From positions 1 through 29,644 of IMG/VR virus record IMGVR_UViG_3300047297_000129: a stretch of 29,644 nucleotides of DNA. The stretch is one strand, 5' to 3'. Source of the DNA: a virus. Numbering within the stretch: the stretch's first letter is position 1; every line of letters begins with the position of its first letter. The position numbers and the translations under genes were made by a program. The notes beneath the pieces are model-generated. The model had not been told where the DNA came from, searched no databases, and saw nothing but the letters and a program-made list of their open reading frames with translations. This document shows, piece after piece, positions 1-29,644 of this stretch.

Positions 1-1
1 C

Positions 2-241
2 CGTCATGAAGTAGACAAGCAAGCCGAAGGCTTCAACGCTGGTGAGAAAGGCTTTCCATCTGCTGGGCGTGTAGCCTGGGACTTGTGGGGCGGTGATGCT
101 GGCTTCCGCTGGGCAACATCCAAGCGCAACCAGATACAGGGCGAAGAAGGCAAGAGCCTTGATTGTTGCACTCCGGGGGTAGTGTACAAGAGCCACCCTT
201 TTTACGGGTACGAGCTGATGGAGGCTCATACAAGCGAGTAG
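2..241 (+). CDS. C-terminal fragment of an unrecognised head-module gene
   Basis: The reading frame is open from the window edge to a TAG stop, giving 79 residues. It contains GFPSAGRVAWDLWGGDAG, a glycine- and tryptophan-rich stretch that looks like a conserved domain end rather than chance translation. The gene lies where the portal protein or a portal-associated protein would be expected, just before the Mu F-like gene, but I cannot assign it to a family. Its end overlaps the open frame of the next gene by about 79 bases, which is much longer than the 4-base overlaps elsewhere in the genome. The 5' part is outside the window. Confidence 0.6.
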   Translation, partial: RHEVDKQAEGFNAGEKGFPSAGRVAWDLWGGDAGFRWATSKRNQIQGEEGKSLDCCTPGVVYKSHPFYGYELMEAHTSE

Positions 242-1281
242 ATGACGGGACAGGCAGAATCTATGCCGCATCTCAGAAGTTCCGCAACGATTTGTTGGAG
301 CGTGAAGGCGTAGCCATATCCCGGATGCAACGAGCGTACAAAGCCGCTACCGCTGCAAGCATCGCAGAACTGGAAGCACTAGAAGGACGCATCCAAGAGC
401 GAATGGATAACGGGGAAGACCCATCAGAAACCATCCTGTGGATGCGTCAGCGCATCATTGACAACATCGAGGAACTCGGTCGTAACTTGCAAGCCTTTGC
501 GGTAGAAGGAGCAACGATTACAGCTGATGGACAATTGCAATCCGCCATCCTTGCGAATGAGGCAAGCGGACGCTTGGTTGAAGCGGCGGCTGGTCGTAAA
601 CCGGCTAACGTCTCCCTCGGCTCAACATGGACAGCCTTGCCAGACGAGCAACTCCAAACCTTTGTCGGCATGGCGGGTGATGGAAGCCCTCTGGGTGTCC
701 TATTTGAAACCATACCGCAGGTAACTACCGACGCTATGCAGATGGCACTTGTACAGGGCATCAGCCTCGGTGAAGGGCCACGGACAGTAGCACGGCGTGT
801 AAGACGTGCAGCTGATATCGGCAGGCAAAGAGCGGAGACGATAGCACGGACAGAGATGATCAGAAGTGCCAGAGAAGCACAACGCCAACTCTACACCCAG
901 AACCCGGCGGTGCAGGGCTACAGACGGCAAGCAACCCAAGATAGCCGGGTTTGTCTTGCCTGTTTGGCTTTGTCCGGCACACTGCAAGCAACAGATGAGA
1001 TTATGCCATCGCATCCTAACTGTCGTTGCGTCATGGTTCCGGTAACGATGTCTTGGGCGGAGATTACCGGGGATAGTAGCATCCCGGATACCAGACCAGC
1101 GGTAGCAACACCGGAGCGCATCCTCGCTGGTTTGTCGGATGCTGACAAGGTTGCCATCATGGGGCCTGCAAGATTCCAGATGTACAAAGACGGCAAACCG
1201 CTTGCTGATTTTGTGCAAGTAATACCTAATCAGGATTGGGGGCCTAACACCCGTGTAAAGCCGCTCAGAGAGCTTATATAG
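163..1281 (+). CDS. Phage Mu F-like minor head (head morphogenesis) protein
   Basis: This protein matches the Mu gpF / SPP1 gp7 type of minor capsid protein, which is packaged in small numbers near the portal and helps procapsid assembly. The hallmark is the C-terminal core: ARTEMIRSAREAQRQLY at about residue 229, then a cysteine set CLAC near 261 and HPNCRC near 283, as in the family's metal-binding-like module. A charged helical N-terminal half precedes it. The start is uncertain. TTG at 163 is the first start codon in frame, is poorly placed relative to an AAGAAGG, and forces a long overlap with the upstream gene. There is no ATG before residue 55, yet the family's conserved N-terminus (IYAASQKFRNDLLERE) begins near residue 33, so the start must lie upstream of that. 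Confidence 0.85.
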   Translation: MLHSGGSVQEPPFLRVRADGGSYKRVDDGTGRIYAASQKFRNDLLEREGVAISRMQRAYKAATAASIAELEALEGRIQERMDNGEDPSETILWMRQRIIDNIEELGRNLQAFAVEGATITADGQLQSAILANEASGRLVEAAAGRKPANVSLGSTWTALPDEQLQTFVGMAGDGSPLGVLFETIPQVTTDAMQMALVQGISLGEGPRTVARRVRRAADIGRQRAETIARTEMIRSAREAQRQLYTQNPAVQGYRRQATQDSRVCLACLALSGTLQATDEIMPSHPNCRCVMVPVTMSWAEITGDSSIPDTRPAVATPERILAGLSDADKVAIMGPARFQMYKDGKPLADFVQVIPNQDWGPNTRVKPLRELI

Positions 1282-1284
1282 GGT

Positions 1285-1296
1285 GTGTGGGATACT
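1285..1296 (+). promoter_or_regulatory. GTGTGGGATACT motif, copy 1, six bases before the protease start
   Basis: The 12-mer GTGTGGGATACT is followed by exactly six bases and then the ATG of the prohead protease. The same 12-mer with the same six-base gap precedes the connector gene at 3628, and a third copy lies at 8206. Read as a promoter, TGG-GATACT resembles an extended -10 element, and the six-base gap would place transcription initiation at or next to the A of ATG, giving a leaderless or nearly leaderless mRNA. No purine-rich ribosome site precedes this ATG. The promoter reading is inference; the repeat and spacing are seen directly. Confidence 0.5.
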
Positions 1297-1302
1297 TACG
1301 CC

Positions 1303-2253
1303 ATGGACGTGCTGACATCTACAGTAGACGGAATCAAGAGCGACAGACTCGGTTATGTCAAAGGTTATCTGGTGCGCTTTGGTGATACCAAGGCAACCGA
1401 CCTTGAGGGTGACTATTTTACCAAGTCTACAGACTACGGATTCCCAATTGAAGAGGGTAAGCGTGTCCCGCTGAATGTTTACTACCATCACGGTATGGAT
1501 CAGGCGGTAGGCAAGAAGTCTATCGGCTCTGGCTTTATCAAGATGGATGCTGAGGGACTCTGGTACGAGGCACAGCTTGACATGGCAGATGAATACGGCA
1601 AGATGATCGCCAAACTCTGCAAGCAAGGCAAGATGGGCTTTAGTTCTGGTGCTGCCGCTCATATGGTTGAGCGTAAGAGCATGGGTGGTGCTTCCGAGAT
1701 TATCCGCTGGCCTATCGCTGAGGCATCGATTACCCCTACCCCTGCGGAGTTTCGTAACAGTGTCAAAAGCCTAGAGGAGTACTACGGCATGGGCGAGATG
1801 GAAGATGAAGAAGAAATGATGCCTGAGCCAATGCCTGAACAATCCCCTGAAGAATACGCCGCTGAACTGTTCAAGATGGCAGAGGCTGACCTTATCCATG
1901 AAGGCATGGAAGCGTATTACGAAGCCATGTCCGAAGGTATCGGGATGGTTGCAGATGCCAGTATGGCAGATGCCATCATCAATGAGTTTGCTAATCGTGC
2001 AAAGCAGCTTTACGCCATGCACGGTGCTAAATGTATTCAGCCCGCTTCCCTGCGGGGTGTAGAACGTCGGCTGCGGGATGCAGTCGGTCTTAGCCGGTCA
2101 GCCGCTAAACGGCTAGCCCCTGTCGTTTGGGATTCACTGCGGGACGCAGACCAACCAGAGACGCAACCGGATCTCGTAGTCGAGGCGAAAGCCCATGATA
2201 ATGACGAGCGGGCAGAACTGCTTGCACGTCTGGAGTTGCTAACACAACTATGA
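1303..2253 (+). CDS. HK97-type prohead maturation protease
   Basis: A 316-residue protein of the HK97 gp4 / peptidase U35 family, which cleaves the scaffold-like delta domain from the capsid protein inside the procapsid. The likely catalytic residues are visible: a His in YYHHGMD (residues 62-63), Ser in GFSSGAAAH (114-115) and the acidic residue in WPIAEASITPTPAE (Glu about 140). The second half is very acidic and Met/Glu-rich, then helical. This long tail could act as an internal scaffold, because no separate scaffold gene is present. The start is ATG 1303, not the in-frame GTG 1285, which belongs to the upstream motif. Its stop overlaps the capsid start as ATGA. Confidence 0.9.
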   Translation: MDVLTSTVDGIKSDRLGYVKGYLVRFGDTKATDLEGDYFTKSTDYGFPIEEGKRVPLNVYYHHGMDQAVGKKSIGSGFIKMDAEGLWYEAQLDMADEYGKMIAKLCKQGKMGFSSGAAAHMVERKSMGGASEIIRWPIAEASITPTPAEFRNSVKSLEEYYGMGEMEDEEEMMPEPMPEQSPEEYAAELFKMAEADLIHEGMEAYYEAMSEGIGMVADASMADAIINEFANRAKQLYAMHGAKCIQPASLRGVERRLRDAVGLSRSAAKRLAPVVWDSLRDADQPETQPDLVVEAKAHDNDERAELLARLELLTQL

Positions 2254-3539
2254 CAATCGAAACATTGCAGAACCGCAAGGAATCTGTCCTTGCTACCGCG
2301 CGGGAGCTTGCTTCCGGTAATGGTGACCTCGCTGAGGTAAAGAGCCTGATGGCTGAAGCCAAGAGCATCGAAGAGCGCATTGAGACCATCAAGAGCCTTG
2401 GAGCATCCGCACCTGTGGCATCCCCTGCTGTCGAAGACAAGCCATGGAAATCCGGTGGCGTATCAAAGCGCATCACCGACCTTCTCCCTGGTGATTCGGC
2501 TGATGAGCGTAACTTTAAGGCTTACGCATGGGGCCAGTGGGCACGTTCCATCATGGGCAACCGCAAGGCTGCTGACTGGGTAAAGAACCACATCAAGGCT
2601 AACGAAGGCACGGACAGCGCTGGTGGCTTTACAGTCCCAGATCCACTGTCCAGCGACCTCATCTACCTGCGTGAGCAGTTTGGTATTGCACGTCAGAACT
2701 GCCGCATCTATCCGATGAGTTCTGACACGCTCCGTGTACCTAACAGCACTGCATCTACCACGGTCTACTATCCGGGTGAGAACACCGCAATCACGCTGTC
2801 GGATATGACCTTTGCACAGGTCAGCCTTACAGCTAAGAAGGCGGCTGTCCTTACTCAGGTATCGAAGGAACTGGCAGAAGACTCCATCATTGACTTTGGT
2901 GCATCCCTTGCCCGTGACATGGCTTATGTCTTGGCTAAGGAAGAAGACCGTGTTGTTTTCAACAACGCAACAGATGCAACCACATCCATTGATGGTTGTC
3001 TCTGGGCTGTCTACAACGCGAACGCTACCAAGGCTAACATCGCATCGTTGGTGCAGTTCACAACCGGGCAGACAATCACGTATGCTCCGACACTGTCGAA
3101 CCTCAGCTCGATGGTAGGACGCTTGCCAACCTACGCAGCTAACGCGAAGTGGTATATGCACAAGGAGATTTGGTACAACGCCATCGCTCCTCTGCTCAAC
3201 GCACTTAGCGGAAACGCTATCCTTGACCTGCAGCAGGCTTTTGGCGCACAGCCTAAGTTGTTTGGCTATGATGTTGTCTTTGTGCAGAATATGCAGAAGA
3301 CCTTGGCTGCATCCACGCCTTACATCCTGCTTGGTGACCTTTCGGTCGGTACAGCATTCGGTGACCGCCGCTCCGTTACCATCGAAGTATCGGATCAGCA
3401 GTACTTCAAGGAAGATGCGCTGGCCTTCAAGGCAACCGAGCGGTATGCATTCTCCGCATTCGACATCGGTAACGTATCCGGTACGGCTTCTGCCCGTGTA
3501 CCTGGTTCGCTTATCGTTGGTGCTTCCTCCGCTACGTAA
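2250..3539 (+). CDS. Major capsid protein, HK97 fold
   Basis: This 429-residue protein forms the icosahedral shell. Residues 1 to about 75 are charged and helical (SLMAEAKSIEERIETIKSL), the usual delta domain removed by the protease encoded just upstream. Residues from about 110 follow the HK97 capsid pattern: GTDSAGGFTVPDPLSSDLIYL (N-arm/E-loop junction), a spine-helix region around VLTQVSKELAEDS, LAKEEDRVVFNN, and a C-terminal P-domain strand DRRSVTIEVSDQQYFKEDALAFKATERYAFS. It overlaps the protease stop by 4 bases and is followed at once by a strong terminator, which suits a highly expressed gene at the end of a transcript. Confidence 0.95.
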   Translation: MTIETLQNRKESVLATARELASGNGDLAEVKSLMAEAKSIEERIETIKSLGASAPVASPAVEDKPWKSGGVSKRITDLLPGDSADERNFKAYAWGQWARSIMGNRKAADWVKNHIKANEGTDSAGGFTVPDPLSSDLIYLREQFGIARQNCRIYPMSSDTLRVPNSTASTTVYYPGENTAITLSDMTFAQVSLTAKKAAVLTQVSKELAEDSIIDFGASLARDMAYVLAKEEDRVVFNNATDATTSIDGCLWAVYNANATKANIASLVQFTTGQTITYAPTLSNLSSMVGRLPTYAANAKWYMHKEIWYNAIAPLLNALSGNAILDLQQAFGAQPKLFGYDVVFVQNMQKTLAASTPYILLGDLSVGTAFGDRRSVTIEVSDQQYFKEDALAFKATERYAFSAFDIGNVSGTASARVPGSLIVGASSAT

Positions 3540-3558
3540 TAGCGTAGCCCTTCAATCA

Positions 3559-3592
3559 AGCCCTCGGCAGACGTGCCGGGGGCTTTTGTTTT
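3559..3592 (+). terminator. Rho-independent terminator after the capsid gene
   Basis: An 11-bp stem (3559-3569 with 3574-3584, one G-T pair) closes a GACG tetraloop and runs into TTTTGTTTT. It lies 20 bases after the capsid stop codon. It would separate capsid expression from the connector and tail genes, which then need a promoter of their own. The repeated GTGTGGGATACT motif lies 18 bases downstream. Confidence 0.9.
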
Positions 3593-3609
3593 GTCTGCGT
3601 AGAATTGCC

Positions 3610-3621
3610 GTGTGGGATACT
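3610..3621 (+). promoter_or_regulatory. GTGTGGGATACT motif, copy 2, between terminator and connector gene
   Basis: This copy shares 12 bases with copy 1 and 14 bases (CCGTGTGGGATACT) with the copy at 8204-8217. It sits between a strong terminator and the next gene, where a promoter is needed, and its last base is six bases before ATG 3628. A weak -35-like TTGTCT lies 19 bases upstream of GATACT. No Shine-Dalgarno sequence precedes the ATG, so a leaderless transcript is plausible. Confidence 0.55.
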
Positions 3622-3627
3622 AACCGC

Positions 3628-4125
3628 ATGATGACCAGAGCCGAGGCAATCGCACAAGTAAGTCTATTTGTGGCTGCTCAATCCTATCCGCAGATGTCAA
3701 CTACAGACATCGGCTCCATCTTAGATTCCTTCTCGCGGTTCACTACGTGGACGGCTAGCACCACTTACGCTGTTGGTGACCGTGTAGTGCCTACAACGCC
3801 TAACGGACGAGTGTACGAGTGCCGTACAGCAGGTACAACGGCAAGCACTGAGCCTGAGTTTCCAGACTATCCCGGCGCACAATACAAAGGCTGGTCTGTA
3901 CTAGATGGCACGTCAGACCCAGTGCTTATGTGGGTTGATATGGGCTCGATCAATGTTGAACGCTACGATGTACGCACAGCCACCCGGCAGGCATGGCTTA
4001 TCAAAGCATCCAGAGTGGCAGCAGACATCGATGCTAAGGAAGGCAACAGCGATGTCAAGCTCTCCCAACTTATGCAGCACTGCCTAACGATGGCAGACAG
4101 ATACCGCCCGGTGGCTTTCGCATGA
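3628..4125 (+). CDS. Head-tail connector (adaptor) protein
   Basis: A 165-residue protein with helical ends (residues 1-35 and about 110-160) like HK97 gp6-type adaptors that sit under the portal. A beta-rich insert (WTASTTYAVGDRVVPTTPNGRVYECRTAGTTASTEPEFP, about residues 40-80) resembles the carbohydrate-binding-like insert found in several siphophage connectors. The C-terminal helix ends in LMQHCLTMADRYRP. The frame is open far upstream into the capsid gene, but the start must lie after the terminator. ATG 3628 (a second ATG follows directly) fits the connector N-terminus MTRAEAIAQVSLFV. The gene ends with an ATGA overlap. Confidence 0.75.
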   Translation: MMTRAEAIAQVSLFVAAQSYPQMSTTDIGSILDSFSRFTTWTASTTYAVGDRVVPTTPNGRVYECRTAGTTASTEPEFPDYPGAQYKGWSVLDGTSDPVLMWVDMGSINVERYDVRTATRQAWLIKASRVAADIDAKEGNSDVKLSQLMQHCLTMADRYRPVAFA

Positions 4126-4487
4126 GCCCTATCCTGCGCCAAACGATACAGGCAGGCATGGTGCGTAACCTATGTCAAGACCGTGTAGAGGTTCACCGCT
4201 TCACCTTGACCGAGGATGGGCGTGGCGGTGTTACTGAGACATGGCGCAAGGTAGCAGAGTACAACGCCCGTGTGACAAACCAAAGCGATACTGAATCTAT
4301 CGTTGGTGGTGGAATACAGCCATCAGCGCAATGGACACTTATAGTGGCCGTTGCAGCTGATGTCATGCCGCAAGACCGGGTGTACCTTTTAGGTGATGAT
4401 TCCAGATACTGGGATGTTGTCGGTACAGACTTTGGGCAGACAGAATTATTAGTACAGCATTGCGGACTAGTGGAGCGGACATCATGA
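4122..4487 (+). CDS. Head closure / head-tail joining protein
   Basis: This 121-residue, largely beta-stranded protein has the layout of SPP1 gp16-like head-completion proteins: RVEVHRFTLTEDGRGGVTETWRKVAEYNARV, a middle strand pair, then DRVYLLGDDSRYWDVVGTDFGQTELLVQHCGLVER. It would plug the portal-connector channel after DNA packaging. It is translationally coupled to the genes on both sides by ATGA overlaps. The family call rests on gene order and strand pattern, not on a catalytic motif. Confidence 0.65.
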   Translation: MSPILRQTIQAGMVRNLCQDRVEVHRFTLTEDGRGGVTETWRKVAEYNARVTNQSDTESIVGGGIQPSAQWTLIVAVAADVMPQDRVYLLGDDSRYWDVVGTDFGQTELLVQHCGLVERTS

Positions 4488-4693
4488 GCGAGTGGGTACA
4501 AGTAGGTGTTGGAATTGCAATCCCGGTGATAGCGGCAATCGGTGGTTTGTATAAAATGCTCTGGGATATCAAGTCTGACATAAGGCTACTTGTACACGAT
4601 GCAAAGCAGACAGAGAGAGACCTAACCGACATCAAGCGTGACTTGATTCAACTTAGTGAGCGTGTAAGAGTATTGGAGGCTAGACATGGGTAG
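4484..4693 (+). CDS. Small membrane protein with coiled coil, XhlA-like (possible holin partner)
   Basis: From ATG 4484, which overlaps the previous stop as ATGA, the product has 69 residues. Residues 5-28 (VQVGVGIAIPVIAAIGGLYKML) form one membrane segment. Residues 30-67 (KSDIRLLVHDAKQTERDLTDIKRDL onward) form a heptad-like coiled coil. This resembles XhlA/hemolysin-like holin accessory proteins, though theirs usually have the coiled coil before the membrane segment. The alternative reading is a small virion or tail-associated membrane protein. It is coupled to the next membrane protein by an 8-base overlap. Confidence 0.5.
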   Translation: MSEWVQVGVGIAIPVIAAIGGLYKMLWDIKSDIRLLVHDAKQTERDLTDIKRDLIQLSERVRVLEARHG

Positions 4694-4937
4694 TATCAGT
4701 ATTTCAAGGTTATTGGTGGTCGTTCTGATCGCATTCGTGGCTGCCTTCACATCGGTATTCGGTGATGGCGTTCGCACGGCAGAAGCCAAGGATGTTGCTG
4801 AGCTTGGAGCAGTGATGGCACTGTACGGGTCTAAGGCTGTTGCGGCTGGTGTCTCTGCTGCGATGAGTGCTGCGCTTGGATTCTTGACGATGCCTTTCAA
4901 GGGTACGGGCGTGAATGCTTTAAAGGTGGGCAAATGA
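4686..4937 (+). CDS. Small two-segment membrane protein, holin-like
   Basis: An 83-residue protein with a strong hydrophobic N-terminus (LLVVVLIAFVAAFTSVF, residues 9-25) and a second Ala/Gly-rich segment (AVAAGVSAAMSAALGFLTMPF, about 54-74). The short basic C-terminus (KGTGVNALKVGK) is typical of holins. It pairs with the upstream coiled-coil membrane protein. Both lie in the head-tail module, about 11 kb from the CHAP lysin, an unusual place for a lysis pair. An alternative is a membrane-inserted virion component. Family not recognised. Confidence 0.45.
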   Translation: MGSISISRLLVVVLIAFVAAFTSVFGDGVRTAEAKDVAELGAVMALYGSKAVAAGVSAAMSAALGFLTMPFKGTGVNALKVGK

Positions 4938-5161
4938 ACTTACAAAACTTCCGCATTGAAAAAGAGCCTGCGCCATCTACCGATTGGCGTGTTTTTGGTG
5001 ACATCTACGATAATGCTGGGAACCTACTTGGCACATTTGGGCAGGATGGAACATCTGTCAATGTGTGGTGGGTTACGCAGGATGAAGAATTTCAATCGCA
5101 GATAGTCAAGCAGTTCGCCGCCGTAATGGCTCAAGAAATTGTGAATGGAACGGCTGAGTAA
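4934..5161 (+). CDS. Small hypothetical protein
   Basis: A 75-residue protein, not recognised. It starts in an ATGA overlap and ends in a TAATG overlap with the beta-helix gene. Residues 18-50 (WRVFGDIYDNAGNLLGTFGQDGTSVNVWWV) look like a small beta sheet, and the end (QSQIVKQFAAVMAQEIVNG) like an amphipathic helix. The tight coupling suggests it belongs to the same unit as the beta-helix protein, perhaps as an assembly partner; that is inference. Confidence 0.7.
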   Translation: MNLQNFRIEKEPAPSTDWRVFGDIYDNAGNLLGTFGQDGTSVNVWWVTQDEEFQSQIVKQFAAVMAQEIVNGTAE

Positions 5162-7179
5162 TGGCAACTTACTACGTAAGGCCAGATGGTAATGATTCCA
5201 ATACTGGATTAGGCTCGACTACCATACTGGCTTGGAAGACTTTGCAAAAAGCACTCAGTGCGACTGGCATCTCATCTGGTGACACTGTGTACATTGCACC
5301 CGGTCGATACAACGAAGCGGTTACAGTTGCGATGACAAGCGCTACAACCACAACACGTATTGTTGGTGACCCAACTGCTTCACAGTTTAGCGGTGTAAGT
5401 GCTGGGGAAGTACTTTGGACTGGTTTTACTTCTACAGGTGTAAAGTCAATAAATTTTCTGTTGTCTATGACATCAAAAAACTATTTATCTTTTGAAAATA
5501 TACACTTTGAAGCTACTTACGGTGGTGGTGCTAGTGCTTGTATAAACTGTTTAACCTCCACAAACATATCTTTTATTCGGTGTCAGTTTACTGAGCCAAT
5601 CATTGGAAATACTTTTCTGCGAATTACTAGCCCATCAAGTACGGCATTAAATGCAACTATTGATTCATGTCACTTTTTCTACAACCAAAATAGTTCTGGT
5701 CCCGGAAGTAGTCTAATTGGGCAAAATGTTACTGATAATACAGTTGTTAAAAACTGCATTATTATGTGCCACCGAAGCAACTCATGTAACGTCACAAATT
5801 TACAATGCAAGGCACACAACAACACGTTTATAGGTTCTGGAACTGGATTTGAGAATGCAGGTGGTTCGGCATCTTTTCAAACCATAGTAAGAAATAGTCT
5901 ATTTATAGGATGTGTCTACGGTTTGTATTCTTCAACAACATCTACGGTAGTGGAAGATTACAACCGATACATTGGCGTGACTAATACGGTAACAAATGCC
6001 GTATCTGGTGGTAATAGTTCTACACTAGGTGGATTTGGTATATTTGGTTCCTATGCTCTCCAGCAAGGTTTGGTGTTTGGGCAAATGTTAGGCACAAATC
6101 AGTCATCCCCAAATACATCATTCGGTAATGCTACAGGCGCACCTACAACCGATATGTTTGGAATCGCTTGGAGTGGCACATCGCCTGATGCTGGCTCTGC
6201 TACCTTGCGTAGTATTGGCGCAATAGGCAACTATCTTCCAACCGAGCGCAACGCATCCACCATCACAATCGCTCCCGGCTCAACATCCCAAAGCATCGAA
6301 CTCTACCTAGGTTCTACAGGCTTGACAGCCTCCACATCTGGTCTCTCAGCTCGCTACAACCGTACACGCACAGCATCTGTCGGCATTCCGCTGGTAGCCC
6401 GTACCATCGCTCAGGCGTGGACAGCAGGCGGCTTTGCTGAGGTAGACTCGACCAATATGCCGGGGGTCTACAGACTTGACCTACCTGATGCGGCACTGGC
6501 TGCAGGTGGTGATGACGTTACTGTTGTTGTCAGAGGAGCATCTGGTACTAACGGTGCGGTGATGACGGTCAAGTTGAGCAGTGGTGGCTTGACATCTGCA
6601 CAGACTGCCTCGGCTGTCTGGGGTGCAAGCCCAGCAGGCTACAACGACGGCACGACATTCGGTGGCGTTGTCAATGAGACCAATCAGTTGGCTAACAGTC
6701 TTGATACGCAGGTTCAAGATGTCCCGTCCAACGTCTGGGAAGAGATGCGAGCAACGCATACGACAGCAGGCACATTCGGTGAGTATGTCAACGCTGAGTT
6801 GGTAACACCGGTAACGTCTGCCGCTCTGGTACGCATGGGGCCTTATGAGGTCAAGGCTGATGGTCTTGGGGCATCGGATCCGCTTGACATCCAGAAGGGC
6901 GCACAGCACGGCGTAGACATCCAGTGTGTAGATGGCAATGGCAACGGGATCGACATCACGAGCGCAACTGTAACGGCTAAGGTGTACAACAGCGGTGGTT
7001 CCTTGGTTGATACTTACTCCTGTACGGCAACTTATGCAGCTGATGGCAGGGCTACCTTCACGATTGACACGACGGTAACCAACACTCCTGGAACCTACAC
7101 TGCAACGATAACACGCACTACTGGTGCAAGTGATACGCAGGTATTCGGGCCACTCCGCATCTATGTAAGGGACATCTAA
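5161..7179 (+). CDS. Right-handed beta-helix protein with C-terminal Ig-like domains (tailspike-like)
   Basis: A 672-residue protein. Residues 3-60 (YYVRPDGNDSNTG, then AWKTLQKAL and DTVYIAPGRYNE) are the classic start of DUF1565/pectate-lyase-like right-handed beta helices. Repeated short coils follow to about residue 300. Residues about 370-480 form a beta domain (ARTIAQAWTAGGFAEVDSTNMPGVYRLDLPD) common in phage structural proteins. The last 100 residues form an Ig-like, BppU-N-like domain ending FGPLRIYV. The role is likely host glycan binding or cleavage, but no catalytic residues can be picked out. Its position between head completion and neck genes is unusual for a tailspike. Bases from about 5440 to 6120 are visibly more A/T-rich than the flanks, which suggests a recombined module. 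Confidence 0.75.
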   Translation: MATYYVRPDGNDSNTGLGSTTILAWKTLQKALSATGISSGDTVYIAPGRYNEAVTVAMTSATTTTRIVGDPTASQFSGVSAGEVLWTGFTSTGVKSINFLLSMTSKNYLSFENIHFEATYGGGASACINCLTSTNISFIRCQFTEPIIGNTFLRITSPSSTALNATIDSCHFFYNQNSSGPGSSLIGQNVTDNTVVKNCIIMCHRSNSCNVTNLQCKAHNNTFIGSGTGFENAGGSASFQTIVRNSLFIGCVYGLYSSTTSTVVEDYNRYIGVTNTVTNAVSGGNSSTLGGFGIFGSYALQQGLVFGQMLGTNQSSPNTSFGNATGAPTTDMFGIAWSGTSPDAGSATLRSIGAIGNYLPTERNASTITIAPGSTSQSIELYLGSTGLTASTSGLSARYNRTRTASVGIPLVARTIAQAWTAGGFAEVDSTNMPGVYRLDLPDAALAAGGDDVTVVVRGASGTNGAVMTVKLSSGGLTSAQTASAVWGASPAGYNDGTTFGGVVNETNQLANSLDTQVQDVPSNVWEEMRATHTTAGTFGEYVNAELVTPVTSAALVRMGPYEVKADGLGASDPLDIQKGAQHGVDIQCVDGNGNGIDITSATVTAKVYNSGGSLVDTYSCTATYAADGRATFTIDTTVTNTPGTYTATITRTTGASDTQVFGPLRIYVRDI

Positions 7180-7532
7180 TGGCATTGATTTTTGATTTGA
7201 CAGAAGACCCTCAGCAGGTCGTGCAAGCCAGCGCATGGGTCGGAGACTGGCACTCCTACGTAGTGCGTCTGGTTGACGAGCTAGGAAGCCCGGTAGACAT
7301 CACCACGGGTACGCTTGGTGCTACCTTCACAAACATCGCTACGGGTGCGGCTTACAGTTTTGTGTCTGGCTCTGTTACGCTTACCAAGCAATACAGCGCA
7401 CAAGGTATCCTCAGCATCTTGAACCCAGCGGCTTACCCTACTGCGGCTAACATCAGGGTAACGGTTTCCTTCACAGTTGGTTCGGATGTACGACGGTTTG
7501 GGCCACTTGAGATTGAGGTCTTGGCTCCGTGA
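7179..7532 (+). CDS. Small Ig-like (BppU N-terminal-like) structural protein
   Basis: This 117-residue protein resembles the last 100 residues of the preceding gene product: VDITTGTLGATF matches GIDITSATVTAKV, and the ending RRFGPLEIEV matches QVFGPLRIYV. It therefore looks like a free-standing copy of the same beta-sandwich domain, as found at the N-terminus of BppU-type baseplate proteins. It starts in a TAATG overlap with the beta-helix gene. A virion or attachment role is likely; the exact partner is unknown. Confidence 0.65.
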   Translation: MALIFDLTEDPQQVVQASAWVGDWHSYVVRLVDELGSPVDITTGTLGATFTNIATGAAYSFVSGSVTLTKQYSAQGILSILNPAAYPTAANIRVTVSFTVGSDVRRFGPLEIEVLAP

Positions 7533-7939
7533 GTACACAAGTAAGTTTGAAAACTGTTTCCATTGACCATTACATAAACAATCTAGACAAGGTAACCAAG
7601 ATTGTGGGTAAAGCTGCGGCAGATGTCGAAGCCAACGCAAAGAACAGTATTACCAAAAGTGGTGGACGCTATCGCAAGTACGGTAATCACTGGTCAAGCC
7701 GTCCCGGCAAAGCACCAAACAACGATACTGGAAACCTTGCAGGCAGCATTATGCATCAGATGAAATCCAGAACATCAGCTGTTGTTTATGTTGTTGCAAA
7801 GTATGCCGTACCTCTTGAGTTTGGATGGACAAACAAGGGCGGTAATACAGTGCCACCAAGACCCTTTCTAAACCCAGCATTGGAGAAGGTCAAACCAGCA
7901 TTTGTCAAAGCACTTACAAAAGTACTGAAGGGTAAATAA
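7529..7939 (+). CDS. HK97 gp10-like neck / tail-completion protein
   Basis: A 136-residue protein starting at GTG 7529, which overlaps the previous TGA. The family pattern is clear: an N-terminal helix KAAADVEANAKNSIT, then TGNLAGSIMHQMKS, a strand pair, YAVPLEFGWTNKGGNTVPPRPFLNPALEKVKPAFVKAL. The PRPFL(N)PA block is the signature of HK97-gp10-like proteins (PF04883). These proteins act at the tail end that joins the head. It is coupled to the tail terminator gene by a TAATG overlap. Confidence 0.85.
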   Translation: MSTQVSLKTVSIDHYINNLDKVTKIVGKAAADVEANAKNSITKSGGRYRKYGNHWSSRPGKAPNNDTGNLAGSIMHQMKSRTSAVVYVVAKYAVPLEFGWTNKGGNTVPPRPFLNPALEKVKPAFVKALTKVLKGK

Positions 7940-8418
7940 TGGCATACGAACCAGCGGTCATAGAACAATGGATTTACGAGACCCTAAGCGGTGATGCTAC
8001 GCTTTCTGGTGTTCTTGCCGTTGACAATAAGCCTGATGGTTATCAGATGGGCATCTATAACACCGTGGCTCCTCAACTTGACCCAATCAGCAGGAAGCCT
8101 GTACAAGTGCCTTACGTGGTGTTCAGTCGTGATGGCTCAGGCGGTGATGATGAAGACACGCTATGCGGTAGCCGTGCTTTCACTTATCCAAACTATCGAA
8201 TAACCGTGTGGGATACTGAAAGCGGTGCGATGAGTATGAGCAGGATACAAACCATCATGTCTCGCATAGACACACTTTTGGATAATCAAACGGTAACCAG
8301 TACAACCCCAAGGCTATATGTACGACGGGTTTCAACGGATCAAACCTTTGCTTTATCTGATGGTGGTCGGACGGATTACGGGGTGACAGCGGTCTATCGC
8401 TGCCTCACACAGCAGTAG
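7939..8418 (+). CDS. Tail terminator protein (DUF3168-like)
   Basis: A 159-residue protein with the layout of tail terminator proteins: an N-terminal helix EPAVIEQWIYETLSGDATL, the strand PYVVFSRDGSGGDDED, YRITVWDTESG, a helix MSRIQTIMSRIDTLLD, and a final strand DYGVTAVYRCL. The hexameric ring of this family stops tail-tube growth and joins the tail to the head. Its place between the gp10-like and major tail genes is the standard position. The third GTGTGGGATACT copy lies inside it, encoding VWDT. Confidence 0.75.
   Translation: MAYEPAVIEQWIYETLSGDATLSGVLAVDNKPDGYQMGIYNTVAPQLDPISRKPVQVPYVVFSRDGSGGDDEDTLCGSRAFTYPNYRITVWDTESGAMSMSRIQTIMSRIDTLLDNQTVTSTTPRLYVRRVSTDQTFALSDGGRTDYGVTAVYRCLTQQ
8206..8217 (+). 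promoter_or_regulatory. GTGTGGGATACT motif, copy 3, inside the tail terminator gene
   Basis: This is an exact third copy of the 12-mer, and 14 bases (8204-8217) match the copy before the connector gene. It lies in coding sequence 210 bases upstream of the major tail protein start. It could be an internal promoter for the abundant tail-tube protein, or a coincidence of the codons for VWDT. The position away from a start codon makes it the weakest of the three. Confidence 0.3.
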
Positions 8419-8427
8419 GAGTAGACA

Positions 8428-8880
8428 ATGGCATTTACAAAATCGTTCGGTCTGGTCGGTGAAAACTGTACCGTGACCATCGCTTTCGGTGGCTTTCAGG
8501 ATGGCGCACCAACGGCTTTCACCGCTAACACCTATACTTGTTTGGCTCGCTCCGTGCGAACATCCACAAGCGTAGACACGGCAGACCTTTCCGCACTCTG
8601 CGACACAACCAAGAAAATGCAGGTTACCAAAGCATCTGGTTCGCTTGAAATCGAACTACTGGTAGATGGAACTGTACAGGCTGATGGTTCTCCTGTCTTC
8701 TTTAACAAAGAAGGCTACTACTGCCAAGTTGTTATCACTCCAGGAGCACTTACCGCAAAGACGTATGTCGGTATTGTAACCGCTACTGGAATCAGCATCA
8801 GCAACGGTGAAGCAGTAACAGAGACGGCTACAATCACACTCGGTGCTAACGGTGTCGCAACCGCTTGGACTTCCGCATAA
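8428..8880 (+). CDS. Major tail tube protein
   Basis: A 150-residue beta-rich protein just after the tail terminator and just before the chaperones, the standard place for the tail-tube subunit. Features include CLARSVRTSTSVDTADLSALCDTTKKMQV, the strand GSLEIELLVDG, and a C-terminal strand pair ISISNGEAVTETATITLGANG, which is typical of tube proteins with a lambda gpV-like fold. Its ribosome site (TAGGAG) lies before ATG 8428, one of the few clear ones in the tail module, fitting high expression. It ends in a TAATG overlap. Confidence 0.8.
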   Translation: MAFTKSFGLVGENCTVTIAFGGFQDGAPTAFTANTYTCLARSVRTSTSVDTADLSALCDTTKKMQVTKASGSLEIELLVDGTVQADGSPVFFNKEGYYCQVVITPGALTAKTYVGIVTATGISISNGEAVTETATITLGANGVATAWTSA

Positions 8881-9272
8881 TGGGTATCAAAGCCATAAAG
8901 GCGATTGAAGCAGAAGCAGATCATGGAATCCTTGAAGTAGACCTGAGCCCTTGGGCTGGTGAAGGAGCGCTGGTGAAGTTTCGGCAGCCTAAAGCCGCCG
9001 ATTACTTCCCAGACTCCGCAGAGTTGATGAAGCTCAGGATTTCATATGCTGATATGGCTCCAAACCTTTTGGTTAACTGCCTTATTATTGGTCGGTGTTA
9101 CATTCCAGATGTTGATGATCCACAGGATGTAGCGTTCATTCGTACATTGCTGGATTTGAGCCGCCATAACACACAGGCGTTCTACGCTATCTATTGGGCA
9201 TTCATCTACAAGTACATCAATGTGTCGGTTGCCGATGAGGTAAAAGACGCAAAAAACGAATCGACGGTGTAG
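8880..9272 (+). CDS. Tail assembly chaperone, short form (G-like)
   Basis: A 130-residue protein starting at ATG 8880 (TAATG overlap; an in-frame start 15 bases upstream lies inside the tail protein gene and is less likely). It lies between the major tail protein and the tape measure, as lambda G does, with residues such as VDLSPWAGEGALVKFRQPKAADYFPD at the start. Its last codons carry the heptamer A_AAA_AAC in the correct phase for -1 slippage, seven codons including the stop from its end. It would bind and keep the tape measure soluble during tail assembly and is not part of the virion. Confidence 0.8.
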   Translation: MGIKAIKAIEAEADHGILEVDLSPWAGEGALVKFRQPKAADYFPDSAELMKLRISYADMAPNLLVNCLIIGRCYIPDVDDPQDVAFIRTLLDLSRHNTQAFYAIYWAFIYKYINVSVADEVKDAKNESTV

Positions 9273-9427
9273 GCTCGATTATTGCTTATTACTGCATAAA
9301 GTACCTGCACCGTCATCCGTCCGAGGTAGACCTAACGCTAGAACAAATCTGGGAAGTTGCTGTGATTGCTCAGGATTTAGAGAAGTACGAAATCGAACTG
9401 GCTAAAGCCACAAGGGGCATATTGTGA
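8880..9427 (+). CDS. Tail assembly chaperone, frameshifted long form (G-T-like)
   Basis: Slipping back one base at A_AAA_AAC (9251-9257) leaves the short-form frame just before its TAG and continues for 56 codons: KKRIDGVGSIIAYYCIKYLHRHP, then VDLTLEQIWEVAVIAQDLEKYEIELAKA, to a TGA at 9425-9427. That stop overlaps the GTG of the tape measure. The downstream frame has no good start of its own but good coding character, and it fills the space between G and the tape measure, exactly as the T segment does in lambda-like phages. The recoded reading is inferred from slippery site, phase and gene order. Confidence 0.8.
9251..9257 (+). promoter_or_regulatory. Programmed -1 ribosomal frameshift site A_AAA_AAC
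   Basis: The heptamer is in the canonical X_XXY_YYZ phase relative to the chaperone frame (gcA AAA AAC). A six-base-pair stem (9259-9264 AATCGA with 9275-9280 TCGATT, ten-base loop) starts only one base downstream, closer than the usual 5-9, so its stimulating role is uncertain. The heptamer alone is very slippery in bacteria. Confidence 0.8.
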
Positions 9428-11010
9428 CAGTAGCACAACTCAATGTAAAGCTCGGCGTTGATGGTATAGGGCAGGTCAAATCTGCCCTATCTCAAACTAA
9501 AGTTGCACTACAACAAACAGCCGCAGCCGCATCATCAATGGGAACGGCGTTAGGTGGCATTGTTATTGCTGGTGGTGTTGCTGGATTCGGGATGCTTGGT
9601 AAGTCTGCATTTGATGCAGCTGTGTCTTTTGAATCACTGAACACACGCTTAACTGCTATTACTGGCAGTGGTGCAAAAGCCGCTAATATCCTTGATATGG
9701 TTCGCAAAGTTGCAGGGCCATCACCGTTTACCTTTAGCCAACTTGCTAATCTTGCTGTAGGTCTCGAATCTATAGGTCTTGAAACAAACGCCTTACTGCC
9801 TCGCCTTGCTAACTTAGGTGCAGCCTTTGGTGCTGATGAAGAGCATCTAAAATCATTATTGAATATGGTTGGCAAGTTTAAGGTTGGACAGTTGCCCGAT
9901 GCAGAACAGATGGCTATGTTTGGTATGAGCCGTAGCCAGTTTGCTAAAGAAGGCATCAAGATGGACGCTGGTGGTGGTCTTGAACCTGGGCAAGAACTAA
10001 AGGTATTTGAGACCTTTATAAAAATCATTGACACCAAATACAGCGGTATGCTCAACGCCCTTGCAAATACAACTGAAACAAAGTTGGCTTCACTTGCTGA
10101 TCAATGGGAAAGTGGTCTTCGTGTAATCGGTCAAAAGATGGTTACAATCTTGACACCTTACATCAAGTACACAACTGACTTCTTAGGTCGCATGATTGAC
10201 AGTGGTGTGTTGGCAGACCTTACCGAGAAGTTCTTTGGCCCGATGACGGATTTCACCAAGGGATTTACCGATGGGAATGTACAAGCCAGTGTTGATAAAT
10301 TACTTGCTTCTATTCTCGCTGTAGCGGCATCAATCCCTGACATCTTGTCCGAGACATTCAAGAACCTCGGCACATTGATGCAAAACATCTTTGACAACAT
10401 CAACGCTAACTTTAGCCGTATGGATCCGATTCGTACAGCCAAAGGGCATAAGTTAATAGATGATGCCAAGGTGTCATATCTCTATGGTCGAATGACTAAA
10501 GAGCAGCTTGATGCTTTTCGCACTCGTATAGAACACGAATACGGTTTTTCAGCTACAGGTAACATCATGGAGGGTGTTGACTTTGGCAAGCCGTTTGCTA
10601 ATGCGAAGACTTTCATGGAAGAAATACTTGGCAAGATGCAAGGTACAAAAGCGCAGGAAGGTGGCGGTGTACCAGAAGCATTTGGGCCGTACTTCAAGCC
10701 GGGAGAAGAACCAGGCGGAATGGGTGCTGGTAACACTGGTGGCGAAAAAACCGATGACATTCTACGCAACATAGCAAAGAATACAGCAGTCAGTGCAGAT
10801 GCATTGACGCTAAGAAGACAGACGCTTGGCGGTGGGCCTATCGGACAACTTGGCTTGACAGCCGCAGAAGTTGGTGCAGCTGGTCGCACCGTAGGTACAT
10901 TCGGTAATGGTCTTATTCCGGCTGGTACTGACCTAGAACGAGCCGTAAGACGTACCATACGGGATGAGGGACGCAGAAACGGCGTACCGGGCTACATGAG
11001 GCGGTTCTAA
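9424..11010 (+). CDS. Tape measure protein (short)
   Basis: This 528-residue protein follows the chaperones and starts at GTG 9424, overlapping the frameshift product's stop. The N-terminus (VAQLNVKLGVDGIGQVKSAL, then LQQTAAAASSMGTALGG and a hydrophobic IVIAGGVAGFGMLGKSAFDAAVSFESLNTRL) is typical of tape measures. A middle part follows with amphipathic helices and a hydrophobic segment near residues 290-310. The C-terminus is Gly/Arg-rich and basic. The length sets tail length, so about 530 residues predicts a rather short siphovirus tail by the usual proportionality. No lysozyme or peptidase domain was noticed. Confidence 0.85.
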   Translation: MTVAQLNVKLGVDGIGQVKSALSQTKVALQQTAAAASSMGTALGGIVIAGGVAGFGMLGKSAFDAAVSFESLNTRLTAITGSGAKAANILDMVRKVAGPSPFTFSQLANLAVGLESIGLETNALLPRLANLGAAFGADEEHLKSLLNMVGKFKVGQLPDAEQMAMFGMSRSQFAKEGIKMDAGGGLEPGQELKVFETFIKIIDTKYSGMLNALANTTETKLASLADQWESGLRVIGQKMVTILTPYIKYTTDFLGRMIDSGVLADLTEKFFGPMTDFTKGFTDGNVQASVDKLLASILAVAASIPDILSETFKNLGTLMQNIFDNINANFSRMDPIRTAKGHKLIDDAKVSYLYGRMTKEQLDAFRTRIEHEYGFSATGNIMEGVDFGKPFANAKTFMEEILGKMQGTKAQEGGGVPEAFGPYFKPGEEPGGMGAGNTGGEKTDDILRNIAKNTAVSADALTLRRQTLGGGPIGQLGLTAAEVGAAGRTVGTFGNGLIPAGTDLERAVRRTIRDEGRRNGVPGYMRRF

Positions 11011-13229
11011 TGGCTACTACGCATCCACTGTTGGTTGAGTTTGATGTACCAGAGCCACGCCCCCAGAAGGGGCGTTTGGCTGTTGCGGGTGATGGCACTA
11101 CATGGGATATATACTACTCGTCCAATGTGTGGCAAGACCCTGCAACACTAACAGTGATGCTTGCTCCGTTGCCTGTTACGACCGCATGGGCAACCACGTA
11201 CAGTGGTAACTATGCACGGTTTCAGAAGACAGACTACACGCTAACCACAGCGGCTAAGTGGAAGAACATTCAGATCAAAGCATCAGGAGATTACTACCTT
11301 CAATCTTTGGACGTTACTGAGCGGGCAACGCTTACGACTGCATGGGCGGCTAATACTGGAGCGTACATTTCCATGTATGTTCCAGGACTCAAAGATTCCG
11401 ATAAGTCCATTATTCTAAAGTGTGGCTGGGGCGTTGGTGCTGCAGGAAGCGTAGAAGTTTGGTTTGCCGCTAACGGGCAGGCTTTGGTGTACAAAAGCGG
11501 TGTACTTGTTGGCTCATACGATCGTGGTGATTCTAATGTTGCACCAAACGTCGGCACACAAAGCCCTAAGAGCCAGCGTTCAGACTTTGTAAGCTTCATG
11601 ATTATCCCCGGTAGACGCAGGGAGATTATCGTTACCAGTTCAAACGGTACTAACTTTGCTCACGTCTTTGGTGACCTAAACCCGCTCATTGCAAATACCA
11701 TCTTGCCCAACGCTCAGTTCTCATGGCTGGTTCCAACAGGTCAAGCAACTGTACAGGTGTCTCGTGTCTTCTACGAAACGTCAGGGTATGTGCTAACGCC
11801 TATTAAGCAGTTTAGATATGCTCCTCCGACAGGTGCGACTTTTAGCAACTTTACATCTGTTGAGATTATGGGTAATGGCACGTTTGGCTATACTCCATCG
11901 GTAGTCAAGACTGATGGGACAACGTACACGCCTAACGGTTCAATCAGTCAGGTCAGAGGCAAGGTTGCTTTTACTGGTGCGGGTACAGGTTCAAACGGCA
12001 TCCTATCTGTTGACCTCTATTACGATCCGGAACTTACGGCTACGTATGATGGCACGGTTGACGTTACCGAGTACATCAAGACTCTAAGCTTATCGGTTGA
12101 TGAGCAAGGCAAGACTACTTGTGACATATCTGCCATAGCAAAGCAGATTGTAGATGCTGGTGTAGAACAGCCACAGGTGACCAGTGACAGAACTATCAGG
12201 ATTGCGCTAGGTGATGACACAACACCTACGCCTGTCTACATCGACCTTTTCCGAGGAACGCTTGAACCGCCCAAGATTGAGTACTTAGACAGGGATACAA
12301 CCTATCAATGGGCAACGTATCGATGGGATGGTGTAGACCGTAGTAGAGACTTTGACCTAGCGTGGATTGTTGAATGCGTGCCTTACGACGGTATCTCAGC
12401 CATCAATGCCATAATCGACCTAATGCTGATTGCTGGATACGATGCCAACATCTACTACTACGGAGATACACCACTCCTTGACCTGCCGTACACAACCAAC
12501 ATCAGCAAGGGACAGTACACACTTGCCCCTGACTATGGCGATACGGTTGGTTCGTATCTTGAAAAGATAAAGCAAGACTATTACGCAACGTGGATTACCG
12601 GATGGATTCCTGACACGGCTGGTTACTTTTACAGATGGCTTGATGTAGCGTCAGCATCGACTACGCCAGCAATGAACCTGTATCAAAGCACAGCAGCAGC
12701 GGCGGCGGCAGGAGTGCCAGCAGACCTGCAACCAAAGCGAGTCATACGCAAGTTGTCCAGCTATTACGAACCACCAGAATGTACACAGGTAACTGTGATT
12801 GGTCAAGACCCTAACACTGGTATCTGGATACCTTATACGCAGATAGATGGTGCTGCTGAGATTGCAGACACACCACCGGCAAGCCGTCCCCGTAACTGGC
12901 GTGGAAGGCCTGTGCCTTTTCAGTATCGAGACCCGTCATTGACTACGGCAGATGCAGTCCAGACAGCGGCACAGATTTTGTATAGCAGGCTTACACCGGG
13001 ACGCACGATGATTGAGTGGGAATCAGATCTACTCATTCTTAGCGGCAATAATCGCCCGTTATGGCTTGGCGATGTTATTCAACTTTATCAACCTGATGGT
13101 GTTACAGCGCAAGGTGTATACCGAATCATTGCTATCCCGTCTATTGATTTTGAGCAGGAAAACGTGGCAGGTAATAGCACTTTGTTTAATGTCCGCCGGG
13201 CTGTCTACCGTGCCGTGGATGTTTCCTGA
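11010..13229 (+). CDS. Distal tail / baseplate hub-like protein
   Basis: A 739-residue protein after the tape measure, where distal tail and tail-associated hub proteins are encoded. Residues about 20-260 read as a lectin-like beta sandwich (GDYYLQSLDVTERATLTTAWAANTGAYISMYVPG and following strands). From about residue 340, VDVTEYIKTLSLSVDEQGKTTCDISA and FRGTLEPPKIEYLD look like a hub domain of the Dit/gp27 kind, and LSGNNRPLWLGDVIQLYQPDGVTAQGVYRIIAIPS closes the fold. It starts in a TAATG overlap and its TGA overlaps the next ATG. The exact family is not certain. It could be a fused Dit-Tal protein. Confidence 0.55.
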   Translation: MATTHPLLVEFDVPEPRPQKGRLAVAGDGTTWDIYYSSNVWQDPATLTVMLAPLPVTTAWATTYSGNYARFQKTDYTLTTAAKWKNIQIKASGDYYLQSLDVTERATLTTAWAANTGAYISMYVPGLKDSDKSIILKCGWGVGAAGSVEVWFAANGQALVYKSGVLVGSYDRGDSNVAPNVGTQSPKSQRSDFVSFMIIPGRRREIIVTSSNGTNFAHVFGDLNPLIANTILPNAQFSWLVPTGQATVQVSRVFYETSGYVLTPIKQFRYAPPTGATFSNFTSVEIMGNGTFGYTPSVVKTDGTTYTPNGSISQVRGKVAFTGAGTGSNGILSVDLYYDPELTATYDGTVDVTEYIKTLSLSVDEQGKTTCDISAIAKQIVDAGVEQPQVTSDRTIRIALGDDTTPTPVYIDLFRGTLEPPKIEYLDRDTTYQWATYRWDGVDRSRDFDLAWIVECVPYDGISAINAIIDLMLIAGYDANIYYYGDTPLLDLPYTTNISKGQYTLAPDYGDTVGSYLEKIKQDYYATWITGWIPDTAGYFYRWLDVASASTTPAMNLYQSTAAAAAAGVPADLQPKRVIRKLSSYYEPPECTQVTVIGQDPNTGIWIPYTQIDGAAEIADTPPASRPRNWRGRPVPFQYRDPSLTTADAVQTAAQILYSRLTPGRTMIEWESDLLILSGNNRPLWLGDVIQLYQPDGVTAQGVYRIIAIPSIDFEQENVAGNSTLFNVRRAVYRAVDVS

Positions 13230-16144
13230 TGCCATACCTTGACGTTAGCAGAACTGCGACAAGTGCAGCAGATATAAGCATCAGTTGGGAATGGACTGTT
13301 TATCCTTCTAACCTAATTCCTTTAGTACAAAAGGTTGGTAAGGTTGATGGGTCAGTCGGTGGCCACATGGGTTGGTCTGGTACTTGGTCAATGAGTATGA
13401 CCAATACCGTTAGAAACCGCCCAGGGAATCCATGGTCGTACCAAATTCTTTTGTACGTAAGCGTATCAAATGGAAACGGACAAACAGCAAGTAATACTAT
13501 TGTTGTTGCATCCGGTACACCGACTGTTGATTACCTAGATTTGTCAGGGACGATTACAGGTAGTTGGTCTGCAACTGTAGCCACGAATGTATTATGGAAC
13601 ATCACAGAAACTGCATATTCTATATCTTCCGCTCCTACACAGTTTCCGCCGTATACAACCTATGACGTATATGAGCAGGCAAAACCATCAGCAACTTGTA
13701 CCGCTACTTTGACGCTTGCAGGAACCACTACAACGGCAACAGGGACAGTTGGAAGTGGTGGTGGTGCAACAGCCACTTATGACTTCACAGCGGGACTTAG
13801 TCAACAATGTGTAGACACAGGCACGGCATCATCCAGCATCACTAATATCAATATCAACACTATAACGCCTTACCAAGCGACACACAGCCATTCGTATGAT
13901 CGGCAGACGGCTGGTAACTGGTCAACATCTGGAACATCTTATGCAACCGAGTCAACCGATGTAGTTCTAACGTCATCTGCTAGACTTGCCGCTAATGTTG
14001 GACTAGCTGCAAGAATGAGAGCGTGGGAAGGTGCATATCCTGATAGTCTTACTGTACGGGTGACAGGCTTTGATTACGAAACCACTGGATATCGTGACAT
14101 CACTGGCACTGGCTCGATTGCTGGTACGGATGTCTTTTACAAGTATTCTTTTGTTTCAAACATAACGACATCTGGCGGTAGCAGTTCATTGACAACGGCA
14201 TTGGATGGTGTACCCGCATACATTAGCGCAACCATCACGACAGCGAGCCTAACTGCTAACGGAGACAGTAGCAGTGATACACGGGTGTTGTTCCGTGGCT
14301 GGCGTTTCAATGGCTGGTCTATCGCTGAGACAAACAACCGTGCCATCTCTGGTACAGGTAACGACCGACTATACGCACCATGGGAAGGGATGTCAGGCTA
14401 CAGATACCTAGATATTCAAATCAAGGCGCAATCAGGCACAAACCAGACCGGATACATCGAACTGACCGATTACCACGGCAACACTAAAAAGTGGCAGGTT
14501 GTGGCTCCTACGACCTCCTACAGCACCGTAACACTCGACCTTTGCTCTCCGGACATCCACAGCCTTGGAGCTTTGCCAGCGACCGATGACAAGGACAACC
14601 CGTATCCACGAAAAAACACGGCATCGAGCAGCTACGCAGGAAGCGAGTCTGTAGATTCGGCATATTGGGGAGTGACCTCCTGCCAACGGTTACGGGTATC
14701 TAGCGGATCCATTGACATCGGTACAACCACGCTCAAGTACACCAACACGGACAGTACTTACGTGCCTGATTCTTTTACCGCTCAGTTTCAGCGCATCACA
14801 CCTGCCATAGTTGCAGAGGTAGACACAACCACCTACTACTACGGGCGCCGCTACTGGCAACAGGACAGAGACGGCAGGACAGAAGAAGAGTCTGATGTTT
14901 GGTGGCAAATGACCGTTGGCGGCGAGACCGGGGTGACATCGTACAGCGTTGACCCTGTAACCATCAGCGAGCTGGCAGGGCAGATAAACGCTTCCGATGA
15001 TTCGATTGTTAGGCATCCCGGCTGGACTGCTACCAACAGCGTAGCCTACCCGGCTGGTGCTACTTGTAGCGTATCCCAACCACCACTGCGGGATTGTTTC
15101 CTCAATGGCGTTACGGGTTACTCTACATGGTTGTATGGCGGTGGTATCCTTGCCACTCCTAACGTTACAAGCGGTACAGACTTTGCGTACGGGCATCAGA
15201 TAGCACAAGGAACCATTACGGCTCAGACGCTCTTTGATCGCATAAATGGAAACTTCCCACCAGACCTATACGACCCTTTCGATGTCAACGGCGGTACGGA
15301 TGCTGCGCTATATCTGCCTGCCGGCTCTTTACTCCGTGGTATCGCACATGGTGCAATCTTGGATGATGTCGGAGACCCTGCAACTACGGGTACGGTTGAC
15401 CTAGAGCTTGCAAGCACAGGAGCAAACAGGGGCACAGATTCCACACTGGATGCCGAAGGACGATACTACACGTCCACCCCCTGGGGACTCGGTGAAAGCA
15501 ACCACGATGCCATCAGCGGTAGTAACAACATCGGTATAGATCCGCTTCACACAAGCCATAGGTTTAGGTGCTGGTTCCGTACACTGACGGCGGCGGGTGG
15601 TTGCTTATCGGTTGATGTAGCACCTAACCAAAGGCTTTGTTATGCCAACGTTGAAACGCATACCGTGGTTCTACACTTTGCGGATGGCCCAAACGCCACC
15701 AACTTTGTAAGCGTCACAACGCCTATTACAGGGGTTGATTGTGTGGCTATTGCTTATGACCCAACCAGCCAAAGCGGTAGGCTGTATATCTTGGTTGAGA
15801 AGCAATCAGGCGGTGGGATTGATTCCTACTACACCGACGATGAAGGAGCGACAGTATCAGTGGCTACAGTAGTAAGCGCAACAGGCACACACGTTAGTGT
15901 AGGCATCAACCCAATGGGTAAACGTATCGTTGCCTTCCGTGGCACTGGCAACGACCTACACCGTGTCATCTATGATCCGCAGGGCAACATCATTACGGCA
16001 TCATCTGCAGTGGTTGCAAGCGGGGTGCAGAACGACCAGACGGCTATTAGCTGGAGGCTTGGAAACTGGTATCTGTACTACCACGACACATCAGCAGGTA
16101 TCACGCAGCTAGTAAGTGTGGATGATGGGGAAACGTTCGCCTAA
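13229..16144 (+). CDS. Large tail fibre / receptor-binding protein with Asp-box repeats
   Basis: A 971-residue, Ser/Thr/Gly-rich, almost entirely beta-stranded protein encoded last in the tail module. Residues 1 to about 200 repeat Ig-like strands. The middle has a jelly-roll-like part (YRYLDIQIKAQSGTNQTGYIELTDY). The last 120 residues look like beta-propeller blades: YYTDDEGATVS near residue 869 and SVDDGETFA at the very end resemble the S-x-D-x-G-x-T-W Asp-box of sialidase-like proteins. It may bind or act on a surface glycan, but no sialidase active-site set could be assigned. The ending inside an Asp-box may mean the blade closes with an N-terminal strand or another subunit. Confidence 0.6.
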   Translation: MPYLDVSRTATSAADISISWEWTVYPSNLIPLVQKVGKVDGSVGGHMGWSGTWSMSMTNTVRNRPGNPWSYQILLYVSVSNGNGQTASNTIVVASGTPTVDYLDLSGTITGSWSATVATNVLWNITETAYSISSAPTQFPPYTTYDVYEQAKPSATCTATLTLAGTTTTATGTVGSGGGATATYDFTAGLSQQCVDTGTASSSITNININTITPYQATHSHSYDRQTAGNWSTSGTSYATESTDVVLTSSARLAANVGLAARMRAWEGAYPDSLTVRVTGFDYETTGYRDITGTGSIAGTDVFYKYSFVSNITTSGGSSSLTTALDGVPAYISATITTASLTANGDSSSDTRVLFRGWRFNGWSIAETNNRAISGTGNDRLYAPWEGMSGYRYLDIQIKAQSGTNQTGYIELTDYHGNTKKWQVVAPTTSYSTVTLDLCSPDIHSLGALPATDDKDNPYPRKNTASSSYAGSESVDSAYWGVTSCQRLRVSSGSIDIGTTTLKYTNTDSTYVPDSFTAQFQRITPAIVAEVDTTTYYYGRRYWQQDRDGRTEEESDVWWQMTVGGETGVTSYSVDPVTISELAGQINASDDSIVRHPGWTATNSVAYPAGATCSVSQPPLRDCFLNGVTGYSTWLYGGGILATPNVTSGTDFAYGHQIAQGTITAQTLFDRINGNFPPDLYDPFDVNGGTDAALYLPAGSLLRGIAHGAILDDVGDPATTGTVDLELASTGANRGTDSTLDAEGRYYTSTPWGLGESNHDAISGSNNIGIDPLHTSHRFRCWFRTLTAAGGCLSVDVAPNQRLCYANVETHTVVLHFADGPNATNFVSVTTPITGVDCVAIAYDPTSQSGRLYILVEKQSGGGIDSYYTDDEGATVSVATVVSATGTHVSVGINPMGKRIVAFRGTGNDLHRVIYDPQGNIITASSAVVASGVQNDQTAISWRLGNWYLYYHDTSAGITQLVSVDDGETFA

Positions 16145-16154
16145 GGAAAAAGGC

Positions 16155-16191
16155 GGTGGGCGGCGAAGATGCAGTTGGGAGACCGCCCACC
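16155..16191 (+). other. Perfect intergenic hairpin between tail fibre and lysin genes
   Basis: GGTGGGCGG (16155-16163) pairs perfectly with CCGCCCACC (16183-16191) around a 19-base loop, 11 bases after the tail-fibre stop. No T-run follows, so it does not read as a standard terminator. It could protect or process the mRNA, or limit expression of the lysin downstream. Confidence 0.6.
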
Positions 16192-16231
16192 TAGTCAGGG
16201 AGATAAGGACTGACAAAAGGAATATATCACT

Positions 16232-16768
16232 ATGAGTAGACCTATCGCTTTACGTGCAGCCAAAGAGGCTATAGATAACGTCGGTGTACAGGAAGTTGGA
16301 GATAACCGAGGCAAGGCGGTTGAGATATACCAAGCATCAACAATCCCACCTGTGCCACCCGGTAGCCCTTGGTGTGCTGCCTTTGTCGTGTACCGCTTGC
16401 GGAATGCAGCTCACGACCTAGCCCTTGAGATACCAGCAGACTGGCCGAGAAGCGCATACTGTCCCGATCATGGCAACTGGGCAAGGCGCACAAAGAACTG
16501 GATTCCTGTGAAGGATGCCGAAGCAGACCCGACAAAAGTACGCATCGGTGACCTCATCTGTTTCTGGTTTGCACCGCTCAACCGTCTCGCTCACATCGGA
16601 ATCGTAACCGGTGTCTTTCCTTGGGGTGTCAAAACGGTTGAAGGGAACACTAGCCCAGAGATGGAAGATGAAGACAAGGTAACCCGTGAGGGTGATGGTG
16701 TCTACCGGAAAGCCAGAGCATGGCGAGAGCTTGGCAGTATGGGTGGTTTTGTCAATATAGATTGGTAG
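16232..16768 (+). CDS. CHAP-domain endolysin
   Basis: A 178-residue enzyme of the CHAP (cysteine, histidine-dependent amidohydrolase/peptidase) superfamily, TIGR02594-like. The catalytic Cys48 is in SPWCAAFVVY, His121 is in LAHIGIVTG and Asn139 in VEGNTS, with the expected spacing and order. The family cleaves peptide or amide bonds in peptidoglycan, releasing progeny. No separate cell-wall-binding domain and no signal peptide are present, so it would need a holin to reach the wall. The ribosome site AAAAGGA lies ahead of ATG 16232. It is the last gene of the rightward structural block and is followed by a terminator. Confidence 0.85.
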   Translation: MSRPIALRAAKEAIDNVGVQEVGDNRGKAVEIYQASTIPPVPPGSPWCAAFVVYRLRNAAHDLALEIPADWPRSAYCPDHGNWARRTKNWIPVKDAEADPTKVRIGDLICFWFAPLNRLAHIGIVTGVFPWGVKTVEGNTSPEMEDEDKVTREGDGVYRKARAWRELGSMGGFVNIDW

Positions 16769-16796
16769 GTTCCATTTTGGAACTATCCACTAACAA

Positions 16797-16825
16797 AAAG
16801 ACCCGGCTTTTTAGACCGGGTCTTT
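16797..16825. terminator. Bidirectional terminator between convergent operons
   Basis: A perfect 10-bp stem AAAGACCCGG / CCGGGTCTTT closes a nine-base loop. On the minus strand it is followed by TTTTTGTT, an excellent terminator for the leftward early operon. On the plus strand the stem ends in TTT and is followed by CTGT, so it is a weaker terminator for the lysin transcript. Confidence 0.85.
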
Positions 16826-16899
16826 CTGTCGCTTACCAAGCACCAATCCAAATAGTTGTTGTTTCCAAACATAGTCAGGATTACTCCTGCCGCACAAGT

Positions 16900-16986
16900 T
16901 ATACCAGACATAAAAAGACCACTGCTACTTATGCACTTCATCTGAGGATTTACACAGGTGCATACCTTGCAGCGGTCTTTGGTATA
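16900..16986 (-). terminator. Long imperfect hairpin ending the leftward operon
   Basis: Two arms pair over about 30 positions: TATACC (16900-16905) with GGTATA (16981-16986), AAAGACC (16914-16920) with GGTCTTT (16974-16980), CTGC with GCAG, and TATGCAC (16930-16936) with GTGCATA (16958-16964). On the minus strand the GGTC arm runs into TTTTT, the form of an intrinsic terminator, about 40 bases after the Gam-like stop. The rest of 16826-17024 holds no convincing gene. Confidence 0.6.
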
Positions 16987-17024
16987 GCGGGTTTTCTGGA
17001 GACCTTTCTTATACTGGTTAGAGT

Positions 17025-17597
17025 CTATCCGATGGTCTTGATGGTTACTGCTTGCCCTTCCGGATGCACCACAAACCCTGCCTTCATTGCATCGGCTGGA
17101 TGCTCTAGCATTGCGGCCTTTATAGGTTCAGGTAGTTGGCTAACAAGGATGGATTCCTTGAGTTTTATGGCTGATGGGCAATTCTTCCGTGCCCACTCCA
17201 AAGCCGTCTCCTCAGCCTCTACAGCGACCTTAGGGGCTATGGTTCGGAAGCCAACCGTGCCATAGGGGCAAGTCCATGTCTTTGCCTTTAGCGTCCCATC
17301 AGCCTTGCGTGGTAACTGAGACATTGCGTAGTCTTGCAACTGTCCGTTGAACTGATGCTCCAGCCATTCAAGCCGTGCCTGATGCTTACCGATGAGTTTG
17401 CGGAAGTTCTCTACCACGGCATCCATCTTGGCTTTCTCAGCAAGGATGTTTGCCTCGATGTCCATCCGCTTCCGCATCACCAGGAGTGCAAGGTCTTCCG
17501 GGCTTTCATCACCCTTGATCCAACCGGATGCAGGGCCAGCATACTCGCCTGTTTCTACGTCCCACAGCTCGCCATCAATCACATCGAATCCCATCAC
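17025..17597 (-). CDS. Gam / Gp157-like DNA-binding accessory protein
   Basis: A 190-residue protein. Residues about 35-90 form a long coiled coil (MRKRMDIEANILAEKAKMDAV onward). After it comes a beta-rich part, TWTCPYGTVGFRTIAPKVAVEAEETALEWARKN, then a helix with SILVSQLPEPIKAAM and a final strand GFVVHPEGQAVTIKTIG. This coiled coil plus PPKV-like strand layout is that of Mu Gam host-nuclease inhibitors and of Siphovirus Gp157 proteins; I cannot decide between them. Its place in an operon with an ERF recombinase suits a role in protecting DNA ends or assisting recombination. It is the last gene of the leftward operon and overlaps the gene before it by 4 bases. Confidence 0.65.
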   Translation of the reverse strand: MMGFDVIDGELWDVETGEYAGPASGWIKGDESPEDLALLVMRKRMDIEANILAEKAKMDAVVENFRKLIGKHQARLEWLEHQFNGQLQDYAMSQLPRKADGTLKAKTWTCPYGTVGFRTIAPKVAVEAEETALEWARKNCPSAIKLKESILVSQLPEPIKAAMLEHPADAMKAGFVVHPEGQAVTIKTIG

Positions 17598-17818
17598 TTA
17601 CCTCCCATCAACTGCTCTGGTGTACCCTTGTGCCAGTACACATCTTCATACCGATATTCAAAGCAAACCGCATCAAGGTTCTTGCCTGCTGGCTTGACCC
17701 AGTATCCACGGTCATCCATCGTGACAAGTTTGTGATTTGCGTACTTTCCATCGGTGTATGTCATGCCGTACTGCATTGCCCGTTTGAGCAACCATGCTGC
17801 CTCTTCTTTGGTTATCAT
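17594..17818 (-). CDS. Small hypothetical protein of the early leftward operon
   Basis: A 74-residue protein, not recognised. I place the start at the ATG whose TGA overlap joins it to the Tad2-like gene, because GGGAGG lies exactly seven bases before it. An upstream in-frame ATG would place the ribosome site inside the coding region. The sequence begins with a helix (TKEEAAWLLKRAMQYGMTY) and continues with strands rich in aromatic residues (VCFEYRYEDVYWHKG). No cysteine pairs or catalytic motif are evident. Confidence 0.75.
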   Translation of the reverse strand: MITKEEAAWLLKRAMQYGMTYTDGKYANHKLVTMDDRGYWVKPAGKNLDAVCFEYRYEDVYWHKGTPEQLMGGK

Positions 17819-18033
17819 CTCACTACCTCCCAATCATCTCTAACCTTCTGTGCTTGCTTGTCGTATAGATCCATCACAGGCGGACAGTATGTGTACCGAT
17901 TGCCTGACGGAAGATGCACGACAAGATGGTCTTCCCCGATAGCTGAGAGTCTGATTATTTTGCCAGACTCCCAAGCCTTACGCCTTATACCCATACCCTC
18001 AAACAGCCGAGGATAAACCTGTGCAAATGTCAT
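17815..18033 (-). CDS. Tad2-like (DUF2829) small protein
   Basis: A 72-residue protein with the DUF2829/Tad2 pattern: MTFAQVYPRLFEGMGIRRKAWESG at the N-terminus (family form M-F-x-A-x-x-x-L-x-x-G-x-x-x-R-x-x-W) and KVRDDWEVV at the C-terminus. Characterised Tad2 proteins are phage anti-Thoeris proteins that sequester the cyclic ADP-ribose-type signal made by the Thoeris defence. Four more such domains lie at 26320-27423. This copy sits in the early operon beside ERF, the expected timing for counter-defence. Its WEV codons carry the GGGAGG ribosome site of the next gene. The ligand is unknown. Confidence 0.65.
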   Translation of the reverse strand: MTFAQVYPRLFEGMGIRRKAWESGKIIRLSAIGEDHLVVHLPSGNRYTYCPPVMDLYDKQAQKVRDDWEVVR

Positions 18034-18515
18034 CGTTGTAAAGGTCTCCCCGGTGCTGGCTTGATTGGCTCATCAATAACAATGTTGCCGTGTGATCCTC
18101 TACGATAGCCATCCTGAGGCTTTACCGCCTCGTTTGCGTCATCATCCTCATCTGCTGATATTGCGAGCAGGGCGGACACGGAATACCTGCGACCATAAGT
18201 AAGAGCTGAACCAAGCCCGTGGGCATCTGGCTTTGTCACCGGGATGGTCACTGTCGTTGCGATCCATTCACCGCTTGTATGGATGATTCTGGATTCCACG
18301 GTTACAGCCTGAAGTGCCTCCGGTTGTTGGCTACCCTGTGTCAGCATTAAGCCGTTTGATGTCAGGATAGGGCGCAGTGTGTCGAGGATGCTGTCAAGCG
18401 TCACATACTTAGAGCGAAAGGCAGGGTTCTTACCTTCCTTGATGATGCCCTGCATCTGGCTTTGTGCCTTGATGAGGGCTGGAGCGATTGCCCCAATGGA
18501 TTCCGATGTTGTCAT
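18030..18515 (-). CDS. erf: ERF-family single-strand annealing recombinase
   Basis: A 161-residue protein matching the ERF family (PF04404) of phage P22. The N-terminus shows the usual IGAIAPALIKAQSQMQGIIKEGKNPAFRSKYVTLDSILDTLRPILTSNGLMLTQ, in which the FRSKYVTLD and PILTSNGL blocks are conserved. The core continues with TPHTSGEW-like strands, and the GLGSALTYGRRYSVSALLAISADEDDDA block is the family's best signature. It anneals complementary single strands during recombination or genome circularisation. GGGAG lies before ATG 18515. The neighbouring Gam-like protein is a natural partner. Confidence 0.92.
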   Translation of the reverse strand: MTTSESIGAIAPALIKAQSQMQGIIKEGKNPAFRSKYVTLDSILDTLRPILTSNGLMLTQGSQQPEALQAVTVESRIIHTSGEWIATTVTIPVTKPDAHGLGSALTYGRRYSVSALLAISADEDDDANEAVKPQDGYRRGSHGNIVIDEPIKPAPGRPLQR

Positions 18516-18516
18516 A

Positions 18517-18762
18517 CTATTCTCCCGTTACGTGGTTGGATGCGTCTGCGTAGTAATCGTCTTGGTCTTCAATAGTGATGCTGACCTCGCCATTGCCAAA
18601 GATGATGGTGGAACCACTGATGCGGATGTTATCCCGTGTCATCTGGATTGCCTCGATGGCTTCAATGTCATCGATATCGTGTTGCCCTGATGGGCTGTGC
18701 AGCTGAAGGATTGCACCTTCCGCCGTCATATCTTCAACTAACTTGATCGCTTGTTCTTTCAT
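18517..18762 (-). CDS. Small acidic hypothetical protein, first gene of the leftward operon
   Basis: An 81-residue, strongly acidic protein (DIDDIEAIEAIQMTRDN, EDQDDYYADASNHVTGE) with a helical start and a short beta part (NIRISGSTIIFGNGEVSITIED). It is not recognised. It begins 48 bases after the predicted initiation site of the leftward promoter with GGGAG ahead of its ATG, so it should be among the first phage proteins made. A DNA-mimic or inhibitor role would suit the charge and timing, but this is speculation. Confidence 0.7.
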   Translation of the reverse strand: MKEQAIKLVEDMTAEGAILQLHSPSGQHDIDDIEAIEAIQMTRDNIRISGSTIIFGNGEVSITIEDQDDYYADASNHVTGE

Positions 18763-18815
18763 CTCTTATCTCCCGTACCTTTTTGTTGACGCTACCAATA
18801 TGGTTGCGTGTATTG

Positions 18816-18843
18816 ATTATACATCAGGAATATATATTGTCAA
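18816..18843 (-). promoter_or_regulatory. Leftward early promoter, perfect TTGACA/TATAAT
   Basis: On the minus strand, TTGACA (18843-18838) and TATAAT (18821-18816) are both perfect, 16 bases apart. This should be a strong host sigma-70 promoter for the five-gene leftward operon. Its -35 box abuts the rightward -35 box in an inverted repeat GTCAA-N4-TTGAC (18839-18852). Its -10 box lies within a second palindrome TGTAT-N5-ATACA (18809-18823), a possible operator. Confidence 0.85.
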
Positions 18844-18847
18844 ACAC

Positions 18848-18878
18848 TTGACGAGTAAGTATATACATATGGTATATA
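18848..18878 (+). promoter_or_regulatory. Rightward promoter for the XRE regulator, leaderless geometry
   Basis: TTGACG (18848-18853) is followed 19 bases later by TATATA (18873-18878). Six bases then lead to the ATG of the regulator at 18885, so the transcript would start at or beside the start codon. No Shine-Dalgarno sequence precedes that ATG. The lambda cI mRNA from PRM is a known leaderless repressor message with similar logic. The long spacer suggests a weaker promoter than the leftward one. Confidence 0.55.
18860..18878. promoter_or_regulatory. Palindromic operator TATATAC-N5-GTATATA
   Basis: A perfect 7+7 inverted repeat with a five-base centre covers the -10 region of the rightward promoter. 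The related palindrome TGTAT-N5-ATACA at 18809-18823 has the same five-base centre and covers the leftward -10. A dimeric XRE protein, such as the adjacent gene product, is the obvious candidate binder; binding is inferred. Confidence 0.6.
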
Positions 18879-18884
18879 GTTTCC

Positions 18885-19106
18885 ATGATTAGAGGACTAA
18901 GCCAGCAACAGCTGGCAAAGAAGATTGGTGCAACCCAGCCACAGATATCCGACTGGATGACCGGGAAGAAGACACCGATTGCAAGTAACCTTACCAAGCT
19001 CGCCGAAGCCATGGACATGGCAGAAGAAGACTTGGCAAGGCTACTCACTATTCGTCGTAAGAGTCGGAACAAACCGACCGCTGAAACAGAAACATTCGAC
19101 AACTAG
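18885..19106 (+). CDS. XRE-family helix-turn-helix regulator (Cro/CI-like)
   Basis: A 73-residue protein that is essentially one HTH_3 domain: LSQQQLAKKIGATQPQISDWMTGKKTPIASNLTKLAEAMDMAEEDLARLL. It shows the turn G-x-T-x-x-x-I-S and a trailing basic tail. There is no second (oligomerisation or RecA-cleavable) domain, so it is more Cro-like than CI-like. It is transcribed divergently from the early operon across a region with palindromes overlapping both promoters. It probably represses the leftward operon, itself, or both. Confidence 0.85.
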   Translation: MIRGLSQQQLAKKIGATQPQISDWMTGKKTPIASNLTKLAEAMDMAEEDLARLLTIRRKSRNKPTAETETFDN

Positions 19107-19129
19107 ATAAAGGTAGGGAGACAAGGAAC

Positions 19130-19438
19130 ATGAAGCGTTGTAATGATTGTGCAGACAAGGTAGTGGATACAGATGTTATCTGTACTGGTTGCCGTATGGC
19201 TGAGTGGCGAGATCAGCAGGAGCAGGCACGGCTAGCACGTGAGAAGGCTTATGCCTTGGAAGCTCATCGGGCTGCATACCTGAGCCGCAAGAAGGCTATT
19301 CGGGACAGTATCAAGGCTGGTGTTATTGCCGCCATTGGCTTCCTGCTTTTCTTGGCACTTTTTCAAGCAACCAAGGATGCTATGCGGTACGAGTGGGAAA
19401 CCAAGCCTGCACTGCTCAGGGCTAACGGTGTTAGATAG
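19130..19438 (+). CDS. Zinc-ribbon protein with coiled coil and membrane segment
   Basis: A 102-residue protein with a good ribosome site (CAAGGAAC). Residues 4-21 carry CNDCADKVVDTDVICTGC, two CxxC pairs that look like a small zinc ribbon. Residues 22-60 form a charged helix (EWRDQQEQARLAREKAYALEA onward). One membrane segment follows (AGVIAAIGFLLFLALF, about 63-78) and then a short tail. No family is recognised. The layout would anchor a zinc module at the inner face of the membrane. Confidence 0.7.
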   Translation: MKRCNDCADKVVDTDVICTGCRMAEWRDQQEQARLAREKAYALEAHRAAYLSRKKAIRDSIKAGVIAAIGFLLFLALFQATKDAMRYEWETKPALLRANGVR

Positions 19439-19439
19439 C

Positions 19440-19784
19440 ATGACGTGGATGAAGCCAGGAGCAGTATTTCAATGCTGGGATGACTTCTACAAGCACAAGC
19501 ATGGCCCGGTAGGTGTTATCGTAGACATTGACGGGCCATGTACCTGTACTCACATCGTGGCACAGATCAATCAACTGGGAGCAAAGCCATTGCCGGAACA
19601 CTACCACCTTGAATGCCAACCGCTAAACGTGAAGCATACGCAGGATACAAGGTTCTGGCACGGCTATATGTTGGCTGATGGCAGAGCCATTGGTGGTCGG
19701 TTCTATCTCCAGCAACTCGAAGACATCACCCCAACTGTTTCCAAAGTGGAAAAGGTTGATGTGCAGTTGCAGATGGATTTCTAG
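19440..19784 (+). CDS. Hypothetical protein upstream of the sigma factor
   Basis: From ATG 19440, two bases after the previous stop codon, the product has 114 residues. A longer open frame upstream overlaps the zinc-ribbon gene and is unlikely to be used. The sequence (MKPGAVFQCWDDFYKHKHGPVGVIVDIDGPC, then PEHYHLECQPLNVKHTQDTRFWHGYMLADGR) is rich in His, Cys and Trp and looks globular and beta-rich. No family is recognised. Its TAG overlaps the GTG start of the sigma factor by one base, so the two are coupled. Confidence 0.65.
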   Translation: MTWMKPGAVFQCWDDFYKHKHGPVGVIVDIDGPCTCTHIVAQINQLGAKPLPEHYHLECQPLNVKHTQDTRFWHGYMLADGRAIGGRFYLQQLEDITPTVSKVEKVDVQLQMDF

Positions 19785-20602
19785 TGCAGGTAAGACCAAC
19801 GACTATACGACAGACGCTCCGGACGCTCAGGCAAGCCCCGGAGCGTTTGTTGTCTCACGATGAGATGCTACTCCTGCACCATGGCTGGTCGCATGGCATC
19901 CATTCCGATGAATGCCTTGATGCTATGATTCGCCACAACTTTGCCTTCATTCGGGAAGTCTGCAAGGTCATCAAGCACAAGGAGCATTTCATCGATGCCT
20001 GCCAGTACTGCGTTGAAGGTCTTATCAGAGCGATTGAAAAGTGGGAACCAGAGCGTGGTTTGAGATTCTCCACCTACGCTCATCCTTGGATCTACCAGAA
20101 GCTTAGACGCTACCAAAGCAACCAATATCGAACCATCAGGATAGCCGAACACGCACTAGTCAAGTGGCATAAGCTGAAGCGTCACTATGTCATGCTAGAA
20201 CTCGAACTAAAGCGACCGCCTACAGATGCGGAACTGTCCGAGCGTAGCGGGATGAGTCTTGAAACCATCGACATCTGCCGTACCGCAGCAGGTATTGAAC
20301 CTGTCAGCATGGACACCCCGGTACAAGGTTCTGAGCTGGTCTTGGGTGATACTGCCGTATTCGGGTCCACACCATCAGCTGAGGATGAGTACTTTTCTGA
20401 GCAGGAAGGTACGCTGTCCGATGCACTGCTGAAACTCGATGAAGAGACCCGGCAGATGCTAGTGCTGCATTATGGCTTAGATGGACGTGTACCACAGACC
20501 ATCCATATGGTAGCCAGCCGTTACCGTATGCCGCCTGTAGTGGTCAAACAGAGGCTCACAGAGGCATTGCAAAGATTGAAGGAGACCTATGAGACATCTT
20601 GA
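19784..20602 (+). CDS. Phage-encoded sigma-70 family factor
   Basis: A 272-residue protein with the order of a sigma factor. Region 2 is residues about 45-110: NFAFIREVCKVIKHKEHFIDACQYCVEGLIRAIEKWEPERGLRFSTYAHPWIYQKLRRYQ, close to the core-binding and -10-reading segment of primary-type sigmas. Region 3 is about 145-180 (RPPTDAELSERSGMSLETID). Region 4 is about 210-268 (LDEETRQMLVLHYGLDG, then a divergent helix-turn-helix VASRYRMPPVVVKQRLTEALQRL). Region 1.1 is absent. The start is GTG 19784, overlapping the previous stop. It probably directs host RNA polymerase to phage promoters; the GTGTGGGATACT sites are candidates. Confidence 0.9.
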   Translation: MQVRPTTIRQTLRTLRQAPERLLSHDEMLLLHHGWSHGIHSDECLDAMIRHNFAFIREVCKVIKHKEHFIDACQYCVEGLIRAIEKWEPERGLRFSTYAHPWIYQKLRRYQSNQYRTIRIAEHALVKWHKLKRHYVMLELELKRPPTDAELSERSGMSLETIDICRTAAGIEPVSMDTPVQGSELVLGDTAVFGSTPSAEDEYFSEQEGTLSDALLKLDEETRQMLVLHYGLDGRVPQTIHMVASRYRMPPVVVKQRLTEALQRLKETYETS

Positions 20603-20948
20603 AGACCGGGAGCAGATTGCCCTTATCACTTGGGTTAGGCTGATGGAATCCAAGCATCCTGAGCTTGCCACGATCTACCACTGCCCTAACGGTGGGCATC
20701 GTGACATTCGCACAGCTGCAAAGTTCAAAGCCATGGGTGTCAAGCCGGGAGTCTGGGATATCTTCCTTCCTTGTCCTGCGCCTGGATTGTTCATCGAGAT
20801 GAAGGCAGGTAAGGGCAGGCTGACACCGGGACAGGTTGCCTTCCGTGAAGCCTTGGAGCCGTACGGGTACAAGTTCGTGGTGGCTTACTCTTGGCATGAA
20901 GCCGCGCAGGCAATAGCCGAACACGTTGGTTTTGAGGTGTCCTTTTGA
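20589..20948 (+). CDS. VRR-NUC domain nuclease
   Basis: A 119-residue, single-domain protein of the VRR-NUC (PF08774) branch of the PD-(D/E)XK nucleases. The signature runs CPNGGHRDIRTAAKFKAMGVKPGVWDIFLP, then LFIEMKAGKGRLTPGQVAFREAL. Asp57 in WDI, Glu70-x-Lys72 in IEMK and the following Gln form the catalytic set. Stand-alone phage members are thought to cut DNA structures such as recombination junctions. It overlaps the sigma gene by 14 bases and the next gene by 4. Confidence 0.88.
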   Translation: MRHLEDREQIALITWVRLMESKHPELATIYHCPNGGHRDIRTAAKFKAMGVKPGVWDIFLPCPAPGLFIEMKAGKGRLTPGQVAFREALEPYGYKFVVAYSWHEAAQAIAEHVGFEVSF

Positions 20949-21754
20949 ATCCGTATCTTATAACCGAACCACAGGTGGTTAGTTTCTCCGGTGGTCGCAC
21001 TTCTGGTTTTATGCTTTGGCAGATTGTTCAGGCACACGGTGGCACTCTGCCCGATTATGTTAAAGTGTGCTTTGCAAATACTGGGCTTGAACATTCGGCT
21101 ACATTAGACTTTGTTCAAGCCGTATCAGACAATATTACACCTGTCACATGGATTGAATACGTCAACTCAGAAGAAGGTAAAAACACCTACAAGGTGGTTG
21201 ACTACAAGACCGCATCACGCAATGGTGAACCGATGGAAGCCATCATTACAAAGCGGGCTATACCACCAAATGTTGTTAGCAGGTACTGCACGGCTGAAAC
21301 CAAAATAAGACCGATTGCAAAGTACATCAAAGAATCAACTGGATGGCGTACTTGGACAGACCTGATCGGGTTACGAGCAGATGAACCACGCCGAGTGCAT
21401 AGACTCAAATCAGATGGTAACCGTGAGATTCTTTGCCCGATGTATCACGCTGGGCATAGATTGAAGGATGTCTTGGATTTCTGGGCATCGATGCCGTTTG
21501 ATTTGGATTTGCCATACAAGGATAACTCGTACGGTAACTGTGTTTGTTGCTTCCTAAAGTCAACGCCTAAGATACTGCGAATCATCGCCGAAGACCCGAA
21601 GCAAGCAGACTTTTGGATTCGTATGGAAGAAGCCAAGGGGCAGCCATTCAGGCGTGACCGTGCGCCATATCGGCAACTTTTAGATATGGCAACCAGCCAG
21701 CAGGGCTTTGACTTTACCGAGGATGACCTATTCGAGTGCAACTGCACTGACTGA
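20945..21754 (+). CDS. PAPS reductase-like ATP pyrophosphatase
   Basis: A 269-residue protein starting at TTG 20945 (TTGA overlap). The PP-loop SGGRTSG is at residues 15-21, within VVSFSGGRTSGFMLW, the ATP-binding mark of the phosphoadenosine phosphosulfate reductase / N-type ATP pyrophosphatase superfamily. Cysteines cluster in RYCTAETKIRP, GNCVCCFLKS and the C-terminal FECNC, suggesting metal or Fe-S binding as in DndC- and TtcA-like relatives. Members are frequent in phages, but the substrate is usually unknown. Adenylation followed by sulfur transfer or reduction are options. It is followed by the primase leader. Confidence 0.8.
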   Translation: MNPYLITEPQVVSFSGGRTSGFMLWQIVQAHGGTLPDYVKVCFANTGLEHSATLDFVQAVSDNITPVTWIEYVNSEEGKNTYKVVDYKTASRNGEPMEAIITKRAIPPNVVSRYCTAETKIRPIAKYIKESTGWRTWTDLIGLRADEPRRVHRLKSDGNREILCPMYHAGHRLKDVLDFWASMPFDLDLPYKDNSYGNCVCCFLKSTPKILRIIAEDPKQADFWIRMEEAKGQPFRRDRAPYRQLLDMATSQQGFDFTEDDLFECNCTD

Positions 21755-21756
21755 TG

Positions 21757-21762
21757 TATAAT
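21757..21762 (+). promoter_or_regulatory. Perfect -10 box TATAAT ahead of the primase leader
   Basis: TATAAT starts three bases after the PAPS-reductase-like stop codon. No good -35 box is visible at the right distance. Initiation about seven bases downstream would put the RNA 5' end near 21769, just ahead of the first stem of the folded leader at 21772. That agreement supports it as a real promoter, possibly activator-dependent. Confidence 0.5.
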
Positions 21763-21771
21763 GTTAATGAG

Positions 21772-21857
21772 CCTGTTCTTCTGGTTATGGACTTAGTCCA
21801 CCCCTCGGAGTAGCTACCGAGGGGTTACCAGACGCAGGTATCTAGAAGAACAACAGG
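21772..21857 (+). ncRNA. Structured 5' leader (cis-regulatory RNA candidate) of the primase gene
   Basis: Four nested helices can be drawn by hand. P0 pairs 21772-21780 with 21846-21857 (9 bp, three-base bulge 21849-21851). P1 pairs CTGGT 21781-21785 with ACCAG 21827-21831. P2 is TGGAC/GTCCA 21788-21792 and 21796-21800. P3 is CCCCTCGG/CCGAGGGG 21801-21808 and 21817-21824. P1-P2-P3 make a compact three-way junction with two-base joints. The likely ribosome site AGGTG (21855-21859), five bases before ATG 21865, has its AGG locked in P0. Opening P0 would expose it. I do not recognise a known riboswitch class, and there is no T-loop or acceptor end as in a tRNA. Confidence 0.6.
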
Positions 21858-21864
21858 TGACTCC

Positions 21865-22737
21865 ATGGCTATACCAGCCACGGATGCCGGGATGGCTATT
21901 GCCTTCCTTAGGCATCTTTTCAAGCCGTACTCTGACGGCTTTATTGAGATTCGACCTCTCTCAAAGGTCAAGCCCCACGCTAACCGCACAACCTACAGGT
22001 TGCCCCATTGCCTCAAGGGCGATGAAGGGCAAGCCTTGACGCAGCACATCATGAGTCTTGCCATGCGTGGCTATGATGTTTATGTTGGTGTCTGTCCAAG
22101 GGTTGCTCCTGAAGGGCCGGGGCGCAAGCTTGGCAAGGATTCCATTGAGCAAGTTGGGGTAGTTTGGATTGACCTTGACGGAAAAGTACCCGGCAGTAGT
22201 CAAGGATTACTTGACAGCTGCGACATTGTGGTAAGTACCGGTAATGGATGGCACGGTTACAAGATGCTTGCGAGCGTTGCCAACGTCAAGAACGCGAGAG
22301 ACCGAACAGCCATTGAGACTAAGATTAGGTCTTGGCAGAACAGCATCATTCTTGGCACTGATCCGGTAGGCAATGTTGACAGGATTCTGCGGGTTCCAGG
22401 AACGCTCAACTGGAAGGATGTTGATAACCCCAAAGCCATAACGCTTTTGAAGGGTGGGGGCATCAAGCCAACATACAAGGAATCCTTGTTGGTTGAGCAT
22501 TTGGGCGATGCTAGGCTAGATGCTCTGCTGGCTTCTGCTAAGCAGGGACAGTTAGGACGTGCTGAACCCCGGATACGCCATGCAAGCGGTAGGATAACCG
22601 ACCTACTGGATGTCTTTATGCTTGAGGCCGAGGAAGCCTGTCAAGCGTTTGAAACTAACCCTGCTTGGGAATACCGTTTGAATATTGTCCGTGCTGACCT
22701 GCCGGAGATTTTGGAGTACTACTTTGGACGAGAATAA
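21865..22737 (+). CDS. Archaeo-eukaryotic-type primase (Prim-Pol-like)
   Basis: A 290-residue protein with the catalytic layout of phage and plasmid AEP primases. VVWIDLDGK holds the metal-binding Asp103 and Asp105. STGNGWHGYKML (residues 124-135) holds the nucleotide-binding His130. NVDRILRVPGTLNWK (about 170-185) holds the conserved Arg173 and the PGTLN-K motif. The first 90 residues form the N-terminal half of the fold. It would make primers for the adjacent helicase and a host polymerase, because no phage polymerase was found. Expression is probably controlled by the folded leader directly upstream. Confidence 0.85.
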   Translation: MAIPATDAGMAIAFLRHLFKPYSDGFIEIRPLSKVKPHANRTTYRLPHCLKGDEGQALTQHIMSLAMRGYDVYVGVCPRVAPEGPGRKLGKDSIEQVGVVWIDLDGKVPGSSQGLLDSCDIVVSTGNGWHGYKMLASVANVKNARDRTAIETKIRSWQNSIILGTDPVGNVDRILRVPGTLNWKDVDNPKAITLLKGGGIKPTYKESLLVEHLGDARLDALLASAKQGQLGRAEPRIRHASGRITDLLDVFMLEAEEACQAFETNPAWEYRLNIVRADLPEILEYYFGRE

Positions 22738-24079
22738 ACCATTCGACATCTGGGACATACCAGATTTACCAGACCCTAAGCCTGAACGAAAGCAACGGCA
22801 ACCCGGTGAGCCTGATGGTGATGGAACACTTGCAAAGCTATACCAAAAGCACCCGGAAGGCGGAGGCCCCTATGGTGGCAGAGATAACGCCCTAACCGCC
22901 TACGTTGGCTACTTGCGGTCTACACGCATTGACTACACTGGTGGTCTTTCAGCTGCTAGGGGATTCAATCAGGACTGGTTAGAACCACCTTTGCAAGATT
23001 GGGAGGTTGGTGAAAAGGTCGGTCGTGCTTGGGCTGAATGGGCTGAGGGTGTACGGGAGTTGTACACACAACAGATGGCTGCATCCGAACTAATGGCGGA
23101 CAAACTGAAAGCACTGCAACCCAAAGAACCACGCAAGAAAAAGATTCCATGGGACTGGGACAGGTTACAGGAGGAAGCCGCTAAGAGCCGTGACACTGAA
23201 TGGATTATCCCTAACGTCATAGCACGGCAAGCAATCCATTATTTCGCAGGGCCACCAAGTAGCGGTAAGTCTTGGATGGCTGCGGATCTAGTTCGTGCAG
23301 CTGAGAGCGCCGGGATGTGGATGAGCCTTGCCCCTTGCGTCAAGTCAAAGGTTCTGTACGTCAACGAAGAAATGGGCGTGGGTGAATACAACAAGCGATT
23401 CCATCTGTTATATCCAGATGCTTGCCGAGGCTTGCACTCGTTCGTCAATGAAAACATGAAGGTTACAGATCCGGATGACTTGCAGGACATTGTTGACGCT
23501 GTCATCGACCTGAAGATTGACATAGTTATCATTGATACTTTTGTCCGTGTGCATAACCTGGATGAAAATAGCAACAGCGAAATGTCGCAGTTGTATCAAC
23601 ACTTCAAAAAGATAACGGATGCCGGTGCTGCCCTTGTAGTCCTCCATCATGCCCGTAAAGGCGGTGCAGGAGCGATAGGGCATGAAAGTATGCGGGGGGC
23701 TGTAGAAATCGCTGCACAGGCAGAAACCATCATGTCCATTGATAACAAGCTTGGACACTACACGGTCAAGACGGTGAAGCAGAGACGTAGTTCTTTTGAA
23801 GACCAAATAAACTTTGAGTTCAAGATTCACGCTCACAGCCCAGAGGCTCTTGAGATTCAGCGCATTGACATTGCAACAGCTGAGAAAACATTAGATCAAG
23901 CCATCTTGGACTACATTGATTCCAATCCGGGACAGACCAGCCAGCAGATAAGCGAAGGCATCAAAAAGCGCAAGTCTGATGTCGTTAGAGCGTTGCAAGG
24001 CTTTGAAGATGAAGAGATGTTGAACGTCATGAATGGCCAGAGAGGAGCGAAGTTCTATAGCCCTAAAAGTATGTTTTGA
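22724..24079 (+). CDS. RepA/RecA-like replicative helicase (AAA_25 type)
   Basis: From TTG 22724, preceded by GGAG at a good distance, the product is 451 residues. An earlier in-frame start would lie deeper inside the primase gene. Residues 1-150 are Pro-rich and helical with DNA- or primase-contact potential. The ATPase core has Walker A GPPSSGKSW (176-184), VLYVNEEMG, Walker B IDIVIIDTF (about 267-273) and the LVVLHHARKGG sensor-like block. The last 70 residues (DQAILDYIDSNPGQTSQQISEGIKKRKSDVVRALQ) form a winged helix. This matches hexameric RepA-like helicases. The 14-base overlap couples it to the primase. Confidence 0.87.
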   Translation: MDENKPFDIWDIPDLPDPKPERKQRQPGEPDGDGTLAKLYQKHPEGGGPYGGRDNALTAYVGYLRSTRIDYTGGLSAARGFNQDWLEPPLQDWEVGEKVGRAWAEWAEGVRELYTQQMAASELMADKLKALQPKEPRKKKIPWDWDRLQEEAAKSRDTEWIIPNVIARQAIHYFAGPPSSGKSWMAADLVRAAESAGMWMSLAPCVKSKVLYVNEEMGVGEYNKRFHLLYPDACRGLHSFVNENMKVTDPDDLQDIVDAVIDLKIDIVIIDTFVRVHNLDENSNSEMSQLYQHFKKITDAGAALVVLHHARKGGAGAIGHESMRGAVEIAAQAETIMSIDNKLGHYTVKTVKQRRSSFEDQINFEFKIHAHSPEALEIQRIDIATAEKTLDQAILDYIDSNPGQTSQQISEGIKKRKSDVVRALQGFEDEEMLNVMNGQRGAKFYSPKSMF

Positions 24080-24262
24080 CCCGTTCCCAAAGACCTGTTC
24101 CCCTTAGAAATAGAGAATAGGAACAGGTGGATAAATCCCCCCCTCTCTCTCAGACTCTCTCACCCCCCAGCCTCAGAGAGCTGGAGGGGTAAATAGAAGA
24201 GCAAAACAGTTCCCCCGCATAAAGCGGGGAACTGCATTGCTCAGAAAAATGAAAGGCTTCAT
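24080..24262 (+). other. 183-base intergenic region with repeated GTTCCC hairpins and pyrimidine tracts
   Basis: No gene is visible. ACCTGTTCC (24093-24101) pairs perfectly with GGAACAGGT (24120-24128). Further on, CAGTTCCCC pairs with GGGGAACTG around an inner GC pair and a short loop. CCGTTCCC near 24081 repeats the same core. Between them lie C- and CT-rich runs (CCCCCCCTCTCTCTC and CACCCCCC) with AGAGAG counterparts. There is no long T-run. Possible roles are a replication-related site beside the primase-helicase pair, an mRNA end, or a scar of the HNH gene insertion. Confidence 0.5.
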
Positions 24263-24727
24263 ATGAGCGTTACAGAGCGGTTATTTACAAAGACTAAACC
24301 CACCCCCGGTGGTTGCTTGCAGTACATCGGTAAAGTAACTAAAGACGGTTACGGAACAATAAAGATTGCAGGTAAAAGAATTTCTGCTCATCGGGCTTCC
24401 TATCAACTTGTTTATGGATCAATCCCTGTTGGATTGTATGTCTGCCATAGATGCGACAACCCTTTGTGTATTAATCCGTTTCACTTGTTTGCAGCTACCC
24501 ACAAAGAAAACATGGCTGATATGAGACATAAAGGAAGAAGCCTGACTGGTGAAAAACATCCAAAAGTCAAACTATCGGAATCTCAAGTGATTGAACTTAG
24601 AACACGTTACAGTCAAGGCAATATCACCCAAGCAAGACTTGCTGAGGAATACGGAATAGGTGAAACACAAGTTTGGAGGATTGTTCACAACATAAAGTGG
24701 AAACACCTTGTCAAAAATAATGTTTGA
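24263..24727 (+). CDS. HNH homing-type endonuclease
   Basis: A 154-residue free-standing HNH enzyme. Residues about 5-50 contain the CLQYIGKVTKDGYGTIKIAGKRISAHRASYQLVYG block, and the catalytic part is VCHRCDNPLCINPFHLFAATHKENMADM (about 60-87). The C-terminus (LSESQVIELRTRYSQGNITQARLAEEYGIGETQVWRIVHN) is a helix-turn-helix DNA-binding module. This two-part layout is common in phage homing endonucleases. The gene is more A/T-rich than its neighbours and lies between two transcription units, as expected of a mobile gene. The ribosome site GAAAGG precedes ATG 24263. Confidence 0.9.
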   Translation: MSVTERLFTKTKPTPGGCLQYIGKVTKDGYGTIKIAGKRISAHRASYQLVYGSIPVGLYVCHRCDNPLCINPFHLFAATHKENMADMRHKGRSLTGEKHPKVKLSESQVIELRTRYSQGNITQARLAEEYGIGETQVWRIVHNIKWKHLVKNNV

Positions 24728-24753
24728 CAGTTGATACCCGCTGGGTATATATT
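24724..24753 (+). promoter_or_regulatory. Promoter TTGACA-N18-TATATT with central palindromic operator
   Basis: TTGACA (24724-24729) overlaps the HNH stop codon, and TATATT (24748-24753) follows at 18 bases. Between them lies the perfect palindrome ATACCC-GCT-GGGTAT (24734-24748), placed to block RNA polymerase when bound. A small hairpin GAGCC-AGA-GGCTC (24777-24789) and an excellent ribosome site (AAGGAG) follow before ATG 24803. This should drive the SSB-like to terminase run. Confidence 0.75.
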
Positions 24754-24802
24754 CGATGTGGCAATAGTGCCGTGAAGAGCCAGAGGCTCAAAGGAGTAAG
24801 TA

Positions 24803-25294
24803 ATGGGTTTTTTTGCACAGCATGGTTCCTTCTCTGAGGGAACTGGTCGGAAGTTCAGCGTGGCTGAGTCCGGCGTTTATATCTGCGCTTTGATTGATAT
24901 CGAAGCAGTACAGGGCAAGTCATTCGACGATCCAACAGTCTTGGAACCAAACTATCGGTTTGTATTCGAAACCACTGAAGTCGGCGATGAAGACGGTCAG
25001 CCCTTCCGGTTCGTACAGTTCACCAAGACGGTCTACGGCAATGAGAAAGCCAAGCTCACGATTCTTCTTGACTCGATGCTCGGTAAGCGTCTTGACCGTA
25101 ACGAATACGCAAACCTCGACATCACCGCATTGAAGGCTCAAAAGTGGCAGGTCGTGGTCGGTACACGTCAGAAACTTAATGGCGAATACACGAACATGAT
25201 TGAGACGGTCAAGCCCGTAAAGCAGACGGCTACAAAGCCACTCAAGAAGGCAGTACCAACGGAAGATATCAGCGACCCGTTTGGTGAAGACTGA
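24803..25294 (+). CDS. Putative ssDNA-binding protein (DUF669-like, acidic tail)
   Basis: A 163-residue protein with an OB-fold-like strand series (KFSVAESGVYICALIDIEAVQG, PNYRFVFETTEV, PFRFVQFTKTVYGNEKAKLTILLDSML, KWQVVVGTRQKLNGEYTNMIETVKPV). The layout resembles DUF669-type phage proteins found beside recombination and replication genes. The C-terminus, after a basic linker (KPLKKAVP), ends in DISDPFGED, recalling the acidic D-x-P-F tip by which SSB proteins recruit partners. It has the best ribosome site of the window, implying abundance. The function is inferred from layout. Confidence 0.55.
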   Translation: MGFFAQHGSFSEGTGRKFSVAESGVYICALIDIEAVQGKSFDDPTVLEPNYRFVFETTEVGDEDGQPFRFVQFTKTVYGNEKAKLTILLDSMLGKRLDRNEYANLDITALKAQKWQVVVGTRQKLNGEYTNMIETVKPVKQTATKPLKKAVPTEDISDPFGED

Positions 25295-25701
25295 TGGGAT
25301 GGTCTCTTGAAATCAGAGAGTCGGCAAGCATCCATGATTTGTTCATGGATGCAGCTCGACACTTTGTAAGTGATGTTTGTATCGATAAATCTTTGGAATA
25401 TGCTTACATTAGCATTGAACCTAGTTACGGCGATTTGCTACGTATGTCTTGCGTCTTTGAATATGGACCATTCCGTTTCAACTATATGGGTTTGAGAGTT
25501 TACAAGGATGAAGAATACGGATGGTTTTCTGGAACCGATGAGTTCTCTTGCAAATGGTCAGTGTTGAATAAAGAGTGGCTAGACAGAGATGAACGAGAAT
25601 TTCTCTTTGAATGCGCACAAGAGTTCATGCAGGTTTGCGTCAAGCTGAAAAACGGAGAAATCGAACCGTTTCCAGATGAAGAAGAAGAAGACGATGTTTA
25701 G
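25294..25701 (+). CDS. Hypothetical acidic protein
   Basis: A 135-residue protein, not recognised. It is coupled to the previous gene by a TGATG overlap. It is rich in aromatic and acidic residues, with strands around YAYISIEPSYGDLLRMSCVFEYGPFRFNYMGLRVYKD and a helix DEREFLFECAQEFMQVCVKL, and it ends in PDEEEEDDV. It is somewhat more A/T-rich than the neighbours. The acidic tail and coupling could point to a partner of the SSB-like protein; this is inference. Confidence 0.75.
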   Translation: MGWSLEIRESASIHDLFMDAARHFVSDVCIDKSLEYAYISIEPSYGDLLRMSCVFEYGPFRFNYMGLRVYKDEEYGWFSGTDEFSCKWSVLNKEWLDRDEREFLFECAQEFMQVCVKLKNGEIEPFPDEEEEDDV

Positions 25702-25710
25702 AGATATCTA

Positions 25711-25758
25711 AACTTGGGAATGCTAAAGGAGGCAGGGTAACCTGCCTCCAACTTGGGA
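25711..25758 (+). repeat. Hairpin flanked by a nine-base direct repeat
   Basis: GGAGGCAGG (25728-25736) pairs perfectly with CCTGCCTCC (25741-25749) around a GTAA tetraloop. AACTTGGGA occurs on both sides (25711-25719 and 25750-25758). The left arm contains AAAGGAGG, a perfect ribosome-binding sequence, but no start codon follows it at a usable distance. The next gene uses its own GGGAG instead. There is no T-run, so it is not a standard terminator. Confidence 0.65.
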
Positions 25759-25767
25759 GATAAGAAC

Positions 25768-26103
25768 ATGAAACAAACTAACCAAAGCCTCGCAGAAGCC
25801 ATCAAGGAGATGGCACAGCACGTCATCAACACACAGCGTGATTCCTTTGCAGTCATTGATTGCCCGCTACAGATTCAGGTATCCAGCGATCACTCCGAAA
25901 TACATATGCGTAAGGGTGCGCTACATCTCATGGTAGCCCTCACTGGCGATGATGCTGGTATCTACGACTGCAACTCCATGGGCTACGCTGTCCAGAATCC
26001 ATACTGGGTTGGAAGCCTCAAGCCAGCTGATGTCATTGCAGACATCTGGGCAGTAGCCTACGAAGTAGACAAAATCATGTCACGGGAAGTAGTACTCGTT
26101 TGA
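25768..26103 (+). CDS. Hypothetical protein
   Basis: From ATG 25768 (GGGAGA lies ahead; an in-frame TTG 15 bases earlier would put that site inside the gene) the product has 111 residues. It starts with a helix (QSLAEAIKEMAQHVINTQRD). A strand-rich middle follows (FAVIDCPLQIQVSSDHSEIHMRKGALHLMVALTGDDAGIYD), then a closing helix (LKPADVIADIWAVAYEVDKIMS). It is not recognised. It ends in a TTGA overlap with the DUF3310-like gene. Confidence 0.75.
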   Translation: MKQTNQSLAEAIKEMAQHVINTQRDSFAVIDCPLQIQVSSDHSEIHMRKGALHLMVALTGDDAGIYDCNSMGYAVQNPYWVGSLKPADVIADIWAVAYEVDKIMSREVVLV

Positions 26104-26327
26104 CCGGGCATTACCGGACATCGCAGATTCAGGCCCTCAGCGTTATAGACGACTGGGGGCTGGACTTTGCAACAGGCAATGTCCTCAAATACATTCAACG
26201 GATGCCACACAAAGGTACACCTAACGCCGACAGCATCAAAGCACTCTGGTACTTGACCTATGCCATCACCAGGGATGTAACCGTAGCTGATCGCATTGCA
26301 AAAGAAGTCGAGGCACTGAATGGCTAA
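26100..26327 (+). CDS. DUF3310-like small protein
   Basis: A 75-residue protein starting at TTG 26100. The pattern HYRTSQIQALSVIDDWGLDFATGNVLKYIQRMPHKG, then ADSIKALWYLTYAI, is that of DUF3310 (PF11753), a small helical protein common in phages: H-Y at the start, W-x-L/F-D-F-x-x-G-N-x-x-K-Y-I-x-R, and K-A-x-W-Y-L. Members are sometimes labelled nucleotide kinases without evidence. Its function is unknown. The basic, aromatic surface suggests nucleotide or nucleic acid contact. Confidence 0.8.
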   Translation: MTGHYRTSQIQALSVIDDWGLDFATGNVLKYIQRMPHKGTPNADSIKALWYLTYAITRDVTVADRIAKEVEALNG

Positions 26328-26751
26328 AGCATTCACAACCGAACAAAAGAAGGAACGCATTCGGCTGGCTGTTGAGATATACAACCAGACCGGAGCTTGG
26401 AAGGATGCAGAAAAGATAGCACACCGACAGAACGTTGAGAAGTGGATTCGAGACCCTGAGATTTTCGCCTACGCCGAAAGCGTTGGATACGATCAACTCA
26501 TCACCACTCCGGTTGCATCCTTTGCACCTAAGTCTGTCCACTATAACTGCCGCATCGGTTTCTCAGCAGCTGTGATGCACATGAAGGAAGGACGGTTTGT
26601 AGCCAGAGACGGTGCAAGGCTTCACTATGCAATTCGTGACAACGCTCTGGTTATGTACAAACTGGATGGCATCGGTAACCGACATCATGCAGGCCCTGCT
26701 TACTTCCGTGGTGCTGATATCTTGGCTAACGACTGGACGGTGGTTGATTGA
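26320..26751 (+). CDS. Helical domain fused to a Tad2-like domain
   Basis: A 143-residue protein in two parts. Residues 1-60 are helical and basic (TTEQKKERIRLAVEIYNQTGAWKDAEKIAHRQNVEKWIRDPEIFAYAESVG) and may be helix-turn-helix-like. Residues about 84-142 follow the Tad2/DUF2829 pattern: IGFSAAVMHMKEGRFVARDG at the front and GADILANDWTVVD at the end. The usual R-x-x-W near the domain start is changed to ARDGARLHY. It is the only one of the five Tad2-like copies with an added domain. It overlaps the next gene as TTGA. Confidence 0.55.
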   Translation: MAKAFTTEQKKERIRLAVEIYNQTGAWKDAEKIAHRQNVEKWIRDPEIFAYAESVGYDQLITTPVASFAPKSVHYNCRIGFSAAVMHMKEGRFVARDGARLHYAIRDNALVMYKLDGIGNRHHAGPAYFRGADILANDWTVVD

Positions 26752-26987
26752 CAGGACTTCAAGCATTGCAAGCATTGCTGGGCGGTAAAGCAGAACGCAT
26801 ACATCGCAAGAGTGATGGCGATATGTCCATTTGTATTGATGACGAAGGACAACTGTCATTATCAGTTGAGTATGACGAATACATACAAAATGAATTTGCA
26901 TTTGATTTACGTTTCGGTTCACCGGGTGCTATAGTCGAGCATTTTTACAACGACTTACTGAATGACGATTGGGAGGTCATTGATTGA
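26748..26987 (+). CDS. Divergent Tad2-like small protein
   Basis: A 79-residue protein starting at TTG 26748 in a TTGA overlap. It keeps the frame of the Tad2-like group: an N-terminal helix plus Gly (LQALQALLGGKAERIHRKSDG) and the ending HFYNDLLNDDWEVID. It lacks the R-x-x-W of canonical members, and its middle is acidic (CIDDEGQLSLSVEYDEYIQNEF). The binding pocket, if kept, must differ. Its WEV codons contain GGGAGG, seven bases before the TTG start of the next gene. Confidence 0.55.
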   Translation: MTGLQALQALLGGKAERIHRKSDGDMSICIDDEGQLSLSVEYDEYIQNEFAFDLRFGSPGAIVEHFYNDLLNDDWEVID

Positions 26988-27190
26988 GGTTCTACGAGGC
27001 CGCACGGTGGCTAAAGCGGGGCAAATGTATCAGGCGGGCTACATGGGCAGGTAACTGCCATATTGAACATTCACAGGGCGAGCAGGTCAGGCACTACAAC
27101 GGTAGACGATGGCAAGGCTACGTACTGCTGATGCGTGACCTGTTTGATGATGAGGGAAACCATCGAGACGATTGGGAGGTCATAAGATGA
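26984..27190 (+). CDS. Tad2-like (DUF2829) small protein
   Basis: A 68-residue protein starting at TTG 26984 (TTGA overlap; GGGAGG seven bases upstream). It has the clearest Tad2-like start of the cluster, MRFYEAARWLKRGKCIRRATWAGN, and ends with LMRDLFDDEGNHRDDWEVIR. The spacing from the R-x-x-W to the DDWEV is slightly shorter than in canonical Tad2. As in its relatives, it could bind a nucleotide-type immune signal. Its WEV codons again supply the ribosome site of the next gene. Confidence 0.65.
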   Translation: MRFYEAARWLKRGKCIRRATWAGNCHIEHSQGEQVRHYNGRRWQGYVLLMRDLFDDEGNHRDDWEVIR

Positions 27191-27423
27191 AGTTTGGAGA
27201 AGTGGTGGAAGCCTTGATGGCGGGAGGCTCAAAAGCCGTAAGGCGTGGTGAGTGGTGCGGGACTTTCCTGCGGTACTCCGAACTGTGGAACACTTTCGAG
27301 CTTCACGGTGCTGGTAACAGGGTTACGGTGCTGGAAGAACTGAGCCTGTCACCCGGTGACCTGTTTGCCGATGATTGGGAAATCGTTACGCTAGATCCAC
27401 GGACAGGCAAGGTGGCTGAATGA
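27187..27423 (+). CDS. Tad2-like (DUF2829) small protein with C-terminal extension
   Basis: From ATG 27187 (ATGA overlap with the previous stop, GGGAGG seven bases upstream) the product has 78 residues: MKFGEVVEALMAGGSKAVRRGEWCG, a strand-rich middle and LSPGDLFADDWEIV, followed by a ten-residue extension TLDPRTGKVAE. An in-frame start 15 bases earlier lies upstream of the ribosome site and is unlikely. Here the WEI codons are TGG GAA ATC without GGGAGG, and the next start codon is about 40 bases away, in contrast to the coupled copies. Confidence 0.65.
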   Translation: MKFGEVVEALMAGGSKAVRRGEWCGTFLRYSELWNTFELHGAGNRVTVLEELSLSPGDLFADDWEIVTLDPRTGKVAE

Positions 27424-27971
27424 ATAATTTCCTGATGAAGTTATTCATCGACTTGGAAGCATGGGCTATCACACAGAGTTTCAATAGCCCAATGCTTAAA
27501 CGCCTTACCCTATGCGAACCATACCGATGGAAAACTGGAGACCTTAGACATATCGCAATGCAAGAAGTCGCACTGCCAGTAAATGTACATTCCATGCGAA
27601 GAATAATAGGCATTACATCTCGCATTGCTAACAATGATAAGGTGGTCGGCTTTGGGCTGTCAGAAAACTTCTTTCAGATGTGGGCTGATGAAACCAACAC
27701 TCAACGAATGGATGACTATGTAAAGTGGCAAGTTAGATTGAAAACACTGCACATAAAAACTCCAGAGCTTGTTGAAAAACCTAAACCTCCGTATTACTGG
27801 CATAATCATTCATGCGAACTCATCAAAGGTGATGACATGATGCGCTTACGCATTTACTGGGTTATTCAAGGTTACATGGATCCAGCAGACAAAGGCCTAT
27901 ACATGGATGAAAGCGAAGGTGATGACCGATATGGCTACTCACTACATCAAAGCGACAAGGTTAGGAAGTAA
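27420..27971 (+). CDS. Hypothetical protein
   Basis: A 183-residue protein, not recognised, starting in an ATGA overlap. The N-terminus (NNFLMKLFIDLEAWAITQSF) is amphipathic. The rest is mixed, with many Trp and Tyr residues (FFQMWADETNTQRMDDYVKWQVRLKTL, KPPYYWHNHSCELI, RLRIYWVIQGYMDP). It is more A/T-rich in base use than the Tad2-like genes before it. No cysteine pairs, Walker motif or nuclease motif were found. Confidence 0.75.
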   Translation: MNNFLMKLFIDLEAWAITQSFNSPMLKRLTLCEPYRWKTGDLRHIAMQEVALPVNVHSMRRIIGITSRIANNDKVVGFGLSENFFQMWADETNTQRMDDYVKWQVRLKTLHIKTPELVEKPKPPYYWHNHSCELIKGDDMMRLRIYWVIQGYMDPADKGLYMDESEGDDRYGYSLHQSDKVRK

Positions 27972-27975
27972 CAGA

Positions 27976-28182
27976 ATGATTCTCTTTGCACTCGGTGTCC
28001 TGCTTGGTGCGGGATGCCTTGCGGTATATAACGAGATGTATACACGTTGGCTATACAAAGACGTGAAGCGTAGAGCGAAACAACAAAACATCACAGACAC
28101 TCAAATGAGAGATGCCCTTGTATGGGCAACCAAAGAAGAAATAGAGGCTAACCTAAATGCCAGCACGACCCGGAGCAGGTAG
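27976..28182 (+). CDS. Small membrane-anchored protein
   Basis: From ATG 27976, preceded by GGAAG at a good distance and four bases after the previous stop, the product has 68 residues. Residues 1-16 (MILFALGVLLGAGCLA) form a membrane anchor or signal-like segment with a Cys at position 14. The remainder is a charged helix (YTRWLYKDVKRRAKQQNITDTQMRDALVWATKEEIEANL). The frame is open further upstream, inside the previous gene. It resembles small Rz-type or membrane accessory proteins only in layout; no family is recognised. Confidence 0.65.
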   Translation: MILFALGVLLGAGCLAVYNEMYTRWLYKDVKRRAKQQNITDTQMRDALVWATKEEIEANLNASTTRSR

Positions 28183-28522
28183 ACCTACAAAGTACTCACC
28201 AGAAGTGGTGAAGCGCATCACAGACGCTCTGCGAGGTGGTAACACCCGCAGGGCGGCTTGTGCTGCTGGCGGTATTGACCAGACAACATTTGGTACATGG
28301 CTCAAAGAAAACTCTGATTTCTCACATGAAGTAGAAAAAGCAGAAGGTGAAGCCGAACTGCGCAACCTTGCAGTTATCCAAGATGCCACAAAAACAACAT
28401 GGCAAGCGGCGGCATGGTGGCTAGAGCGCAAGCACAAGGCAGAATGGTCAAGCCGGGTAGAGCAGACAGGCGCAGATGGTAGCCCGGTCAAGGTCATCGT
28501 GGAGTACGCTGATAAGCCATGA
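28157..28522 (+). CDS. Terminase small subunit
   Basis: A 121-residue protein with the standard small-subunit opening: GAGRPTKYSPEVVKRITDALRGGNTRRAACAAGGIDQTTFGTWLKENSDFSHEVEKAEGEAELRN. This is a helix-turn-helix that reads the packaging site, followed by an oligomerisation helix. The C-terminus (WWLERKHKAEWSSRVEQTGADGSPVKVIVEYADKP) is the portion that commonly contacts the large subunit. It lies about 500 bases before the large subunit gene, with a small membrane protein and dUTPase between them. It overlaps the previous gene by 26 bases. Confidence 0.85.
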   Translation: MPARPGAGRPTKYSPEVVKRITDALRGGNTRRAACAAGGIDQTTFGTWLKENSDFSHEVEKAEGEAELRNLAVIQDATKTTWQAAAWWLERKHKAEWSSRVEQTGADGSPVKVIVEYADKP

Positions 28523-28635
28523 AGCACATCCCAGATGACATAACGCCTACAGGCTTTCTTGTTTGCGTCCTTCTCTTTGTATTTGTGCAAGTATTCAGGA
28601 CAATGATTCGGAGGAACAACAGTGGCAGACATTAG
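28519..28635 (+). CDS. 38-residue single-pass membrane protein
   Basis: A short frame starting in an ATGA overlap with the terminase small-subunit stop: MKHIPDDITP, one membrane segment FLVCVLLFVFVQVF, and a basic end RTMIRRNN. It ends 14 bases into the dUTPase gene. The ATGA junction, clean hydrophobic core and positive inside end support a real gene. It could be a holin-like or superinfection-exclusion peptide, but nothing in the sequence decides this. Confidence 0.55.
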   Translation: MKHIPDDITPTGFLVCVLLFVFVQVFRTMIRRNNSGRH

Positions 28636-29020
28636 GTTTCACGGGGTAAAGCCAACAAGGGCTACCAAGGATTCTGCCGGGTACGATCTACGCTCTCAGC
28701 TGGACATCATCATTCCGGCTGGTGCTACTGTAGGTATTGATACGGGTACGCTTGCCATCTTCCCGCCACAACTCTGCGCTATGGTTTGTTCTAGGTCAGG
28801 GTTAGCCCTGCGTGGTTTGGTTGTTGCTAACGCTCCAGGCATCATTGATGCTGACTACGCAGACACCATCAAGGTGCTACTACACAATAGGACGCAAGGT
28901 GATTGGGTTGTGGAGAAGGGTGAGCGCATCGCCCAGTTGGTGTTTGTGGAGTACAAAACTGGGTTTGACGCTCCACAAGATGAGCGTGTCGGTGGGTTAG
29001 GGTCTACAGGCATTGCCTGA
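28622..29020 (+). CDS. dut: dUTPase (trimeric)
   Basis: A 132-residue enzyme hydrolysing dUTP to dUMP and pyrophosphate, which keeps uracil out of phage DNA and supplies the dTMP precursor. All five trimeric dUTPase motifs are visible: SAGYDLRS (1), PQLCAMVCSRSGLALRGLVV (2) running into NAPGIIDADY (3), the GERIAQLVFV block (4), and ERVGGLGSTG (5), where the usual RGxGGFGSTG Phe is Leu. The start is GTG 28622 with GGAGG eight bases upstream. The C-terminus overlaps the probable TTG start of the terminase large subunit. Confidence 0.93.
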   Translation: MADIRFHGVKPTRATKDSAGYDLRSQLDIIIPAGATVGIDTGTLAIFPPQLCAMVCSRSGLALRGLVVANAPGIIDADYADTIKVLLHNRTQGDWVVEKGERIAQLVFVEYKTGFDAPQDERVGGLGSTGIA

Positions 29021-29644
29021 CATTCGATTGGTACTCCCTCGACCTCATGAAGGGCAAAAGGTAATCATGGCACAGGCAAGGCGATACAACGTCCTTGCCT
29101 GTGGCTGAGTAGGTCGACGCTTTGGCAAAACCACGCTAGGTGGGAATCTGCTGTCAGATCCGGTACTCAAAGACGCTCTACCTTGTGCATGGTTTGCGCC
29201 TACTTACAGACTCCTAGAAGAGGCATACAACGACCATAAGCGCATCTACAGTGCAGTTATCAGGCGAGCTGTGCAGACACCCGCTCCACGCATTGAACTA
29301 ATCACGGGTGCCGCGATTGATTACTGGACTTTGGATGACCCTTCAACGGTAGCTCGTGGTCGTAAGTACAAACGGGTCATCATTGACGAAGCCGCAATGG
29401 CTAGGCATCTGGAGCAGGCTTGGACGGAAGCCATAAGACCGACGCTTACAGACTATAAGGGCGATGCTTTCTTTCTATCAACGCCTAAAGGGTCCAACTA
29501 CTTCAAAAGCCTTCATGCCATGGCTGGTGTGGACCCTGACTGGATGGCATGGCAAATGCCTACCACCGCTAACCCTTGGATAGACCCTGAAGAAGTAGCC
29601 AAGGCGGGAGAATCATTGCCATCGATAGCCTTTCGGCAGGAGTA
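29013..29644 (+). CDS. Terminase large subunit, interrupted by an in-frame TGA; 3' end outside the window
   Basis: The frame reads MPDIRLVLPRPHEGQK...RRYNVLACG, then TGA GTA GGT (29106-29114), then RRFGKTTLGGNLL and onward without interruption to the window end. Downstream blocks are typical of packaging ATPases: WFAPTYRLLEEAY (adenine-binding/Q-like region), RVIIDEAA (Walker B, near 29377-29400) and FFLSTPKGSNYF (motif III). Without the nine bases the protein would read ACG-RRFGKTT, the normal terminase Walker A form. The second part has no start codon near its beginning. The choices are a recoded gene (ribosomal bypass or readthrough), a mutated gene, or a sequence error. The start at TTG 29013 fits this phage's frequent TTG starts. 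Confidence 0.75.

Follow-up and report, generated by a model that had tools for sequence, protein, structure and literature searches.

Tad2 (Thoeris anti-defence 2) proteins (SPO1 gp34.65, SptTad2, HgmTad2/AcrIIA7 and ModTad2; PF11195) are the closest described relatives of the phage genes considered here, and the mechanism characterised for the relatives of solved structure is signal sequestration (PMC12043709). Different members of the family bind gcADPR, His-ADPR or cyclic dinucleotides (PMC12043709; PMC13299392), and specificity within the fold therefore does change. Characterised Tad2s occur singly, and their pocket motif is recognisable; a ModTad2 query of 50,697 phage records matched 390 of them at 394 places, almost every phage having just one, and a single strong PF11195 match was present in ten of the ten canonical phages sampled. 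Here we describe a run of Tad2-like genes that occupies a variable cassette slot and is exchanged as whole genes, an arrangement that is new here; a literature search with the main Tad2 papers outside its scope, and so a weak negative, did not turn up any account of Tad2-like genes arrayed in tandem. We give an even chance to the reading, the most likely of those weighed, that this is a modular counter-defence locus, an array of cassettes for diversified Tad2-fold proteins, its standalone members acting as sponges with altered specificity.

The locus belongs to an uncultured phage of siphophage-like layout (IMG/VR record IMGVR_UViG_3300047297_000129), all 29,644 bases of which form the window analysed. 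Structural genes occupy the + strand up to 16144, a CHAP endolysin is also present, a leftward recombination operon comprises Erf, gene E and Gam, and a rightward region, for which we infer early and middle timing of expression, closes with genes for the small terminase and a dUTPase. Four consecutive + strand genes, A (26320-26751, 143 aa), B (26748-26987, 79 aa), C (26984-27190, 68 aa) and D (27187-27423, 78 aa), have a DUF3310 gene as left neighbour (26100..26327, +; PF11753, E 3.5e-10) and lie ahead of the small terminase gene (28157..28522, +; PF20901, 7.5e-6). Gene E (17815-18033, - strand, 72 aa) lies in the recombination operon, where it overlaps by 4 nt its upstream partner, the gene for an Erf-like ssDNA annealing protein (18030..18515, -; phrog_2324, 4.3e-41). 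A reading made earlier from the sequence only had listed four consecutive genes and a fifth elsewhere, and the coordinates that it gave for all five are correct. Gene A encodes a helical N-terminal domain (residues 7-54), a disordered linker (62-75) and a Tad2-like domain (residues 78-143, with the first boundary approximate; 26551..26748, +), B is a degenerate standalone cassette, and C, D and E are standalone Tad2-like proteins. Both B and C start at a TTG within TTGA that overlaps the preceding stop (by 4 nt with the stop of A in the case of B), and the start of D is the ATG at 27187 rather than the TTG at 27172; the run is thus coupled as an operon by start/stop overlap.

Several other features of the record deserve mention in their own right. 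A sigma-70 family factor (19784-20602, +), in which regions 2, 3 and 4 each clear the Pfam cut-off, is unexpected in a record of this siphophage-like layout and roughly 30-kb length, and a PAPS reductase family protein (20945-21754, +; phrog_424, 1.4e-45) is a possible auxiliary or DNA-modification gene; four unrelated contigs that carry this phage's PAPS reductase held no Tad2-like genes. A perfect 9-bp inverted repeat with a 4-nt loop (GGAGGCAGG/CCTGCCTCC) stands at 25728-25749, ahead of a gene at 25753. It was considered as an operator of the array and rejected because it is not conserved in the relatives compared, with five matches in 175 loci, three of them the window itself. Scans for promoters and terminators returned nothing beyond what shuffled sequence gave, window DNA from 17000 to 28200 had no near match among phages, and neither A nor the major capsid protein had a relative in 84,980 genomes searched for prophages and hosts.

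The five genes are tied together by their ends. A terminal [DN]DW[ET][VI][VI] motif is present in exactly five of the 205 window ORFs of at least 40 aa, namely A to E, and in none of 200 sets of shuffled ORFs, and the shared ending to which the sequence-only reading had drawn attention is therefore not due to chance. That reading had also described the opening as degenerate in two members and the middles as dissimilar, and both descriptions hold: R-x-x-W is found in C, D and E and is missing from A and B, and each type has a conserved middle segment of its own. The search that it proposed against PF11195 gave a divided answer, since all five proteins match and D alone (E 9e-7, 29.8 bits) exceeds the Pfam gathering cut-off of 25 bits; C (E 1.1e-4, 23.1 bits) and gene E (E 1.3e-4, 22.9 bits) fall just below it, and the matches of A (E 0.006, 17.5 bits, residues 81-142) and B (E 0.17, 12.9 bits) are weak. 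Many D orthologues and several other cassettes clear the same cut-off. NCBIfam holds no family for any of A to E, and a phmmer search of D against PDB sequences alone gave chance matches only, so that profile and fold searches were needed.

When compared by hhalign with a family profile from which the query protein had been left out, C, E and B reached probabilities of 97.5%, 96.6% and 96.8%, as against 0.15-0.4% for three other small proteins of the window taken as controls. Set against three solved Tad2 sequences in a profile-profile comparison, the group reached 97.5% over 69 columns; A's own profile reached 67.8% against solved Tad2, and the membership of A was settled by structure. An in-house profile of the phage group gives A, C, D and E values from 1e-18 to 2e-24, which are not independent because C, D and E were among the sequences used to make it, and it matches B end to end at 0.011. 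The orthologue of B in a second contig (locus L147) aligns end to end with PF11195 (E 0.0026), and together with the hhalign result this confirms B, as judged by profiles, as a member of the family despite its weak PF11195 score.

Structure prediction points to the same family. The AlphaFold (AF2) model of A (pLDDT 78.6, pTM 0.46) has four N-terminal helices, an unstructured linker at residues 62-75 and a C-terminal domain of helix-strands-helix-strand order; in VIA-align, residues 76-143 superpose on all ten listed solved Tad2/AcrIIA7 entries with Z 8.8-10.0 and 1.7-1.9 Å over 61-64 residues, and the best unrelated chain scores Z 5.3. The model of D (pLDDT 91.0, pTM 0.77) superposes through residues 1-69 on every listed solved Tad2 chain (Z 8.5-9.5, 1.7-2.0 Å, 63-65 residues), the next chain after Tad2 scores Z 4.0, and the best D matches in BFVD are proteins named Tad2-like. 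The solved chains had been fetched with an ad hoc consensus query, of which only the returned chain sequences were used onward. The predicted models thus show the Tad2 fold for A and D, as the earlier reading had anticipated, and for B, C and E the fold is assigned by profile.

Within this fold, the features that mark the known binding pocket are missing. A W-N-G-K-x-M-F loop and a W-x-x-S-x-x-D motif before the last helix are invariant in three solved Tad2s, two of them solved in complex with gcADPR, cGG or His-ADPR; our placing of these motifs along the pocket comes from their conservation and from the secondary-structure description in a review (PMC12043709) rather than from the structures' own reports. 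Canonical Tad2-like proteins of other phages, even N-terminally extended ones, keep a GWNGxGM loop and the second motif. Neither WNGK nor W-x-[AP]-S-x-x-D occurs in any of the 170 unique domains of the present group, A to E included, and the known pocket chemistry is therefore not retained. In its place each type has a middle of its own: R-Y/F-S-E-x-W in D, with R29, S31, E32 and W34 invariant in D-like variants down to 32% identity, CHIEHSQGE..RHYNGRRWQ in C, where H26-E33 and R36-Q44 are the conserved stretches, and RLSAIGE..HL.SGNR.TYCPP in E. Proteins of one type are 75-100% (C) or 85-97% (E) identical, and between types the middles differ completely. These sequences suggest a Tad2 scaffold that has lost the known binding chemistry and could possibly have gained a new pocket.

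The same observations would also suit a different function, in which the fold serves as a compact protein-binding scaffold and every cassette, in the manner of other small phage inhibitors, blocks a host protein of its own, either an effector or a sensor of defence, with no nucleotide involved. Surfaces as well as middles differ between types and are conserved within them, the known pocket motifs are gone, and a variable set of cassettes would suit any arms race, whatever its target; moreover, the HgmTad2 structure (8kbi) is also deposited as AcrIIA7, an inhibitor of type II CRISPR-Cas. Set against this is the signal sequestration characterised for the solved relatives, and we regard inhibition of host proteins as unlikely.

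Loss of the canonical pocket motifs, together with the lack of R-x-x-W in two members, might instead indicate copies of an ancestral Tad2 gene that are neutral or in decay and have no present function. Selection argues strongly otherwise. Comparison with orthologues gave dN/dS values of 0.06-0.12 for A, 0-0.13 for C, 0.09-0.20 for D and 0.02-0.16 for E, and B gave 0.15 against its only orthologue, that of L147. All five genes, at 0-0.20, are under purifying selection and are therefore working genes; they are free of stops, they have type-specific invariant residues, and whole genes have been exchanged repeatedly. Decay was rejected on dN/dS, and we consider it very improbable. Strong constraint within types, combined with near-complete difference between them, fits specialised working proteins and not decaying copies.

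The content of the slot varies from phage to phage. Some 70 other viral contigs carry gene A at 59-94% identity, and removal of duplicates left 76 distinct A loci, in which zero, one, two, three or four standalone Tad2-like genes lie downstream of A in 6, 37, 30, 2 and 1 cases, respectively; these counts are lower bounds because the loci are contig fragments. The previous stop is overlapped by exactly 4 nt in 97 of 107 standalone genes. Clustering at 40% identity yielded 21 groups; because one consists of a fragment of A, the number of types is about 20. In most relatives with sufficient flanking sequence the DUF3310 gene comes before A, the small terminase forms the right edge of the variable region in many, and the slot constantly opens with A, apart from two exceptions upstream of it (types t9 and U). 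D, the commonest standalone type, is present in nearly every slot, as itself or as a variant, and other types vary between A and D. C is known from 13 viral loci at 75-99% identity. A gene for the thymidylate synthase ThyX also lies inside the slot, with the same 4-nt overlap, in loci L005, L010, L014, L015, L016, L017, L128 and L133-L135. A degenerate class opening with MTG[ILFM][EQ]AL, like B, occurs in or near the slot at L092, L094, L111, L132 and L147, and given this class Tad2-like cassettes are probably undercounted. The contig of L049 (G042, 62,434 bases) has two Tad2-like arrays about 34 kb apart and perhaps represents two phages or a concatemer.

Comparison with the nearest relative (L012) resolves turnover to a single gene. 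The two differ in this region by B alone, which is an exact 236-bp insertion at the start/stop overlap; in the relative A is directly joined to C. The orthologue of B in L147, a 38-kb contig, is 77-78% identical and is the first of five consecutive Tad2-like genes (L147 4001-5154), and the matching structural proteins of that contig are just 22-63% identical to those of the window. As read from these identities, the B cassette is best explained as having moved by horizontal transfer. Recombination through the ends that encode DDWEV was considered as a route and left no sign, with 9.76 of 15 nt shared between different-type genes of the same locus as against 9.44 expected from other loci. E marks a second site: in five of six relatives it is the gene immediately following Erf, in the sixth a single gene separates the two, and in one locus (L061) another Tad2-like type follows E.

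Gene A stands apart from the cassettes behind it, in that it is a two-domain fusion, unlike a plain sponge. A second subfamily, A2, is 23-27% identical to A overall and 39-43% over the Tad2-like domain, and its N-terminus is an HTH_23 domain (3.8e-7, above the cut-off, in L006; weaker, at 0.001-0.004, in L132, L153 and L155). This match suggests DNA binding by A2 proteins, and A, by analogy, may bind DNA as well, because the counterpart domain in the A2 subfamily is a helix-turn-helix. The N-terminus of the window's A is helical in the model and has no Pfam HTH, and homology with the A2 domain found no support in a profile comparison, which gave 0.8%. A tblastn search of known phages found no relative of either the A or the A2 form.

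These domains invite a regulatory or assembly role for the whole module, in which A would bind DNA, its Tad2-like domain would serve oligomerisation or ligand sensing, and the standalone proteins would be partners or modulators in gene control or near packaging. The helix-turn-helix of the A2 orthologues favours such a role, as do the position of A before the standalone genes (save for t9 and U) and a slot that adjoins the small terminase. However, the window's own A lacks a recognisable HTH, in six loci A has no standalone gene to partner it, E belongs to another operon, next to Erf, and a fixed role fails to explain about 20 exchangeable types. We judge a regulatory module unlikely.

We return, then, to an array of diversified sponges. 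Each standalone protein, possibly assembled as a tetramer like the Tad2 homotetramer with its two gcADPR pockets between protomers, would counter signalling defences by stoichiometrically binding a small immune signal with its own changed specificity, and the set of cassettes would be tuned to the hosts met as whole genes are gained, lost or exchanged horizontally. The suggestion in the sequence-only reading of a dedicated anti-signalling locus stands in part: the Tad2 fold, divergence with individual conservation, and turnover between related phages fit a counter-defence locus, but signalling as the target draws nothing from the known pocket motifs, which the group lacks. A more elaborate form, which we consider improbable, would make the slot a combinatorial, exchangeable repertoire in which the pocket of each cassette has evolved to suit a different nucleotide messenger (a few of these may still be undescribed), homo- or hetero-oligomers of the products of one phage cover several at once, and A is a signal-sensing and possibly DNA-binding protein. 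Should the array be what we propose, it would amount to swappable sets of differing specificity, and the set carried by a phage would point to the signals used by its hosts, including undiscovered ones; the roughly 20 conserved types would then be ready baits for finding immune signals. The interest of the locus lies in a modular, multi-copy form and a missing canonical pocket within a known domain family.

Compared with Tad2 itself, the array proteins share a fold over 61-65 residues at 1.7-2.0 Å, the N-terminal helix F-x-x-A-L-x-x-L-x-x-G, the C-terminal strand D-W-x-I-V and the character of a small phage protein of 70-90 aa. They differ in lacking the WNGK loop and W-x-[AP]-S-x-x-D, in having a short, unrelated middle segment, and in occurring as several diverged tandem copies. 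The sponges Tad1, Acb2 and Acb4 resemble the array in the proposed mechanism, in which an immune messenger is sequestered stoichiometrically (PMC12043709, PMC11722364), but they are single genes with other folds and bear no sequence relation to it. Sponge activity is itself sensed, by Panoptes (PMC12657218). Proteins of phrog_872 and phrog_1048 (for example Escherichia phage Bp4 EpBp4_0032 and Vibrio phage 1.205.O) are similar to A in that their Tad2-like domain is C-terminal and follows an additional domain of some 75-85 aa; unlike A, they retain GWNGKGM and W-x-x-S-x-x-D, and their N-terminal domains, one of which is crAss001_48, have no sequence relation to that of A. The nearest parallel to the run as a whole comes from Klebsiella phages (vB_KpnP_Tribble_ER49, P184 and FBKp27; 11 records), which carry three to five consecutive overlapping genes of 54-79 aa with the opening A-L-x-x-L-x-x-G-x-x-(I/V)-R-x-x-W. 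In Tribble_ER49 (L172) up to five such small Tad2-like genes span 428-1410 of the extracted locus, or 33180-34162 of the record, and in the Klebsiella run one gene matches PF11195 at 1.2e-6 and five match the in-house profile at 2e-9 to 0.015. These genes belong to another phage group, are about 31% identical to those of the window and are annotated as hypothetical, but their similar run lies in cultured phages, which makes the question testable.
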